A model generated the notes under the pieces. It was not told where the DNA came from. It was given only the letters and a program-made list of their open reading frames with translations, and ran no database searches. Positions 1 to 64,000 of a DNA stretch of 64,000 nt are shown here, one piece after another (the stretch's first letter is position 1; every line of letters begins with the position of its first letter). The translations under genes were made by a program, and so were the position numbers. The DNA is from an uncultured Fodinibius sp. (GTDB lineage: Bacteria > Bacteroidota > Rhodothermia > Balneolales > Balneolaceae). The stretch covers positions 124,001 to 188,000 of the forward strand of contig CAJXMW010000005.1 in the NCBI GenBank assembly GCA_913056235.1. The letters run 5' to 3'.

Positions 1-360
1 GAAATTATTGCGGGACACGACCTGAAAGTTGACACCTATATAGTACCGGCCACAACCGAAATTGCTGATGGGCTGGAGACCGAAACTTTCAACGGTGAGC
101 CGCTGATCGATATTTTCAGAAAGGCCGGCTGTAAGATCGGTCAGGCATCCTGCGCGGCTTGCCTTGGCGGTCCGTCGGATACCTTTGGCCGGCTGAATAA
201 TGATGAAACATGCATCTCCACGACCAACCGGAATTATCCCGGTCGAATGGGTTCTAAAGAGTCTGAGGTCTATTTAGCTTCGCCCTACACCGTGGCCGCC
301 TCAGCCATCACCGGCAAGATTACCGACCCACGAGTCTTCATTCACGAAACTATCATTTAA
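1..360 (+). CDS. leuC: 3-isopropylmalate dehydratase large subunit, C-terminal part (truncated by window start)
   Basis: Frame 1 is open from base 1 to TAA at 358-360; reads ...CKIGQASCAACLGGPSDTFGRLNNDETCISTTNRNYPGRMGSKESEVYLASPYTVAASAITGKITDPR, an aconitase-family C-terminus; followed by leuD and leuB. Confidence 0.9.
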   Translation, partial: EIIAGHDLKVDTYIVPATTEIADGLETETFNGEPLIDIFRKAGCKIGQASCAACLGGPSDTFGRLNNDETCISTTNRNYPGRMGSKESEVYLASPYTVAASAITGKITDPRVFIHETII

Positions 361-504
361 CTCGATTAGAAGATAAAAACTATTACAATCATCCCCATTG
401 CACCCTTCAAAGGGGGACACTTCTCTGGAAATATAATGAGTATCAGCTAAGGGGATTCAAATACACTCTAGCTTCAACTAAATAAATTCTAGCAATTACC
501 AATT

Positions 505-1083
505 ATGTCAGAACAGAACCAAACAATTAAAGGAAAGGCATTTGTGCTCGGTAAAAATATCGACACCGACCAGATTATTCCGGCTGAGCATCTAGTCTAC
601 AGTCTCGATGATCCCGAAGAGCGCAAATTTTATGGACGGCATGCGCTTTCGGGCGTACCGGATGAACAGTCAGGTCTGCCACAAGGGGGAATCCCGCTGG
701 TCGAAGCGGACGAATTTGAAAGTGAGTTCAATATTATTGTGGGCGGTCCCAATTTCGGCTGCGGATCGTCGCGCGAACACGCCCCGGCCTCACTGGATAT
801 TGCCGGCGTGGAAGCGATTATCGCACCTACTTTTGCCCGTATTTTTTATCGCAACTCCGTGGACGGCGGTTTTGTTATTCCCTACGAAAGTCTGGAAAAT
901 TTGAGTAAAAAAGTCGAAACGGGTGATAAGCTTGAAATAGATCCGGCGAAGCAAACCGTTCGAAACATCAGCCAGGACGAAAGTTATGAAATTCGTCCAC
1001 TGGGCAGTGTCTCGGATATCGTTAACGCCGGTGGAATCTTTGAATTTGCACGAAAAGAGGGGATGATCGATGTCGCAAGCTAA
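505..1083 (+). CDS. leuD: 3-isopropylmalate dehydratase small subunit
   Basis: 192 aa; [37 protein letters not shown] swivel-domain motifs; between leuC and leuB. Confidence 0.95.
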
Positions 1084-2179
1084 AGAAATTGTTGTGTTAC
1101 CCGGAGATGGAATTGGTCCTGAAGTCACCAAAGAAGCCGTTAACGTTTTAGAGATCGTTTGCAAACGGCATGGGCACAAGCTGCGGATACGCTCCTTCCC
1201 TGTTGGCGGAGCCAGCATCGACCGTTATGGACGACCACTTACGGATGAAACGCTGGAGGCCTGCAAGGACAGCGAAGCTGTATTGTTGGGAGCAGTCGGC
1301 GGCGATAAGTGGAATGACCAGCCCAAGGACAAACGTCCCGAATCGGCGTTGTTGAACCTCCGCAAGGAACTAGATCTATACGCCAATCTGCGTCCCATTA
1401 AGACGTATAAATCTCTAATCCATGCCTCTCCCCTTAAACCAGAAATTATCGAAGGTGTGGATATCATGATCGTCCGCGAGCTTACCGGAGGGATCTACTT
1501 TGGACGTCCACGGCTGATCGAGCAGACCGAATCCGGCGAACGCGCCGTAGATACAAAGGAATACACGACCCCGGAAATAAAACGTGTTGCTCATACAGCT
1601 TTTGAAACGGCCACCGTACGCAACCGAAAAGTGACGTCGGTAGATAAAGCCAACGTGCTGGATTCATCCCGACTGTGGCGGCGCACTGTCGAGGAATCAG
1701 CCAAGCAGTGGCCGGAAATCAAACTGGAACATATGCTGGTTGATAACTGCGCGATGCAACTCGTTCGCAATCCCGGACAGTTCGACGTTATTCTTACCGG
1801 CAATATGTTTGGGGATATCCTGAGTGATGAGTCTTCGATGATTACCGGCTCGCTCGGCATGCTGCCATCGGCCAGTATCGGTGAGGAATACGCCATGTAC
1901 GAACCTGTACACGGCTCAGCGCCCGACATTGCCGGTCAAGACAAAGCCAATCCATTGGCGGCCATTGCCTCAGTAGCACTCATGTGTCGCTACTCGCTGG
2001 ATATGCCTGAAGCAGCGCAAGAGATCGAAGAAGCAATCGTAGCCACGCTGCATGATGGCTTCCGTACGGCGGATATTGCTTCTCATTTCACCAAAGAACA
2101 TGAAGTAAGCACATCTGAGATGGGCAGCGCCATCCTAAAGCACCTCGATTCCGATCTGAAACCCGGAATTTTCTTGTAG
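1070..2179 (+). CDS. leuB: 3-isopropylmalate dehydrogenase
   Basis: 369 aa; VLPGDGIGPEV, VRELTGGIYFGRPR, MFGDILSDESSMITGSLGMLPSAS, EPVHGSAPDIAGQDKANP; overlaps leuD end by 14 bp. Confidence 0.97.
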   Translation: MSQAKEIVVLPGDGIGPEVTKEAVNVLEIVCKRHGHKLRIRSFPVGGASIDRYGRPLTDETLEACKDSEAVLLGAVGGDKWNDQPKDKRPESALLNLRKELDLYANLRPIKTYKSLIHASPLKPEIIEGVDIMIVRELTGGIYFGRPRLIEQTESGERAVDTKEYTTPEIKRVAHTAFETATVRNRKVTSVDKANVLDSSRLWRRTVEESAKQWPEIKLEHMLVDNCAMQLVRNPGQFDVILTGNMFGDILSDESSMITGSLGMLPSASIGEEYAMYEPVHGSAPDIAGQDKANPLAAIASVALMCRYSLDMPEAAQEIEEAIVATLHDGFRTADIASHFTKEHEVSTSEMGSAILKHLDSDLKPGIFL

Positions 2180-2188
2180 AAAATTGTA

Positions 2189-2219
2189 GACTTCCCAAGT
2201 GTGCAAAACTTGGGAAGTC
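2189..2219. terminator. Inverted repeat between convergent genes
   Basis: GACTTCCCAAG-tgtgcaaaa-CTTGGGAAGTC, 11-bp perfect stem after leuB, shared with the convergent sulfurtransferase gene. Confidence 0.75.
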
Positions 2220-2228
2220 AAATAAAGC

Positions 2229-3071
2229 TTACCGCTCGATTGGTGCATCAATCAGGTTACCCCATTCAGTCCAGGAACCATCGTAGTTCTGAACATTAGG
2301 ATACTCGAGCAGCTCATTCAGCACAAACCATGAGTGTGCCGACCGTTCGCCGATGCGGCAATAGGCAACGATATCCTTATCGGACGTAATGCCTTCTTCC
2401 TCATAAATCTTCTTGAGCTGATCTTTGCTCTTGAATGTACCGTCTTCGTTGACCGCTTTTGACCACGGGATGTTCGAGGCTCCAGGAATATGTCCCGGGC
2501 GCTGCGACAACTCATTTACTCCCGGAGGTGCAAGTATCTCACCTCGGAACTCTTCAGGTGAGCGCACATCAACCAAGCCAAACTCCTTGTCTTCCAGACG
2601 TTTTTTGACATCCTCCCGAAAAGCACGGTACTCTTTATTCCCACTGGAAATTTTATAGTTGGTCTTATCATAATTTGGACGATCTTTAGTCAACTTGCGA
2701 TTTTCGGCCGTCCACTTTTTACGTCCGCCATCCAGAATTTTGACTTTCTCATGACCGTAATATTTCAACAACCAGTAAGCCCAGGCGGCAAACCAGTTGT
2801 TGTTATCCCCATACAGAATGATGATGGTGTCATTACTAATCCCGGATTGACGAAGCAGTTGTTGGAAATCATCTTTGGAGGCAATCGTCCGCCGAAGCTG
2901 ATCCTGCAACTGTGTCTTCCAGTTCCATCCTACCGCGCCGGGAATGTGTCCCGAGTCGTAAGATTCGGTATCAACGTCCACTTCCACAAAGCGGACTTCT
3001 TTGTCATTGAGATGATTGGCAGCCCAATCAGTTGTTACCAGTGTTTTAGTGCTAGTTAATACATCAGGCAT
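2229..3071 (-). CDS. Sulfurtransferase (tandem rhodanese domains, thiosulfate/3-mercaptopyruvate type)
   Basis: Likely start MPDVLTSTKTLVTTDWAANHL at 3071 inside the longer ORF 2229..3173; two rhodanese-like domains, active-site region DKDIVAYCRIGERSAHSWFVL. Confidence 0.9.
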   Translation of the reverse strand: MPDVLTSTKTLVTTDWAANHLNDKEVRFVEVDVDTESYDSGHIPGAVGWNWKTQLQDQLRRTIASKDDFQQLLRQSGISNDTIIILYGDNNNWFAAWAYWLLKYYGHEKVKILDGGRKKWTAENRKLTKDRPNYDKTNYKISSGNKEYRAFREDVKKRLEDKEFGLVDVRSPEEFRGEILAPPGVNELSQRPGHIPGASNIPWSKAVNEDGTFKSKDQLKKIYEEEGITSDKDIVAYCRIGERSAHSWFVLNELLEYPNVQNYDGSWTEWGNLIDAPIER

Positions 3072-3519
3072 AATGTTAACCTTTTGATTTTGGATTTGGA
3101 TTAGAGTAAGAACAAGCCCCAAAACCAGTCGCAGGAGAGTAGGATCACAAATAGCAAAGCCCACCACCTGCAAAAGGCAGCGGGCTCAGAATCTTTAACA
3201 AGATAAAATCATGTTATAGAATCACACCCACTACCTTCTGCGGTTTTCATACAGCAACAGTACATACACTGCATAGCCATACACATTGAACAGAAGTTGT
3301 AGATGTAATTAAATCCTCTCATAAAAATGTTATTACTTTCGCCTGATTAACAATAAAACTTGTAGCGGGGTAAGTCAACAACTACAGAAAATTTTACAAT
3401 CTAGGAACTTCTGCTTAGTATCAGACGTTTGACTATATTCAACAATTAGTAAAAACGCCATCACTTTGAACATCAGACAAGACATATTTCCCTTTTCTCT
3501 TTCGCACCATTGCTGTGCT

Positions 3520-3549
3520 ATGTCTTGTTGTTGCTGTTGTTGTAGCTAG
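3520..3549 (+). CDS. Candidate poly-cysteine leader peptide MSCCCCCCS
   Basis: ATG TCT TGT TGT TGC TGT TGT TGT AGC TAG: six consecutive Cys codons, 108 bp upstream of the cysteine synthase start, same strand. Confidence 0.7.
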   Translation: MSCCCCCCS

Positions 3550-3591
3550 TTACCGGATCTAATTCCACTCACTTCTTACCGGTACCAGCTA
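3543..3591 (+). promoter_or_regulatory. Stem-loop overlapping the end of the poly-Cys leader ORF (candidate attenuation structure)
   Basis: TAGCT(a)G(t)TACCGG at 3543-3556 pairs with CCGGTA(c)CAGCTA at 3579-3591; about 12 bp with one bulge and one mismatch; overlaps the last Cys, Ser and stop codons. Confidence 0.5.
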
Positions 3592-3656
3592 GATGTTGAG
3601 CACTCAGCTCGCTCTGCTGTATTCCCTTTTCCCAACCAACAACTATTTTTTAGTAC

Positions 3657-4601
3657 ATGGACATCACCAACACTCTACAAACCAAAAATTTAACACTTAG
3701 CGAAAAAAGCCACCGATTAGATTCCTATATCGGGCAAACTCCACTATATCCGATTAATAATCTGCACCAAAATGAAGAGGTAAAAATATTTGCCAAGCTC
3801 GAGTGGCAGCAGTTTGGCGAAAGCGTAAAAGCACGACCGGCCTACCGTATCATTCAGGATGCTATTACCGCTGGCGATCTTACTATGGATAAACACTTGC
3901 TGGATGCCAGTAGCGGCAATACGGGCATCGCCTATGCTCAAATTGGCGCTGCGCTAAGCATTCCGGTCACCCTCTGCCTGCCAGAAAATGCCTCGGAAGA
4001 ACGCAAGCAGATACTGCGGGCGCTGCATGTTGACCTTCGACTGACCTCGCGCAGTGGCGGTACGGATGAGGCCCAGAAAGTAGCTAAGCAGATATACGAA
4101 AACCAGCCCGAGAAATATTTTTATGCAGACCAATATGGCAATCCCAGCAACTGGAAAGCACACTTTGATACCACCGGTCCCGAAATTCTGGACCAGACGG
4201 ATTACCAAATTACCCACTTTATTACCGGTTTGGGCACCACTGGCACTTTTACGGGCACCGGCAAAATTTTGAAAGAATACAACCAGGACATCAGACTTAT
4301 TGGTCTACAACCGAATATTGCCATGCATGGTTTAGAGGGTTGGAAACACTTAGAAACAGCCCACCGTCCCGACATTTATGATGATTCAGTACCGGATGAA
4401 ATCCGTTCGGTGAGTACTGAGCTGGCGTATGAGTTGGTCAAACAAACGGCTCACGAAGAAGGCTTGCTGATCAGTCCCTCCTCGGCAGCCAATCTGGCAG
4501 GGGCCCTGCAGTTGGCCGATGAAATTAAAGAAGGCACCATCGTGACCATCTTTCCGGATGACGGAAGTAAGTACAGTGAAATCTATAATCAACTTTTTTA
4601 G
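3657..4601 (+). CDS. cysM: PLP-dependent cysteine synthase family protein (CysK/CysM-like)
   Basis: 314 aa; LEWQQFGESVKARPA (PLP lysine region), DASSGNTGIAYA, TGLGTTGTFTGTGKIL, SPSSAANLAGAL; first gene of an operon with JAMM/CysO/MoeB-like genes. Confidence 0.9.
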   Translation: MDITNTLQTKNLTLSEKSHRLDSYIGQTPLYPINNLHQNEEVKIFAKLEWQQFGESVKARPAYRIIQDAITAGDLTMDKHLLDASSGNTGIAYAQIGAALSIPVTLCLPENASEERKQILRALHVDLRLTSRSGGTDEAQKVAKQIYENQPEKYFYADQYGNPSNWKAHFDTTGPEILDQTDYQITHFITGLGTTGTFTGTGKILKEYNQDIRLIGLQPNIAMHGLEGWKHLETAHRPDIYDDSVPDEIRSVSTELAYELVKQTAHEEGLLISPSSAANLAGALQLADEIKEGTIVTIFPDDGSKYSEIYNQLF

Positions 4602-4609
4602 GATTTGTT

Positions 4610-5059
4610 ATGAAGCTCGAAGTTAGTTCCGAAGCACTACAAAACATGCATCGACATGCCGAGGCCGATTATCCCAACGAGTGCTGTGGCTTCTTTTTGG
4701 GACTGGAAGGTGATGTGCGCCAAGTCAGGGTAATACGCGAAGTGGAAAATGCCAAAGAGGGCGATCAGCGTCGACGTTTCCAGATCGATCCCAAAGATTA
4801 CCAGCAGGCCGAAAAGTACGCCATTGAGCACGACCTGGACCTGCTGGGCGTCTATCATTCGCATCCGGATCATCCCGCCGAGCCTTCTGAGCATGACCGA
4901 AGCGTGGCCATGCCTTGGTTTTCATACATCATTATATCCCTGCAGGACGGCAAAGCCAGTAACACGCGATCTTGGCGACTTAATGATGAACGACAATTTG
5001 AAGAAGAACCGTTTGAGACCAAAGAATTTTCATCACAACCAAAAAACTTAGATATCTAG
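4610..5059 (+). CDS. M67-family JAMM/MPN metallopeptidase (Mec-like)
   Basis: 149 aa; ECCGFFLG and JAMM motif HSHPDHPAEPSEHD; adjacent to a ubiquitin-like sulfur-carrier gene. Confidence 0.9.
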   Translation: MKLEVSSEALQNMHRHAEADYPNECCGFFLGLEGDVRQVRVIREVENAKEGDQRRRFQIDPKDYQQAEKYAIEHDLDLLGVYHSHPDHPAEPSEHDRSVAMPWFSYIIISLQDGKASNTRSWRLNDERQFEEEPFETKEFSSQPKNLDI

Positions 5060-5063
5060 CACT

Positions 5064-5339
5064 ATGGCTAAAATTGTAATACCTACTCCCTTACGGAAGT
5101 TTACGAATCAGAATCGCAGTTTTGAGACTGATGAAACCAAACTCTCTGGTGCTATTGAACAGTTTGTAGAAACCTATCCCGAAGTAAAAGAAAACCTGCT
5201 GGATGAGGAAGGCAACGTTCGCTCATATATTAAAATCTATATCGGCGATGAAGAGGTATCCCCTACCGAAGATGGGTCCCTTGAACTCAACCAAGATACA
5301 GAGGTCAGTATCGTGCCTGCCATTGCAGGAGGTATTTGA
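5064..5339 (+). CDS. cysO: MoaD/ThiS-like ubiquitin-fold sulfur carrier (CysO-like), C-terminus GGI
   Basis: 91 aa; IPTPLRKFTNQNRSFE..., ends SIVPAIAGGI; position between JAMM peptidase and MoeB-like activating enzyme. Confidence 0.85.
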   Translation: MAKIVIPTPLRKFTNQNRSFETDETKLSGAIEQFVETYPEVKENLLDEEGNVRSYIKIYIGDEEVSPTEDGSLELNQDTEVSIVPAIAGGI

Positions 5340-5422
5340 GCACGCTGAGGCGCTAAGACGTAGCGTCATTATGCTTAGCGGCTTCACGTAAAAAACAGTA
5401 AATTTTCTAAAAGTTTATAATT

Positions 5423-6607
5423 ATGACTAATTGGAAAGACATTGAATTTTCTGGCGATGAACTTGGACACTACAGCCGACACCTGTCCATCCCCGAGTTT
5501 GGTATGGAGGGACAAAAAAAGCTGAAAGCTGCCAAAGTTGTGGCTGTAGGAACCGGCGGACTCGGTGCTCCTATGTTGCAGTACCTGGCTGCGGCCGGCG
5601 TAGGAACTATTGGTATTGTTGATTTTGACAAGGTGGAAGCCAGCAACCTGCACCGGCAGATTTTATTTGGCGCCTCCGATGTTGGACGTCCCAAGGTTGA
5701 AGTGGCTAAAGAAAGACTACAAGAAATCAATCCGCATATCGATATTCGAGTACATGAGACGCGGCTGACCAGCGACAACGCAATGGAGATTCTGAAAGAC
5801 TACGATGTCGTAGCTGACGGGACCGATAATTTTCCTACCCGTTATCTCATAAATGATGCCTGCGTGATGCTGGACAAGCCTAACGTGCATGGCTCCATTT
5901 TTCAATTCGAGGGGCAGCTTTCAGTGTTTAACCATGTTGATCAAGATGGCAATCGAGGTCCCAATTATCGCGACCTGTTTCCTGAGCCGCCACCTCCCGG
6001 TCTGGTACCTGACTGCGCCGAAGCCGGAGTGCTGGGTGTACTACCAGGCATCATCGGCTGCCTGCAGGCTAGCGAGATAATCAAGATTATTACCGGTATC
6101 GGCCAGCCGCTTTCGGGCCAGCTGTTTTTGTTTGATGCCCAAGATTTCAGCACGCGCAAGATGAACGTCAATAAAAATAAGGATAACCCACTGACGGGAG
6201 ATAATCCCGAAATTACCGAACTGATCGACTACGAAGCATTTTGTGGAGTTCCATCTGCCACGAATGGTGAAGAAGAAACAGAATCGGATGTGCCAGAAGT
6301 AAGCGTGCAGCAATACAAAGGCTGGCTGGAGGATGATGAGGACGTTCAGCTGATCGACGTGCGTGAACCTCACGAAGTAGAAATTGCCGAAATGGGCGGC
6401 GAACTTATTCCGCTTGATACTGTGCTTGATAATGCCGACAAAATCAGCCGCGATAAGAAAGTGGTAGTACACTGCCGCAGCGGAGCTCGAAGCGCAAAAG
6501 CGATTAGGCAGCTACAAGAAAAATATGGCTTTGAAAACCTCTACAACCTGGAAGGAGGCATTTTGGCCTGGTCGGAGAAAATTGACGAGACCATTCCACA
6601 ATATTAA
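5423..6607 (+). CDS. moeB: MoeB/ThiF-like adenylyltransferase with C-terminal rhodanese domain
   Basis: 394 aa; VGTGGLGAPMLQYLAAAGVGTIGIVDFDKVEASNLHRQILFG; C-terminal rhodanese VVHCRSGARSAKAI...GGILAWS. Confidence 0.92.
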   Translation: MTNWKDIEFSGDELGHYSRHLSIPEFGMEGQKKLKAAKVVAVGTGGLGAPMLQYLAAAGVGTIGIVDFDKVEASNLHRQILFGASDVGRPKVEVAKERLQEINPHIDIRVHETRLTSDNAMEILKDYDVVADGTDNFPTRYLINDACVMLDKPNVHGSIFQFEGQLSVFNHVDQDGNRGPNYRDLFPEPPPPGLVPDCAEAGVLGVLPGIIGCLQASEIIKIITGIGQPLSGQLFLFDAQDFSTRKMNVNKNKDNPLTGDNPEITELIDYEAFCGVPSATNGEEETESDVPEVSVQQYKGWLEDDEDVQLIDVREPHEVEIAEMGGELIPLDTVLDNADKISRDKKVVVHCRSGARSAKAIRQLQEKYGFENLYNLEGGILAWSEKIDETIPQY

Positions 6608-6615
6608 TTCAAATT

Positions 6616-6648
6616 ATTTGCCGGGCGACTTGAGCTCGTCCGGCAAAT
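6616..6648 (+). terminator. Intrinsic-terminator-like hairpin at the end of the cysteine operon
   Basis: ATTTGCCGGgCGA-cttgagc-TCGtCCGGCAAAT right after the moeB-like stop. Confidence 0.6.
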
Positions 6649-6668
6649 CAAATATAAACAGCACCCTA

Positions 6669-7115
6669 CTATTCTTCGATCAGTTGTAACGAAGTAGAGT
6701 TAACGCAGTACCGTAATCCTGTGGGTTTAGGCCCATCTGGAAATACATGGCCTAGGTGGGCTTCACAAACATTACACAGTACTTCAATGCGGTGCATCCC
6801 GTGACTGAGGTCTTCCTCGTACTTAATCACATTATCTTGTACTGGTTCGGTAAAGCTGGGCCATCCAGAACTAGACTCATACTTTTCGGTGGAATCAAAA
6901 AGCTCAGTACCGCAGCAAACACAGGCGTACAAACCGGGTTGATGTGATTCACAATATTCACCTGTGCCCGGCCGCTCAGTACCGTGTTTGCGGGTAACGT
7001 AAAACTGCTCTTCAGTTAACTCTTCTTTCCATTCTTCTTCTGACTTCTCTACTCTGCGTGGAGGGGTTGGATTTTCTTCACCTGCGTATTCCTGTACCTG
7101 TTTCCAATCGATCAT
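6669..7115 (-). CDS. msrB: Peptide-methionine (R)-S-oxide reductase
   Basis: 148 aa; GLYACVCCGTELFDSTEKYESSSGWPSFTEP, EVLCNVCEAHLGHVFPDGPKPTGLRYCVNSTSL. Confidence 0.97.
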   Translation of the reverse strand: MIDWKQVQEYAGEENPTPPRRVEKSEEEWKEELTEEQFYVTRKHGTERPGTGEYCESHQPGLYACVCCGTELFDSTEKYESSSGWPSFTEPVQDNVIKYEEDLSHGMHRIEVLCNVCEAHLGHVFPDGPKPTGLRYCVNSTSLQLIEE

Positions 7116-7146
7116 GATCTTCTCGTTTATTCGTAATCTTAAAAAA

Positions 7147-7170
7147 GGGTCAGACCAAAACCCTGACCCT
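7147..7170 (-). terminator. Hairpin downstream of tRNA-Pro
   Basis: AGGGTCAG-accaaaac-CTGACCCT flanked by an A-tract at 7141 (T-tract on minus strand). Confidence 0.7.
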
Positions 7171-7178
7171 ATTTGGAG

Positions 7179-7252
<74 letters not shown>

Positions 7253-7268
7253 AAAAATAATTTAAAAA

Positions 7269-7301
7269 AGATGTAGTCCACTTTGAGAGTGGACTACATC
7301 T
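7269..7301. terminator. Hairpin downstream of gap
   Basis: AGATGTAGTCCACT-ttgag-AGTGGACTACATCT, 14-bp perfect stem. Confidence 0.8.
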
Positions 7302-7311
7302 GAATATCAAC

Positions 7312-8316
7312 TTAAGCAATCTTTTTGATCAAGTCAGCGGTACGAGCAGAGTAGCCTGCTTCGTTGTCGTACCAAGCCAAGATCTTAACCAACTTACCAT
7401 CGGCTTTGGTAAAACCGCTGTCATAGATACAAGAGTGTGGGTTACTGAGAATATCTGTGGAAACGAGCTCCTCTTCAGAATATTCAAGTACACCTTTCAT
7501 CGCACCATTAGCCGCATTGCGGAATGCTTCGTGAACTTCCTCAACGGTAGCATCTTTCTCAACAACAGCAGTCAGATCTGTCAGCGATCCGTCGGGAACG
7601 GGTACACGGACAGCGCTGCCGTCAAGCTTGCCATCGAGGTGTGGAAGTACGAGTCCTACAGCTTGTGCTGCACCAGTAGTTGTTGGTACCAAATTCGCTG
7701 CTGCCGTACGTCCACGTCGGGGGTCCTTATGCGGACCATCCAGGATATTTTGGCTACCTGTATATGCGTGCGTGGTTGTCATAAATCCTTTTTCGACGCC
7801 AAATGCATCGTCCAGTACCTTTACCATCGGTGCCAGACAGTTGGTAGTACAGCTGGCGTTCGAATAAATATTTGCGCTACCATCAATTTCATCATCATTG
7901 ACGCCCAGAACAATCGTTTTCACATCCTTGTCGCCTTTGGCAGGCGCAGAAATAATAACTTGTTCTGCACCAGCTTCGAGGTGCTTGGAAGCCCCTTCCT
8001 TAGTTCGGAACAAGCCGGTAGATTCAACAATAATATCTGCTCCGCGTTCTCCCCACTTCAGGTTTGCAGGATCACGTTCGGAAGATATCCCAATCTCCAT
8101 ACCATCGATGGTAATGCTATCTTCGCTGGCGCTTACTTCTCCCTGATAAGTGCCGTGCACTGAATCGCGTTTAAACAGATAAGCAAGCGTCTCCGCATCC
8201 ATCAGGTCGTTAATGCCAACAATATTTATGTCGTCTTTGTGATACGCTAATATGGAACGGGTGACCAACCTTCCGATACGCCCGAAACCATTTATTCCAA
8301 TGTTAATTTTAGCCAT
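7312..8316 (-). CDS. gap: Glyceraldehyde-3-phosphate dehydrogenase, type I
   Basis: 334 aa; NGFGRIGRLVTR, SNASCTTNCLAP, HAYTGSQNILDGPHKDPRRGRTAAANLVPTTTGAA, WYDNEAGYSAR. Confidence 0.98.
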   Translation of the reverse strand: MAKINIGINGFGRIGRLVTRSILAYHKDDINIVGINDLMDAETLAYLFKRDSVHGTYQGEVSASEDSITIDGMEIGISSERDPANLKWGERGADIIVESTGLFRTKEGASKHLEAGAEQVIISAPAKGDKDVKTIVLGVNDDEIDGSANIYSNASCTTNCLAPMVKVLDDAFGVEKGFMTTTHAYTGSQNILDGPHKDPRRGRTAAANLVPTTTGAAQAVGLVLPHLDGKLDGSAVRVPVPDGSLTDLTAVVEKDATVEEVHEAFRNAANGAMKGVLEYSEEELVSTDILSNPHSCIYDSGFTKADGKLVKILAWYDNEAGYSARTADLIKKIA

Positions 8317-8452
8317 AGGTGTCGTCTTTATTTGCCTCTATTTTGAGTTCAATTAGAACATCGTTGTAAGTTTTGGCGACTCAACTATCGAATCGCTCAA
8401 AAATAAGAGATCACAGTACCATTTGTAAAAAAAATCCCGGACGCTCTAGATC

Positions 8453-9133
8453 TTAATCGTCCTCATCTATTGCTTCTTCATCATCCATCAAATCATCAAA
8501 ATCCGGCGCGTCCATAACTTCACTGTCCTCCTCATCTTCATCAAAATCGGCATCAGATTCTTTACTTGCGGTTGCCTTGGCGCCAGCCCTGCGCAACTGA
8601 TTTGCAATTTCCTTATTGTCGTTGTCGAGTGCCATGGAAAGCGCAGACTCATCATTTTTGTCGCGCAGCTTCACTTTTGCGCCATTGCCCAGTAGATACT
8701 TCACAATCATGGAGTGACCTTCACGGGCAGCTAGCATCAGTGCCGTTTGTCCCCAACGTTGTTGAACATTGACATTAGCTCCCTTTTCGACCAGCAGTTT
8801 TACGGCCTTCAAGTTTCCCTCCCGGGCTGCAGCAATGAGCGACACATCACCTATTTCAGCATTGTGTTCCAACAGCTGTTTCATCACTTCAATGTTACCT
8901 CGTTCCGCGGCACGGCTAAGTGCTGTTCCTCCCAACGAGGTGGTAATATTGGGATCAGCTCCCTGCTTCAGCAGAAAGTCAACAACTTCAACATTGTTAT
9001 GCTCGGCAGCAATAATAAGTGCGGAGACTCCATTCTTGGCCGTCCTATTTAAATCCGCATCATCGTTCGCAAGTTTTTTTATCTGCTTCAAATTCCCGCT
9101 CTTGGCAGCATCCAGCATTGTTGATAGTTCCAT
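8453..9133 (-). CDS. Ankyrin-repeat protein with acidic C-terminal tail
   Basis: 226 aa; repeats NGVSALIIAAEHNNVEVVDFLLKQGADPN, WGQTALMLAAREGHSMIVKYLL; C-terminus DFDEDEEDSEV...DDEEAIDEDD. Confidence 0.88.
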   Translation of the reverse strand: MELSTMLDAAKSGNLKQIKKLANDDADLNRTAKNGVSALIIAAEHNNVEVVDFLLKQGADPNITTSLGGTALSRAAERGNIEVMKQLLEHNAEIGDVSLIAAAREGNLKAVKLLVEKGANVNVQQRWGQTALMLAAREGHSMIVKYLLGNGAKVKLRDKNDESALSMALDNDNKEIANQLRRAGAKATASKESDADFDEDEEDSEVMDAPDFDDLMDDEEAIDEDD

Positions 9134-9226
9134 TTCAGTAAGTCCTTAATTCAGGGTAAATATATTGCTACTTATATCACAATAATCTGCTTATTTGTCA
9201 ATACGAATCTGTTACTTGTTATTTTT

Positions 9227-10141
9227 CTAATGCAGCATACCGATACCACTATAGCCATTCATAAAATCTTTTCCACTCATCCGGCGTTTTCCCTGTAGTT
9301 GAACTTCTTTAAGGATTAAAGTTCCCGTTTTACAACCTACAATCAAATCATCGCCAGACATCTCCAGTTGTCCCGGCGCCACCTTTTTAGACGGACCAAT
9401 TTCCGAGCGATAGATATTAAATTTCAGATCATCCACCTCAGCCCAGGCAGTGGGGAAAGGACTCAAACCACGGATTTTGTTATGGACTTGTTCGACCGGT
9501 TGATCAAAATCAATCTTACAGTCATCGGTAAACAACTTCGGTGCGGGCGTTGCTTTTGTGTCATCCTGTGGTTGAAGCTCGTACGTTCCCTGACCAATTT
9601 CATCTATTGATTCGACAAGCAACTCGCTTCCCAATTTCTTGAGGCGCTTATAGACATCGCCAGTTGTTTCGTTGGGACCTATCGAAGTTTCGCTCTGCTG
9701 GATGATATTCCCGGTATCGACTTGTTCATCCAGAAAAAACACCGTACAACCTGTTTTCTCTTCCCCGTTGATAATGGCCCAGTGGATGGGAGCTGCTCCT
9801 CTGTATTTAGGCAACAGCGAAGCGTGTAAATTGATCGATCCCTCGGTGGGCAATTCTAAAATCTTGGGAGGTAAAATCCGGAAAGCAACGACCACAAACA
9901 GATCGGCGTCCAGCGCCTTCAGCTTTTGATAAAAGTCGGGATCATCGAGTTCTTCAACCTCAATTACTGGCAAGTCCAGCTCCAGGGCTTTCTTTTTTAC
10001 CGCCGTGGGAGAAGTATCCCCCCCTCGTCCACGCCGCTTGTCCACATTACTGACTACCGATACAATATCGTGATCGGATTGATACAATTTCTCCAGGCTC
10101 GGGATGGCGAAATCCGGAGACCCCATAAAAACAATGCGCAT
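9227..10141 (-). CDS. fmt: Methionyl-tRNA formyltransferase
   Basis: 304 aa; MRIVFMGSPDFAIPSLEKL, NLHASLLPKYRGAAPIHWAIINGE, GLSPFPTAW; adjacent to def. Confidence 0.97.
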   Translation of the reverse strand: MRIVFMGSPDFAIPSLEKLYQSDHDIVSVVSNVDKRRGRGGDTSPTAVKKKALELDLPVIEVEELDDPDFYQKLKALDADLFVVVAFRILPPKILELPTEGSINLHASLLPKYRGAAPIHWAIINGEEKTGCTVFFLDEQVDTGNIIQQSETSIGPNETTGDVYKRLKKLGSELLVESIDEIGQGTYELQPQDDTKATPAPKLFTDDCKIDFDQPVEQVHNKIRGLSPFPTAWAEVDDLKFNIYRSEIGPSKKVAPGQLEMSGDDLIVGCKTGTLILKEVQLQGKRRMSGKDFMNGYSGIGMLH

Positions 10142-10147
10142 AACCTT

Positions 10148-10738
10148 TTATTTTTGCTCAGCTTTCTTAGGTACGACCGGATAGGCGATGTCTGCCCGGC
10201 CTTCAGCAATCTCATTTAATTTAGAGCCCAGCAGTTTGCGCTTAAACATGGATAGATGATCCAAAAACAAAATGCCATCAAGGTGGTCGGTCTCATGCTG
10301 AATGACACGCGCCCACCAGCCGTCAATTTCAAGTTCCTGCTCGTTGAAATCACGATCCAGGTAGGAGACTACAATTTTTTCGGGACGCTTCACTGAAGCA
10401 TTCACCCCGGGAATGCTCAGGCATCCCTCATCCATGGCAACCTCATCGCCGCCCTGAAAGGTGATTTCGGGATTTATCATCGCAATGGGACCCATTTGCG
10501 GTCCTTCTCCTTCTTCCGACATCGCATCGGCATCAGCCACAAAAATTCGTCTTAGCTCTCCAATTTGCGGTGCAGCCAATCCAACCCCATCCGAGTTATA
10601 CATAGTATCGAACATGTCATCGATGAGCGTCTGAATCTCCTCAGAGTTTTTATTGACGGGCTCCGCTTCTTTGCGAAGCACTTCGTCATCATACGTAACG
10701 ATCGGTAATACGGACATTGTTGGCTTCTGCGAGTTCAA
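10148..10738 (-). CDS. def: Peptide deformylase (likely start MSVLPIVTYDDE internal to the ORF)
   Basis: GVGLAAPQIG, EGCLSIPG, VIQHETDHLDGILFLD motifs. Confidence 0.97.
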   Translation of the reverse strand: MNSQKPTMSVLPIVTYDDEVLRKEAEPVNKNSEEIQTLIDDMFDTMYNSDGVGLAAPQIGELRRIFVADADAMSEEGEGPQMGPIAMINPEITFQGGDEVAMDEGCLSIPGVNASVKRPEKIVVSYLDRDFNEQELEIDGWWARVIQHETDHLDGILFLDHLSMFKRKLLGSKLNEIAEGRADIAYPVVPKKAEQK

Positions 10739-11144
10739 TATATTTCTGTAAAATGATAGCAGCCGCTGCTTGGTTGATACGGTCAGATTCGCGCCGCTTC
10801 ATCTTGGGAACGCCAGCCTCTACCATAGCACGTACAGCTTCTTTGGTAGTATAGCGTTCGTCGATTTTCTGAATTTCAATATCGGGAAATTTAGAGCTGA
10901 GCTCGGTAAGAAATTTTTCTACCATTTTTATGGCTCGTCCCTCTTGGCCACTCGGGGTAAGCGGCCATCCTACGACAAACATCTCAACATTTTCCTCTTC
11001 AACGAGTTCTTCCAGTTTGTCAAAAACGACTTCGTAATGGTAGGTACCAATGGGATTGGCTACGGTTTTAAGTAAGTCGGTACGAGCTAAGCCAATCCAT
11101 TTTGTTCCGACATCGATACCGACCAGTCTTCCGTATTCTGCCAC
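10689..11144 (-). CDS. ruvX: Holliday junction resolvase-like protein RuvX/YqgF
   Basis: 151 aa; GRLVGIDVGTKWIGLARTD, VGWPLTPSGQEGRAIKMVEKF, DERYTTKEA. Confidence 0.92.
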   Translation of the reverse strand: MAEYGRLVGIDVGTKWIGLARTDLLKTVANPIGTYHYEVVFDKLEELVEEENVEMFVVGWPLTPSGQEGRAIKMVEKFLTELSSKFPDIEIQKIDERYTTKEAVRAMVEAGVPKMKRRESDRINQAAAAIILQKYIELAEANNVRITDRYV

Positions 11145-11146
11145 TG

Positions 11147-11479
11147 CTAATCTTCCATTTCTTCTAATTCCTCTTCTTCAAGAGGTTGTTTCAAAAATTG
11201 TTTTAAAAGCTTACTCGGTTTAAAATGAGTCTTGCGATGCGGAGGCACATAAATCTCTTCGTTCGTCTTGGGATTTCGAGCCTTCGGCTTCGCTTTGGTT
11301 TTCTTGACTTCAAAAACACCAAAGTCGCGCAATTCGATCCGACAAGTCGGATCCGCGTCCATCATTGTCTCGCGAAGGGCAACAAGTACTGCATCAACCC
11401 ATGGCTCGGTTTGAACCATTGGCTCATCCAGCTCTTCCGCGACGCGACGTACAATGTCTCTTTTTGTGTATGTAATCAT
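11147..11479 (-). CDS. HU/IHF-family DNA-binding protein
   Basis: 110 aa; MITYTKRDIVRRVAEEL, IELRDFGVFEVKKTKAKPKARNPKTNEEI. Confidence 0.92.
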   Translation of the reverse strand: MITYTKRDIVRRVAEELDEPMVQTEPWVDAVLVALRETMMDADPTCRIELRDFGVFEVKKTKAKPKARNPKTNEEIYVPPHRKTHFKPSKLLKQFLKQPLEEEELEEMED

Positions 11480-11632
11480 AGTCTGATCGTGATATTTATT
11501 AAACCTTTACTTTTTCTCTGACCCTGGTTGAGAGAATGATATAAATAGTACCAATTTTTCTGTGATTGATGATATTACTTTTCTACCAGATTTAAAAATA
11601 TTTAAGGGCGTAAATTTTAGAGAAACAACAAC

Positions 11633-13885
11633 TTACTCGTAACGATATACGCTCTTCACGCCGTCTACTTTCTGAAGTTTTGCAATTATGCGATCCAAGT
11701 GATCAATGTCTTCCACATAAACGGTGAGGATACCTTCGAACATTCCACTGTCGCTGTTCACATTGATACTTTTCATGTTGGTTTCAAGCGATTTTGACAA
11801 GACATCAGTAATATCATTAATCATGCCCACACGATCTTCGCCAATCACTTTAACAGCTCCCAGAAACTGGGAATCAATATTTTTGGCCCACGACACATCC
11901 ACGATCCGCTCGCCGTCGGTCTGGATAAGATGATGGATGTTTTTACAATTTGAGCGATGAATCTTCACATCACCTGTGCGACTTATAAAGCCCATCACGT
12001 CATCACCCGGAATGGGATTACAGCAGTTTGCATAATTATACTTCACATTCGTGAGCTCACCGTTGATGATCAGCGCCTTCTCATCACTAACCGAACGCGC
12101 CGCATTGATATATGTTTCCTGAATTTCTTCTTCGGTGGCCGGAGCTGTCTTCTCTTCCTCTTCTTGATCCTCTTCGATACGACCTTTGCTGGTATATTGC
12201 TTAACAGCCTTAAACAACTTATTTACATCAAATGTACCTTTACCAATATCGTAAAACAGGTCTTGGGTAGAATCAAAATTTAGCTTTTGGGCAACTTTGG
12301 TGAGATCCTGATCAGAAATCTCAACATTACCCCGCTTGGCGCGTTTTTCCCAGATTTCACGTCCCTCGTCGGCCGTCTGCCGCTCTTTCTGTTTGATAAA
12401 CTGACGGATCCGTGACTTCGCCTTGTGGGTCACCACATCGTTGATCCAATCCGGATTGAGGTTAATTTTATTTCCCGTGATGATCTCAACCTGGTCACCA
12501 ATATCCAGTTTCTGACGTAGCGGCGCCATTTTGCCATTAATTTTGGCAGCAATGGCTCGTTCGCCAATTTCGCTGTGAATATCAAACGCAAAGTCGATGG
12601 GAGTAGCTCCCTGCGGCAGAGTACGCAGCTCACCATCCGGGGTAAACACATAAATCTCATCCTGGTAGAGATTAAGCTGGAAATCCTTTACAAATTCCGT
12701 AGCCGCATCAGGACGAGGGTTGTCAAGTATATCACGCACCCAGTGGACAAACTTGTCCAGTGTCTCCGAACCACTGCCTTTGCCCTCTTTGTACTTCCAG
12801 TGCGCAGCTACTCCTTTTTCGGCGATATCATCCATATGTCGCGTGCGGATCTGCACCTCTACCTTGCGTCCCTTTTTGGTAATCACCGTGGTATGCAAGG
12901 ATTGATAACCGTTGGCCTTGGGCACCGAGATAAAATCACGGAATCGCTTCGGAATGGGCGTATACCAGTCAGTAATAATAGAATAGACACGCCAGCAATC
13001 TTCTTTAGTATGCGGCTCTTCCAGGATGATGCGGATGGCAAACAGATCGTAAATCTCCTCAAAGGGCTTTTGTTGCCGCTGCATCTTGCGGAAAATTGAA
13101 TAGATATGTTTGGGACGCCCTTTCATCTCAAACGTAAAGCCCTGTTCATCCAGCTCGTCCTGAATGGGATCCATAAACTCCTCAATAAAAGCTTCACGGG
13201 CCTCTTTCTTCTCGCGCAACTTCCGCGCAATAAACTTGTACGAGTTGGGATCAATAACCTTAAAACAGAGGTCTTCCAACTCACTTTTGATATTAAACAA
13301 GCCAAACCGGTGTGCCAAAGGGGCGTACAACTCCATGGTTTCGGTGGCCTTTTCCATCTGCTTTTCGCGCGGCAAGTGCTGTATAGTACGCATATTATGC
13401 AAGCGGTCGGCAAATTTGATCAGTACCACGCGGATGTCCTCAGCCATGGAGAGGAGCATCTTCATAAAGGTTTCGGCCTGTTTGGTGTTGCGGCTCTTGA
13501 AAACCCCAGTAATCTTGGTTACACCGTCAATTAAATGAGAAACCGTATCGCCAAACTTTTCTTCGATATCTTCAAGAGTGACTCCGGTATCCTCTACGGT
13601 ATCGTGCAGCAGCGATGCCACTACCGACACATCATCGATATTGATCTCAGAAGCCACAATCTTAGCTACAGACACCGGATGATAATAAAAAGGTTCCCCG
13701 GAAGCGCGATCGACATCTTTGTGAGAAATATAGCAGAGCTTGAACGCTCGTGCTATCATCTGCTCATCCACCTCTTCAAGGCTGTCTCGGCATACCTTTA
13801 GCAGCTGATCCAGATCCTCTTGCTGAGGTGGATCCAGAGTATAATCATCTAAATCGATATTATATTTCGTCTTGGTGTCTGCCAT
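11633..13885 (-). CDS. RelA/SpoT-type bifunctional (p)ppGpp synthetase/hydrolase
   Basis: 750 aa; HD domain ASLLHDTVEDTG, synthetase RFRDFISVPKANGYQSLHTTVI, TGS domain VFTPDGELRTLPQGATPIDFAFDIHSEIG, C-terminal ACT domain. Confidence 0.96.
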   Translation of the reverse strand: MADTKTKYNIDLDDYTLDPPQQEDLDQLLKVCRDSLEEVDEQMIARAFKLCYISHKDVDRASGEPFYYHPVSVAKIVASEINIDDVSVVASLLHDTVEDTGVTLEDIEEKFGDTVSHLIDGVTKITGVFKSRNTKQAETFMKMLLSMAEDIRVVLIKFADRLHNMRTIQHLPREKQMEKATETMELYAPLAHRFGLFNIKSELEDLCFKVIDPNSYKFIARKLREKKEAREAFIEEFMDPIQDELDEQGFTFEMKGRPKHIYSIFRKMQRQQKPFEEIYDLFAIRIILEEPHTKEDCWRVYSIITDWYTPIPKRFRDFISVPKANGYQSLHTTVITKKGRKVEVQIRTRHMDDIAEKGVAAHWKYKEGKGSGSETLDKFVHWVRDILDNPRPDAATEFVKDFQLNLYQDEIYVFTPDGELRTLPQGATPIDFAFDIHSEIGERAIAAKINGKMAPLRQKLDIGDQVEIITGNKINLNPDWINDVVTHKAKSRIRQFIKQKERQTADEGREIWEKRAKRGNVEISDQDLTKVAQKLNFDSTQDLFYDIGKGTFDVNKLFKAVKQYTSKGRIEEDQEEEEKTAPATEEEIQETYINAARSVSDEKALIINGELTNVKYNYANCCNPIPGDDVMGFISRTGDVKIHRSNCKNIHHLIQTDGERIVDVSWAKNIDSQFLGAVKVIGEDRVGMINDITDVLSKSLETNMKSINVNSDSGMFEGILTVYVEDIDHLDRIIAKLQKVDGVKSVYRYE

Positions 13886-14027
13886 GATTAAAAAATTGCG
13901 ATCAAGAATCGTAACGGTCGGTATTCACCTAGATAAAACAATGCCAAAGCCGTCTACATTCAAATAAAGGAACTGTTTGGTGATTAACAATCACCAAAAT
14001 GCTTACATATACAATTCAAAAATAAAA

Positions 14028-14053
14028 AAGCGGACGCTTGATAACGTCCGCTT
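14028..14053. terminator. Hairpin between relA/spoT upstream region and OMP gene
   Basis: AAGCGGACG-cttgataa-CGTCCGCTT preceded by AAAAAA (T-tract on minus strand). Confidence 0.7.
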
Positions 14054-14072
14054 AAGGTCAAAAGGTATTTAA

Positions 14073-14663
14073 TCAGAAAGAAATAGAAACCCCGAATATC
14101 ATACGTCCATTACTGTTTTTTATATCCTTCAACTCATCCTCATAGTTTGATACATCCTCCAAGCGATATTCTACAAATGGTTGGATGGGCAGGGCACTAA
14201 GTCTGGCTCCTACAAAGCCATTCCAATAAATGGCACTGTCGTTAGATTCAGAATTAAATGCCGAATTCTGTGGCAAATCATCTCGGTTTACATCCAGCGT
14301 GGATGCCCCCAAGCCAAGTCCAACATATGGACTAATGGGACCTACCGTTACACCACCGACGGCTGCCAGTCCGTAATCGTAGTTGGTAATATCCTGCGAA
14401 TAGGAATAGGTGGTATTGCCGTCCTGATAATCGATGCTATTTTCATCGTTGAAGTAACTGAAATGGGCTCGGATTCCCAGATTTACCAGAGGTAACCCTT
14501 GTAGAATACTACGCTCAATGCGCGCGCCAAAACCGTTTTTGGGTTGCTCTTGCCGAATTTCATAAGATGCACCCAAGCTCCACTGAGCTGACGCAACTTG
14601 AGGTGTTGCACTAAGTAACAATGCAAATGTAGCAAAAGCGAATACTATTTTTTTTACCTTCAT
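14073..14663 (-). CDS. Outer-membrane beta-barrel protein, exported
   Basis: 196 aa; signal peptide MKVKKIVFAFATFALLLSATPQVASAQ; beta-strand pattern with terminal FGVSISF. Confidence 0.75.
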   Translation of the reverse strand: MKVKKIVFAFATFALLLSATPQVASAQWSLGASYEIRQEQPKNGFGARIERSILQGLPLVNLGIRAHFSYFNDENSIDYQDGNTTYSYSQDITNYDYGLAAVGGVTVGPISPYVGLGLGASTLDVNRDDLPQNSAFNSESNDSAIYWNGFVGARLSALPIQPFVEYRLEDVSNYEDELKDIKNSNGRMIFGVSISF

Positions 14664-15123
14664 AATATCTCCACAATTATTTTTTTAGAATATATTTAAA
14701 ACTATTTGAATACCAGGGAAAATAAGATCGCAACAACTTATCTGTCTGAAGTAACAATATCCATTCCATCTATGGAAATGCCAAATCCTAATCTAATGTT
14801 CCATCATGGTATTCAGATATGGGAATAACTTTATTAATGATAAAGACGTATTGTGATGCGGCAAATTTTTAAAATTTATTTCCTCATCTTAACTAAAATT
14901 GAGATTTGGTGTTTTCATCGAGAAGCTCGAGTATATTTTCAGACCAAGCTCGGTCGATCTGTGCCACTGTAATGGTAATCACTTCATTCAGTTCAGTCTT
15001 AAACTAATACAGAAGCTGACTATCACTAAGCTGATTGATGACATTGAACATGTCATGGTCAGCACCACTTTTTTCTCCTATGGTAGGTATCCACAAATCT
15101 TCCCTATAGTTGCCAGTCTAACC

Positions 15124-18100
15124 CTATTTCAACAGGGTCATCTTTTGCACCTTTGATACCCCACCTGCTTTCAAGTGAATAAAATACATGCCGCTGGATA
15201 AATTACTACCATCAAAAGACACGGTATAGGCACCGGGCGTCTGGCGTTTGTTGACAAGCGTCCGCACTTTTTGCCCAAGCACATTATATACTTCCAGCGT
15301 AACCTCTGTTTGAACGGCTACCTCGTAACGAATCTTCGTAGATGGATTAAAGGGATTGGGATAATTGGGCAATAACTCATGTTCAGTAATGGCGGATGCG
15401 CCGCCTCTTTGCAGTAACAGCTTCTGGTGTGGTCGCTGAATTGTTGCTTTGCGACCAGCAGGCAACTGATAATGAACAGTATCTTGCCCGGTAACACCCG
15501 ACAACACATATCCAGACTGGGCATTTTGCGATACCGACACCTGAACCGGATATGTACTGGAAGTTAATTTTAACTCAGTACGTTTTTGCTCTGCCAATCG
15601 GAGGTCATTTGTGGTTCGCACATCAAGAGCCGGAGTGGGTGCCTTGGGTGGCATCCGGTACTGATCACGCATTACGTTGTCGATCGGTTTTGAAGTAGCA
15701 AAAAACTTCTGGACAGTCGGTCCATGACGAAACTGCAGCTCGTCCACCGAAGGGTCCTCACTGGCTAGCAGCTCTCGGCCGGAAGAACTAGATGCACCTA
15801 TTGTAAGCTGAATATCTCCCGCCTGGTCAGCATGAATCCAATAGCCCCGGGTTGGAGTAATCTCTGTTGCCGATTGGTAGGAGCCATTTTGATACTTAAA
15901 AATATCGGTAGCACTTCGCACCCCGTTGGGATCACTGATATCAGAGGTACTAACGGTATCACCGATCCCGCCTATCAGATTCCACCCCTCTTCCAGAGAA
16001 ATTGTAGCATCGGTTTGGGCCCCTCCACTAAATGTGATATTGGAACCTGCATCACTTTTGACCCAATAGCCTTCTTGGGGATTAAAACTGTTAGATGATT
16101 CATAGACCGATGAATAGCCATAAATTGTGATGTTACCTCCGCTCTGCATACCACTGGTTGCTGCCATTGGCGACCCTACCAATTGCCACTGGTTATCGAT
16201 AGTTGAACTTGCCAGGTGACCAACTACCAGTGTAGAAGTATCGCTCTCGTTACCTTCGGTATCAAAGGCCGAAACCCGATAATAACTAAAATCGTTATTT
16301 ACCTGCTGATCAGTATAAGAGGGATCCGAGGAGGCACTAACCGAGTCATACTTCACCAGGTTATTGCTGTCCGATCCCCGATAAATGTAATACTTCGAAA
16401 TATCCGATTCAGAATTGGCCACCCAGCTCAAATCAACGTCTGAGCTACTTACATCCAGTGCAAGTCCGGTAGGCGCAGCGGGGACCTGCCCATCTCCTAT
16501 TTGAAGTACATCAGCTTGCCCAACAAATATGCCACGTCCATGGGTAGCTACGGCAATCCTGCCATCCGAGGGACGAGAGACAATATATTCGGCCACCGAG
16601 TAACCGATACTTCCTGCCGAACCTCCATCTGATTCACGTGTCCACGTTGTGGAACTCCCGGACAGCGAAGTCGTTGAATACACACCGGTACTGGTACCTA
16701 CCAAATACGTGGTAGGCAAAATCGTGGCATTGCGAATTGAGGGACCCGGATTCTGTGAAGTGCCCTCCAAATTACCTTCAATAGCCGTCCAGTTACTGCC
16801 ACCATCAGTAGAGCGATACAACCCCACAACTCCATAATTCGAGATAACAGCAATAACCTCATCCCCATCCTGCGGATTTACGGCCAAATCATGTACATAA
16901 CCACCGGAAGGAGCACCGGAAATCGAAATATCAACCACATCCTGAGTATTAGTGGCATCATCGAGGTAAAAAATCTGTGGAGACTGATTGCTATTATAAG
17001 CAGCATAATACAACCGATCAGACGGTTGGTTTTGGGAAATCTCTAATGTGCTAATAACATAGTTTGTAGATGAGACCGCCGTGAAGGAATCCCAGTTCTG
17101 GGAAGTGCCGCCACTACTGCCGGTAATCTCATTAATAGATGTATTACGCCACATAGTCCGCCCACCGGGATAAAACATCACACTGTCGCTGGGCGCCAAC
17201 ACATAGGGATGTATAAACAGCTGATTAGAGGCACCGGATGGATACACGACACTATAATCAGTAGAAGTGGCCCCATCATATGGTGAGGTAAGGCTACCAT
17301 CGGATTTGATTCCTATTCGGAGGACTTTACCATTTTGGGATGAGACATATGCATAATCACTGCCCCATGCAGCATAACTTCCATCCCCACTGGAAATATC
17401 GGTCAGTGTCGTTTGTTGTCCTCCCTGTGCATCAGCCTCGAAAAACGGAGTCCCGTTATCTTGTGTCCCACCCATAATACGATCATCATCTTGCTGGGTG
17501 GGAATGGCTACCGTATAAAATTGACCAGTCACATATCCGTCATCTTGATCCTGCCAGCTTACCGACGAAGCCGTAATATCGGAGGTGATACTTAATCCCC
17601 CGTCGTGACTGCTCCAGACCTTATTGGGATCATTTGGATCAAAGGCAATAGCATGCTGGTCAGGGTGGTGCGACGAATATTGCGATACATTATTGGCTTT
17701 AGCATAGCCTCCAATCCAGTATTCATCTTTCTGAGAATTATCAGCGTTATCATACCCCCCTGTTGGCTTGGTAGCAAATCCATCACGCGACCGGAACAAA
17801 TTTGTTGCGCCAACTATCACAAAGTTGGGATCATCGGGCTTGACAGCCACCTCCATATTATATCCCCCTTGCAGGTTGACCCCACCCACAGGATCGCCGA
17901 AATCGGGTAGATTGGCAGAACGGTCTTCCGCTACCGGATTTTGGGGATCGCTGACATCGATCTTGAAAAAACTAATGCCTTGGTTGGTATCACTATTTTC
18001 TTTCTGAGAAAACACATACACGATGGAAGGATCGGAAGGAGCAAAGATGATAACGCTTCGGCCATGAGCAGATGGAAAATCAGAAGGCGTAATTTCGGTC

Positions 18101-19029
18101 CACGTTGAACCATCATCCGTCGAATAAAACACTCCCGGATTCCCACCGGACTGAAAGTTTTTGGTAGAAAAAACGGCCACAATATTGCCCTGCTGATCAA
18201 TATCAAAATCAGTCCAAACATGCAGGTTGGGACCACCTTTTACTGTTGTAAAACTACTACCATCATCACTAGACCGAAGCAATCCAAAAGCATTGCTGGC
18301 CGCAAAAACAGACCCCGTTGTTGGACTCACTTGAATAGCACTCAGATAATCGAACCGCGATGAAAAACTTTTATCCTTATCCTCTGTGGCCGGCAGTAGC
18401 GACCATGTTTCTCCATTATCAGTCGACTTATAAATGCCTGTTCCATAATAAAAAGCCGTATTCCCCCGATCCGAGGCTGAATTGCCAATATATTCACCCG
18501 ATGTATAGTACCAAGTATCCGGATTGGTAGGATCCTGGGTCAGGCCGGTCACACTCATATTCTGGTTGGGATCCGTCTTCATCTGCCAGCTATCGCCCCC
18601 ATCAGTACTCTTCCAGACGCCACCCGAAACACCACCAGCAAGCACTACATTTGAATTACGCTGATCGATTGCTAGTGCACGGGTGCGTCCACCCAGCTCC
18701 TGAGGTCCCGCCGATTGCCAGGTTATATCAGTATTCATTTGATTGACACTGCTTGATCTTCGCAGGAAGTCTCCTCCACGCGAAGGCAGATCCTTCGAAT
18801 ACTCCAGTTCGCGAGATCGAATATTCGGAGGAATGCGGTTGGTGGCCGGGTCGCGCAACATCCAGAAAAAATACTCCGCGCGCGCCCTTTTCATTTCTAT
18901 TTCGTTCTCCTCAGCTTCTTCCAGCTTTTTTACTTCCTGCTGTTCAGATGAAATAAGCTGCCATATTCCGGCGACCACAACCAGCATTATGATTCCAGTT
19001 GTTATCCAGATATACGCTTTTTTACCCAT
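15124..19029 (-). CDS. Large secreted sortilin/VPS10-like beta-propeller protein with FnIII region and T9SS type A C-terminal sorting domain
   Basis: 1301 aa; repeated Asp-box motifs (STDGGDSWQ, STDNGETWS, STDDGSTWTE, STDGGSNWTA), FnIII-like segment, C-terminus NYPNPFNPSTKIRYEV...EVYNVLGQKVRTLV...GSNLSSGMYFIHLKAG. Confidence 0.9.
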   Translation of the reverse strand: MGKKAYIWITTGIIMLVVVAGIWQLISSEQQEVKKLEEAEENEIEMKRARAEYFFWMLRDPATNRIPPNIRSRELEYSKDLPSRGGDFLRRSSSVNQMNTDITWQSAGPQELGGRTRALAIDQRNSNVVLAGGVSGGVWKSTDGGDSWQMKTDPNQNMSVTGLTQDPTNPDTWYYTSGEYIGNSASDRGNTAFYYGTGIYKSTDNGETWSLLPATEDKDKSFSSRFDYLSAIQVSPTTGSVFAASNAFGLLRSSDDGSSFTTVKGGPNLHVWTDFDIDQQGNIVAVFSTKNFQSGGNPGVFYSTDDGSTWTEITPSDFPSAHGRSVIIFAPSDPSIVYVFSQKENSDTNQGISFFKIDVSDPQNPVAEDRSANLPDFGDPVGGVNLQGGYNMEVAVKPDDPNFVIVGATNLFRSRDGFATKPTGGYDNADNSQKDEYWIGGYAKANNVSQYSSHHPDQHAIAFDPNDPNKVWSSHDGGLSITSDITASSVSWQDQDDGYVTGQFYTVAIPTQQDDDRIMGGTQDNGTPFFEADAQGGQQTTLTDISSGDGSYAAWGSDYAYVSSQNGKVLRIGIKSDGSLTSPYDGATSTDYSVVYPSGASNQLFIHPYVLAPSDSVMFYPGGRTMWRNTSINEITGSSGGTSQNWDSFTAVSSTNYVISTLEISQNQPSDRLYYAAYNSNQSPQIFYLDDATNTQDVVDISISGAPSGGYVHDLAVNPQDGDEVIAVISNYGVVGLYRSTDGGSNWTAIEGNLEGTSQNPGPSIRNATILPTTYLVGTSTGVYSTTSLSGSSTTWTRESDGGSAGSIGYSVAEYIVSRPSDGRIAVATHGRGIFVGQADVLQIGDGQVPAAPTGLALDVSSSDVDLSWVANSESDISKYYIYRGSDSNNLVKYDSVSASSDPSYTDQQVNNDFSYYRVSAFDTEGNESDTSTLVVGHLASSTIDNQWQLVGSPMAATSGMQSGGNITIYGYSSVYESSNSFNPQEGYWVKSDAGSNITFSGGAQTDATISLEEGWNLIGGIGDTVSTSDISDPNGVRSATDIFKYQNGSYQSATEITPTRGYWIHADQAGDIQLTIGASSSSGRELLASEDPSVDELQFRHGPTVQKFFATSKPIDNVMRDQYRMPPKAPTPALDVRTTNDLRLAEQKRTELKLTSSTYPVQVSVSQNAQSGYVLSGVTGQDTVHYQLPAGRKATIQRPHQKLLLQRGGASAITEHELLPNYPNPFNPSTKIRYEVAVQTEVTLEVYNVLGQKVRTLVNKRQTPGAYTVSFDGSNLSSGMYFIHLKAGGVSKVQKMTLLK

Positions 19030-19041
19030 CTCGATGTTTAT

Positions 19042-19542
19042 TTATTGTGTAAGTTCAACCAGTGACCAGCGCTGCTGGTTCGTCGATCCTTCTACGGCCA
19101 ACCCCTGTTGCGAAGCAAGAAGCAACTGAACTTCTGCATCTTGCTGAATCTGCTCTCGTAATTCAGGATTGGATTCCAAATAGCCCTTTACATTAAGTTC
19201 CAGCTCGGTGCCGGCTGGCAGTGGTGGAGTGGCCGAACCGTAGCCCAATACCTCATCCACACGGATGGTGACTGCCGCCGGTTGTCCTCCAGCGTGCTCA
19301 ACAGAAAGGATAGTCGATTTTATCATGGCAGTACCGGGCGATAAAGCTTCGCCTCTAGGATCCGGTACCGTATCTGTGGTATCTTTTTGATTCGTAATAG
19401 ATGGTCGATCAGCCGCAGGAATACTGTCCATATCAGCAGCAGATAGCTTTTGGGGCTGATCCGGTGACGGCTGAGAAAAATACCAATACCCTCCTACGGC
19501 GGCAAATATTAGAACAAACAAGACTATTCTTTTTGGCTCCAC
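19042..19542 (-). CDS. Hypothetical membrane-anchored protein
   Basis: 166 aa; N-terminal hydrophobic segment IVLFVLIFAAVGGYWYF; adjacent to the T9SS-sorted protein. Confidence 0.6.
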   Translation of the reverse strand: MEPKRIVLFVLIFAAVGGYWYFSQPSPDQPQKLSAADMDSIPAADRPSITNQKDTTDTVPDPRGEALSPGTAMIKSTILSVEHAGGQPAAVTIRVDEVLGYGSATPPLPAGTELELNVKGYLESNPELREQIQQDAEVQLLLASQQGLAVEGSTNQQRWSLVELTQ

Positions 19543-19691
19543 ACTACTCCCCGATTACTTAATATTGTTGATTGGCGTTTAGCTTATTAACCCAATGAAA
19601 TATCAATAAACAAATAATTCTTTAATCCTGAAATTATTCTGGCAAACTCACATTTTCAGCTTGGCTCCCAGCAGATGCAAAAAACGGTAAT

Positions 19692-20441
19692 TCAGATAAT
19701 ATGATCCTTAATTGTATCGGCATAAGTGCGGCTTACCTTCAATTCGGTATTATCCTGTAAAGTAGCCGTAAAGCCACCATATCCATCCGGACTCAAATCC
19801 CGGAGTGCCGATAAAGATATCGCATGCGACCGGTGAACCCGTACAAACTTTCCGGGATCCAGCCGTTCGAGCAGCTTGCCAATTCCCAGCCCACAAAACA
19901 ACTTCTTATCCTCCAAATAGATTTGGGTGTAATCACCTTCGGCCTCAATCCATAATATATTCTCCACCTCTACAGGCACAATTCGATTGCGACTGCGAAC
20001 AAAAAGCTGGCTGGGATAATCTTTCTTCTGTTGCACTTGGCGAAGCAACGCCTGTATACGTTCCTGCTGACTGCCAGCCGCTGTTGCCATATTTTGGACG
20101 CGCCGAAGGGCCTCCAAAAATCGCTCCTTGGTATAGGGTTTAAGCAGGTAATCTACCGCATTGATATCGAAAGCACGAATCGCATATTCGTCATAAGCAG
20201 TAGAAAAAATAATCTGGGGAATATCCTCTAGCTGACTTACCAGCTCAAAGCCATTCATCTGCGGCATCTGGATATCCAGGAAAAGCAGATCCACGGAATG
20301 TTTCTTCAGGTAGCTCAGCGCCTCACGCGGATTGCTAAATGACTGCTGGACCTCAACCCAGTCAACGTCCTCGAGATATTCCAGGATTACATCACGTGCC
20401 GGCGGTTCGTCATCAATAACAATTGCTGAGAAGTTCTTCAT
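19692..20441 (-). CDS. LytTR-family response regulator
   Basis: 249 aa; receiver domain (VIDDEPPAR, DLLFLDIQMPQMNGFEL) plus LytTR domain (VENILWIEAEGDYTQIYLEDKK...FVRVHRSHAISL). Confidence 0.95.
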   Translation of the reverse strand: MKNFSAIVIDDEPPARDVILEYLEDVDWVEVQQSFSNPREALSYLKKHSVDLLFLDIQMPQMNGFELVSQLEDIPQIIFSTAYDEYAIRAFDINAVDYLLKPYTKERFLEALRRVQNMATAAGSQQERIQALLRQVQQKKDYPSQLFVRSRNRIVPVEVENILWIEAEGDYTQIYLEDKKLFCGLGIGKLLERLDPGKFVRVHRSHAISLSALRDLSPDGYGGFTATLQDNTELKVSRTYADTIKDHII

Positions 20442-21538
20442 GGTGACACCTCATTTAGTGGAATAGTAAACCAAACCTTGGTTCCTCCCTTTTCTTCGGA
20501 TTCAAACTGCAAGGTAGCTTCCTCACCGTAGCGTTTCTTCAGGTGTTTATTTGTGTTACGGATACCAATGCCATCAGACTCAGCCAACTTCTCGGGATTT
20601 GAAATACCCTGACCAGTATCAGCTACCTGTATTGCCATACCCTTTTGATTTCGAGAGATATCAATAGTAACCGCTCCGCCATCCTCAGCAGGCGCAACTC
20701 CATGCTTAACCGCATTTTCAACAATCGGCTGGATGGTCATCGGCGGAATTTCGACATTTGATAACCCCTCATCTACCTCGATCGCGTAACTCAGGCGATC
20801 CCCATAACGATGCTTTTCAAGCTCCAGGTACTTCTCCACAAATCCAACTTCCTCCTCCAGCGGTACCCGCTCTGTCTCGAAACTATCGAGCGAATACCGC
20901 AGCATCTCCGAGAGCATCGCAATCATGTTGCGGGTCTGTTCAACATCCCGCGAAACCATAGCATTAATGCTGTTCAGCGTGTTAAATAAGAAATGTGGAT
21001 TCAGTTGTGCCTTTAGATTCGCAATCTGCTGCTGGTTTGAGAGCTCCCTCAGCTGGGCCGCCTGTTGTTCGCGCTGCTTGAGCTTTTTTAAAGAATCAAT
21101 AACATGAATTATCGAAAAAGCTATGGCGTATTCAAGGTAGCCTGAAAACATCACCCAAACGCTATTTTTGAGAAAGCCGCCACCCTGTAGATACTGTAAC
21201 CCAAACAGCCAATCAAACAGTAACAGGTAACCGTAATACCAAGTCACTACAAAGAAAACCCCCGTTACCACATGCACACCAAGCTTGATCCAGCCGCTGA
21301 AGGCATGCATTTCACGAACAATAAAGTACCAACTGCCCAAGAGTAAAAGTCCCTTTATCGATGTGCTTAGTGCAGTCCCTATCAATGCCGGCAAAAACGG
21401 CACTCCTTCAACATTGGATAGCACCGCTGTATAAAACAGGGTGTATAAGAAAGCAATCAGCAGTGCCAACCCCACCCCCTTTCGGGATAGCGTTGGTTTG
21501 CCGGATTGATATTCAATCGTATCTAATGTCGCGTTCAT
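20438..21538 (-). CDS. LytS-type histidine kinase
   Basis: 366 aa; multi-TM N-terminus, LKAQLNPHFLFNTLNSINAMVSRD (His_kinase) and HATPase PIVENAVKHGVAP; overlaps RR start. Confidence 0.95.
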   Translation of the reverse strand: MNATLDTIEYQSGKPTLSRKGVGLALLIAFLYTLFYTAVLSNVEGVPFLPALIGTALSTSIKGLLLLGSWYFIVREMHAFSGWIKLGVHVVTGVFFVVTWYYGYLLLFDWLFGLQYLQGGGFLKNSVWVMFSGYLEYAIAFSIIHVIDSLKKLKQREQQAAQLRELSNQQQIANLKAQLNPHFLFNTLNSINAMVSRDVEQTRNMIAMLSEMLRYSLDSFETERVPLEEEVGFVEKYLELEKHRYGDRLSYAIEVDEGLSNVEIPPMTIQPIVENAVKHGVAPAEDGGAVTIDISRNQKGMAIQVADTGQGISNPEKLAESDGIGIRNTNKHLKKRYGEEATLQFESEEKGGTKVWFTIPLNEVSP

Positions 21539-21549
21539 AGCCCTTTAAC

Positions 21550-22440
21550 TTAGGAAAATACAACCGGAATTATCATGGTAACCCCGTGTACTACGGCCGG
21601 GGCCAGAAAGCTGCCGCCCTTTTCCCGGATTACCCCAAAACCAAGGCCAGCACAAAATGTCCAGAAACCCCATGACCACTGCATGGGATTTTCGCCCGGG
21701 CTTATCACGTGGGCCAATCCAAAAAGTGCCGATGCTATAATAATGCCCCAGCCAAAGTTTAGATTCAGAAATTCAAACGGTTTGCCGAAAGCCATATTTA
21801 ACCGTGACTGCATATATCCCCGGAAGAGAAACTCTTCAGCAAATCCGACAAACACAAGAGCAATAAGTATATCGCGGGCAATAGCATTCACTTGGTGCAA
21901 TACTGCAATCAGAGCTATCCCGCCCAGAAATATCCAGCCGGCAGTTCTGGCGTCCGATTTTGAGAAGGAGCTTTCCTCAACCGTTTGCTCGCCTTTCAAC
22001 ATCCACAACACAATAAGGGTCGCTGCTAGGTAAAAATGACCGATAATCACAGCACCGCCCCAGTCCGTAACCCCGAACCCCAAACTCTGGGCGACTGGGA
22101 ACCCAAAAGTGGCCAAAAACATGATTAGTAAAGACTTTCCACCATTTTTCAATGCTTTTTTGATCGCATTGTCGCTGAAAATGTTCGGGGTATTACGAAG
22201 GCCGTGCAGATAAAACATCAATACCCCCGTCAATCCCAAATAACAGGATATGCTCAGGATTGCGCGGCCAAAATTTGCCTTCTGCCAAGATTCAAAACCG
22301 GGGATCAGTTCAGAAATCCACATGAGGCCCACCACCGAGGTATATACTAGGACCACCTCGCTAACGGCCAGTAACTTGTTTTGACATTTAGCTCGTACTT
22401 CGCTCCTGACGGTTGTCATATCTACAGATTCCATGTCCAT
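21550..22440 (-). CDS. CPBP-family intramembrane glutamic endopeptidase
   Basis: 296 aa, polytopic; VFVGFAEEFLFRGYMQSRL (EExxxR) and SALFGLAHVIS motifs. Confidence 0.9.
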   Translation of the reverse strand: MDMESVDMTTVRSEVRAKCQNKLLAVSEVVLVYTSVVGLMWISELIPGFESWQKANFGRAILSISCYLGLTGVLMFYLHGLRNTPNIFSDNAIKKALKNGGKSLLIMFLATFGFPVAQSLGFGVTDWGGAVIIGHFYLAATLIVLWMLKGEQTVEESSFSKSDARTAGWIFLGGIALIAVLHQVNAIARDILIALVFVGFAEEFLFRGYMQSRLNMAFGKPFEFLNLNFGWGIIIASALFGLAHVISPGENPMQWSWGFWTFCAGLGFGVIREKGGSFLAPAVVHGVTMIIPVVFS

Positions 22441-22444
22441 AACT

Positions 22445-23212
22445 TTACTCGGCCTTTTTGTCTAACTCAGGAAGCAATTTCTTCTGCACCCACGGATATC
22501 CGGGTTTTACCTCCAGCGCTTTTTGGAAAGCCTCCCGCGCTTGATCATACTTTTCGGCCTGCATATATCCCTGACCAAGCCACGCATAGACCTCCGCATT
22601 GCCCCATCGGGGAGCGAACGCATTGGGCGGCTGCCAATTTTTATAAAGATCCACAGCTTTTTTAAATCCTTCGATAGCGCCCTCAGTACTACCTCCAAAC
22701 ATGGAAGGCTTAAATAGTTTGCCAATAGCATTAAGCATCACTACGTGGGGATTGTTGGGGGCTATGTCTAGGGCTTTTTCCATCGAAGCATCAGACTTGG
22801 GACCGTACTTCATGCCCGACAAAAAACCGGAGGCCTTGATGCCATAACAGCTACCCAACATTGCATGCGCCTCGGCAAACTGAGAATCCAGCTCAACTGC
22901 ACTCTCAAACATCTCCACCGCTTGATCAATATATTTTTCTTTTTGATCCTCACTAATATTGCTAAAAGAAGATTGCAGCCGGTAGTAGCTATACCCGCGA
23001 TAGTAATAGGCGTACTTTTGAACCTTTGAGTTCCCGCTCTCGGCTAAAGAAGTTAACCGATTATTCAGGGTGATCAACTTACCGGGTTGCAGTGAATCCA
23101 CCGCCGTTTCAATCGTCTGACGGATATCTGCGAACTGTTTAGCCTGGGCCGATAACTGATAAGGCAAATTTAGCATGCACAAACAAAGAAATATGCTTAC
23201 AAGATATTTCAT
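22445..23212 (-). CDS. TPR-repeat protein, exported
   Basis: 255 aa; signal peptide, TPR-like AQGYMQAEKYDQAREAFQKALEVKPGYPWVQ. Confidence 0.8.
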   Translation of the reverse strand: MKYLVSIFLCLCMLNLPYQLSAQAKQFADIRQTIETAVDSLQPGKLITLNNRLTSLAESGNSKVQKYAYYYRGYSYYRLQSSFSNISEDQKEKYIDQAVEMFESAVELDSQFAEAHAMLGSCYGIKASGFLSGMKYGPKSDASMEKALDIAPNNPHVVMLNAIGKLFKPSMFGGSTEGAIEGFKKAVDLYKNWQPPNAFAPRWGNAEVYAWLGQGYMQAEKYDQAREAFQKALEVKPGYPWVQKKLLPELDKKAE

Positions 23213-23224
23213 AGCTATTGGATT

Positions 23225-25486
23225 TTAGAGTTTTACATTAATGGTGACGCCGGCATACACAAACCGGCTGTAATCGCTGTATACAGGTTTCCGTTGGGAA
23301 TAATCGTTGTTGTAGGTATAATCCATTACGTTTTTCCGGTTCAACACATTGGATACCGAAGCGTAAAAGGTGACTGACCAATCTTCTCTGGGTATCCAAT
23401 AATAGCTGAAATTCAGATCCAGCCGGTGAAAGTTCGGCAGCCGCTGCGAGTGGACATGCCCTTCAATAGGAAGATGATAACCGCGCGATGTGGGCTCCGA
23501 ATTCACGACCGGTGTAAACGGTTGTCCGGTAGAGAATCGATAGGTTGCCCCACCGCTTAACATCCCAATGATTCGGGCCTTTGCCACCACGTTCAGATTA
23601 TGTGTAATATCAAAAGCCGAAGGAGCATACTCGTATTGGTACCCATGGGCTAGCTGGCGTGGATGTAGCCGCTTGGATCGCAGGAAGCTGTAAGAAATCC
23701 AGCCGTTGAACGGTGTTTTCAGAAAATCAGAATATTTGAAGAAGAAATCCGCACCGTAAGCTTCCCCATATCCCTTGTTGGATAAGTTCTGTTGCTCACT
23801 TTTGATGACCAAATCGTCATAAGACTTGTAATAGCCTTCCATCCGCAAGTGGTAAAGTTCTTTCTTAAATTCATAGCCCGCGATATAGTGCCACGCCTGT
23901 TGGACATCCAAGCCGGGATTTCCGGTGGAAGTATTGTACTGAAACGGCTCGGCATACTGATGGTAGCGTCCCACAGCCAGGCGAATTCCGTGATAGCTAC
24001 CCACCTGATATCGCAACGACATTCTGGGATCCAGGATCCAGTCTTCGGAATTATTTTCGTAATCCGTGCGGAGTCCCGTCTGTAACTTTAAGCCGGGTAA
24101 AAGCTGATATTCTGCTTCCACGTAGCCACCCAGCCGTTGTGTAGTAAAATTTTCATCCAGCGGTTGCAAGTTAGTCGAGGGATCCAAAATTTCGTCGTTA
24201 GTGGGCACCAAGCCTGTAAAACGATTACCGTAGCGCATCCACTCCATACCGGCATACCAGGTAACTCCTTTCATGCCTGAAAACTCCAGATCCGAGCGAA
24301 CTTTGTAGGTACGATCTTCCTCATCCATATCCAAGGCGCCAAACTGCTGGCTTTTCTGATATCGGTTAACCGATAAACTTGTTTTGAGCAACCAGTTCCC
24401 CCACAACTGCTTCCACTGTAAGTTGTGCAGTCTATTTTGCTCCTCACTATGAAAGGTACCCTCAAACGAAGGACGCGGTACCCGCACTCCCACGCGACTT
24501 GTATTCACATAATTAAATAGCTTAATAGTTGTCCCTTTGTAGGGTTTGGCGATCAGGCTCAAATTCCCATCTCTGCCCATGGGCGCCTGCTGAAACACCT
24601 CAGCCTTCCCGTTCACCTCAAACATAAAACGCGTTAGACTGCGATTGCCCGAAAACCGCACGCCCAGCTTACCGGGGATCACCGGCACCGATCCGCCGGC
24701 CGAAAGCGCCCCCAGCCCCACATTGGCATCCAATTGGGTAGTTTCGGGCATCCCTTTGGATTCCATGGCCAGCACCGCCGACAGCGCATTGCCATACTTG
24801 GCTGAAAACCCGCCGGTAGAAAAGTAGGTGCGCGATACCAGAAATGGTGGTATAGTACCAAATACCCCACCCGTCGGACTCTCGTATTTATACGGCTGCA
24901 CCACCGAAGCTTGGTCCAGAATGAACGACACCTCACTAACATCCCCGCCGCGAACAAATAATCCAGACCCATTATCGATATTGGAAACACCCGGGAAAGT
25001 TTTAAGGGCACGAAAAATATCAGCTGCCGCTCCCGGTGTCGTCACAACCTCGGTAGGCGATAAAGTCACGCCCTCCACCTCCCCGGTCGTAAAAGCGCTG
25101 GCCGTAACGGTGGCCTCTCCGATAGACACTTTTTCGATTGGAAGATCAAAATTCAGCTCAACGGTTTTCCCTTTTTGAAACGTAACTTCTTTTTCAACGG
25201 TTTGATACCCAACCATCGAGGCCGTAATTACGACTGCACCAGTTGTATCGGCCCTGAACTGAAACCGTCCTTGCTGATCCGTTGCAGCCCCCATAGTACT
25301 TCCCTTGACCATTACATGAGCAAGGTGGAGTGGGACATCTTTTGTGGTCGTTACCTTTCCTTTAATTACTGCAAATCCCTGAGCAGTAGCAGACTCGATG
25401 TCAACCCCTAGAACTAAGACTAATAAAACTATGAACGATGTTATAATATGTCGTTGAGCACGAAACATGTTGTTGCTTTCGATCAT
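23225..25486 (-). CDS. TonB-dependent receptor with carboxypeptidase-regulatory-like N-terminal domain
   Basis: 753 aa; VIKGKVTTTKDVPLHLAHVMVKGSTMGAATDQQGRF, plug region GLFVRGGDVSEVSFILDQASVVQPY, C-terminal beta strand FVYAGVTINVKL. Confidence 0.92.
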   Translation of the reverse strand: MIESNNMFRAQRHIITSFIVLLVLVLGVDIESATAQGFAVIKGKVTTTKDVPLHLAHVMVKGSTMGAATDQQGRFQFRADTTGAVVITASMVGYQTVEKEVTFQKGKTVELNFDLPIEKVSIGEATVTASAFTTGEVEGVTLSPTEVVTTPGAAADIFRALKTFPGVSNIDNGSGLFVRGGDVSEVSFILDQASVVQPYKYESPTGGVFGTIPPFLVSRTYFSTGGFSAKYGNALSAVLAMESKGMPETTQLDANVGLGALSAGGSVPVIPGKLGVRFSGNRSLTRFMFEVNGKAEVFQQAPMGRDGNLSLIAKPYKGTTIKLFNYVNTSRVGVRVPRPSFEGTFHSEEQNRLHNLQWKQLWGNWLLKTSLSVNRYQKSQQFGALDMDEEDRTYKVRSDLEFSGMKGVTWYAGMEWMRYGNRFTGLVPTNDEILDPSTNLQPLDENFTTQRLGGYVEAEYQLLPGLKLQTGLRTDYENNSEDWILDPRMSLRYQVGSYHGIRLAVGRYHQYAEPFQYNTSTGNPGLDVQQAWHYIAGYEFKKELYHLRMEGYYKSYDDLVIKSEQQNLSNKGYGEAYGADFFFKYSDFLKTPFNGWISYSFLRSKRLHPRQLAHGYQYEYAPSAFDITHNLNVVAKARIIGMLSGGATYRFSTGQPFTPVVNSEPTSRGYHLPIEGHVHSQRLPNFHRLDLNFSYYWIPREDWSVTFYASVSNVLNRKNVMDYTYNNDYSQRKPVYSDYSRFVYAGVTINVKL

Positions 25487-25753
25487 AATTCGTCCATAGA
25501 CTAAGCAACAGTATTATATTTTACCTACTAAAATCGATGAGTTGCAGAATTAGTCGATAAGGCTCAAAAATAGGAATGGAGCGTATGAGGGCAGGAATAT
25601 AATTTTTGTTTAGAAATTGAGATGGACATTCCAATAACTTCATCGTATCTTATAACATAATTTTAATTCCCACCTTTAAAGGATATCCTGAGAATTGGTT
25701 CTCAATTCATTAGACGGATAAACTCTAAGGTGAACAAAACAATACTAGTATAC

Positions 25754-25972
25754 ATGTCACAACAAGGTAAAGTTAAATGGTTCGACGTTGAAAAAGGATA
25801 CGGATTTATCGAACCTGAGGACGGAAGCAAGGATGTATTCGTCCACCGCAACAACGTAGAAAATTTAGACTATAATCAAGGCCTCGAAGACGGAGAGAAT
25901 GTTGAATTCGACGTCGAAGAAACCGACAAAGGTTTGAGTGCTGTTGAAGTACGTAGCCTTGATTACAAGTAG
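25754..25972 (+). CDS. Cold-shock domain protein
   Basis: MSQQGKVKWFDVEKGYGFIEPEDGSKDVFVHRNNVENL; canonical CSD; internal start in ORF 25730..25972. Confidence 0.95.
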   Translation: MSQQGKVKWFDVEKGYGFIEPEDGSKDVFVHRNNVENLDYNQGLEDGENVEFDVEETDKGLSAVEVRSLDYK

Positions 25973-25999
25973 TTTGTAGCCAACATTTGGTTTAGCAAA

Positions 26000-26026
26000 A
26001 GCCCGCTTTTCCAAGCGGGCTTTTTT
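26000..26026 (+). terminator. Intrinsic terminator of cold-shock gene
   Basis: AGCCCGCTT-ttcc-AAGCGGGCT followed by TTTTT. Confidence 0.9.
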
Positions 26027-26190
26027 ATTGTACATCGAGAAGATCGAGAGAACTCAATCCCCCGGAAGGAACATTTTAATCGCTTTTTAGTGCAACCAAT
26101 ATTATTGTGATTTCGTAACATCACGATTATTGTTAGATCACATAGAAATGAGAAGTTCTGTATCCGAACAATGCTCAAATAAATAGACGA

Positions 26191-26427
26191 ATGCATCAAT
26201 CACCATCCGAAATTCTACAAGACTATTTACAGTTATACCACATAACCCCGCAACAATTTGCACGTCTATCCGGCATGCCCATAAGCGAAGTACGAGGCCT
26301 TCTTGAAGGAAGCCTCGCATTTACAGAACTCCGGGCCAATCACCTTGCTGCTGTTTTTAATACTCCTACTAACATCTGGCTCAGCGGCCGAACCAAGAAG
26401 TCGAAACCCACAACGTCGCTGGTATAA
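26191..26427 (+). CDS. HigA/XRE-like DNA-binding protein (orphan antitoxin-like)
   Basis: 78 aa; PSEILQDYLQLYHITPQQFARLSGMPISEVRGLLEGSLAFTELRANHLAAVFNTPTNIWL; no toxin-like ORF adjacent. Confidence 0.7.
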   Translation: MHQSPSEILQDYLQLYHITPQQFARLSGMPISEVRGLLEGSLAFTELRANHLAAVFNTPTNIWLSGRTKKSKPTTSLV

Positions 26428-26438
26428 TTAGACACCCC

Positions 26439-26740
26439 CTATTTTTTCCGCCGGATCCTTATGTCGCGGTGAACATCTCCTTCGATATCTTCAATGTGAT
26501 GCAGGTGAAAGACATTAGCTATAAAAAGCGTTGCCAGAGTTCCCATCATAGCAAAAAGAGCACTCCGGTAAGCTGCAAATACACCCCAAGCATTCCTATC
26601 ACAACCGCTCCAAAAGTCCCCCATACAATATTACTAACCAGCGTTATGCCTTCATGACCTACCCAATAAGCAACAATCCACCTGGTGGTAGCTCCAAGTA
26701 GAAATAGCCCAAAAATTGTAGTAGCACTAATCGTTTCCAT
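26439..26740 (-). pseudogene. GlsB/YeaQ/YmgE-like small membrane protein split by a -1 frame change
   Basis: ORFs 26546..26740 (...GMLGVYLQLTGVLFLL*) and 26439..26624 (...ALFAMMGTLATLFIANVFHLHHIEDIEGDVHRD...) join into one ~99 aa product if the T5 run (A5 on + strand at 26553-26557) were T6. Confidence 0.65.
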
Positions 26741-27017
26741 AGCATTTGGGATATGATGTTATCAGTACTCTCAACCTATTAACCTTATGCTGATAAACAT
26801 GTAAGGAAATCCCGCTATTCTGCCTCGTTGGTTATCGTACATCATAAGTCGTTGATGTTATCTCACTTAGCGTAGCCTCTTGCAATTACCGCTAGACCCT
26901 GAATTATTAATATTTCTGGCAACCGCATATTTTGCTTCCGCAGGATTCTTAATCTCAGTAACTTTATTGTTGCAGTCTACCTATGACCTGCAAACTAATA
27001 ATCCTAGGAGTATAGAA

Positions 27018-27875
27018 ATGAAAAAGACAATTCTGTTACTAATTATGGCGGTGTGGTGGGCAGGAAACACCTATGCCCAGTCACCGTGGTTGAGTGATAC
27101 TCGTCTTTCTTCAATATCACTCGAATGGGACAAACCCCTGTTCGATGATCGGACCTTTGATCGCAGTGATGTGTCCAACGCAAGCTCAGTACTGTTTCTG
27201 AGTGGTCGTATCAGGGTAAATGACAATTTCCGCTTTGTGGCTGAATTACCCGTCTCTAATTTTGGATATCAAGGCAACAATCCATTTGGTGGTGATGACA
27301 ACAGTACCGTTATCGGCAACATCTATGCCGGTGGCATCTACGACGTAAATACTGGAAATCCTAACACCCATTCCTTTATTGAACTGGGAGTTCGCATTCC
27401 TACTACGCCTGACCCACGAACCAATAAGCGGTTTGGCAGCAGCACGGGCAGATTTTCAGAACTTGAGCGTCAAGAAGCTTTTGGCTCGGATCAATGGTCG
27501 GTTCCGTTGATTGGAAACTATGTAACAACGGTTAGTGACCCGTTCGCAGTTAAATTCCGACTTGGAACGGTTTACGACCTTTTCGTAGATAACCTCAAGA
27601 ATCTGGACAACCAGCTACACTTGCTATATAGATTGTCTGCGATGTATCGACCGACAAACTTTGAAGCTTATCTCGGATTCTCCGGACGTAATCAATATGC
27701 CGGTTTACCTTCAGGAATTGATTTCTGGGATAGCGGCCTGACGCAGCTTCGAGCTGGAATAGCACGGCCGTTTCAAAACATCACCCCAGGCGTATATGTC
27801 CGAAAGCCACTAGGCGACAACTACAATCGAGCACTCGATTTTGCCTACGGTTTCAGTATTGAAATCCGTGGCTAA
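27018..27875 (+). CDS. Outer-membrane protein, exported
   Basis: Likely start ATG 27018 after AGGAG; signal peptide MKKTILLLIMAVWWAGNTYAQ; beta-barrel-like pattern ending FAYGFSIEIRG. Confidence 0.7.
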   Translation: MKKTILLLIMAVWWAGNTYAQSPWLSDTRLSSISLEWDKPLFDDRTFDRSDVSNASSVLFLSGRIRVNDNFRFVAELPVSNFGYQGNNPFGGDDNSTVIGNIYAGGIYDVNTGNPNTHSFIELGVRIPTTPDPRTNKRFGSSTGRFSELERQEAFGSDQWSVPLIGNYVTTVSDPFAVKFRLGTVYDLFVDNLKNLDNQLHLLYRLSAMYRPTNFEAYLGFSGRNQYAGLPSGIDFWDSGLTQLRAGIARPFQNITPGVYVRKPLGDNYNRALDFAYGFSIEIRG

Positions 27876-27899
27876 TTAACCAACTTTATCCTTGGTATT

Positions 27900-27930
27900 T
27901 AGGGCCGGTGACGACGAGTTGCCGGCCCTA
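27900..27930. terminator. Hairpin between convergent genes
   Basis: TAGGGCCGG-tgacgacgagttg-CCGGCCCTA. Confidence 0.7.
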
Positions 27931-27937
27931 ACTTTTG

Positions 27938-29059
27938 CTACAAACTCTTGCGGTAGGTCCGGCGTCGTTTGTGAAGCCTGTTCTCGTACCTATTCCAGAG
28001 AGCCTGGATATCATCGTTGTCTTCAAGCTCGGGATTAGTCTCCACTTTTGTAATGCCGCGCCGGTTAAACATCTCATTCATCTCCTTGAAAATGATGGAG
28101 GTTAGCCCCTTGCCCTGGTACTTCGGCTCAATGCCGATCAGGTAAAAAGCCGCCCGATTATGAAAATAACGCGCCTTTAGCAGATGTAACCATCCAAACG
28201 GAAACAAGTGACCATTGGCTTTCTGCAGCGCTTTTGAGAACGAAGGCATGGTAATGGCAAATGCTACCAGATTTCCGTCATCGTCAGCCACACAATTAAT
28301 AAAGTCAGGATGGAGATAGCGAAAAAACTTATCTTTATAATATGAAACATGTGTTTCCTGAATGGGTACGAAGGTACTGAGATCACTGTAGGTTTTGTTA
28401 ATCAGATCGAACATCTCATCGGCATGATCAATAATTTCCCGGGTATTTGAAAACCGAACCACCTGAAGGTCGTACTTCTCGAGTATCAGATTCGAAAATC
28501 GTTGTACTTTTTCCGAAGGTCCATCCTCCGGAATCTTGATTTCAAACTCAACCCACTCCTTTTCTTTAACCATTCCCAGCTCCTCAAAATGCTTACTATA
28601 ATATGGCAAACTGTACCAGGTAATCATGGTATTCAACTCATCAAAGCCCTCCACAAGCACTCCCGCCTTATCCATATTGGAAAATCCGAGCGGCCCTTCC
28701 ATAAACTCCAAATCATTTTCTCGTCCTACTTCTGCCACGCGCTGCAGCAGCGCTTCCGTAACCGCTAGATCATCAACAGCATCGAACCAGCCAAACCGTA
28801 TTTTGGGCTTTCCCTGCTCGTTCACCTCCAGCCAGTTTATAATAGCAGCCACCCGGCCCACTGGTTTGTCGTCTTTATAAGCCATAAAAAAACGGGCCTC
28901 GGCATTCCTTCGAACAGGGTTTTTTTCGGGGTCAAAACTTTCTAATTCCTCCGAAATAATAGGAGGAGCCCAGTACGGGTTATCCTTTAAATTTGAAAAC
29001 TGGAATTTTACAAACTCCCTGAGCTGAGCAGTCGTTTTCAATTCCTCTATTTCGATCAT
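27938..29059 (-). CDS. GNAT-fold acyltransferase-like protein
   Basis: 373 aa; FFMAYKDDKPVGRVAAIIN, FYLIGIEPKYQGKGLTSIIFKEM (Q/RxxGxG/A-like). Confidence 0.75.
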   Translation of the reverse strand: MIEIEELKTTAQLREFVKFQFSNLKDNPYWAPPIISEELESFDPEKNPVRRNAEARFFMAYKDDKPVGRVAAIINWLEVNEQGKPKIRFGWFDAVDDLAVTEALLQRVAEVGRENDLEFMEGPLGFSNMDKAGVLVEGFDELNTMITWYSLPYYSKHFEELGMVKEKEWVEFEIKIPEDGPSEKVQRFSNLILEKYDLQVVRFSNTREIIDHADEMFDLINKTYSDLSTFVPIQETHVSYYKDKFFRYLHPDFINCVADDDGNLVAFAITMPSFSKALQKANGHLFPFGWLHLLKARYFHNRAAFYLIGIEPKYQGKGLTSIIFKEMNEMFNRRGITKVETNPELEDNDDIQALWNRYENRLHKRRRTYRKSL

Positions 29060-29420
29060 GAGTCACTTTTTATTACTGGAATGTGGCCAAAAGCCTGTCT
29101 GATGATAATCATTTTTTCTGTTCCTATGATAATCAATAGCAATAGAAATGAACAATGATTTTTTGCTGTGCGTTGCTGTAAAAATTACGGGACTATCAGA
29201 CAAACATCACGATAAGCACTATCGGCATCCCAAAAAATTAGTTCATCGATGCATTACATACGTGGCGCATTATTTAAAGATACAGCAGCACTGTCCTGTC
29301 AAGGATTTAATCGATCCTGCAGAAACAGGCCCCGCCTGCATGTAAGGTATTTCCCTATTTTTTCTAGCTCAAAAACTATATAGACTATGCATAACCTTCT
29401 AATTTTAAAGGGATAGCAAT

Positions 29421-29993
29421 ATGAAAATATTAAAAATCATCGGGATTGTTGTTTTAGTACTGGTAGTGCTTTTCTTTGGGATCGCGATGTTTCTGCCTTC
29501 GAAGGTGCATGTTGAGCGCTCGCTGATAATACCGGCCTCCAGTGAGGTGGTTTTCGACCAGGTTAACGATTTACGCAACTGGAAAAACTGGTCGCCCTGG
29601 CACCAGATGGATCCGGATATGAAAATCACTTATAAGGGATTTCTACAAGGAGAGGGCGCTTCCTATCAATGGGAAAGCAATAAAGTTGGAAATGGCAAAC
29701 TCACCATTACTGAAAGCCATCCACACCAATATATTGCCACAGAAATGGATTTTATGGAAGAAGGCAATGCTATGGGATATTACAGGTTTGAACCAACCAA
29801 TGAAGGCACCCAGGTCACTTGGGTCTTTGAAACCGATATGGGGAGCGATCCCGTTGACAAATATATCGGGCTCATGATGGACAGCATGATTGGTTCGGAT
29901 TTTGAAAAGGGGTTGAACAATTTGAAAAAACACGTTAAAAAAATGCCGTCAACTATGATGACCGGAGACACACCGGTGGAAACGACCAATTAG
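29421..29993 (+). CDS. SRPBCC (START-like) family protein with N-terminal TM segment
   Basis: 190 aa; VHVERSLIIPASSEVVFDQVNDLRNWKNWSPWHQMDPDMKITYKG. Confidence 0.88.
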   Translation: MKILKIIGIVVLVLVVLFFGIAMFLPSKVHVERSLIIPASSEVVFDQVNDLRNWKNWSPWHQMDPDMKITYKGFLQGEGASYQWESNKVGNGKLTITESHPHQYIATEMDFMEEGNAMGYYRFEPTNEGTQVTWVFETDMGSDPVDKYIGLMMDSMIGSDFEKGLNNLKKHVKKMPSTMMTGDTPVETTN

Positions 29994-30170
29994 TTCCACT
30001 GATTGTAGAAATAATATACAATACGTCATACGTTCTATTGAGAGGTATGGCGTTTTAGTATCGTTCCTTTCCCCTACAAAGAGGCACAAGCTTACACTAC
30101 GGTCTACAACTTTTAACCCTTTCGATCCCTTCTCTTAAAGAACTTATCGTATGGCTGTAATATATCACCA

Positions 30171-30677
30171 ATGATCTATAGCATGGAACCTATTACTTCG
30201 GTTAAGGAATTATATCTCAAATTCATCAGTGATATCTATCACGGTGAAGTACTGTTGGTCCCTGAACTGCGTTTCTTCATTGAACAGTCCAAATCTGTAG
30301 AGCTTCAAAAAATAATCAAGAAACATCTGTACAATACCCGTTCCCATACCGATCAGCTCGAAGAGCTCCAAAAAAATATACTCACCAATATTCTTCGCGA
30401 ACACTGCCGAACGATGAAATCCATGATTCTTGAAAGCAAAGAGCTGGTTGATCGCTGTACCGACGCCAATACGTGGGAACGCGCCATTGTGGGATTATTA
30501 CATCGCATTACAAATTGCCTGTCAACGGCATATCAAATACTGATTGCCATGGCCGATGAACTTGACTTGCCCCACATCACCAAAAAATACTACAACACCA
30601 CCTGGAAGAGGAACGCATATTGGAGTACCAGACTCTATTCCAGGAATTTAACCTTCAAAAGAAACTATGATGACTAA
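30171..30677 (+). CDS. Divergent DUF892/YciF-like helical-bundle protein
   Basis: 168 aa; alignable by eye to the next gene (LYLKFISDIYHGE..., KKHLYNTRSHTDQLEELQ...); overlaps 30667 ORF. Confidence 0.65.
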   Translation: MIYSMEPITSVKELYLKFISDIYHGEVLLVPELRFFIEQSKSVELQKIIKKHLYNTRSHTDQLEELQKNILTNILREHCRTMKSMILESKELVDRCTDANTWERAIVGLLHRITNCLSTAYQILIAMADELDLPHITKKYYNTTWKRNAYWSTRLYSRNLTFKRNYDD

Positions 30678-31224
30678 ACAACAAAATAACGATACCTTCG
30701 ATATTTATGATCTGTTGCTCGAACAGATACGTGATATTTACGATGGAGAACTGCAGCAAATTGATTTTTTTAATGAGCTGTCGGATTCAACGAACTCTTT
30801 TGAACTCAACGAGTTTTTGCAGTACCACCTGCGAGAAACCGAGCGACAGACCGGCAGAATTGAGAGTGTATTAGAAGAACTGGCGGAAGTGCTTTCGGGA
30901 GAATCCTGCGACGGTATAAAAGGACTCATTAAAGAAACCCGGAAATTGGCTAAACGCTGTTTGAACGACGAAGTTTGCGATGCAGCTATTGTAACGGCTA
31001 TCCAACATATCAACCATTACGAGATGGCCGGGTATGGAACAGCTATTGCCTATGCAAAGGCACTGGAACGTCACGAAATCGCCGAACAACTTCTGGAAAC
31101 ACTCCGCGAAGAAAAACGAGCTGATATGGGACTTAGTGACCTCGCGGAAAACCAGATTAATTCCCATGCCAAGTGGTCTGCTATAGTGGAAAAAATTGAG
31201 CCACGGATCGGGGCAAAGAAATAA
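30667..31224 (+). CDS. DUF892 (YciF-type) ferritin-like protein
   Basis: 185 aa; LLLEQIRDIYDGELQQIDFF, QYHLRETERQTGRIESVLEEL, CDGIKGLIKE, IQHINHYEMAGYGTAIAYAKAL. Confidence 0.85.
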   Translation: MMTKQQNNDTFDIYDLLLEQIRDIYDGELQQIDFFNELSDSTNSFELNEFLQYHLRETERQTGRIESVLEELAEVLSGESCDGIKGLIKETRKLAKRCLNDEVCDAAIVTAIQHINHYEMAGYGTAIAYAKALERHEIAEQLLETLREEKRADMGLSDLAENQINSHAKWSAIVEKIEPRIGAKK

Positions 31225-31381
31225 ACGACTGCAAACCATAAAATGTATTCGGGCTCAGACCTGGATAATTTCCATGATCTTTTCCTTCAGCATATAAGTA
31301 TCGTATGTACGCTATTATCCTTGGATCACAAAGTGTATTATAGCTCATCAGTATGCAATACGCTCAAATCTGTGCCTCATA

Positions 31382-31585
31382 TCACCTATTCTTGACCAGA
31401 AAAGAGACTTTGGCATTTACTCGATAGCGGACAATCTTGTTCTTTTCTACAACGCCCTGCATATTCTCGACATATACGCTCTTGATATCCTGTACTGTTT
31501 TAGCAGCCAGCATAACCGCATTTTCAAGCGCCTTTTCCATGGTTTCTCCTTCGGCCATCACTTCTATCACTTTTGCTAATGTCAT
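31382..31585 (-). CDS. Dodecin family protein
   Basis: 67 aa; MTLAKVIEVMAEGETMEKALENAVMLAAKTVQDIKSVYVENMQGVVEKNKIVRYRVNAKVSFLV. Confidence 0.9.
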   Translation of the reverse strand: MTLAKVIEVMAEGETMEKALENAVMLAAKTVQDIKSVYVENMQGVVEKNKIVRYRVNAKVSFLVKNR

Positions 31586-31799
31586 GATACTCTCTCCTTG
31601 GATTTATTAAGTGAAATTATTTTTCAATTTACGCACTCCAGCAGACAGCTAAACAACCAGTTGCCCTGATTATGATGTAGGGTATTCCCAACAAAGTAAA
31701 AGAAATACAGTATAGTGATTTGCCTACATCAAGACGGCACTTTTCCCTGAAAGCTTTGTAGCTGTATTTTTTGTACGATACAGGAAGTAGTAAACAGTA

Positions 31800-32108
31800 A
31801 TGAGCAAAATCATGAAAAAAGCCAGTAACAAAACGGTCAAAATATTGGTCAATTCGCAATTCCTGTCGCCTTCTGATATCAGTGATCTGGAACAATGGGA
31901 AAATGAAGGCGGACAAACAGCCACGAAAAATGATTTCTTGCGTTCTTTTGCTCCTGTTAAACGCGGTGATATCTTTGAAGTTAAGGTCGGCGATTTCCAT
32001 TACGACAACGGCACGCTCTATTTTGAAGTTGAAATTAAAATCCTGGCCCTGCCTAACGCTAACCAGGAAAAACCGTACATCTCAAGTAACCATTTATCCA
32101 CAGGATGA
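31800..32108 (+). CDS. Hypothetical protein
   Basis: 102 aa ORF with plausible composition; no recognised motif. Confidence 0.4.
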   Translation: MSKIMKKASNKTVKILVNSQFLSPSDISDLEQWENEGGQTATKNDFLRSFAPVKRGDIFEVKVGDFHYDNGTLYFEVEIKILALPNANQEKPYISSNHLSTG

Positions 32109-32221
32109 AAGGGTATTACAAGCTACTATTCCCCTTTGACTATAAATATGTTATATGTGAGTAGAGAGAATAAGGTTTACTTTTTTTGTTCTTATGGCAT
32201 CATATGATGTCGAAAAAATTA

Positions 32222-32312
32222 GGGGTTTGGGTTGAGGGTGTTCTGTTAAGCCGGGACTGAGATTATACCTTTTGAATCTGATCTGCTTCATTGCAGCGAA
32301 GGGAATACCAGA
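32222..32312 (+). ncRNA. TPP riboswitch (THI element), orphan
   Basis: THI-box landmarks in order: GGGTG...GGGACTGAGAttataCCttTTGAAtCTGATCTGCttcattGCAGCGaAGGGAA. No thiamin gene follows on either strand within the window. Confidence 0.85.
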
Positions 32313-32347
32313 ACTCCAGTTTTAAAGATCAAAAATGTAAGCAAGGA

Positions 32348-32378
32348 GCCTGACATTTGAATGGTGTCGGGCTTTTTT
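32348..32378 (+). terminator. Intrinsic terminator after the TPP riboswitch
   Basis: GCCTGACA-tttgaatgg-TGTCGGGC followed by TTTTTT. Confidence 0.85.
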
Positions 32379-32841
32379 AATTGAACGTAATAGCCATGGC
32401 TCATTGCTAGTCATACAAAAATGCGTTACCGGCCAAACACCAATATCAGCACCGAGCATCCTATTCTTAAAACTTTCATTAGCCCTTAGGATTATATTCT
32501 TGAACTTATGTTTCCCTTGTAGCTATGGCGCTATTTGAAACTCGTTTCAAAAAACCAAAATGTCAGCTTATTACTTTTCAATTCCATTTTGAAAATCAAT
32601 TGAATCCCTAGATTATAAATACCAAAATTACGTTGTAGAAGTAATTCTTAATGCCTTATATTTGGACTCTCGAAAATTCATTGTTCATTCACAAATTGCT
32701 AGCAGGACTTAGGCACCGATTTTGTTACCAAATTGTTACAAAAATGGGAGCAAAACCGGGGGTAGAAGTACGATATTCAATAAAAGTCACTTTTACCAAA
32801 AAGTACTCTAAGTCGTTGCAAGGCAACTGTTTAAAGCAATT

Positions 32842-32929
32842 GCCCGAGTGGCGGAATTGGTAGACGCGTCGGACTTAAAATCCGATTGGTATCTAAATGC
32901 CAGTGCCGGTTCGAGTCCGGCCTCGGGTA
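32842..32929 (+). tRNA. tRNA-Leu (TAA)
   Basis: GCCCGAGTGGCGGAATTGGTAGACGCGTCGGACTTAAAATCCGATTGGTATCTAAATGCCAGTGCCGGTTCGAGTCCGGCCTCGGGTA; class II variable arm; anticodon loop CTTAAAA. Confidence 0.95.
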
Positions 32930-33055
32930 CACAACTCACATAAGTCATTTATAATGGCTTATATTAAAACATAGAATAAAATTGGTGAAAGGAACTTTTA
33001 GCAAATGTGTCATTAACTAGCGAATAATATATTATTTATTAGCTATTATAGTATT

Positions 33056-33128
33056 GGGCCCGTAGCTCAGCGGTTAGAGCAGTCGACTCATAATCGATTG
33101 GCCGCAGGTTCAAATCCTGCCGGGCCCA
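33056..33128 (+). tRNA. tRNA-Ile2 (CAT, presumed lysidine-modified)
   Basis: GGGCCCGTAGCTCAGCGGTTAGAGCAGTCGACTCATAATCGATTGGCCGCAGGTTCAAATCCTGCCGGGCCCA; anticodon loop CTCATAA; resembles the E. coli tRNA-Ile2 layout (CGACUCAUAAUCG) more than Met tRNAs. Confidence 0.85.
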
Positions 33129-33266
33129 CTTTTCTTTTCCTTCCCCTTACCTCCTCCAAGTCACCCTCAATTACATTTAAACGGTATATTTTAGGCCTAT
33201 TCCCTCCTTTCATACAAAAATACCTTCGTGAAAGCATTTCACTTTCTGCAACAATTTATGTAAATA

Positions 33267-33309
33267 GTGGGTACAAAAATGGGTACACCAGTTGGTACAT
33301 ATACCCACC
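33267..33309 (+). repeat. GGGTACA direct repeats with inverted GTGGGTA/TACCCAC (candidate recombinase or regulator sites)
   Basis: GTGGGTACAaaaatGGGTACAccagtTGGTACAtatACCCAC between tRNA-Ile2 and integrase. Confidence 0.45.
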
Positions 33310-33426
33310 TTTGCTTAAAGGCTCCAAAAGGCCTGTTAATTGATTAGAATCGATTGCAGAATTAGTCCTAGAGCCTGTAAAGTGGTAAAATCACAAATAT
33401 TGCACATTTGAAGAATAGAGGAAAGT

Positions 33427-34602
33427 ATGGCAAGTCTTAAGAAACGGGGAGATGTCTACTACATTCGGTTTTTTGCAAAAATAAATGGCAAACGAAAGCG
33501 AAAGGCACTGAGTCTAGATACTACTCAAAAAAGAGAGGCACAAAAACTATTAATTGAATATGAGGAAAAATTCCAGCGGGGCGAAATCGATCCGTTTAAC
33601 GGATGGAATCCTAAAAAGGAAGCCGAAAAGAAAAGACAAAAGCTACGGGGCAAATATATCGCCTTGCACAAGGCAGCCGATCAGTTTATTGAAGAACGTA
33701 GTCAGGCCAATCAGAATACCAAAGACAACTACCGGCGACACTTGGATATGCTAGAAGATCAGCTCGGACAGACTATGCCCGTAACGGAAATTATGGAAAA
33801 GGACATACGGGAGTTTTGCTTTCGGGATGATCTCGCTCCGGCCACCCAGGCAAGCTACCTTCGACACTTGAAGGTGTTCTTCAAATGGATGCACGAAAAA
33901 GAAATCCTGAAGGAGGATATTACCGCTGATATTAAACCACCGAAAGTCCCGCAGAAGATTGCTCAGAAAACGATTTCAAGAGAAGAGCTCGACAGGGTGT
34001 TTGAAGCCTACGACAAATTCTATAAAGAGCAGAAAGAGAAAGGCTACGTGACCAAACCACATCAAATGCGGTTATGGTTTAAGCCAATGATCAACACCAT
34101 GTATTACTGTGGCATGCGGGCAAGCGAGGCGGTAAATCTTCAATGGAACGAGGTTGACCTTGAGGGAGATCCTGATGATCCGGACGATTACGGCCATATC
34201 ATGATTATCAACACCGATGAAAATACCACAAAGTCTAAAAAAGAGCGCTCGATTCCTATTAGGGAACCACTGAAGCCGTGGCTGGTGGAATGGCACGAGA
34301 AGCAAGGCGAACCCAAGGATGGATACGTTTTTCCAAGCTCGACGGGCTTGAACCGTTTTCACGGGATGACGGCAGGATCATTATCCCGATCTTTTAAAAA
34401 GTTCGTACGACTGGCCGAAGATGTACCCAATTCTATAACCTTGCACGGCCTCCGACACTCATGTGCTACCGACCTGTTGCGTAAAGGGGTCCCTATTCAT
34501 TTGGTCCAAAAAATAATGGGACACTCGTCCATTGATGTCACCCAGATTTATGAGCATCTGGATCAGAAGGACCTTAAAAACGCAGTAAAGGGAATTGATT
34601 AA
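33427..34602 (+). CDS. int: Tyrosine recombinase/phage-type integrase
   Basis: 391 aa; SAM-like N-terminal domain; catalytic motifs MRASEAVNLQW (R), LHGLRHSCATDLLRKGVPIHLVQKIMGHSSIDVTQIYEH (HxxR...H...Y). Confidence 0.95.
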   Translation: MASLKKRGDVYYIRFFAKINGKRKRKALSLDTTQKREAQKLLIEYEEKFQRGEIDPFNGWNPKKEAEKKRQKLRGKYIALHKAADQFIEERSQANQNTKDNYRRHLDMLEDQLGQTMPVTEIMEKDIREFCFRDDLAPATQASYLRHLKVFFKWMHEKEILKEDITADIKPPKVPQKIAQKTISREELDRVFEAYDKFYKEQKEKGYVTKPHQMRLWFKPMINTMYYCGMRASEAVNLQWNEVDLEGDPDDPDDYGHIMIINTDENTTKSKKERSIPIREPLKPWLVEWHEKQGEPKDGYVFPSSTGLNRFHGMTAGSLSRSFKKFVRLAEDVPNSITLHGLRHSCATDLLRKGVPIHLVQKIMGHSSIDVTQIYEHLDQKDLKNAVKGID

Positions 34603-34615
34603 ATAGGGAGCATAA

Positions 34616-34705
34616 AAAATTCGTAAGGATCTTAACGAATGGGGTGAATTAGGGTTATTTCGTCCAAAAGGAAAAACCAAAAGCCGCCGTTATGAACTGA
34701 TTTAA
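34616..34705 (+). pseudogene. C-terminal fragment of a winged-helix domain (gene remnant)
   Basis: TAA, then open KIRKDLNEWGELGLFRPKGKTKSRRYELI, then TAA; resembles the C-terminal wHTH common on Fic/DeoR-like proteins; no start codon. Confidence 0.5.
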
Positions 34706-34728
34706 AATTCGGAAATAATTCGGAATAT

Positions 34729-35532
34729 TTGGGAGGAAATTTACGAGTACCTGGATTAACGACCATTAAATTACAATATGAGGGATTGACTACTTACAGT
34801 ATGACTAAGCAACAAGGAAACAATCTGATCAAAATACTCTGCAGTTCACTTTGGATCAGTCACTCCATCAACAAGGAACTTTCTGTACCTGATTTGGCTG
34901 TTGATTATAAAAAGCTAAGGGGCTCATTTCATCAGGAGATGGATGAGGCATTGAGGGAATTTGATGAGACAAGTATGAAAGAGGTCGAAGAGTCCCCTTT
35001 TAAACCGAGGTTGAGCAACATCGATAATAAAATTTCGAAACTATCGGACCAATTCAGGACAAATGCACCAAAACCTATTAAGCGGGAAAGCCCTTCAAAA
35101 GGTGAGTCCAAATATGTGGAGATACATGATATCAACGTTGAGGAACACCCGATCATAAAGAAATGGTTTAAAAAGTTTACCTTTATGGGAGGGAATCACT
35201 GCTATCAATTTGAATCAGATGATCTGAACACTCCTAAAAGGAAACTCTCAAAAATTGCCAGCTACCAGATCAAGTATGATGCGATGCAGCAAGTTGAAGA
35301 TGAAGCTTCTTTAAACGGTCAATATCATTTTCAAAAAGAATTTCAAAAAGTCCCGGATGCGTGCAAGTATTTCAGGAAGAAATTGGGCGATCAATATACA
35401 AGGGACTTACTCAAAGAAAAGATTAAAAACCGAGCCCTGATATATGAAAATGGAGATATCTTAGAGGATTGGTCAACGATTAATCGCAGAATAAACGCAT
35501 GGTTACATCATGAAAAGAATAAATATAATTGA
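34729..35532 (+). CDS. Hypothetical protein (likely start MTKQQGNNLIK at 34801)
   Basis: Long ORF within the element; no recognised motif. Confidence 0.5.
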   Translation: MGGNLRVPGLTTIKLQYEGLTTYSMTKQQGNNLIKILCSSLWISHSINKELSVPDLAVDYKKLRGSFHQEMDEALREFDETSMKEVEESPFKPRLSNIDNKISKLSDQFRTNAPKPIKRESPSKGESKYVEIHDINVEEHPIIKKWFKKFTFMGGNHCYQFESDDLNTPKRKLSKIASYQIKYDAMQQVEDEASLNGQYHFQKEFQKVPDACKYFRKKLGDQYTRDLLKEKIKNRALIYENGDILEDWSTINRRINAWLHHEKNKYN

Positions 35533-35591
35533 TGCGTCGACCCTTCTGCCTTTTTATAAAAACCAACGAAAGAGCTAAGCAACAAAATTTC

Positions 35592-37136
35592 TCAAAGTCT
35601 AAATATCTCTTGGTATTTCTCCTCTAACATAACCACTTCCTCTTCGGTCAACGCCTCAAACTCTTTAGTACGAGCACGTTTGGATAGCTGACCATCATTT
35701 TGACGTAAGAAGCCGATAAGGTTTTCCATGTCCTTGTCTGGCATATCAAAGTGCTCAGAAATAAAGGTTCTCATCTTGTCATGTCGCTCCAGGTACTGAA
35801 CTTCTTCCGGTAACGTATCGGTAACCGTTTCTTCTACGCATTCATATAGAAATTCAGCATGTTTGGTAGCATCGAAATAGCGGTAAAGATCGATGGTATT
35901 GTTTAAAACTTTGACATTTCCATCTGGTGTTGGCTCCCATTCAATGAAGTCAAGCCGTGGCTTGGAATAAGATTCCAGTACTTCCCTATACTCATCAATT
36001 CGGTCAAGGATAACCGCTGAAACAGGAAAAATAAGTCCCTTCGGCGCAAATTCTTTTTTAGCTAAAACATGATGAATTAAATACCGGTGTACACGGCCGT
36101 TTCCGTCAGCAAAGGGATGGATAAACACAAAGCCAAAGGCAATGAGGGTAGCCGCTAACACTGGATCGTAATCACTATTAATTAGTGATTCGTTTGTTTT
36201 TAGTAAGCCTTCCATGAGTTGGGGAACATCTTGCCACTTTGCAGAAATATGATCTGGGACCGGCTTGCTATTCACTCGGTTATGGACACCTATAAACCCT
36301 CCTTCTTTTCGCCAGCCCATATCCACAAATCGACGGTCTTCTATAACAATCTCTTGGAGTCGCAATAGTTCATCCTTAGTAAGGTCTTTCTGGCCGGCCT
36401 GACCAATGGCTTTACCCCAACGTTCTGCACGATTTTCCGGAGGTGTTTCGCCCTCTATGGCATAGGAGGCTTTGGAATCTTTGAGCATAAGGAAAGCAGC
36501 GGCTCTTGATAACAAATCAGGATGAACCTTACCTATCGTGTCTTTTACCTTTTTTCCTAAGTCTTCAATACTAAAATGTTCGAGCTTTTCTGTTCGGCGT
36601 ACCAAAGGACAGAAATCCTTATTACCTGGTAGGTTATTCCATACTCTGTGGCGCTTGGATCTTTCTTTAGATCCTGGATATTGTAAATCAGGATCAAGAG
36701 AATCTACATAGTTACCTGTTTTGACGTCATCTACATTAAGTTTTTGATCTGTTAACCATTCATAGAAAAACCATATTCTTCTACTGTATTGACCGGTAGG
36801 TTGCTCTTTGACAATAGCTTCAATCTCACCTTTGTCAATTTTTTCGAATAATTTATTGAGAACTAAGAGGTCAACACCTTCATATCGCAAAGCAAATGTG
36901 AGATGGCCCAATAAGGATTCGTCTGGTGTATGGATATTTCTAAATATCTGCCAGCGTCCCTCACTATATCTTTTATGTTTGGTGCTGATAGCAGAAATAT
37001 GTTCCGGCAAAGGGACTTCCAGGTCATATCGATATATTAAGGCACTATACCCTGCCAGTTTCATTCCAGACTCAGGAAGAGTATATTTACGAAAAACTGT
37101 TATATGATCTGAAAAGTTATTCCCTTCGGCCATCAC
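35592..37136 (-). CDS. fic: Fic-domain protein (predicted AMPylase), N-terminal inhibitory-helix class
   Basis: 514 aa; catalytic HPFADGNGRVHRYLIHHVL; inhibitory-type motif SYAIEG upstream of it; C-terminal helical/HTH-like tail. Confidence 0.93.
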   Translation of the reverse strand: MMAEGNNFSDHITVFRKYTLPESGMKLAGYSALIYRYDLEVPLPEHISAISTKHKRYSEGRWQIFRNIHTPDESLLGHLTFALRYEGVDLLVLNKLFEKIDKGEIEAIVKEQPTGQYSRRIWFFYEWLTDQKLNVDDVKTGNYVDSLDPDLQYPGSKERSKRHRVWNNLPGNKDFCPLVRRTEKLEHFSIEDLGKKVKDTIGKVHPDLLSRAAAFLMLKDSKASYAIEGETPPENRAERWGKAIGQAGQKDLTKDELLRLQEIVIEDRRFVDMGWRKEGGFIGVHNRVNSKPVPDHISAKWQDVPQLMEGLLKTNESLINSDYDPVLAATLIAFGFVFIHPFADGNGRVHRYLIHHVLAKKEFAPKGLIFPVSAVILDRIDEYREVLESYSKPRLDFIEWEPTPDGNVKVLNNTIDLYRYFDATKHAEFLYECVEETVTDTLPEEVQYLERHDKMRTFISEHFDMPDKDMENLIGFLRQNDGQLSKRARTKEFEALTEEEVVMLEEKYQEIFRL

Positions 37137-37184
37137 TTAGAAGTATCTATTAACAATTACTTTTGAGTTAATATCATAAAAATC

Positions 37185-37268
37185 GATTACTTTTTATAAA
37201 AAACAGTTATATATAGGGTGTTTTTATAAAAATCGATTACTTTTTTGCCGGAGTAATCATGAGTAATC
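37185..37268 (-). promoter_or_regulatory. Cluster of four GATTACT/AGTAATC sites upstream of fic
   Basis: GATTACT at 37185-37191 and 37235-37241 inside a near-identical ~20-bp repeat (ATAAAAATCGATTACTTTTT); AGTAATC at 37252-37258 and 37262-37268. Confidence 0.5.
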
Positions 37269-37506
37269 TTTTATTTCTGCCCATCTCGATAAGAAAGACC
37301 TCTTAGATTAATAAGTCGAGAAAAGATATAAGTTTCGCCGCGTCTATATAATAAGCCGAAATTTTGTGTTTTCTTTCTATTGCTCCGAGAAAAACAGGAT
37401 TTCCAGTCCTCTTTTCCGGCAAGCGTATAGATGGTTTCATCGATGAAAAGTTATATATGTCGATAAGATCAACATATTTGTGGGTTTTTAAGCATCTCAA
37501 AAAATT

Positions 37507-37605
37507 ATTTCTATAGCATTTCTATAGTTCGGGTGCCGATTTCTATAGTTCTACGACCTATATCTATAGCAAACTGCGACATTTCTATACATTCCATATA
37601 GAAAT
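37507..37605. repeat. Iteron-like array ATTTCTATAG
   Basis: ATTTCTATAG at 37507, 37518, 37539; ATATCTATAG at 37560; ATTTCTATAC at 37581; inverted ATATAGAAAT at 37596-37605. Start spacing 11, 21, 21, 21 bp. Confidence 0.75.
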
Positions 37606-37683
37606 AAAATTCTCTAAATCATTGATATACATGCATTTACGGTATATTCAGGTAAAGCAAATCACCAATGAAAACATTTACCG

Positions 37684-37941
37684 ATGAGTGAAGAAAAATT
37701 AAACAGAATCGAGAAAAAACTGGACCTTCTTCTTAACTCTAACAAACATCGCATTAACGAAAAGAAATATATAACGGCTCGGGAAGTTGAGGATCTTACC
37801 GGGCTCAACTATAGAACCATTCTTAACCGCTCCAACCTGGACGAGGACCATCACCGCTATATCCCATCTATCCAATTCGGGGGCAGCCGCCGAAAATATT
37901 TCGAGCGCAAGGTAATCGAACGCATTTTTCACCTGAGCTAG
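37684..37941 (+). CDS. Helix-turn-helix (excisionase/MerR-like) protein
   Basis: 85 aa; EKKYITAREVEDLTGLNYRTILNRSNLDEDHHRYIPSIQFGGSRRKYFERKVIERI. Confidence 0.6.
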   Translation: MSEEKLNRIEKKLDLLLNSNKHRINEKKYITAREVEDLTGLNYRTILNRSNLDEDHHRYIPSIQFGGSRRKYFERKVIERIFHLS

Positions 37942-37950
37942 CAAGAGCTT

Positions 37951-38169
37951 ATGCCACGGTTACCTGAAGTTACCTGCTTTACGATGATTCCAAACGTTAT
38001 CCTTGATAAATATTTGGAATTACTGAGCGAGGGAGAGCTAAAAATATTACTGGTCATCTATCGCCAAACGGTAGGCTTTAAAAAGGTAATAGAAATTGAA
38101 GACGTATCGGATCGACCGATGTGGAAGCTTAAGAATACCAACAACAATACGAACCCGACATATACATAA
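37951..38169 (+). CDS. Truncated Rep/replisome-organizer-like N-terminal winged-helix protein
   Basis: 72 aa; CFTMIPNVILDKYLELLSEGELKILLVIYRQTVGFKK typical of plasmid/phage replication-protein N-termini, then a short unrelated tail and stop. Confidence 0.55.
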   Translation: MPRLPEVTCFTMIPNVILDKYLELLSEGELKILLVIYRQTVGFKKVIEIEDVSDRPMWKLKNTNNNTNPTYT

Positions 38170-38174
38170 ATACT

Positions 38175-38462
38175 ATGGAAAACGCTGTACAAATAACGTT
38201 AAGTGACGAACTGCTCGACGCATTAACCCAGTCAATCAAAGAAGCTGTCAAAGAGGAGCTGCCCAAATACCAGGATAGTTTTCAGAAAGATTGGCTTTCG
38301 ACGGAAGAAGTGATGGAGATGTTAAACGTTTCTAGACGGACTTTACAAAATTATCGAGACGAAGGGGAAATTTCCTATTTCCAGAAAGGACGAAAGATCC
38401 TTTATCCGAGAGAAGGAATTGAAGAGTTTCTGCGTAAAAATACGACTAAAGCCTATCGATAA
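38175..38462 (+). CDS. Excisionase-family helix-turn-helix protein
   Basis: 95 aa; WLSTEEVMEMLNVSRRTLQNYRDEGEISYFQKGRKILYPREGIEEFLRK. Confidence 0.75.
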   Translation: MENAVQITLSDELLDALTQSIKEAVKEELPKYQDSFQKDWLSTEEVMEMLNVSRRTLQNYRDEGEISYFQKGRKILYPREGIEEFLRKNTTKAYR

Positions 38463-38496
38463 TAGGTTGTAGAAAAAGGAGGCTGACCAAGTTCAC

Positions 38497-38907
38497 TTGT
38501 TGTTTAATCCTTTCACCTTAATAGCTCAAATTTTCTTCTATATGTCTAACAATTCCGAACATTGCTGCCTTTCTTGTGGGATAGATATCTCAGATAAACG
38601 CATTGATGCGAAGTACTGCAGCGACCGTTGCCGCATGCGGTACCGACGCGCCCAGAAAAACAGCAAATTAGTAAACGAACTGATTGATCTTTTCACTCAG
38701 ATACCGAACCATTCCGTACACAACACAGGTGAAGGGGTCTGCCTCCAATCGTATGACGCAATAAACGGAAAAACAGAAAATTGGTGGGGTTCGGAGCTAA
38801 GAAGTATGTCAAACCAACGGTTAAAAGACCTGATTAAGAAGAAAAGGGTACTGTTGACCGGGGATGTAATAGGAAAATTCGTTAAAAAATTCTTCCAAAA
38901 TTCCTGA
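38497..38907 (+). CDS. Small Zn-finger-like protein (likely start MSNNSEHCCLSCG)
   Basis: CCLSCGIDISDKRIDAKYCSDRCRMRYRRAQKNS (CxxC...CxxxC pattern). Confidence 0.55.
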   Translation: MLFNPFTLIAQIFFYMSNNSEHCCLSCGIDISDKRIDAKYCSDRCRMRYRRAQKNSKLVNELIDLFTQIPNHSVHNTGEGVCLQSYDAINGKTENWWGSELRSMSNQRLKDLIKKKRVLLTGDVIGKFVKKFFQNS

Positions 38908-39050
38908 TTTTGCAACCAAATAACATATTAAAAAAACCAGAATGTTTAACGATTTTTGTTGAACAAATAGCTAAAATGCCCTTGTAATCGTTTAAAACAC
39001 CAACAAAATCAGAAAATAACATCTTTAAAGATCATACTTTTAATACAAAA

Positions 39051-39167
39051 ACCTGATAATTAGGCCGTTTATTAAACACTTTTTAATATATCAGACTTTT
39101 AAAGAGGTAAAACAAAAAACCTATAGATTGTCTGATGTTTAACAGCCTAATTAGGTTAAAAGTCTGA
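39051..39167. repeat. Intergenic nested inverted repeats
   Basis: ACCTgatAATTAGGCcGTTtatTAAAC (39051-) vs GTTTAACAGCCTAATTAGGT (39137-39156); TCAGACTTTTAA (39091-39102) vs TTAAAAGTCTGA (39156-39167). Confidence 0.5.
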
Positions 39168-39610
39168 CTTTCCCCTCCCGAAAATTGAAATTTATAACAC
39201 TCTTACTTCTAATAACCTGATTATTTATATTTTTTTGTCATAAAAATAATTGTTGATAGAAATGTTTGACCAACCAACATTTGTACAAACTAGATATTTA
39301 ACGTTTGATTGTTGTGGGAGGGACAAATATCACCACTTTGGCTTAGTAACCAGCAATGTCGTTAGATAAAAAAACTACTCTCTCTTTGGTATTCTCTTCC
39401 CTGAAAGCTGAGCGTTTTAACAGTAGAAAAAAATCACTACACCCCATTCCAAAAAGAACAATTTCTCGAATCCTGTAAAATATTAGTCTAACAATAAACC
39501 TGATACCATATCTCCCGTAAACAGTTTTCTTCAACTCGAATTTTACAAAACAAGAACACTCGAAGATCATCAAACGACCAAGATTCTTTGCTCCTCTCTC
39601 ACTTTATAAC

Positions 39611-39646
39611 GTAGTCACTCAGTTACCCAATCACCTAATAACGAAA
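39611..39646. repeat. 3'-flank dispersed repeat (GTCACTCAGTTACCCAATCACCTAATAACGA)
   Basis: Near-identical words recur at 44655-44712 and 46986-47044, each just downstream of a minus-strand gene. Confidence 0.6.
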
Positions 39647-39650
39647 TAAA

Positions 39651-39682
39651 AAAGGCCCTCACTCTGTTGAGCAAGGGCCTTT
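39651..39682 (-). terminator. Hairpin downstream of LVIVD-repeat gene
   Basis: AAAGGCCCT-cactctgttgagca-AGGGCCTTT, A-rich upstream on + strand (T-tract on minus strand). Confidence 0.8.
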
Positions 39683-39707
39683 AAAATTTTAAGAGTAAAT
39701 TACCTAC

Positions 39708-41750
39708 TTATTTCGAAGCTAACTTCTCCAAGGTATCCGTTAATTTGCGGACCTTGTCTGATTGCGAAGAGCTACTTGCCTGACTCTTCATCTCATCGGC
39801 CAGATCATTAAGCATGCCACTACGCTTACGGCCGGAAGCTTTTTCTGCCTTGGCAAGCTGATTACGTGCAGAATTAATCTTATCCATTGACAGGCCATTA
39901 TGACGCTCCAGCTGATCCAGATACGCCTTGGCAAGTACAAACGTAGCCGGCCAGTCGTACTTAGGCTGTCCCTGCGGATTAAGCTGCTCAAAAGTAACCG
40001 TGTTGGCCGCAGCAATCTCATTTTCCGTCAGGTAAGGACTCGGTTCCAGCTTGAAGATATCCAGTCCCCGGGCAATCTCAGAGTTTACGATATTGCCGTT
40101 ATACCAGTATACCGACCAGCTTCCGCCCATCTGCATACGTGTAGAGTCAACGGGACCGCGATCATGGTAGGCAATCTCAACAGGATTGTTGGGATCAGTC
40201 CAATCAAATACTGAGATACCGCCCTGATACCACGACTGAACCATTACATCACGATCCGGGATCGGGATCAACGAGCCGTTGTGAGCTACGCAGTTCTCCT
40301 GCTCGGTCTGTACCGCAGACATCTTATAGTAGCTCTGGAAATCCATCTCGTTATTTTCATCAATGGTGAAGATCGCATTCGCACCCCATTGCATAGGGTC
40401 TTTCTCGCGGCACTTGGGCTGTCCGCCGCCGCCCCATTCATCCGTAAACAACACTTTGTCTCCTTCATTGCTGAAGGTTGCCGAGTGCCAATACGCAAAG
40501 TTGGAATCAGCTACCGCATCTACGCGCTTGGGAGCAGCCGGATCTTTAATATCCAGCAGTAGACCATATCCTTCACAAGCACCACCGGCTAATCCGATTT
40601 CGGGATAAAGCGTGATATCATGGCACTGATTAGGACCGCGTTCAGCCATGGGATCATCTCCGCCCCCGCCAAAACGCTCTTCAATAATCTTTGATAAATT
40701 CTTACGAAGCTTGGCACTGTCAGCCGCTGTCGGCTCGCCACTTCCACCCCGCTGTTTGACCATACTTTGCAACATCTGCTTGGCATAACGGTCAGGGACA
40801 ACCCGCTTTTGACCAAAAATTTCAGCAACGTATTTCCCTTGCTCTTCCGCTTCTCGGATTTCTTCTTTATCAGCAGGTGACATTCCGTGCGAAGGAGCTG
40901 GATCCAGGTTCTCAAAAATGCGGGGAGAGTTCACGATCTTGGCCTCTTTTGGATTATCCAGCGGAACCTTTATTACCTCAATCCTAAAGAGTGCAGAGTT
41001 GGGATCTTCATCCGGCATGACATCAGTGCATCCGGGCAGCTCTTCAGAGGGACGCACCGGCGCCGATCCTGATACATACACATATACATTCTCATCATCC
41101 CGCGGATCATCCAGTACGGAATGGGTATGCGAACCACGACACGTCTGTACGTTGGATACATACTTTGGATTCTCAACATCAGAGATATCAAAAATTCGGA
41201 TTCCGCGCAGGCGTTCCTGGCTTACCTCTTTGTCGATACCTTCGGTTCCACAATCCAGGCGGCCACCCATCCCTTCACCGGAAACAAACAGCAGATCGCC
41301 ATAGACCGAAACGTCGCTCTGAGAAGCCGGGCAGAGAAAATCTTTCACCAGTGTTGGATTCGCTGGGTCTGAAATATCCCAGACCATGAACCCATTATAA
41401 TTACCCTGGAAAACATAATTCCCTTTGAATGCCAGATCAGAATTGGTGACGCCGATAAAATCTTTTGGTGGCTTCTTCTGAGCAACCATATTGAGATTCC
41501 AGCTGGCTTCACCGGCATCAAACAAGCCCGCCTTCAATCCCTCACGGGGATCCGGGCTTGGAGCCTCTACCTGAGTCATCGGTTTGGGCGTAATGCCCTT
41601 ATCCATAGACGATGAAGACTCCGTCATCTCTGATGAGGGAGCACAGGCATAACTGCCAAATAGTACAATAGTCAGCAACAGCCAGAGGCTGTATTTACTA
41701 AACCCGGCATTGCCAAAGGCAAACAGAGTTCTTTTTGAATCGTTGTTCAT
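39708..41750 (-). CDS. LVIVD-repeat beta-propeller protein, exported
   Basis: 680 aa; repeats GNYVFQGNYNGFMVWDISDPANPTLVKDF, RGIRIFDISDVENPKYVSNVQ, GGISVFDWTDPNNPVEIAYHDRGP. Confidence 0.85.
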   Translation of the reverse strand: MNNDSKRTLFAFGNAGFSKYSLWLLLTIVLFGSYACAPSSEMTESSSSMDKGITPKPMTQVEAPSPDPREGLKAGLFDAGEASWNLNMVAQKKPPKDFIGVTNSDLAFKGNYVFQGNYNGFMVWDISDPANPTLVKDFLCPASQSDVSVYGDLLFVSGEGMGGRLDCGTEGIDKEVSQERLRGIRIFDISDVENPKYVSNVQTCRGSHTHSVLDDPRDDENVYVYVSGSAPVRPSEELPGCTDVMPDEDPNSALFRIEVIKVPLDNPKEAKIVNSPRIFENLDPAPSHGMSPADKEEIREAEEQGKYVAEIFGQKRVVPDRYAKQMLQSMVKQRGGSGEPTAADSAKLRKNLSKIIEERFGGGGDDPMAERGPNQCHDITLYPEIGLAGGACEGYGLLLDIKDPAAPKRVDAVADSNFAYWHSATFSNEGDKVLFTDEWGGGGQPKCREKDPMQWGANAIFTIDENNEMDFQSYYKMSAVQTEQENCVAHNGSLIPIPDRDVMVQSWYQGGISVFDWTDPNNPVEIAYHDRGPVDSTRMQMGGSWSVYWYNGNIVNSEIARGLDIFKLEPSPYLTENEIAAANTVTFEQLNPQGQPKYDWPATFVLAKAYLDQLERHNGLSMDKINSARNQLAKAEKASGRKRSGMLNDLADEMKSQASSSSQSDKVRKLTDTLEKLASK

Positions 41751-41798
41751 ATTATTCCTTGATTTGATATGTATTGGTATTATTAAAAAAGCTGTGAG

Positions 41799-42494
41799 CT
41801 AGCGGGTTTCCGTAATCTGATCGAGTATCATTTTCATCCGTTCAATTTCCGTTTTTTGATCTACCTGTATATTTGATGCCAAACGGAACGACTCCTCATC
41901 CTGTGCAGCGCCATCCGTTTTAAATAGATTGTCCACCATATAGACTGCACCCGAGTGATGTTCGATCATCTGCTTCAGGAAAAGCTGATCAAAGGTTTTC
42001 CCTTTCTTGCTGGCAAGTGTTTCCAACTGCTGCTGGGATAATACGCCGCGCATCTTACGATAGGTAGTCCATTCCTCGTCATCAATTTTAACTGTCAGAT
42101 TAATGCCATCAATATGATATTGCACTACCGGCTGATTACGATCCCGAAGCCACTGCTGCATACTCGCAATCTCATCTTTTTGTGCATTGATAATACGTGA
42201 CGCCAGTCTCTGAATCTGGGGACTCGCATTGTTTGGGGGAGCCAGACGCGACATCACCAGCGCCTGGGCATGATGGGCAATCATCCCCGTCATAAACTTA
42301 ACATCAGCCTCCGTAAATGAAGCCATCCGGGCACTGTCTATTTTCGACCAGTAAAGCTCCTCTAGGTTTTCTTCATTTTCTGATGCTGTAATTTCATCAG
42401 TTTGTGATTTTGTTTGATCAGTGCTTTTGCAAGCCAAAAAGCTGACACCTACCAAAAAAAGTACGACCAGTTTGGACGCTAGTGAATTATTCAT
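41799..42494 (-). CDS. DUF305-family lipoprotein-like protein
   Basis: Likely start MNNSLASKLVVLFLVGVSFLACKS (lipobox); FMTGMIAHHAQALVMSRLA and FLKQMIEHHSGAVYMVDNLF. Confidence 0.9.
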   Translation of the reverse strand: MNNSLASKLVVLFLVGVSFLACKSTDQTKSQTDEITASENEENLEELYWSKIDSARMASFTEADVKFMTGMIAHHAQALVMSRLAPPNNASPQIQRLASRIINAQKDEIASMQQWLRDRNQPVVQYHIDGINLTVKIDDEEWTTYRKMRGVLSQQQLETLASKKGKTFDQLFLKQMIEHHSGAVYMVDNLFKTDGAAQDEESFRLASNIQVDQKTEIERMKMILDQITETR

Positions 42495-42724
42495 TGTCCT
42501 TCCATCCTGTAATTTGCTATTAATAAAACACCCTGTCATTTAGACTATCTATTATATATCCATTATTGCACAAATTCCATACCTTTTAAAGCATTTTACG
42601 AACGGGGGTATACTCAAAGAGTAGCCGATCAACGCATATCAGTTTAACATTTAATTATTCCACACGATGTGTTATACTCATTTTATGAGTGACTAGTTGG
42701 GACAAGAGAGTAAAATTCAAGACT

Positions 42725-43063
42725 ATGGGTACAAATCGGGAAGTTCTTACTAAGACTTTAGCCACACTGAATAAACACCAAGAATACCTCAAAGCAGTTA
42801 AATTTCTGAGTCAGGAGCCTAACACCAATGGATTTATCGATGATATGAATTCCCAAACGGCAAAAAAATTGCTCCAAGAGATGAATGAGTCACCAATCCA
42901 GGCATCGATATTAGTCGAGGCCATGGACATGGTTTTGAATAGTGACAATAATCAGGAACTGAATGACCTTCCATATGATCGGGATTTTCTTCGCAAGGCC
43001 CGAACGATAACAACACAAATAAATGATACCATTTCTTTGAAAATAAGGTGCTTAAAAGGCTGA
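42725..43063 (+). CDS. Hypothetical protein
   Basis: Internal start MGTNREVLTKTLATLNKHQEYLKAV of ORF 42689..43063; no recognised family. Confidence 0.45.
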   Translation: MGTNREVLTKTLATLNKHQEYLKAVKFLSQEPNTNGFIDDMNSQTAKKLLQEMNESPIQASILVEAMDMVLNSDNNQELNDLPYDRDFLRKARTITTQINDTISLKIRCLKG

Positions 43064-43130
43064 ATTAGAACGGGTAACCCAAACTCTGTCCGGACTGCTT
43101 ACTTTTCACAGTTATGGTTTAAGTCGAGCG

Positions 43131-43606
43131 TCAGTCTATGTTTCTCAGATATTTTAAATCTTCTAAATCCTTATTTCTTGCCATTTCTTGTTTATTCCTG
43201 ATTAGATGCCTCAAACTGATAATATAAACCGGGATCTTTTCTCCCTTAAAAAAAACAAACTCCTCTACTCGGTTGGTCCAAGCTTCATTAAACGATATTG
43301 CCTCGATACTATTAAGCAGGTCAATTCATTGGGGGGCACACCAAATTGAATAACATAACCAGGACTTTGTAACTCTTCAGAGTCACGTAACCCGGGAATG
43401 TCATCATCCCAAAAATCCAACAGGGCTTTAAACAATAGATCAGAATTTTGATCGTCAGGAGAATAGAAAAAATCAACATCACCTGTTAACCTAGGATACC
43501 CATAATAGATAACCGCCTCCCCTCCGACAATTATATACCTAACCTCATATTTGGACAATAAACGTAAAAATTCTAGCGTATCGGAAGAAAAATAACTTGC
43601 ATTCAT
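43131..43606 (-). pseudogene. MNT-type nucleotidyltransferase disrupted by a one-base frameshift
   Basis: ORF 43265..43606 (YIIVGGEAVIYYGYPRLTGDVDFFYSP...VIQFGVPPN) goes out of frame after AAT; the other frame continues IDLLNSIEAISFNEAWTNRVEEFVFFKGEKIPVYIISLRHLIRNKQEMARNKDLEDLKYLRNID to TGA at 43133-43131. Confidence 0.8.
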
Positions 43607-43773
43607 CTATCTTTCTTTTCCCATTTCCTGATATCGGGTTTTTCCCCGTATGCTCGTTTCTTTAGGGCAAGCGCAACTTTTTGACGCTCTTCAGGAAACA
43701 TACTTAAGGCTTGTTTAACATCCCATCGAAAAGCCTCATCCTGATCTTTTGCAATATTAACCACACGTTCCAT
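43603..43773 (-). CDS. Small protein upstream of and overlapping (ATGA) the nucleotidyltransferase
   Basis: 56 aa MERVVNIAKDQDEAFRWDVKQALSMFPEERQKVALALKKRAYGEKPDIRKWEKKDR; stop TGA overlaps the next ATG; absent from the supplied ORF track (under length cutoff). Confidence 0.75.
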   Translation of the reverse strand: MERVVNIAKDQDEAFRWDVKQALSMFPEERQKVALALKKRAYGEKPDIRKWEKKDR

Positions 43774-44276
43774 TTCAATGCGAAAGTTATTATATAGATA
43801 GTTATCACCTATCTAATATCTGCGAAACTTCACTATATAACAAATAAAAACACTTTGTCCATGTATTTTAACAGGCCTACAGGAGTTTTAAAAGGATCGA
43901 GGTTACTAAATTAATTGAGAGTCGAATGAATCCCAATATGTTTAGAACACTTTCAGAATTCCTGCGCCACCCCGGCTTGCTGGTTCCGGTCCAACGCGAT
44001 TTATCACTGACTTTCCTATTTATTTCTTATCGGCCCTTCCTCGACCTTTCCATGCCTCACCTGCTAAGCCCCACGGACGGGCATATCGAAACCGCTTCAG
44101 GGTTTTTATTTCGGGGATTCGGGGCGAACCGGCTGATCCCGAATTTTCGGGATTTACTGACAAAAAATGAACACAACAATCCACCGGTGCCCGTAGAACG
44201 AGGGACAACTTACTTAGACAGAGCCCCTCTCCCTTTATCCAATGCCAGCTACAAGGGTTCAAAAGCCCGGCCTAAT

Positions 44277-44465
44277 GAATTCTGAGTGAAGAACAAGAGG
44301 CGAACAGGAGTATTTCGTACTGGTGATTATCCATTTGATAGATCTTGAAAGTCAATTGACCATTGAAATACTCCCGCCGAAGGTCGAAACGTTATCAGAA
44401 TTCTCAGCCGGTGACTTTTTTGGATACTTTTTTCGTCACTGAAAAACAGTATCAGAAAAAAGTAT
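44277..44465. repeat. Nested-hairpin intergenic repeat, copy 1
   Basis: GAATTCTGA/TCAGAATTC outer stem; GGCG/CGCC and GGAGTATTTC/GAAATACTCC inner stems; ATACTTTTTTC/GAAAAAAGTAT second hairpin; followed by cggcactaaagtaccggtctaa at 44521. Confidence 0.7.
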
Positions 44466-44605
44466 AACGAAGTAAAAAACTAGATCCCCTCCCTTAGCCC
44501 GGCACCCGTAGGACGGGGCACGGCACTAAAGTACCGGTCTAACAAGAAAGCCCATTTTCAAACCCTGGCAACCAGGGTTATTAGTAGTAATCTATTTTAA
44601 TCATG

Positions 44606-44712
44606 CAGAATGAGAATCAGGATTGTCAGGATTAAAAGATGACTGGGATTTTTCTTTGTCACTTTGTTACTCAATCACATAGTCACCCAATCACTATTCA
44701 CCCAACAACTAC
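44606..44712. repeat. Dispersed repeat: GAATGAGAATCAGGATT..AGGATTAAAAGATGA + GTCACTTTGTTACTCAATCACATAGTCACCCAATCAC
   Basis: Matches the segments at 46543-46590 and 46934-47044. Confidence 0.65.
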
Positions 44713-44714
44713 CC

Positions 44715-46325
44715 TTAAAACGTTACCTGCCCATACACCTTAAAAAGTCCAATAAACTCCCTATCCGACACTCCCTCAATATTATTATGATTCTCCACAA
44801 CATTAATCCCCATATCCGCATCAAGCCACCAGTTGAAACGCACGTCATTAGAAACCCCAAACAAGTTGCTGCCTATCGGCTGGTAGCGCAATTCTAACGA
44901 TGGCCGTACCGTCCGCTCCACCGTACCGGCTAGGATAGCAGGAATCTGGCTCCCATCCGGTTCCGTAGAGGTACGCAAATCGCGTAGGTCCTCTGTGCCC
45001 TTCCAATACAATGTCACGCCCGGTTCCAGCATTAGTCCTTCCGCCCAACTGGGATAGAAAGTGGCTGAGGCTTTAGTTCTGATATAATCACTGAAATTAG
45101 TAGCCAGTCCCCGCTGGGCATAGGTCCACTGATCTTGGTAACGATTGGAACGGTAGGCATTGGCGCCCACCAGATCTGCTTCCAGGCCTAAGTCAAAAGT
45201 GTTGGCTACATCAGCTATGGTTATAGAACTATTGACGGTATATGTTGTAGGTATAAGATTATTATCTTCCCTCAACTTTTCACGGTCTTTATAAACGAGA
45301 TCATCAAGCATAGCTTGAGCATACAGCGTTAAATTTCCTTTTTGATACCAAACACTGCCGCCAAGAAGCAGATTACTATTATTATTCATGGGAGCATTGT
45401 GACTCTCAAAAAAAAGAAAGTGCAGTGGCAGCAGGTTACGCATCTGTATGCTTGCAGTGGGACTAAAATAGACTTCCCCCTCAATGAAACTAAGCTTCAA
45501 ATTAGGCACCGGACTCCAATCCAACCGATGTAAAAACAGGTATCGCCGATATGATCCCAACTGATACGACCGACCGTCAAAGGTACTGTCCGGACTCATG
45601 CTATCCATCTCTCCCAATATACTACTAAAAGATAGTTTGGAGTTGCCAAACTCCAGCTGAATTTGATCAAAGGATTGAGGATTGTCGGTCAGGAATGCTC
45701 CTCTCCGATCAAAGACACTCCAGTGATTATCAAACCGTCCAACATACAGATCTATGATATCTCCATTATATCCGAAATACGTTTCTTCGCTGCGCATGTA
45801 TAATCGATAAACGGTATCTAACCCATCGGGATCCACATCATAAAACCAGTCGAAGGTAATACCCGCCTGACCAATCCAGTTCTTCCACTCCAGGTAGCTC
45901 CGGAACTCTGCCTTTGGCAATATAGGCTTAGCTTCATAGGCGGGATTTATCACGTTCAGCCGCCCGCTGCTGCTCTTACGTGCCCCTCCTTCAATATATC
46001 CGCCCACACGCATGCTGTCCACATTTGTGGGACGTTCTTCAAAACGCTTGGCCAGCAGATCTACCCATCGCTGCTCTTTGTCTCCCAGCTCATTTTCATC
46101 AATACGTGATAGCGCGGCCTTGATATCCTTTTCGGCATACGGCAGATCAGTGGGATTGAGCCGCAACATATATCCCCGCTGTTGCAGGCGCTTGATATAC
46201 TCGTACTGCCAGCTGTAGGTATTCACGAAGCGGTTATCTTGCGCGTGGCTTACTACTGATCCAACAGTAAGGACTAATAGTACAGTCCCAACTGATTTCA
46301 AGAGAATCTGTTTAATATATGTCAT
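44715..46325 (-). CDS. Capsule-assembly Wzi-like outer-membrane protein
   Basis: Likely start MTYIKQILLKSVGTVLLVLTVGSVVSHAQ; beta-barrel-type sequence DWSPVPNLKLSFIEGEVYFSPTASIQMRNLLPLHFLFFESHNAP; located at a polysaccharide locus. Confidence 0.75.
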   Translation of the reverse strand: MTYIKQILLKSVGTVLLVLTVGSVVSHAQDNRFVNTYSWQYEYIKRLQQRGYMLRLNPTDLPYAEKDIKAALSRIDENELGDKEQRWVDLLAKRFEERPTNVDSMRVGGYIEGGARKSSSGRLNVINPAYEAKPILPKAEFRSYLEWKNWIGQAGITFDWFYDVDPDGLDTVYRLYMRSEETYFGYNGDIIDLYVGRFDNHWSVFDRRGAFLTDNPQSFDQIQLEFGNSKLSFSSILGEMDSMSPDSTFDGRSYQLGSYRRYLFLHRLDWSPVPNLKLSFIEGEVYFSPTASIQMRNLLPLHFLFFESHNAPMNNNSNLLLGGSVWYQKGNLTLYAQAMLDDLVYKDREKLREDNNLIPTTYTVNSSITIADVANTFDLGLEADLVGANAYRSNRYQDQWTYAQRGLATNFSDYIRTKASATFYPSWAEGLMLEPGVTLYWKGTEDLRDLRTSTEPDGSQIPAILAGTVERTVRPSLELRYQPIGSNLFGVSNDVRFNWWLDADMGINVVENHNNIEGVSDREFIGLFKVYGQVTF

Positions 46326-46542
46326 CCTGATAGACGATATCGTTGTAGTTTCTTGGGCGAAAAGATCACTTTTTTTCAATTGAATATCATCTATGAATTT
46401 GATCTATCCACTACTACGTTAAAACTTCGTAGAGCAGGCTAACTCCCTCTTTTTTTAGAGGGAAATTTGCTTGCCAACTTCGCGGTTTTAATCAATCCGG
46501 CATAATGAATTCTGAGTGAAGAATCACATCGATTTCAATTTT

Positions 46543-46590
46543 TAGAATAAGAATCAGGATTTATAGGATTATAAGATGATCAGGATATTT
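46543..46590. repeat. Dispersed repeat GAATAAGAATCAGGATTTATAGGATTATAAGATGATCAGGAT
   Basis: By-eye match to 44606-44650 and 46934-46972. Confidence 0.65.
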
Positions 46591-46666
46591 TGACCCACCC
46601 TAAATCCCTCCCATCAATGTGTGTAGGGAGGGACTTTCTTGGACTAGCTTCACTTTTGGGGACCTT

Positions 46667-46838
46667 GGATTCTGAATCGAGTGAAGCCGGGTGAAAAGGA
46701 TAATTCCATACCGGCTCTTAGTGTCGACATATTTCAAAAGGAGAAAGACCATTGGAATTATCCAACCCGACGAACGGAGTGACTTCAGAATCCCATGTCT
46801 TGATTTTTTAGTACCTTTTTTATCAAGAAAAAAGGTAC
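46667..46838. repeat. Nested-hairpin intergenic repeat, copy 2
   Basis: GGATTCTGAA/TTCAGAATCC; CGGGT/ACCCG; GGATAATTCCA/TGGAATTATCC; GTACCTTTTTT/AAAAAAGGTAC; followed by cattaagataccggtctaat. Confidence 0.75.
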
Positions 46839-46933
46839 TCCCAATAACCCGTCATTAAGATACCGGTCTAATTATGAATAACCAGAAACCCTATAAATAG
46901 GGTTCTTAACAGGCCACCATTCCAATTCCCCCA

Positions 46934-47044
46934 AATAAGAATTAGGATTCACAGGATTACAAGATGAGCAGGATTCAGCCTTGTTCCTTTGCAACTTTGT
47001 CACTCAGTAACCCAATCTCTTAATAACCCAATCACCTAATAACG
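46934..47044. repeat. Dispersed repeat AATAAGAATTAGGATTCACAGGATTACAAGATGAGCAGGATT + GTCACTCAGTAACCCAATC...CCCAATCACCTAATAACGA
   Basis: Same two-module arrangement as 44606-44712; abuts the stop of the WecA-like gene. Confidence 0.65.
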
Positions 47045-47047
47045 ATT

Positions 47048-48277
47048 CTAAACTGCTAGCTCCTCTACCTTCTCCTTCTTATCCACATCCTCTTCAGAAA
47101 AAGAGCTGCCATTCGAAAAGCCATTCCCATTTTTAACTACTGTCTTGGGCGGGGTACCAAACTTCATTTCCAACACCTGAATCTCCCGCTTCGAAGGCGT
47201 ATCCACACCCAACTTGTCAAGGGCCTTGCGTTTAAGTCGTACCGTGGGAAAAAGAATGACCGATGCTCCTAACACTGTGGCAAATAACAGGTTGACCTCC
47301 AGGCCGGACAAGAGCAGTGTTATTCCAACGATCGTTAGATTGAACCCAAAGATCAGAAAACAGCTAGTACGATGAGAAAAACCCATATCAATCAGCTGAT
47401 GGTGCACATGCAGGCGATCCGCGGAAAAGGGCGACTTTTGCTCGCGGACAGCCCTGATCAGAAACACGCGCAGCGTATCATACAGGGGGACAATCAATAC
47501 CGAAAGCACCAGCACGGGCACCGCATTCTTGAAGGGCACGGCCGCTTTAGCAATTCCGGCATTCACGAACGAGACGGCAAAAAATGCCAGCAGGTGCCCC
47601 ACAACCTGAGATCCCGTATCACCCATAAAGATCGAGGCCGGCTGAAAGTTATACCGCATAAAGGCAGCAAGGGCGCCAACTAATGTTAAAGCCAATACTG
47701 CATGCGACATCATCCCGGCCTCCCAGAACCACCAGGCAAAAAAGGAAGAAGCAATGATACCGATTCCCCCAGCCAGGCCGTCAATACCATCAATAAGGTT
47801 ATAGGCATTAATCACAACCACCATAGTAAAGAATGTAAGACCAATCCCTGCCCAACTAGGGATTTCATGAACCCCAAACATCCCTCCCATATCGGTGATA
47901 ACCATGTTGCCACCAGCCATGACCGCAACAATAGCCGTTATCTGTAGCAGTAATTTCTTGTTGGGGGCTATAACGAGCAAATCATCCTTGATCCCCGAAA
48001 ACAGCAAAATAATCAGCCCGGATGACAGGTACGGCAACCAGGGCTGGAAGGCATAGCCACTCAGCAAGAAACTGATGATAACCGCCGCAAAAATGCCTAC
48101 ACCACCCAAATTGGGAATAGCACTAACGTGCAGCTTACGATCGTCGGTGGGATCATCAAACAGATGTTTTAAATGTGATACATCGATGATAACTGGTATC
48201 ACCAGATATGCCACGACAAACGCCCCGACAGCCACCAGTAAAGGCAGCAAACTTGCAAATGCAATTTCCGTCTCCAT
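47048..48277 (-). CDS. wecA: MraY/WecA-family polyprenyl-phosphate sugar-1-phosphate transferase
   Basis: 409 aa, polytopic; HVSAIPNLGGVGIFAA, NAYNLIDGIDGLAGGIG, FMGDTGSQVVGHLLAF, HVHHQLIDMGFSHR. Confidence 0.93.
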   Translation of the reverse strand: METEIAFASLLPLLVAVGAFVVAYLVIPVIIDVSHLKHLFDDPTDDRKLHVSAIPNLGGVGIFAAVIISFLLSGYAFQPWLPYLSSGLIILLFSGIKDDLLVIAPNKKLLLQITAIVAVMAGGNMVITDMGGMFGVHEIPSWAGIGLTFFTMVVVINAYNLIDGIDGLAGGIGIIASSFFAWWFWEAGMMSHAVLALTLVGALAAFMRYNFQPASIFMGDTGSQVVGHLLAFFAVSFVNAGIAKAAVPFKNAVPVLVLSVLIVPLYDTLRVFLIRAVREQKSPFSADRLHVHHQLIDMGFSHRTSCFLIFGFNLTIVGITLLLSGLEVNLLFATVLGASVILFPTVRLKRKALDKLGVDTPSKREIQVLEMKFGTPPKTVVKNGNGFSNGSSFSEEDVDKKEKVEELAV

Positions 48278-48629
48278 ATTTGACCCTGATTACTGAAACT
48301 AGCCCGTTCACTCCTGATTTTTATGTAGGTGAATAGACTACAAAAAAACACTCAGAAGATAAATCTCATAAACATTCATTAACTATTTCTAATGTTTATT
48401 GAGATGACTAATACTGCTATCCATATTCGAAGGAATAGCTCCACCCAGAGAGGGCACTGAATAGTAGAGTATTTCGGTTGGGGCGGGGCTCCGAATTCTA
48501 AGGAATAGTCTATTGATTCAATAGTAAGAAAAACGTAGCCAAAACTGATCTTGGAAGGGCCAGCACTGGTAATATGGAATCTACCAGTAAACCTCAACAT
48601 TCAAAACTCCTCATTCAACATTCTAAAAA

Positions 48630-49973
48630 CTACGCCTGCCAAATATGAATATTGGACTTACGCTCAATGCCATTCATCTCGTGGCGGCTGTCCACAATAC
48701 AATCCGACCATTCGGCCAGCTCTTGATAATCGACATCAGAGTGATTAGTTGAAATAATGACTGCATCATGTTCACTAACCACTTCTTCGTTCCACCCGAT
48801 ACTTTCTTTGCCCGTCCACTCAGGGTGCTCTCTCGTAGGTTTAATGGCCGGTATATGCGGATCATAAAACGATACCTCCGCACCATACTCCTCAAGCAGA
48901 TCCATGATCTTAAAAGACGGCGACTCTCGCTGGTCATCCACATCCGGTTTATAAGCCAGCCCAATAACTAACACCTTGCTCCCGTTCATCGGTTTCTGAT
49001 GGGCGTTCAGTGCTTTCAGGGTCTGATCAACTACATACTGTGGCATGGAGGTATTAATCTCTCCGGCCAGCTCAATAAAGCGCGTATTTTCTTCGTACTC
49101 CCGAGCTTTCCATGTCAGGTAAAACGGATCAATGGGAATACAGTGCCCACCCAGGCCGGGACCGGGGACAAATTTCATAAAACCAAAGGGTTTGGTATCG
49201 GCGGCATCTAAAACCTCGTGGACATTAATGTCCATCTCCTGGAAGACTACTTTAAGTTCATTAACCAAAGCGATGTTTACGGCTCGGAACACATTCTCAG
49301 TTATTTTCACTGCCTCGGCGGTCTTTGTATCGGAAACCGGTACGGTTTCCACAATAGCCGTATCATACATGGCGCAAGCCAGCTCAATGCCCTCTTGGGT
49401 ATGTCCGCCCACCACTTTGGGGATACTGCCGGTATCGAAGTCGATATTGCCGGGATCTTCGCGCTCAGGGCTGTAGGCCACATAAAAATCCTCTCCGGCT
49501 GTCAAATTGGACTTCGATTCCAGAATTGGGATAATCAGTTCTTCGGTCGTACCTGGATAAGTGGTCGATTCAAGAATCACCAGCTGACCTTCCCGCAGGT
49601 TTTCCCCAATTGTCATGGCCGTTTTCTCTACATACTGCATATCCGGCTCGCGGTGGTGGTCCAGCGGCGTGGGCACGCACATTAAAATAGCATCAGCCTC
49701 ACTCAAGTGACTAAAATCTGCGGTAGCATCGCAGCGATCGCTTCCTGCCAGTCGCTTCATCATCTTTTCACCCAGATGCTTGATATAGGGACGTCCCTCA
49801 TGCAGACAATCGATCTTCTCCTGATCGATATCGTAGCCAATCACCGGCATGCCCGCATCGTGGAAGGTCCACATCAGCGGCAGGCCGACGTAACCAAGAC
49901 CTACAATGCCTATGGTGTACTCTTTGTCTTCTATTTTCTGAAGTAAATCTTCTGCAACTAACTCTTGAGACAT
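48630..49973 (-). CDS. Nucleotide-sugar (UDP-HexNAc) dehydrogenase, WecC/WbpA family
   Basis: 447 aa; GIVGLGYVGLPLMWTFHDAG, VPGPGLGGHCIPIDPFYLTWKA, GLAYKPDVDDQRESPSFKIMDLL. Confidence 0.93.
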   Translation of the reverse strand: MSQELVAEDLLQKIEDKEYTIGIVGLGYVGLPLMWTFHDAGMPVIGYDIDQEKIDCLHEGRPYIKHLGEKMMKRLAGSDRCDATADFSHLSEADAILMCVPTPLDHHREPDMQYVEKTAMTIGENLREGQLVILESTTYPGTTEELIIPILESKSNLTAGEDFYVAYSPEREDPGNIDFDTGSIPKVVGGHTQEGIELACAMYDTAIVETVPVSDTKTAEAVKITENVFRAVNIALVNELKVVFQEMDINVHEVLDAADTKPFGFMKFVPGPGLGGHCIPIDPFYLTWKAREYEENTRFIELAGEINTSMPQYVVDQTLKALNAHQKPMNGSKVLVIGLAYKPDVDDQRESPSFKIMDLLEEYGAEVSFYDPHIPAIKPTREHPEWTGKESIGWNEEVVSEHDAVIISTNHSDVDYQELAEWSDCIVDSRHEMNGIERKSNIHIWQA

Positions 49974-50090
49974 GTTCTCCTTTTTCTAAAACCCAATTAT
50001 TTTGAAGGCAGAATATAGGGCGATTAAAGTTTTAAGTAAAAAGTTTAAAGTGGTAATAAATCACCCGGTCGCTTTGTTAAACATAACTAT

Positions 50091-50176
50091 GTCATCTCGA
50101 CCGTCAGGGAGAGATCTTTTTTGTTGGTGTGATAAAATACAGATTTCTCATTGCGTTTCACTCCAATCGAAATGAC
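50091..50176. repeat. Palindromic intergenic element
   Basis: GTCATCTCGAccgtcagggaGAGATCT...AGATTTCTCattgcgtttcactccaaTCGAAATGAC; imperfect inverted ends. Confidence 0.6.
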
Positions 50177-50275
50177 AAGCAAGCCCGGCACTAAAGTACC
50201 GGTCTAATAATAAAATCTTACGGTAAACCCTACTAAAGCAGGATTTGCAATTTCACGGTTTTAAGAAAGACATAA

Positions 50276-50446
50276 GAATTCTGAGCGAAGTCCGGAGGGA
50301 GAACAGGATAATTTTATACCGGTGTCAGTTTCAAAAGTAGTTACTAATGTGAAGGACCATTAAAATTATCCCTCCCGCAGGATGTAGCGTATTCAGAATT
50401 CTAAGTCTTGATCTTTTACCACCTTTTGTATCAAGACAAAAGGTGG
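50276..50446. repeat. Nested-hairpin intergenic repeat, copy 3
   Basis: GAATTCTGA/TCAGAATTC; GGGAG/CTCCC; GGATAATTTTA/TAAAATTATCC; CCACCTTTTG/CAAAAGGTGG; preceded by cggcactaaagtaccggtctaa at 50186. Confidence 0.75.
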
Positions 50447-50495
50447 ACCAAAATACAGTACTTGCAATATACCCATCGGAAGGCAACCCCAACGA

Positions 50496-51599
50496 TCAGA
50501 TGGAGTACTCCTTAATCGCCTTCACAATCCTCTTCGCCGTCTTCCCATCCCAGTAAAGCGGCTTCGGCAGGTCCTTAGTTCCAGCAACCCCATTCTGCAG
50601 ATGTTTTTTAATATGATCTAAAATAACTTCAGGATCCGTACCCACAAGTGTATTGGTTCCCTCAGTAATAGTAATAGGACGCTCGGTATTTTCGCGGGCC
50701 GTCAAGCAAGGCACGCCCAGCGCCGTCGTCTCCTCCTGGATACCCCCTGAATCGGTCAACACCAATCGGGCATTATTCATCAGACAGACGTTATCTAAAT
50801 AGCCTACCGGCTCCAACAGGTGTAGGTTGCCAATAGACTGTAACCTATCCCAAAACCCAAATTCCTCGGCCCGGTTCTTTGATCGCGGATGCACCGGCCA
50901 AACCATAGGCAGATCCTGGGCAGTCTCTTCCAATATTTCTACAAAGTTGCCAAGCGTATCTTCCTGGTCTACGTTGGAGGGTCGATGCAGCGTCACCAAA
51001 GCATACCCCTTCTCTTCAATACCCAAATCTGCAAGAATAGTGGACTCATCCGACCGCTTGCGCATGTTAAAGAGCGTATCGATCATGATATTGCCCACAA
51101 ATTTTATCTTTTCATCGGCAATACCTTCTTTTTTGAGGTTCATATTACCATCAATGGAAGGCGTAAGCAATAGGTCAGCAATGCTGTCGGTAAGCACCCT
51201 ATTTATCTCTTCGGGCATATTACGGTCGTAGCTACGTAAGCCTGCCTCTACATGGGCTACCTTGACCCCCATTTTATTTGCCACGATGGTACAAGCCATG
51301 GTAGGATTTACGTCGCCCACAACAACCACCCAGTCGGGCTCTTCTCGTTTTAAGACTTTCTCAAACTCGGTCATGACCTTGGCGGTCTGCTCGGCATGCG
51401 TGCCGCTACCGACGCCCAGGTGAAAATCGGGCTCGGGAATACCCAGCTCGTCAAAAAAGATCTTGGACATTTCGTAGTCATAGTGCTGACCGGTGTGCAG
51501 CAGTTGGGCATCGATCTCTTGATGATGTTTGTATTCCTCCAACAGTGGCGCGACTTTCATAAAGTTTGGACGCGCACTGGCTACATTAATTATTTTCAT
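50496..51599 (-). CDS. wecB: UDP-N-acetylglucosamine 2-epimerase (non-hydrolysing)
   Basis: 367 aa; MKIINVASARPNFMKVAPLL, HTGQHYDYEMS, HVEAGLRSYDRNMPEEINR, LTDSGGIQEETTALGVPCLT. Confidence 0.97.
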   Translation of the reverse strand: MKIINVASARPNFMKVAPLLEEYKHHQEIDAQLLHTGQHYDYEMSKIFFDELGIPEPDFHLGVGSGTHAEQTAKVMTEFEKVLKREEPDWVVVVGDVNPTMACTIVANKMGVKVAHVEAGLRSYDRNMPEEINRVLTDSIADLLLTPSIDGNMNLKKEGIADEKIKFVGNIMIDTLFNMRKRSDESTILADLGIEEKGYALVTLHRPSNVDQEDTLGNFVEILEETAQDLPMVWPVHPRSKNRAEEFGFWDRLQSIGNLHLLEPVGYLDNVCLMNNARLVLTDSGGIQEETTALGVPCLTARENTERPITITEGTNTLVGTDPEVILDHIKKHLQNGVAGTKDLPKPLYWDGKTAKRIVKAIKEYSI

Positions 51600-51612
51600 A
51601 GTGTTTTGTAAT

Positions 51613-51708
51613 TCAATTTTTTAAAATAATTGATTTAGCATCTAACATAGTCTGCAGTCCTACGAAGCTTCTGCGAAGTTGGGCACTGGCAACGTTGATG
51701 ATCTTCAT
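51613..51708 (-). pseudogene. Relic of the 5' end of a second wecB homolog
   Basis: ATGAAGATCATCAACGTTGCCAGTGCC = MKIINVASA, identical in protein to the wecB N-terminus but with different codons; then unrelated residues to a TGA. Confidence 0.6.
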
Positions 51709-51881
51709 TGATTATGATCTAAAATTAGTTCAAATTTTGAACTCAAAATTATTTTCATATGCAGAGTATAATGTAAAACTACAGAGTTAGCAGTCTCTAT
51801 TCATCATTCAATGATTTTATACTTAGAAAAGCCACTGCTCTTTTATCATTCAGCCTCTGACTTTTTTGAAATGTGACCAAT

Positions 51882-53018
51882 TCAATTATATGCTTTTTTT
51901 AAACCTCGTTCATATATATCGGCCGTTTGCTCCGCAATGATATCCATTGCAAAAGTCTCTTCAGCAAACTCTCGACCTTTTCGTCCCATTTGCTCTCTTT
52001 GATTCTTATTTTCAATCAAGTACTTAAGTTTATTTGCAAGCGATTCGTGATCTTTGATTGGAATAAGAAAACCAGTCTTTCCATCTATGACGGCATCTCT
52101 GCAACCCGTGTTATCTGTTGTTACGATGGGACAACCAGATGCAGCAGCCTCAATGAGAGTCTTCGGCACCCCCTCCTTACCAAGGGATGGCAGACAGACG
52201 ATATTCACTTTTTTGTAGAATCCAGCCATATCATCTATATACCCCCACCATTCAATAACGTTTTTTCTCTCCCACCTTTTTAATTCTTCTTCTTTAAATG
52301 AGTCGGGCCGTGTGGGATCAACGAAACCTGCCAATACAAAGCGAGCTTCGACTTCTTTTTCTTTCTTTAGTATTTCAGCTGCACGAATAAAGATACCCAC
52401 GCCCTTGGCTTTAACCATCCGTGCGGGCAGCGCCACGATGGGCCGTTCATTGTCATTGTGGTGCACATCATAAAGGTCGGTATTTACACCCGAACTCCGA
52501 ACCAGATGAGCATGTGCTTTCTCCAATACCCCCCTTTCTTGTAGGTAATTCATGTCCTCCATATTTTGAAAAATTACGTCAGTACTTGAAAGGGCAAAAC
52601 GGTACCAACGAAGAATAATCTTGCGAAGCAAATTGGTTCTAATCCCCGATCGGTCAGGCTCAAATATATATCCCAAGCCGGTGATGGAGTTGACAACCGT
52701 ATTCACACCACTCCACTTGGCCGTAGTTGAACCGTAGAGTACACCCTTGGGTGTAAAATTATGTACCACATCAGGCTTTTCCTTATCAAAAATCCTTTTT
52801 AATTCCCATATCGTTTGAACTTCTCTAAAGGGATTCATACTAGTTCGAAATACTGTTACCCGAACATGCCGGAATCCAGCTTCTTCAATTTTAGAAACAA
52901 ACTCTCCCTCGGGTGAAGCCATCACAATTTCGTGCCCTAATTTCTTCAGCTCGTTGGCCAGAGGAACTCTAAAATTATACAGACTCCAATCAGTATTGGT
53001 AAATAAAAGTATTTTCAT
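51882..53018 (-). CDS. Glycosyltransferase (GT4-like)
   Basis: 378 aa; MKILLFTNTDWSLYNFRVPLANELKKLGHEIVMASPEG, CLPSLGKEGVPKTLIEAAASGCPIVTTDNTGCRDAV. Confidence 0.92.
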   Translation of the reverse strand: MKILLFTNTDWSLYNFRVPLANELKKLGHEIVMASPEGEFVSKIEEAGFRHVRVTVFRTSMNPFREVQTIWELKRIFDKEKPDVVHNFTPKGVLYGSTTAKWSGVNTVVNSITGLGYIFEPDRSGIRTNLLRKIILRWYRFALSSTDVIFQNMEDMNYLQERGVLEKAHAHLVRSSGVNTDLYDVHHNDNERPIVALPARMVKAKGVGIFIRAAEILKKEKEVEARFVLAGFVDPTRPDSFKEEELKRWERKNVIEWWGYIDDMAGFYKKVNIVCLPSLGKEGVPKTLIEAAASGCPIVTTDNTGCRDAVIDGKTGFLIPIKDHESLANKLKYLIENKNQREQMGRKGREFAEETFAMDIIAEQTADIYERGLKKAYN

Positions 53019-53020
53019 TA

Positions 53021-53731
53021 TTACCTTTCTTTTCTGCTTCTATTACCGTAAATAAGTGGAATTTTTCTATTTGTTCCTATATTGCGTTTTTTAAGTGGAA
53101 GTTGGCTAATAAATTTGTCAATATCTTCTTCATACGAGTCTAAATTCACTTTAACACATTCATAACGGCTATAAAAAAGAGACAATAAATGTGTTACTAT
53201 GTAGTGGGGAAAGCCAATAAATAATGTATGTAACAAACGTCTTACAAAAGGTTTTTTTTCTCCTTTTTCAATGTTAGAGTTTTTACCTTTCAGTAATGAT
53301 CTGAATACTCCTAAGGAGCTTCGACATGGTTTTACAAAGTACACCTCATTAAAAGCATAGTTCAAATAAATCCCCCTCATAAAAGAATCCAACGTCGTTT
53401 TGGAGCTGTCAATAATAATATCAGTCTCAGGATCAATTTCCACACGATCGAATAGCTTCTCCCAAATTTCCCTATATTTTTCTCTCTTATTCCACCTTGT
53501 AAATCCAAATAAATTATCAAATCGAATAATCTCTTTTGAATACTCTTCTAATAAGTCCTGATTTTCACTTTTAAAGGTAAGCCAATATTGATTCAATAGA
53601 TCATCTTTACTATCTCTATACAAGTATTTTACCTCCCCCAAATTAATCGCACCTAACTTATTCTCTAATACCTGTGAAAGCTTTGTACTCCCTGAACGCC
53701 CATAACCAATTATATAAATAATCACTAACAA
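53021..53731 (-). CDS. Sulfotransferase-like protein
   Basis: 236 aa; IIYIIGYGRSGSTKLSQVLENKLGAINLGEVKYLYR (5'-PSB loop), DIIIDSSKTTLDSFMRG. Confidence 0.8.
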   Translation of the reverse strand: MLVIIYIIGYGRSGSTKLSQVLENKLGAINLGEVKYLYRDSKDDLLNQYWLTFKSENQDLLEEYSKEIIRFDNLFGFTRWNKREKYREIWEKLFDRVEIDPETDIIIDSSKTTLDSFMRGIYLNYAFNEVYFVKPCRSSLGVFRSLLKGKNSNIEKGEKKPFVRRLLHTLFIGFPHYIVTHLLSLFYSRYECVKVNLDSYEEDIDKFISQLPLKKRNIGTNRKIPLIYGNRSRKER

Positions 53732-53760
53732 ATGAATACTAATAAATTTGGATTATAATC

Positions 53761-54828
53761 CTACCCTTGGTCCCAAAACCTAATTCTATCAGCTAGGATA
53801 TATTCATTATCAATATATTCTCTAAGTATTTTGGGGTTGAAAGTATTGAATTCCATCCCCACTATCTTTTCGCTCAGGTTATCACTCTTTAAGTCAACTA
53901 AACGACCTACACTATTATCTTTAATAAACTTATTATCGACACAGTCTATTGCTATAACATTTAACCCGAATGATAAATATTGCGCGATTTTTTGAGAATA
54001 AGAAGCCTTACCATATTCTGTATCTACTGAGGTTAAGTCTATACCATACTTATATTTTGGCAACTCACTTTTTAAATAATCATATTCAACTTTCCCTTTA
54101 AAATTAATATTCTTAAAATTTTCTGCGTGATTTGCTACTATATAATCCATTTCACCAAACCCAAAGATATCTATAGATTTATCAAGTTCGGTAAATGCCG
54201 CCAACAGCTTATCCGTATTCCTTTTCTTACTTAATCTGCCCATATAAATATATTCTTTCTTCCTCTCTTGCCTTGAAAAATTAGTAATCTCTGTACCATT
54301 TCTTGATACAAGAACCCTCTTTATTTGGAATTCATTTTTTATGAATTCTTTAGTTATAAATGAAGGGGTATCACATCCGTATATTATATTTCTTTTGATT
54401 AGTATGCTACGAAACAAGCCAACTAAGTCATGCACAAACCCTTCCTTTTGACTAGTTTGTAGAAAGGTTAAATGTTTTAAAAAAATTTTCTTGCTGGTAA
54501 ACAGGCCTAAAAAAAGAATATCGATAGGGAATACCCCCCATCGAAAAACATATTTTTCAATATTTTCCTGATTACTTAAATAAATGATATAGTAAATCTT
54601 ACTTAATAGATAAAAAGCATATTTAAAAGGGTTCCGCCTATTTAATTTATAACAGAAATAAACATTTTCATTACTTCCGATTCTGTTACTTAACTCATGC
54701 TTAGGTTTGGGAATTAGAACTTTTATATTTTTAGCAATAAGACTCTTAACAAAATTACGTTCGTTAATACCAGAACCATTTGTTCCTGAAATATCGACTT
54801 CTGGAATGTATAAAATTTCACTATTCAT
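53761..54828 (-). CDS. Glycosyltransferase
   Basis: 355 aa; SRNGTEITNFSRQERKKEYIYMGRLSKKRNTDKLLAAFTELDKSIDIFGFGEMD (GT4-like C-domain). Confidence 0.8.
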   Translation of the reverse strand: MNSEILYIPEVDISGTNGSGINERNFVKSLIAKNIKVLIPKPKHELSNRIGSNENVYFCYKLNRRNPFKYAFYLLSKIYYIIYLSNQENIEKYVFRWGVFPIDILFLGLFTSKKIFLKHLTFLQTSQKEGFVHDLVGLFRSILIKRNIIYGCDTPSFITKEFIKNEFQIKRVLVSRNGTEITNFSRQERKKEYIYMGRLSKKRNTDKLLAAFTELDKSIDIFGFGEMDYIVANHAENFKNINFKGKVEYDYLKSELPKYKYGIDLTSVDTEYGKASYSQKIAQYLSFGLNVIAIDCVDNKFIKDNSVGRLVDLKSDNLSEKIVGMEFNTFNPKILREYIDNEYILADRIRFWDQG

Positions 54829-55977
54829 CTAATCTAAATGTCTTGCTTTAATCCAATTAACGATTTTAGAAGAACGTTCTTTTGATTCATGGTTTTTAGC
54901 GTATCGTAAAGAGTTTTTAGACATCTCATTCATTTCTCTTTTATCGGCAAAGAGCTTTTCTATAGCTAATGCTATTCTGCTTGGAGACATTGGATCAACT
55001 AAGATACCACGACTACTATCAACCTGTTCTCTAACAGCTTCAATATCTGAAGAAATTATAGGTAGACCACAAGCCATTGCTTCCATTATAGCATTACATG
55101 AACCTTCATTTAGAGTGGGTAAAACAAACAAATCTGCAGCACTTAATAATTCTGGTACTTTCGTATGGGTAACACTTTTAGAGAACAGTACTTTTTCACC
55201 TTCTGGTTTTTGCGGTCCATCACCAATAAAAATACCTTTTACATCATCACTTAATACATCTAGCGCCTTTTGCACTCGCAGAGGTCCTTTGCGCTCAACA
55301 TGATGACCTAAAAAGGCAACGATATTTTCATCTTTGGGCAACCCATGCTTTTCTCTCATTGCCAGTTTATCCCTAGGATAAAACAGCGCTGTGTCAACAC
55401 CATTAGGAAAAACTTTAACCTTATCTTTTTCTACATCTAATTTTTCGGTGCAGTAACGTTTGTTTTTAAGTGATACACTAATTATAGAGGAAAAATTGTT
55501 GGCTACTTCTTTCATATTATTACGGTCATAAATACTCTTGTGCTTGGCAAGTGTAGACTCACCAAGTGCTACTACCGAAGGTATATGCAGGTATCTGCCA
55601 ATATTAACTGCAACAGCACCCCACGGGAATAAAAAATGACCGTATACAACATCCGCCTTAAATGAACTATCATTTAAAGACTTTTTTACTGCCCTTGTTA
55701 AAGTTTGAATATTTAATCTCCCTAAGGAATAATTTTTAACTCTTATTCTGTTAGGAAAGTCAAAATAATAAGGTCTCATCACATTAGCAGATTCATCACC
55801 ATACTTTTTTTTTCCAGGGCTATCAAAATATTTTCCCCGGCTTTTCCACCAACGTTCTGGAGATATGACAAGTACCTCATGCCCAATATTTACAAAATCC
55901 TGAACAGTACGATAAACAAAAGTACACCTATCTGCATAATAATCCGAAGGATAGTTACTTATTAAAAGTATATTCAA
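54829..55977 (-). CDS. Glycosyltransferase (GT4-like)
   Basis: 382 aa; VFPNGVDTALFYPRDK, FVLPTLNEGSCNAIMEAMACGLPIISSDIEAVREQVD. Confidence 0.9.
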   Translation of the reverse strand: MNILLISNYPSDYYADRCTFVYRTVQDFVNIGHEVLVISPERWWKSRGKYFDSPGKKKYGDESANVMRPYYFDFPNRIRVKNYSLGRLNIQTLTRAVKKSLNDSSFKADVVYGHFLFPWGAVAVNIGRYLHIPSVVALGESTLAKHKSIYDRNNMKEVANNFSSIISVSLKNKRYCTEKLDVEKDKVKVFPNGVDTALFYPRDKLAMREKHGLPKDENIVAFLGHHVERKGPLRVQKALDVLSDDVKGIFIGDGPQKPEGEKVLFSKSVTHTKVPELLSAADLFVLPTLNEGSCNAIMEAMACGLPIISSDIEAVREQVDSSRGILVDPMSPSRIALAIEKLFADKREMNEMSKNSLRYAKNHESKERSSKIVNWIKARHLD

Positions 55978-56010
55978 GCTATATATTTTACCTTAGTTAA
56001 GAATCTAAAA

Positions 56011-57210
56011 CTACATTGAGTTGTGTTCAACCTCATTCCTTTCTTGTTTTTTTAAATATGCATAGGTAGCCGCAAAGATAAACCAGTGAGTTATAGAATT
56101 ATAATAATGAAATCCAAAAGAAGTTAGAAAGAATGCCAAAAGACATATAAGGACAAATAATGCCTCAATATTATTCGGATGATTTTTATAAAACTCTATT
56201 GTTTTTTTGCCGTACTTATAATACATCGCAAATAGCAAAGTAAAAGCGATTATACCACCACTCGCTACGACTTCAGCAATATATCCATGTGCAGTACCAA
56301 TACTAACCACTTTTAGATTTTCCAAACCTACGCCAAAAAATGGATGATTAAAAAACACTTTAAAAGCTTCGACTTGTGCCATTAAACGTGTATTTCCAGC
56401 CTGTTCTAAAGAAGTTTCATTGGTAAATCTTAAATATAATTCAGTCTGCTTAAATAAATTCATCAACTGTTCATATCCCAGAAAAATAAATGTCCCTCCT
56501 AATAAAGCTATGAAAATCAGATGCTTGGGTTTGTTATACTTTAGGATTATAATAACTCCAGAAACAATTATAATATAAAGAGCAAACTTCCTCGACCCTG
56601 TAAAAAACAGGGTATAAATACTTATAAAAAAAGCAACTAATAATAAGCTTTTTAAAAATTTATTATCCTTTTTAGCAAACAAATAAAAAACACCAATTAT
56701 AACATAAAACAGATTAGTAGCTAAGGAATTTGGATTATTGGTTAACCCCTGAAATCTTCCTGAATTTGCATAAATAATTTCAGAATTCCCCATTCCTAAC
56801 AGGTAGCCATAAGCAGACAAAAGACCCCCTATTACTAATACCCATGCTAGAATTTTAAAATTTTCAAACTCATAAAAAGCCGAATATACAACGATGCTCA
56901 TTAAGTAAATACTTATCAGACGTTCAATTTGATCCAAAGCTATAGAACTATCTACCGCCACCAAAAAAGCACCAATTATACTCCATCCTATGAAAGCTAA
57001 ATAATAGTTAAAGATTCTGTTATACTTTATTTTTTGGTAGACCAACAGATATATAGAAGCAAATAGTACTAAAGAAACCTTATTCCCAAGCCTGTGAAAT
57101 GAGGAGTTAACTTGCAAACCAGTGCTAATCAGGAAATAGCTTAAAAGAAAAAAAGTAAGTACTGCGAATATTTTCCTTTTTTGTAAAGATAGTAAATTGT
57201 TAAATATCAT
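56011..57210 (-). CDS. O-antigen ligase/polymerase (Wzy-like) membrane protein
   Basis: 399 aa, polytopic; GRFQGLTNNPNSLATNLFYVIIG, FFNHPFFGVGLENLKVVSIGTAHGYIAEVVASGG. Confidence 0.85.
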   Translation of the reverse strand: MIFNNLLSLQKRKIFAVLTFFLLSYFLISTGLQVNSSFHRLGNKVSLVLFASIYLLVYQKIKYNRIFNYYLAFIGWSIIGAFLVAVDSSIALDQIERLISIYLMSIVVYSAFYEFENFKILAWVLVIGGLLSAYGYLLGMGNSEIIYANSGRFQGLTNNPNSLATNLFYVIIGVFYLFAKKDNKFLKSLLLVAFFISIYTLFFTGSRKFALYIIIVSGVIIILKYNKPKHLIFIALLGGTFIFLGYEQLMNLFKQTELYLRFTNETSLEQAGNTRLMAQVEAFKVFFNHPFFGVGLENLKVVSIGTAHGYIAEVVASGGIIAFTLLFAMYYKYGKKTIEFYKNHPNNIEALFVLICLLAFFLTSFGFHYYNSITHWFIFAATYAYLKKQERNEVEHNSM

Positions 57211-57312
57211 AATCAGTCACTAAATTACTGATTGGGTCATCTTCTTAAATAAATTGTCTTTTATAGAAATTTACTTTTTTATCCTCATAATTCATCTGTA
57301 TCTCTCAACAAT

Positions 57313-57438
57313 TCATTTCCATAGTTTAGACTCTTTATCAGAATCATAAATAAAGCCAAACCCTAAAGAATATCCTCCAATCTTTCCAGTAATTTTAAAA
57401 ACGACTAAAAGCAACTTTTGTATCTTTCTGGAGGTCAT
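57313..57438 (-). CDS. Small ORF starting 3 nt after the ATP-grasp stop
   Basis: 41 aa MTSRKIQKLLLVVFKITGKIGGYSLGFGFIYDSDKESKLWK; not in supplied track. Confidence 0.35.
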   Translation of the reverse strand: MTSRKIQKLLLVVFKITGKIGGYSLGFGFIYDSDKESKLWK

Positions 57439-57441
57439 TAA

Positions 57442-58368
57442 TTATTTGTCTACAATCGTTAAATCGATCCAACTGCCAAATTTGTAATCCCATTCCTTAG
57501 GATGGAAGGGTTTCATTCCTTCATGATGAAAAAATGTATATTCCCCAAATAAAATTCTTCCATTTACATTGTATAAATCAATTCTTACATGTGGTAAACC
57601 TTTGGAAAGCTTTCTAGCTATTTCAACCATTAAATCATAATTCTTAGGTTTACTAAATGTCTTCCCACTTTTGGGATGAACTTGAACTATATCAAGATGA
57701 TTAAACTCTATATCAAAATAGTCAAACTTAACTTCAGTTTCTTTTTGCCTCTCAGTTGCAATAAATAAAGCTTTAGGCTCACCATGAAAGCAAAAAAATT
57801 TATAATCTCTAAGTTCAGTTTCACTTTCGTCAACTATAAATTCTTCTGCAATTATACGAGGTTCAACATTTTTATATGGCCACTCCCGCGTCCGATTAAA
57901 AATATTATTATTTAAATGTCTATTAATTTTTTTCTTAGCACCTTCTAAATTAAAAGTTGATTTGTCTTTGCATAATACTACGCCCCCTTGGTCATGAGTC
58001 GTTTTTAAAACAAATTGATTAGGCAATTTGTTAAAATCAATTTGGTCAAACTCATCCCAAACCCCGTAGTTTTTAATAACATGTTCTTCACCTATTTCTT
58101 TTTTTACGTGTTCTTTAACAGCATATTTGTCGACAAGCTTTGTAAGGTATTTCTCTCTAAAGTTTAATTTTAGCCATTGTAACTTCTGATTATAAGTTTT
58201 TGGCTTTTTTAAATTTAATTTATAGCCTACTTTTAAAGGGAAAAGTAATTTCAAATAAAGCCTGTCACTGAACATTGGAGACAAAAAGTATAACAACTTA
58301 ATAAATAGCGTCTCAGGCTTTTTTATAAAGGTTTGTATTTTTCGGCGAAATATTTTAATAGTCTCCAT
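57442..58368 (-). CDS. TupA-like ATP-grasp protein
   Basis: 308 aa; KPKTYNQKLQWLKLNFREKYLTKLVDKYAVKEHVKKEIGEEHVIKNYGVWDEFDQIDF, LPHVRIDLYNVNGRILFGEYTFFHHEGMKPFHP. Confidence 0.88.
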   Translation of the reverse strand: METIKIFRRKIQTFIKKPETLFIKLLYFLSPMFSDRLYLKLLFPLKVGYKLNLKKPKTYNQKLQWLKLNFREKYLTKLVDKYAVKEHVKKEIGEEHVIKNYGVWDEFDQIDFNKLPNQFVLKTTHDQGGVVLCKDKSTFNLEGAKKKINRHLNNNIFNRTREWPYKNVEPRIIAEEFIVDESETELRDYKFFCFHGEPKALFIATERQKETEVKFDYFDIEFNHLDIVQVHPKSGKTFSKPKNYDLMVEIARKLSKGLPHVRIDLYNVNGRILFGEYTFFHHEGMKPFHPKEWDYKFGSWIDLTIVDK

Positions 58369-58491
58369 GTATATTATTATTTTAGAATCTAAAAGTATCT
58401 ATAATAGCCTTTATTTCAATTATTCTTCCCCATCTCCAATTTATAGTTAACAAGGGTCACGATGCGACTGGCACAATAAATAATTATTAAG

Positions 58492-58656
58492 TCACAGACA
58501 CTTCTCTTTGCTAACAAATGAAGGCAATAACTTGTGAATCTCTAGTGTATTTATATATCTATTCTTTAAGATAGATGATTCTAAATTTACGATAGTGTAA
58601 TCACTATTATTCAAATATTCATGAATATTACTACTGATATGAACCTTAGAACTTTT
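58492..58656 (-). pseudogene. Possible gene remnant without start codon
   Basis: Open frame KSSKVHISSNIHEYLNNSDYTIVNLESSILKNRYINTLEIHKLLPSFVSKEKCL between in-frame stops, protein-like composition. Confidence 0.3.
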
Positions 58657-58744
58657 TTATATTTTTTTGAACTTAGCAAATGACTGCTATATCATGCACA
58701 AATATTTAACACCGCAGATTTTTTTATTCAAGTAAAAGCTCTTA

Positions 58745-59614
58745 TCAAGAGATATTCAATATTTTGCTATATAATCTAAAAAAAGGCATCCCCCGCATTT
58801 TTCGTCTCCATGAATCATCGTATTTAATTTTTCTTTTTTTATTTTTATTGGGTGTACCTGCAATAGTATGAATATCATCGTGCACATACATATACTCAGG
58901 AGGATCAAAATATGGCAAGCTTAGACTATTACATATTTTTTTTAAAGTTTTACTTGTATTTGTTGCCAGATCCTTATAATGAATAGTCACTTTATCTTTA
59001 GGGCTTATAAAGTTAAGCATTCTCATACGACGAAAGGATCTTAACTTATTTATAGTCAACATTTTAAAAAGCCCGTAGTTCTCTCCTCTCAGTTTTTCCT
59101 TCCATTTAACTTTTGAATAAGTAATAGCCCTTAAATCTCTTTTTAGATATATAATTTTTACGGGATATTTCACTTTGTCATAAACACATATTCCCTGCAT
59201 AGGATTTTTGGAGGAATCAATTATTATATTCTTTTCACTTTTCTTAAATATTTCGGTATATAAATCCCCCAAAAAAGATAACGTTTCTTGGTTATATTTT
59301 TTATTACAAACGCTCTTTTTGGATTTCAATAAATCTATAAAAATACCATTTCCTTTTATTTTTGTCTGTGGAAAGTGAGATACCGTAACATTTAATTCAT
59401 TTAATACTGCAGACCAAAAATTGCAATTAACCAATTTTTCCCCACATGAACATTTCCATCTCTCAGTATTACCGACTCCCACTTCTTTAATATAGTTATA
59501 CAAAAGGCGCAACTCACCAACCGGAATCGTTTTAGAAGATTTTGAAAGAATATTTTCTAACAAAGTAGAGCCACTTCGTTGATCTGAAATAATATATAAG
59601 ATCATCTTGTCCAT
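58745..59614 (-). CDS. Sulfotransferase-like protein
   Basis: 289 aa; ILYIISDQRSGSTLLENILSKSSKTIPVGELRLLYNY, IIIDSSKNPMQG. Confidence 0.82.
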   Translation of the reverse strand: MDKMILYIISDQRSGSTLLENILSKSSKTIPVGELRLLYNYIKEVGVGNTERWKCSCGEKLVNCNFWSAVLNELNVTVSHFPQTKIKGNGIFIDLLKSKKSVCNKKYNQETLSFLGDLYTEIFKKSEKNIIIDSSKNPMQGICVYDKVKYPVKIIYLKRDLRAITYSKVKWKEKLRGENYGLFKMLTINKLRSFRRMRMLNFISPKDKVTIHYKDLATNTSKTLKKICNSLSLPYFDPPEYMYVHDDIHTIAGTPNKNKKRKIKYDDSWRRKMRGMPFFRLYSKILNIS

Positions 59615-59632
59615 TACGGCCTATTCCCCGTG

Positions 59633-60364
59633 TTACTTAAAGTAATATTTTAGAAACCTTGATATATTTAAATTATTCATGACGGATCTTGTAATCATTT
59701 TTATACTATTAAATGTTACCATACTATGTGTATATTTATAATGATGAAGAATCTTAGGAGTAATTTCTTTTTTATGCCAAGTTAGAAATTTCCTCTTATG
59801 TCTAATATTGTATTCAGGGGGCAATACAAAAAAATTAATGTCTAATTCCCAAAGTAATTCCCTAAATGGCACCTGATCTTTATTTACATTTCGTTCTTCA
59901 AATTCTTTTTCCCATTTATCAAAAAGTGTTTGGGTTTGTTTATTTCTATTAAAAACAATAACACCCGTATTTAGTTGAGGGAAACTGTAGGGGATCGCTT
60001 GATTATAATTAAACTTATTATGTGTACTTACTCGGTTATGAGCATGGCAAACTGCTAAATCATATTTTCCCAACAAAGAAAACAACTCATCAATAGGATT
60101 AACAACACGTATATCAGTATCCAAATAAATAGTTTGGTCAAACGGTGTTTGACTCAAACTTTGAATTTTATTTGACTTAAGCTTTTTGCTTATATCAATT
60201 ATTTCATAGCTATCAATATATTCACTTCTAACTTCTTTATCTGAAAAGACATGTATTTTTAGATCATTAAAATCCTTTATGCTTTTGGCAGCTTTGATTA
60301 CCGAATTAACGTGCCGACTTCCCTTTGCAAAAAAAATGACCCCCCTATTAGCTTTTTCTCCCAT
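59633..60364 (-). CDS. Nucleotide-diphospho-sugar transferase-like glycosyltransferase
   Basis: 243 aa; TIYLDTDIRVVNPIDELFSLL (DxD), FPQLNTGVIVFNRNKQTQTLFDKWEKEF. Confidence 0.8.
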   Translation of the reverse strand: MGEKANRGVIFFAKGSRHVNSVIKAAKSIKDFNDLKIHVFSDKEVRSEYIDSYEIIDISKKLKSNKIQSLSQTPFDQTIYLDTDIRVVNPIDELFSLLGKYDLAVCHAHNRVSTHNKFNYNQAIPYSFPQLNTGVIVFNRNKQTQTLFDKWEKEFEERNVNKDQVPFRELLWELDINFFVLPPEYNIRHKRKFLTWHKKEITPKILHHYKYTHSMVTFNSIKMITRSVMNNLNISRFLKYYFK

Positions 60365-60407
60365 AAAGTTCTTTACAATAGTTGATAAAGATAGCTTTCT
60401 ATTCTTA

Positions 60408-61208
60408 TCAATATTTTATTCCTTCGATTTGAACATTGTGTCCATTATCTAGAATAATATTAATATCGAAACCATATTCACTCAATAGATTGGTCGCTTC
60501 AGTAACTTCACTTCCTTCACTTCTATGAACTTCACAAATAATATATCTAACGTTATTTTTTAATATCTTCTCCATACCTCTTAGCACATCCATTTCTGCA
60601 CCTTCGACATCAATTTTGACAATGGTAGGGTTATCACATTCACTAATATCATCAGCTTTCCTAACTTTTATTGGGATTTTATTATCTGATTGGCTGCTAG
60701 TTACTTGGTGCTCTCCGTATCCAGGAACAGTATTACTATTAGTTAAGTATAGTTTCTTATCTTCATTGCCTAAAGCGTTTTTCATGACTTTAATATTTTC
60801 AAATCTATTCTTCTCAATATTTTCCTGCAATTTTGAATAGTTACTAGGATGTGGCTCAAAAGAGTATACATATCCAGAAGAAAGAACTGAAGCCATTAAT
60901 AATGAATGAGTACCAATATTTGCTCCAATATCCCAGAAAATATCTTCCTCCTGCGCATTTTTCAATAAATATTTTAATTCGACCTTACTATCTGTCTTGT
61001 AATGTAATCTTTTAAATTCTTCAAAGAAATCTACCATAAAATCGGCACTCGCTTTAGATATACTTAAAGTATAACTACTGCCACTAAGTTTATACTTGAT
61101 AAATTTTGGCAAATTATTGGCATGATATTCTATTTTTTTGATTACAGTATGCAATCCAATTGATAAAAATACTTTTTTTAGGAAATTCTTATAAAATTTT
61201 CTTAGCAC
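60408..61208 (-). CDS. FkbM-family methyltransferase
   Basis: 266 aa; DIFWDIGANIGTHSLLMASVLSSGYVYSFEPHPSNYSKLQENIEKN, IVKIDVEGAEMDVLRGMEKIL. Confidence 0.92.
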   Translation of the reverse strand: MLRKFYKNFLKKVFLSIGLHTVIKKIEYHANNLPKFIKYKLSGSSYTLSISKASADFMVDFFEEFKRLHYKTDSKVELKYLLKNAQEEDIFWDIGANIGTHSLLMASVLSSGYVYSFEPHPSNYSKLQENIEKNRFENIKVMKNALGNEDKKLYLTNSNTVPGYGEHQVTSSQSDNKIPIKVRKADDISECDNPTIVKIDVEGAEMDVLRGMEKILKNNVRYIICEVHRSEGSEVTEATNLLSEYGFDINIILDNGHNVQIEGIKY

Positions 61209-61256
61209 AGTTTAAACCCTCAGAATTTTGATACAATTATACTTCATAAGTCAGCA

Positions 61257-63050
61257 TTACGCCAATTTCATTTTTTGAAAGTCGTAACTTGATTCTAAAA
61301 GCTCGTCATATGTCCCTTTTTCTATCACTTTTCCATCCTTCATCATATATAAAACATCACAATTCTCAACCGTAGTCAGTCGGTGCGCAATCATGATTAT
61401 TGTTCTTTCTCCTTTAAGAGCTTCTATTGCAGAGATAACCTTCCTTTCTGTAACATTATCTAAAGATGAAGTTGCTTCATCCATGATAAGTACATCAGGA
61501 TTATCATAAAGAGCCCTTGCGATTCCAATACGTTGTTTTTGTCCACCTGATAGTCGAACGCCCTCCTCTCCCACTACTGTATCAATTCCTTCCGGCAAAT
61601 CTTGTATAAAATCTTCAAGTTGAGCAGCTTCAATAGCAGCGTTTATCTTTTTTTCTGATATCAATTCTTCTGGAATACCAAAAGCAATATTATGTCTAAT
61701 TGTATCATCTGAGAGATAAATGAATTGTGGTATATATCCAACATTATTTTGCCAAGCTCGTTTATTTTCAGAAATATCAGTTTCATCAACAATTACTTTA
61801 CCCTTGTCAGGTGATAGAAGACCTAAAATAACATCAACTATTGTAGATTTACCAGCACCAGTAGAACCAACAAAACCAATAGCTGAATTTTTCGGGACTT
61901 TGATATTTATATCTTTTAAAACAAAATCTTCAGTATTTGGATATTTATACCATAGGTCTTTTACTATAATTGAATTATTGAATTTGAGTTTTTCATTATT
62001 ATTACTGCTCTCTTTCGTTTCTAAATAATATTCTTCCATACTTGTTAAGTCTGCATGAACAGGCGATAATGCATGTATATAATATCTCAAACCTGTTAGC
62101 TGGTTAACAACTCGGTTTACAGCAGGCATTAGACGTACTGTCGCAGCACCAAAAAGGGTTAAAACAGGAACTACTGTACTGATAGGTCTATCTTGCCATA
62201 TCATTGCAAATGCAATGAAAATCATGCCAAATACTGATGCAAACTCAATAATTGGTTTACTTGATGCTTTAGCGGTTCCTTTAAAAATTTCAGCTTCAGT
62301 TAAATTGTTGACATATTCTTTAAACTTGTTGAAAAACATTTTTTTACGGTTCATTACCGTAACATCTTTAAATCCGCCCAATCCTTCATTTACACCTTGA
62401 ATCATACGTGACCTCTCTCGAGAAGCAATTACCCCATATTTACGTAGCTTTTCTCTTAAAAATTTTATCATAAGCCCACCTCCTCCACCGATAACAGAAA
62501 AAGTTATCACTGTAATTAATGGCTCAGAAAAAAGCAATAGTACAAAAATACCAACAATCGTAACTGAATCCTTTAAAACATTCATAGCTGGCATCATCAC
62601 GTTATTAGAAATATAACGTGTCTCATTAGTGACATTACGGATTAGTTCTGCGGTATTTCTATTTAAGTGTAAGGTGTAAGGTGCACTCAAATATGTTTCA
62701 AATAACCGAGAGGCTATTTTTCCAAAACGATTATAAATAAACTTTGATTTGATATAGTTAAACCAAACCAAATACACTCCTTTAACTAAAAATATTACTA
62801 CTAAGAAAATCCCCCCATATAAAAGAAGTTCTTCTCCTGTGGTTATACCCAGATATTTAGCAATTTCTCCTAACCATTGATGTTCAAGTACTAAGTCTGG
62901 ATCAGCTACTGCACTTATAAAAACGGGGATCATGCCAATTCCCGCTACTTCTAAAGCAGTTCCAATCATCATTAGCACAAATAATGCAACAAATTTCCAT
63001 CGGTCAGACTTAGGTAAAATTTCAAGGAGCTTTTGGAAAGTTTCTATCAT
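61257..63050 (-). CDS. ABC transporter permease/ATPase (PglK-like flippase type)
   Basis: 597 aa; TM domain plus GFVGSTGAGKSTIVDVILGLLSPDKG (Walker A), RLSGGQKQRIGIARALYDNPDVLIMDEATSSLD. Confidence 0.9.
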   Translation of the reverse strand: MIETFQKLLEILPKSDRWKFVALFVLMMIGTALEVAGIGMIPVFISAVADPDLVLEHQWLGEIAKYLGITTGEELLLYGGIFLVVIFLVKGVYLVWFNYIKSKFIYNRFGKIASRLFETYLSAPYTLHLNRNTAELIRNVTNETRYISNNVMMPAMNVLKDSVTIVGIFVLLLFSEPLITVITFSVIGGGGGLMIKFLREKLRKYGVIASRERSRMIQGVNEGLGGFKDVTVMNRKKMFFNKFKEYVNNLTEAEIFKGTAKASSKPIIEFASVFGMIFIAFAMIWQDRPISTVVPVLTLFGAATVRLMPAVNRVVNQLTGLRYYIHALSPVHADLTSMEEYYLETKESSNNNEKLKFNNSIIVKDLWYKYPNTEDFVLKDINIKVPKNSAIGFVGSTGAGKSTIVDVILGLLSPDKGKVIVDETDISENKRAWQNNVGYIPQFIYLSDDTIRHNIAFGIPEELISEKKINAAIEAAQLEDFIQDLPEGIDTVVGEEGVRLSGGQKQRIGIARALYDNPDVLIMDEATSSLDNVTERKVISAIEALKGERTIIMIAHRLTTVENCDVLYMMKDGKVIEKGTYDELLESSYDFQKMKLA

Positions 63051-63064
63051 ATTAACTAATAATA

Positions 63065-63745
63065 TTACTGAAAAATACCTTTGATTTTTTCTACAAAAGA
63101 GCTAGATGTTTCATTTTTATGTGGGAAACTTGTATCAGGCATCTCTTTCCCCAAGAATGGACACAATTTTTCCCAACCATCTCCTTTTGTAATATCCATT
63201 ACAAGTAAGTCCTTATTATGTTTTTCAAAGTAATTAATTATTTCTTCATTATGTTTTCTATACTCTTCCAACCATCTTTTTTTGCTTGCTGAATTTTTTG
63301 CTGGATTTGCATGCTTTCCAAACTTCCATTTCCTCATTGGTCTAACACGTCTACCTGAAAGATATCGTACACAGCTATCAATCCATTCATCTTCATTTCG
63401 TATAGTTAATATATATTTCGCCTCTGGATAAATCTCAGTTATCTCTCTCCAAATACTGAAATATGGATTATCTGTGAAGGCATCGTATATATCAAATGTG
63501 GGTAATTCATAATCCCCTTTTTTTATATAATCATTTATTAACATTCTACCTTCTGTTCCTTCATGCAAAGGAGAATTTTTGCCATCACCATGAACAGTTT
63601 TATAGCCTAAAACTTCTAATGCTTGGGCTAATGAGGTTGTTCCAGTTTTATGAAAGCCAATACCGAATACTTTATTTTCCTTTTCCATTTGAGTAACAAA
63701 TATTTCCCAATTTATATTATTCACTTGTTGCGAGTTCTGACTCAT
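63065..63745 (-). CDS. Sulfotransferase-family protein (likely start MEKENKVFGIG at 63688)
   Basis: VFGIGFHKTGTTSLAQALEVLGYKTVHGDGKN; AKYILTIRNEDEWIDSCVRYL. Confidence 0.82.
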   Translation of the reverse strand: MSQNSQQVNNINWEIFVTQMEKENKVFGIGFHKTGTTSLAQALEVLGYKTVHGDGKNSPLHEGTEGRMLINDYIKKGDYELPTFDIYDAFTDNPYFSIWREITEIYPEAKYILTIRNEDEWIDSCVRYLSGRRVRPMRKWKFGKHANPAKNSASKKRWLEEYRKHNEEIINYFEKHNKDLLVMDITKGDGWEKLCPFLGKEMPDTSFPHKNETSSSFVEKIKGIFQ

Positions 63746-64000
63746 TTATCCTTGGTCGCCCCACACTGATGTAGGTGATACCAGCCTTGCGGGCACGTTC
63801 GAGGTCGTAGAGATTACGGCCGTCAAAGATCACCGGCTGTTTCATCACGTCATTGAAGTTGTCGACGGTCGGGCGGCGGAATTCATTCCACTCGGTGCAG
63901 ATGACCAGCGCATCGATATTATCGAGGGCCTCCTCCTGCTTGTGGACGAAGGTCGTGTTGTCCAGCACCTGCTGGCTGGTGGCCTGTTTGAAGGTACCGA
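63717..64000 (-). CDS. UDP-glucose 6-dehydrogenase-family protein, C-terminal part (truncated by window end)
   Basis: GTFKQATSQQVLDNTTFVHKQEEALDNIDALVICTEWNEFRRPTVDNFNDVMKQPVIFDGRNLYDLERARKAGITYISVGRP. Confidence 0.88.
   Translation of the reverse strand, partial: GTFKQATSQQVLDNTTFVHKQEEALDNIDALVICTEWNEFRRPTVDNFNDVMKQPVIFDGRNLYDLERARKAGITYISVGRPRINESELATSE

Follow-up and report, generated by a model that had tools for sequence, protein, structure and literature searches.

A conserved poly-cysteine leader, probably a cysteine-sensing attenuator, precedes a cysM operon in Balneolales that lacks the intrinsic terminator of its relatives

The window analyzed here is a stretch of 64,000 nucleotides from an uncultured Fodinibius sp. 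(assembly GCA_913056235.1, contig CAJXMW010000005.1, positions 124,001 to 188,000), and all positions given below are those of the window. It carries four plus-strand genes, encoding a cysM-like cysteine synthase, a JAMM/JAB peptidase, a CysO/ThiS-type sulfur carrier protein and a MoeB/MoeZ-type adenylyltransferase, and, judged from the domains that they encode, this operon is one that makes cysteine. A short ORF with a run of Cys codons lies upstream of the operon, and a divergent sulfurtransferase gene on the other strand is preceded by a leader ORF of its own. The features of both sides are collected in Table 1.

Table 1. Leader elements and genes at the divergent cysM/sulfurtransferase locus of the window.
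Feature	Positions	Strand	Basis
Divergent sulfurtransferase with two rhodanese domains, target of the second leader	2229..3071	-	Two PF00581 domains; top NCBIfam model 3-mercaptopyruvate sulfurtransferase, under the cut-off
Hairpin of the second leader, resembling an intrinsic terminator	3157..3187	-	Hairpin seen in the window; relatives have stronger ones and longer U-tracts
Met/Cys-rich ORF of 37 aa forming the second leader, MRGFNYIYNFCSMCMAMQCMYCCCMKTAEGSGCDSIT	3209..3322	-	Counterparts in 8/8 Fodinibius-group loci L002-L009
Candidate antiterminator segment GGTAGTGGGT, complementary (G-U pairs included) to GCCCGCTGCC of the terminator	3226..3235	-	Sequence inspection
Leader ORF, probable extent: TTG start, 27 aa, C-terminus CCCCCCS; alternative start ATG 3520	3466..3549	+	Open frame, conserved place
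Helix P1 (predicted), 5' part of the leader (about 3476-3487) with 3518-3529, running into the Cys codons	3476..3529	+	Structure prediction
Six consecutive Cys codons	3526..3543	+	Run of some length in 16/16 Balneolales orthologs
C-rich, G-poor spacer from leader stop to cysM; candidate Rho loading region	3550..3656	+	C/G ratio
Hairpin P2 at the leader stop codon, 3551-3556 pairing with 3579-3584, G-free 22-nt loop	3551..3584	+	Compensatory changes
cysM-like cysteine synthase, first gene of the operon	3657..4601	+	PF00291; best NCBIfam TIGR01138 cysM, below its cut-off
JAMM/JAB peptidase	4610..5059	+	PF14464
CysO/ThiS-type sulfur carrier protein ending GG-I	5064..5339	+	PF02597
MoeB/MoeZ-type adenylyltransferase with rhodanese domain	5423..6607	+	PF00899 and PF00581

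The codons ATG TCT TGT TGT TGC TGT TGT TGT AGC TAG are read directly at 3520-3549 of the plus strand, and the six-Cys ORF claimed in the first-pass annotation of this DNA is thus real and on the same strand as cysM. Its location upstream of the operon also stands, with the distance corrected from 108 to 107 nt between the leader stop codon (3547-3549) and the cysM ATG at 3657. The start codon proposed there, ATG 3520, exists, but it is present in L002 and L006-L008 only, and the true start is probably TTG 3466, giving a longer leader peptide of 27 aa (LNIRQDIFPFSLSHHCCAMSCCCCCCS). Over the 24 codons before the Cys run the leader frame is open in 15 of the 16 relatives, with stops in a single sequence, while the other two frames are open in 1/16 and 10/16 and hold stops in 15/16 and 6/16, respectively. 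An in-frame ATG was observed in distant relatives at about the position of TTG 3466, with ORFs ranging from 27 to 35 aa. The third-position bias of the leader is weak, and the TTG start is therefore a likely one rather than a proven one.

The genome of the window (3.97 Mb in 9 contigs) contains 31 matches to four consecutive TGY codons, and every match examined except the leader overlaps an ORF of at least 113 aa on either strand (a locus was retrieved for 30 of the 31). A search for six TGY codons across 150 genomes of the phylum likewise placed nearly all the matches examined inside or antisense to genes. A possible poly-Cys leader (MIKLLILHADPHSTDCCCCCCSDNSD) was also noted in the middle of L204, a locus not matched to cysM and belonging to a distant member of the phylum. 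CysM orthologs with 49-76% identity were found in 17 of the 101 genomes of the first set, the window included, and all 17 loci have a Cys-run ORF upstream, on the same strand and ending 74-216 nt before cysM. The CysM-JAMM-CysO-MoeB operon was detected in 16 of 135 Balneolales genomes, and the leader precedes it in 16 of those 16, while it turned up in none of 160 dinucleotide shuffles and on none of the 16 opposite strands; the reversed Cys-run pattern was unusable as a control because a reversed UGU run still holds UGU. Fodinibius roseus and F. sediminis (L036 and L037) are among the relatives in which the leader is present. No Cys-run leader was found before the 13 CysK-type paralogs (L019-L031). 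The run also varies at the codon level, being CCCYCCC in L006, nine Cys in L016 and five in L011 and L014. Ordinary genes do contain TGY runs on their antisense strand or in another reading frame, so the poly-Cys ORF might be the functionless chance product of a TGY-rich repeat, but with place and frame kept at all 16 loci, codon-level variation and no such leader in the shuffles, the comparison refutes this explanation and leaves it next to no probability.

The comparison further indicates that the element is confined neither to this locus nor to this branch. With loci grouped by the titles of their database records and by kinship labels, a Cys leader was found at 42 of the 73 Bacteroidota-lineage loci outside Balneolales, including Saprospiraceae, Chitinophagaceae, Flavobacteriales, Reichenbachiella and others, and at 2 of the 25 loci from other phyla. 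One of these two, L065, belongs to a MAG labelled Rhodopirellula and may be mis-binned. L096, from an acidobacterial MAG, carries MNYKASTNCYATIDTRCCCCC at 28-115 nt before cysM (ending 28 nt upstream), which is an isolated example of a Cys leader from beyond the Bacteroidota lineage. Tandem pairs of Cys-run ORFs were observed before cysM in L038, L040, L045, L048, L051, L055, L059, L069, L076 and L088, and in some loci each of the tandem leaders carries a terminator of its own.

A U-tract terminator follows the leader at no fewer than 30 of the 42 Bacteroidota-lineage loci outside Balneolales under a strict scan, a minimum count, as terminators with long loops (that of L018/L124, for example) escape it. 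Reichenbachiella agariperforans (L039) is one of the terminator-type relatives. In L044, the Cys codons are followed by segments 1 and 2 (ACCATTCCCTTGCGGAAAGGC) and then by segments 3 and 4 (AAAAAGCCTTTCC-GTTTC-GGGAAGGC-TTTTTT), with segment 2 (GGAAAGGC) complementary to segment 3 (GCCTTTCC). Among the terminator-type relatives inspected, the pairings 1:2, 2:3 and 3:4 are readable in L044, and a matching antiterminator segment was present where inspected, so the trp/his-type layout with its U-tract is complete in Bacteroidota relatives. From its sequence, the element of the relatives is a textbook attenuator of the trp/his type, which would sense Cys-tRNA. Of 26 terminator-type relatives, 12 have a TAnnTTTG box, which we take to be the Bacteroidota -7 promoter element, shortly 5' of the Cys run (0.037 expected per region), a placement that fits a short 5' UTR only.

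No U-tract terminator was detected between leader and cysM in any of the 16 Balneolales sequences by U-tract scan, the window included. The first-pass annotation was right that no classic terminator is evident downstream, and its absence is specific to the Balneolales order, which, by comparison, has lost the U-tract terminator kept by its relatives on the orthologous operon. The imperfect stem of roughly 12 bp described in the same annotation is present as hairpin P2, with a conserved core of only 6 bp (TACCGG with CCGGTA) and a mismatched outer part in the window; the helix extends to 8-10 bp in several relatives. The expectation that the Cys-run ORF and the hairpin would recur at this locus in related genomes was borne out across the 16 Balneolales orthologs. 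In most Balneolales sequences the 5' arm of P2 begins at the stop codon and the loop measures 18-27 nt. The P2 of the window taken alone is short and not exceptional, and it is the covariation that points to structure: in 11 sequences, whose arms were registered by hand in a way that leans towards structure, 87 of 99 cells are paired and own arms give 7.9 pairs versus 5.0 for swapped arms. Several pairs change on both sides, pair 9 being G-C in five sequences, A-U in five and U-A in one. The helix P1 was predicted in all 16 Balneolales leaders, with z mostly between -1 and -3 against shuffles and with arms ACAAGACATA/TATGTCTTGT in the window and ACAAAACATA/TATGTTTTGT in L007. A mutually exclusive antiterminator was also sought, and the 3' arm of P2 has no significant downstream partner in Balneolales except in L016; an alternative fold in which the Cys run or this arm pairs further downstream was rejected, most sequences offering no significant partner. 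Among the Rfam 15 covariance models, only tRNA matched in positions 1-12000 of the window (E up to 1), with none at the leader, and no match at gathering threshold was found in the leaders of nine relatives.

The spacer between the leader stop and cysM has a C/G ratio of 2.36, ranking second among 36 upstream regions in the window, and the ratio ranges from 1.4 to 2.7 across all 16 Balneolales. The Balneolales median is 2.00 versus 1.21 in terminator-type relatives (Mann-Whitney p 8.5e-7, uncorrected for relatedness). Two loci of the genome encode a Rho RNA-binding domain, and the combination looked for on the model of tnaC, C-rich, G-poor and unstructured RNA after the leader stop together with Rho in the genome, was found. 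The spacer and the hairpin at the stop codon suggest Rho as the factor. Among the upstream regions of the window, the highest C/G ratio (2.58) is that of 30064-30170, before a DUF892 gene at 30171-30677, and this region is possibly another Rho-controlled leader.

The second leader and its hairpin were found in 8/8 Fodinibius-group loci, with the hairpins of the relatives mostly stronger than that of the window. The candidate antiterminator segment is complementary to the 5' arm of this terminator-like hairpin, and the pairing is perfect in relatives (GGTAGTGG/CCACTACC). The MCMCC codon pattern occurs in 34 of the 135 Balneolales genomes, usually once, and the reversed pattern in none of them. 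Many MCMCC sites in other Balneolaceae are a short Met/Cys leader plus terminator directly before a SAM-I riboswitch, which was confirmed at all 13 such loci tested and is followed by genes for a CoA-binding protein and/or O-acetylhomoserine sulfhydrylase, both named from sequence reading. The tandem arrangement was observed in L217, L218, L232-L234, L236, L237, L240-L243, L245 and L246. The genome of the window itself has a third leader of this type, MKRIARHIFCLCCMCMLRPHLQPKD, followed by a terminator, RF00162 (85 bits) and the sulfhydrylase gene; it lies at about 1323-1640 of L247 (contig C5, near 408313) and precedes metY. The tandem leader would thus hold two sensors, one for Cys/Met-tRNA and one for SAM, before metY and/or the CoA-binding protein gene.

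We consider it highly probable that the cysM leader is a cis-acting, ribosome-read attenuator that senses cysteine, an estimate that holds for the sensing attenuator as such, the Rho step apart. This reading draws on the conservation of the leader against shuffles and CysK paralogs, the terminator versions in relatives, the cysteine-making target, the covariation of P2 and the presence in this genome of two more Cys/Met leaders that have terminators. The Cys-tRNA-sensing leader suggested by the first-pass annotation is likewise supported by the recurrence of the element throughout the Balneolales orthologs and by the complete classical attenuator of the relatives; the cysteine response itself is inferred. 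In the proposed mechanism, the short leader would be transcribed and translated first. With plentiful Cys-tRNA, the ribosome would pass the six Cys codons and leave at the stop codon, P2 would form, and the exposed C-rich, G-poor RNA would admit a termination factor, Rho being the likeliest, to halt RNA polymerase ahead of cysM. With scarce Cys-tRNA, the ribosome would stall on the Cys codons, where it would occupy both the leader stop and the P2 5' arm and keep the factor off, so that cysM-JAMM-cysO-moeB would be transcribed. Since no opening of the ribosome-binding site is predicted, the spacer is C-rich and G-poor and Rho-domain loci are present, Rho-dependent attenuation was ranked first for the output step, and it has about an even chance of being correct if the leader is functional in the first place. 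Classical polarity speaks against the direction proposed, as a stalled ribosome there often works in Rho's favour; Rho would have to be kept off by the ribosome or by coupling, as in tnaC.

The output step might be of another kind. Translational attenuation, in which RNA structure hides the cysM start region until the stalling of a ribosome at the Cys codons exposes it, would agree with the absence of a terminator in Balneolales, as in mycobacteria, and with Canestrari 2020, which PMC9031893 and PMC13236596 cite for cysteine-responsive attenuation of translation at the poly-Cys ORFs of M. smegmatis. The predicted opening energy of the cysM start, however, is hardly altered by a masked-in stalled ribosome in 15 of the 16 sequences, only L009 dropping by nearly 4 kcal/mol, so that sequestration of the ribosome-binding site is unsupported by the model, and the Cys run and the P2 3' arm mostly lack the downstream partners described above; we hold this reading to be rather unlikely. 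Intrinsic termination could also persist through a hairpin without a proper U-tract, either P2 or a variable hairpin about 45 nt further on, given that many Balneolales leaders have a further small hairpin and that L016 has a strong one (AACGCCCGG/CCGGGCGTT), lacking a U-tract and overlapping an alternative helix. This appears quite improbable, as none of the 16 sequences passes the U-tract scan, the wide P2 loop is unlike that of a terminator, and the divergent Fodinibius-group leaders retain good U-tract terminators, which means that intrinsic termination works in this lineage. The conservation of P1 and P2 where the terminator is not conserved would suit a leader that sets mRNA stability or polymerase pausing, with a stalled ribosome protecting the 5' end or P2/P1 setting RNA processing, but no support for a nuclease site was found and the relatives clearly use termination, making such a role very doubtful.

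Poly-Cys leaders without terminators were predicted in Mycobacterium, P. acnes and B. longum, with Rho suggested (Seliverstov 2005, PMC1262725), and the cysA2 leader was reported as what might prove the first bacterial case of attenuation directed by cysteine (Shell 2015, PMC4633059). Like these actinobacterial leaders, that of the window is a short ORF with a Cys run near the stop, before cysteine/sulfur genes and without an intrinsic terminator, and a sulfurtransferase lies under a Cys leader here as cysA2 does in mycobacteria. It differs in its lineage, in the unsupported sequestration of the ribosome-binding site, in the covarying hairpin at the stop codon and in having relatives with full intrinsic-terminator attenuators. 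A leaderless mRNA that begins with the start codon of the leader is a mark of the mycobacterial attenuators. The uORFC-8-2 motif described in Rhodobacterales (PMC8632094), in which a Cys-Cys uORF and a terminator precede cysS, shares Cys codons in a uORF and ribosome-mediated attenuation inferred from sequence, whereas it is alphaproteobacterial and has two Cys codons, a U-tract terminator and a cysteinyl-tRNA synthetase as target. With trp/his-type attenuators the window shares a run of product amino-acid codons before the biosynthetic operon of that amino acid, but its cysM leader is without a U-tract terminator and a detectable 2:3 antiterminator. The likeness to tnaC lies in a leader peptide followed by C-rich RNA without an intrinsic terminator, where, as proposed here, ribosome position would decide Rho access. 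However, tnaC arrests at its own stop codon through the nascent peptide and free Trp, while stalling in the window would stem from the lack of charged tRNA. For Bacteroidota, leader-peptide attenuation of amino-acid operons in general (PMC9723704) and candidate sORFs (PMC7366714) are described, and no mention of cysteine leaders was found in the literature searched, supplements and most subscription papers lying outside it.

Overall, the element is very probably cysteine-sensing, a leader known in kind, new in its lineage as far as the literature was searched, which reports cysteine leader attenuation from Actinobacteria and a single alphaproteobacterial order, and unusual in the loss of the terminator. 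It may belong to a cysteine/methionine 'ribulon' of the Bacteroidota lineage, in which poly-Cys and Met/Cys leaders would put the CysM-JAMM-CysO-MoeB operon, the sulfurtransferase and metY (in tandem with SAM-I) under direct ribosomal control, and in which the Balneolales cysM member would have retained the sensor but given up its intrinsic terminator in favour of a switch that is factor-dependent or of another kind, independently reaching a mycobacterial-like design; we are evenly divided on this wider view. Since the leader of this orthologous operon exists across the lineage both with and without a terminator, the evolution of the output mechanism of leader peptides becomes directly testable. 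The leaders described here further suggest a likely circuit that controls cysteine, methionine and sulfur-carrier genes with no transcription factor involved, in bacteria about whose regulation little has been learned.

Follow-up and report, generated by a model that had tools for sequence, protein, structure and literature searches.

A dispersed non-coding repeat of Fodinibius that keeps its fold while its sequence drifts, probably a mobile DNA element

Three hairpin structures in a 64,000-nucleotide stretch of an uncultured Fodinibius sp. (hereafter the window; GCA_913056235.1, contig CAJXMW010000005.1, positions 124,001–188,000 of the forward strand, with all coordinates given in window numbering) are true copies of one non-coding repeat unit of ~180–200 bp, probably a mobile DNA element, which keeps its fold while the letters drift. 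We favour, with some reserve, the view that each copy is one such unit that spreads, or formerly spread, as a folded single strand. The three copies and the stems recognised in a preliminary description of this DNA are all present (Table 1); its term "three-copy family" proved too narrow, as the genome holds 12 strong copies and, in addition, a truncated end lies within the window. Copies 2 and 3 match each other in BLAST (E = 4e-21), and the sequence likeness of copy 1 to the other window copies is confined to the arms.

Table 1. Copies of the repeat unit in the window and their parts; the whole unit of copy 1 is written on the strand favoured by the wobble pairs of the fold.
Feature	Position	Strand	Remarks
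Copy 1, whole unit	44267..44465	+	123 bits on the complementary model strand
Copy 1, core hairpin	44277..44403	+	outer stem 44277–44285/44395–44403; middle stem GGCG/CGCC; inner stem carries the conserved internal loop
Copy 1, end module	44407..44465	+	GCCGGTGAC, then U tract, hairpin 44424–44434/44455–44465; GTCAC in the loop, pairing partner GTGAC
Further copy, truncated left end	46497..46523	+	CCGGCATAATGAATTCTGAGTGAAGAA, 96% to copy 1
Copy 2, whole unit	46661..46838	+	119.6 bits
Copy 2, core hairpin	46667..46793	+	outer stem GGATTCTGAA/TTCAGAATCC
Copy 2, end module	46797..46838	+	TCTTGAT / loop ATCAAGA pairing; hairpin 46811–46821/46828–46838
Copy 3, whole unit	50267..50446	+	126 bits; flanked by UDP-GlcNAc 2-epimerase and nucleotide-sugar dehydrogenase genes
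Copy 3, core hairpin	50276..50401	+	
Copy 3, end module	50405..50446	+	GTCTTGAT / loop ATCAAGAC, 8 bp; hairpin 50419–50428/50437–50446

Read on the + strand, the core is an extended, imperfectly paired hairpin; it includes an inner stem, and its internal loop, GUACCGGU...GACCAU, hardly varies. On the model-fitted alignment, 90.8% of cells are paired, compared with 69.9% in shuffles and 35–49% with slid partners; two-sided (compensatory) changes occupy 847 cells versus 235 ± 23 in shuffles, and changes affect both sides in 33 of 34 pairs. These counts bear out the compensatory stem changes noted earlier and, together with the recovery of copies on which the model had not been trained, support the proposal that the structure is selected. 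Wobble statistics favour the window + strand as the folded strand (G-U pairs 70:37 and 44:7, an excess that one recurrent pair accounts for in part), and the core folds better on the + strand in 73 of 95 copies.

A covariance model built from five copies found the 12 strong copies of the host genome at 87–129 bits, among them seven untrained ones at 87–121 bits (1e-19 to 1e-29). About 100 further copies were detected in 14 of 60 relatives (1–23 per genome), nearly all of them Fodinibius/Aliifodinibius, the same genus as the host. Such a scan had been suggested in the preliminary description, where a lack of further copies, together with no covariation above phylogenetic background, was named as refuting the inference; it returned further copies in both the host genome and its relatives. 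No Rfam family matches the element, in keeping with the earlier remark that no named family was recognised, and the literature yielded no description of the sequence or of the combination of features.

The neighbourhood of the copies is diverse: 145 flanking proteins fall into 178 Pfam families with at most four hits each. Within the genus, copies are evenly distributed between strands relative to genes (29 vs 27), and inverted pairs of copies are common. At the site of one host copy (C2:339016) seven relatives are empty, and a copy common to two species is missing in other species. Near-identical units from Bacteroidota share their 5′ edge exactly at the foot of the end hairpin, with unrelated DNA outside. 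Unrelated neighbour genes, presence/absence, inverted pairs and the shared edge together point to a non-coding repeat of the mobile type and not to a module of the polysaccharide locus. As a short, non-coding, dispersed unit whose sites are occupied in some genomes and empty in others, the element is MITE-like, and the earlier suggestion of a hairpin-type mobile repeat gains support from dispersal, presence/absence between species and discrete unit ends. The alternative suggestion, a recombination module shuffling the polysaccharide locus, had to be abandoned, since the flanking genes are diverse and 9 of the 12 host copies lie outside the window. An antitermination RNA of polysaccharide operons (EAR/ops-like) was likewise rejected, as the element is not confined to such operons. 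No target duplication was evident, nor could one be defined, because intergenic DNA is too diverged for flanks to be compared between species. Certain copies are retained at one and the same site in several species, with intact structure, which would also fit a host function.

Behind the core, a U-rich stretch is followed on the + strand by a terminal hairpin whose loop base-pairs with the stretch immediately 5′ to the U tract. This is the "second hairpin" of the preliminary description: the hairpin itself stands, now as part of the unit and with its loop pairing with the adjoining stretch. Sequence comparison indicates that the unit ends in a pseudoknot-like hairpin common to elements across Bacteroidota. 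The phylum-wide search pattern left one base free per side (C/T in one, A/G in the other); among 88 distinct sequences, the free loop base matches its partner in 86, and the loop-closing pair co-varies in 86. Within the genus set, a copy's own loop and flank share at least 5 bp in 61% of copies, compared with 28% when swapped. Taken literally, a fully paired six-base loop would leave nothing as a linker on the + strand; the loop pairing may therefore be an alternative state to the hairpin, or it may join copies. In Parabacteroides, Mucilaginibacter, Mesonia, Chryseobacterium and others, the end module is found joined to different cores. A search at the phylum level for a recurrent gene beside it yielded, as the largest clusters, ordinary nucleotide-sugar and sigma-factor genes, and plasmid and phage collections yielded three Parabacteroides records with the end module alone.

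The element thus combines structural conservation through compensatory change with discrete ends, dispersal, presence/absence between genomes and an end module shared among exchanged cores. According to the reading we favour, the folded single strand (DNA or RNA) would carry the unit through genomes, a trans-acting enzyme (either a transposase of single-strand DNA or a reverse transcriptase) would recognise its structured end, and the unit would be tolerated at gene 3′ ends, becoming part of the untranslated RNA. A dispersed element that keeps its fold and loses its sequence is overlooked by standard repeat finders, and this one has no Rfam model. If the end module is the enzyme's target, Bacteroidota genomes, including gut and oral species, would carry a trans-mobilised element.

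We give limited credence to another reading, in which the element is a structured RNA of 3′ untranslated regions used by the host and its dispersal is secondary. The transcribed + strand would fold, and its U-rich stretch would form a triple helix with the A-rich strand of the hairpin; the element would end or protect transcripts or be cut by an RNase. Known triple-helix pseudoknots have a U-rich stretch plus an A-rich 3′ strand, and the end module shows the same layout. Across the phylum set, the fold has the same direction as the gene on its 5′ side in 68 of 103 cases (p = 0.0015), and gene contexts are more often convergent than divergent (24:11); one strand is favoured by wobble pairs, and in two genomes (G005/G009) the element sits in an intergenic space that holds different short hairpins in other species. 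However, the genus shows no strand preference relative to genes (45/82), orthologous sites lack the element in most relatives tested, and the neighbour genes have no common function. A scan for intrinsic terminators of the simple form, a short GC stem with a U run immediately behind it, also called no element; this excludes that form alone, as the scan leaves out long interrupted stems. If active in RNA, the element would be a widespread unrecognised component of 3′ untranslated regions.

More speculatively, and with considerable doubt, the elements could belong to one superfamily spanning the Bacteroidota, made up of mobile structured RNAs (or DNAs in single-strand form) that share a 3′-terminal triple-helix pseudoknot and carry exchangeable hairpin cores; an enzyme recognising this end, such as a reverse transcriptase acting on the 3′ pseudoknot, would copy them.

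It is improbable that the element is a REP/REPIN-like repeat moved by RAYT (Y1 tyrosine transposase). RAYT-like genes do occur in the element-rich genomes G000, G003, G004 and G008, and in the host a copy is found within 1 kb of one RAYT. Those RAYT genes that were read, however, have short palindromes of their own on either side, which are unlike the element; the element model finds no copy in 21 Y1 loci, and RAYT (PF01797) was not detected in the element-bearing G002, G005, G007 and G009. The REP-type transposase for which the preliminary description proposed a search exists, but the genes read stand beside other palindromes, and several element-bearing genomes lack it. TnpB (PF07282) was found in 0 of 12 genus genomes, with a positive control detected in 6 genomes, which counts against a TnpB guide RNA; the search of the genus for IscB (RRXRR) gave no hit, and neither did the control genomes. 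Reverse transcriptases are patchy and absent from the element-bearing G002, G005, G006 and G010, and were rejected as a tracked partner. Genes for the PF05635 four-helix-bundle/23S intervening-sequence protein roughly track element counts; this candidate was also discarded, as its 20 best loci contain no element. Genes for RAYT, TnpB and reverse transcriptase thus do not track the element, and no parent with its palindromic ends was seen among the Y1, TnpB, IscB and reverse transcriptase families searched.

Integron-like recombination, with attC-like folded sites shuffling gene cassettes, the polysaccharide locus included, is largely refuted and very improbable. Full-length integron integrases are encoded in 11 of 12 genus genomes (TIGR02249 above cut-off), attC sites likewise conserve fold over sequence, and Mesonia and Chryseobacterium contain arrays in one orientation whose spacing is that of genes. 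Nevertheless, the candidate attC sites beside the integrases are ~115–130 bp long, have core sites of the form RYYYAAC/GTTRRRY and give no match to the element model; the complementary pair R″ RYYYAAC / R′ GTTRRRY is present in 0 of 95 elements versus 5 of 475 random segments, and both strand orientations and inverted pairs are unlike cassettes. Finally, the idea that the copies are inverted repeats arisen by chance, or duplicates at the sequence level with no selection on structure, as intergenic DNA rich in hairpins and the little sequence common to copies 1 and 2 might suggest, is refuted by the scores of the untrained copies, covariation well beyond shuffled and slid controls, and the loop–flank matches.

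Bacterial MITEs such as ERIC, Correia and BrickBuilt of P. gingivalis (PMC4596501; reviewed in PMC10969869) resemble the element in being short, non-coding, intergenic, palindromic, dispersed, variable in copy number and devoid of an internal transposase gene. Their families are defined by conserved terminal repeats and sequence, whereas the element has poor sequence conservation, a co-varying fold and a pseudoknot-like hairpin at one end, and the analysis found neither a parent insertion sequence nor a target duplication; the BrickBuilt ends, GAGACCTTTGCA, also differ. REP/REPIN elements with RAYT share intergenic palindromes, inverted pairs and one folded strand, but are short hairpins, while the element spans about 190 nt and has no RAYT link in the genomes examined. 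With integron attC, in a genus that has integron integrases, it shares a single-strand fold conserved over varying sequence, without R″/R′ core sites or cassette organisation. HEARO/IscB and TnpB guide RNAs are likewise dispersed structured units with a pseudoknot and gene-less copies; the element matches no Rfam model, that of the HEARO/IscB guide RNA included, and no TnpB turned up in the genus. By description alone, the intergenic motifs of rAID defence clusters in Bacteroidales (PMC12247911) are similar in being conserved, intergenic and from Bacteroidota, and differ in that the element requires no co-oriented short-gene array with a recombinase.

The conserved unpaired word, listed earlier as a feature of the family, was found, among all loci compared, only beside the three window copies and is a separate local repeat. 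On the − strand this word can form a 7-bp hairpin.

The element is best read as a structured, non-coding repeat of the mobile type, with a fold kept by selection and an end module common to Bacteroidota. As the preliminary description stated, three copies of the same architecture are present in the window (see table). Copies 2 and 3 are similar in sequence (E = 4e-21), and copy 1 resembles them by sequence in its arms alone. An initial DNA search of the same genome added two copies, and these five served to train a covariance model for the 130-nt core. A genome-wide scan, as proposed in the same description, was run with this model and recovered 12 strong matches in all (87–129 bits), seven of them untrained, with the next-best at about 20 bits. 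Among 60 relatives searched, 14 had matches at E < 0.001; these include a few other genera of the same family, and other families of the order gave no match. Within the genus, 9 of 11 other members carry the element in at least 1–23 copies each; all counts from these searches are lower bounds (56–150 candidates scored of several hundred per search).

Element copies, adjoining local repeats and context genes in the window
Feature	Window positions	Remark
Element copy 1	44277-44465	
Element copy 2	46667-46838	
Element copy 3	50276-50446	
Second intergenic repeat (AGAATCAGGATT..CAGGATTA.AAGATGA)	44607-44653, 46544-46590, 46932-46978	adjoins elements
Word CGGCACTAAAGTACCGGTCTAA	44521-44542, 46850-46871, 50186-50207	separate local repeat
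Wzi-like, GT4, nucleotide-sugar dehydrogenase and UDP-GlcNAc epimerase genes		polysaccharide context

The compensatory stem changes claimed from the three copies hold in 128 distinct aligned copies, where standard pairs fill 90.8% of pair cells (69.9% in shuffles, 35–49% with slid partners). Two-sided changes occupy 847 cells against 235 ± 23 in shuffles and occur at least once in 33 of 34 pairs; at one inner-stem pair, 64 copies have AU, 29 UA, 22 CG and 5 GC. This is strong evidence for a conserved fold, in an alignment that is model-fitted and against shuffles that do not model descent. The inner stem is terminated by a near-invariant internal loop (AUGGUC/ACCGGUA, model strand). Among loci L085, L089, L042 and L050, an extra hairpin (ACCGGTACTACTACGCCAAGG...GTAGCACAGGTA) is inserted at this loop in some copies, and small hairpins substitute for parts of the end module in others.

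On the model strand (window − strand), A-C mismatches, which become G-U wobbles when read on the opposite strand, exceed G-T pairs in the end hairpin (70 vs 37 in the genus, 44 vs 7 in the phylum set) and in the core (135 vs 63, excluding two conserved U-G positions by the internal loop). The core fold is also more stable on the window + strand in 73 of 95 copies, and the + strand is therefore favoured as the folded one. One recurrent pair supplies much of the wobble excess in the phylum set, and the conserved pair of the internal loop speaks for the other strand.

The second hairpin of the preliminary description occupies a constant position next to the core in most copies, and its loop is complementary to a segment beyond a linker rich in A or U. 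Switches of loop and flank type preserve the complementarity (CCUUGAU/AUCAAGG, GUGAC/GUCAC, GUGAG/CUCAC, GUCAA/UUGAC), and in the genus set a loop shares at least 5 bp with its own flank in 61% of copies, compared with 28% after swapping. In the phylum-wide search pattern a single base was unconstrained on either side; across 88 distinct sequences these bases formed T-A (58) or C-G (28) pairs with only 2 mismatches. The loop-closing pair likewise co-varies in 86 of the 88, and the backwards-read pattern had no match in 300 genomes. We call the putative interaction a pseudoknot-like pairing. Since pairing of all six loop bases leaves no linker on the + strand, it may alternate with the hairpin or form between copies.

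Mobility is suggested by comparison of sites. In seven relatives the copy at C2:339016 of this genome is absent from the gap between the corresponding two genes, which measures ~60–180 bp vs ~330 bp, and a copy common to G005 and G009 is absent in others; some copies are shared, site for site, by two or three species. Inverted element pairs are frequent; G003, G004 and G010 have one at the position of window copy 3. Near-identical unit pairs from other Bacteroidota start at positions −4 to −8, at the end-hairpin foot; the DNA beyond is unrelated, and the units end 167–250 bases after the start. No target duplication was evident at the compared sites. MITEs are the nearest kind, from which the element differs in a fold conserved over sequence and in its pseudoknot-like end.

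The main competing reading is that of an RNA element functioning in 3′ untranslated regions. The copies are intergenic, with neighbour genes oriented (model strand) ++ 29, −− 27, +− 18 and −+ 8 in the genus set and ++ 24, −− 44, +− 24 and −+ 11 in the phylum set. Of 103 phylum cases, 68 have the folded strand co-directional with its 5′ neighbour gene (p = 0.0015); in the genus the proportion, 45 of 82, is not significant.

An Rfam search gave no family at threshold. Full-length integron integrase genes occur in 11 of 12 Fodinibius/Aliifodinibius genomes (here G000:C6:301-1239, L404), several beside candidate attC sites of ~115–130 bp, but these differ from the element, and no element contains attC core sites. 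Four-helix-bundle (23S intervening-sequence-type) genes number 1–15 per genome across the genus and roughly track element copy number; the element does not adjoin their best 20 loci, and they were rejected as partners. As for the suggested REP-type transposase (RAYT), at five RAYT loci (L315, L316, L324, L326, L328) each gene is flanked by distinct short palindromes of its own instead of the element, and PF01797 had no match in four element-bearing genomes. TnpB was not found in the genus, IscB gave no match there (nor did its control anywhere), and reverse transcriptases do not track with element presence.

The word previously taken as a conserved unpaired part of the family, CGGCACTAAAGTACCGGTCTAA, does not occur elsewhere among the loci compared, and could fold into a 7-bp hairpin on the − strand; the second intergenic repeat is rare in other loci compared. 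Nor does the proposed link to the polysaccharide locus stand: flanking proteins span 178 Pfam families with at most four matches each, so this context of the window copies is incidental. Nucleotide-sugar genes do recur among the neighbours. In Mesonia hippocampi (L190), an 8-kb stretch carrying nucleotide-sugar dehydrogenase and dehydratase genes holds five end modules in the same orientation, interspersed with other repeats.
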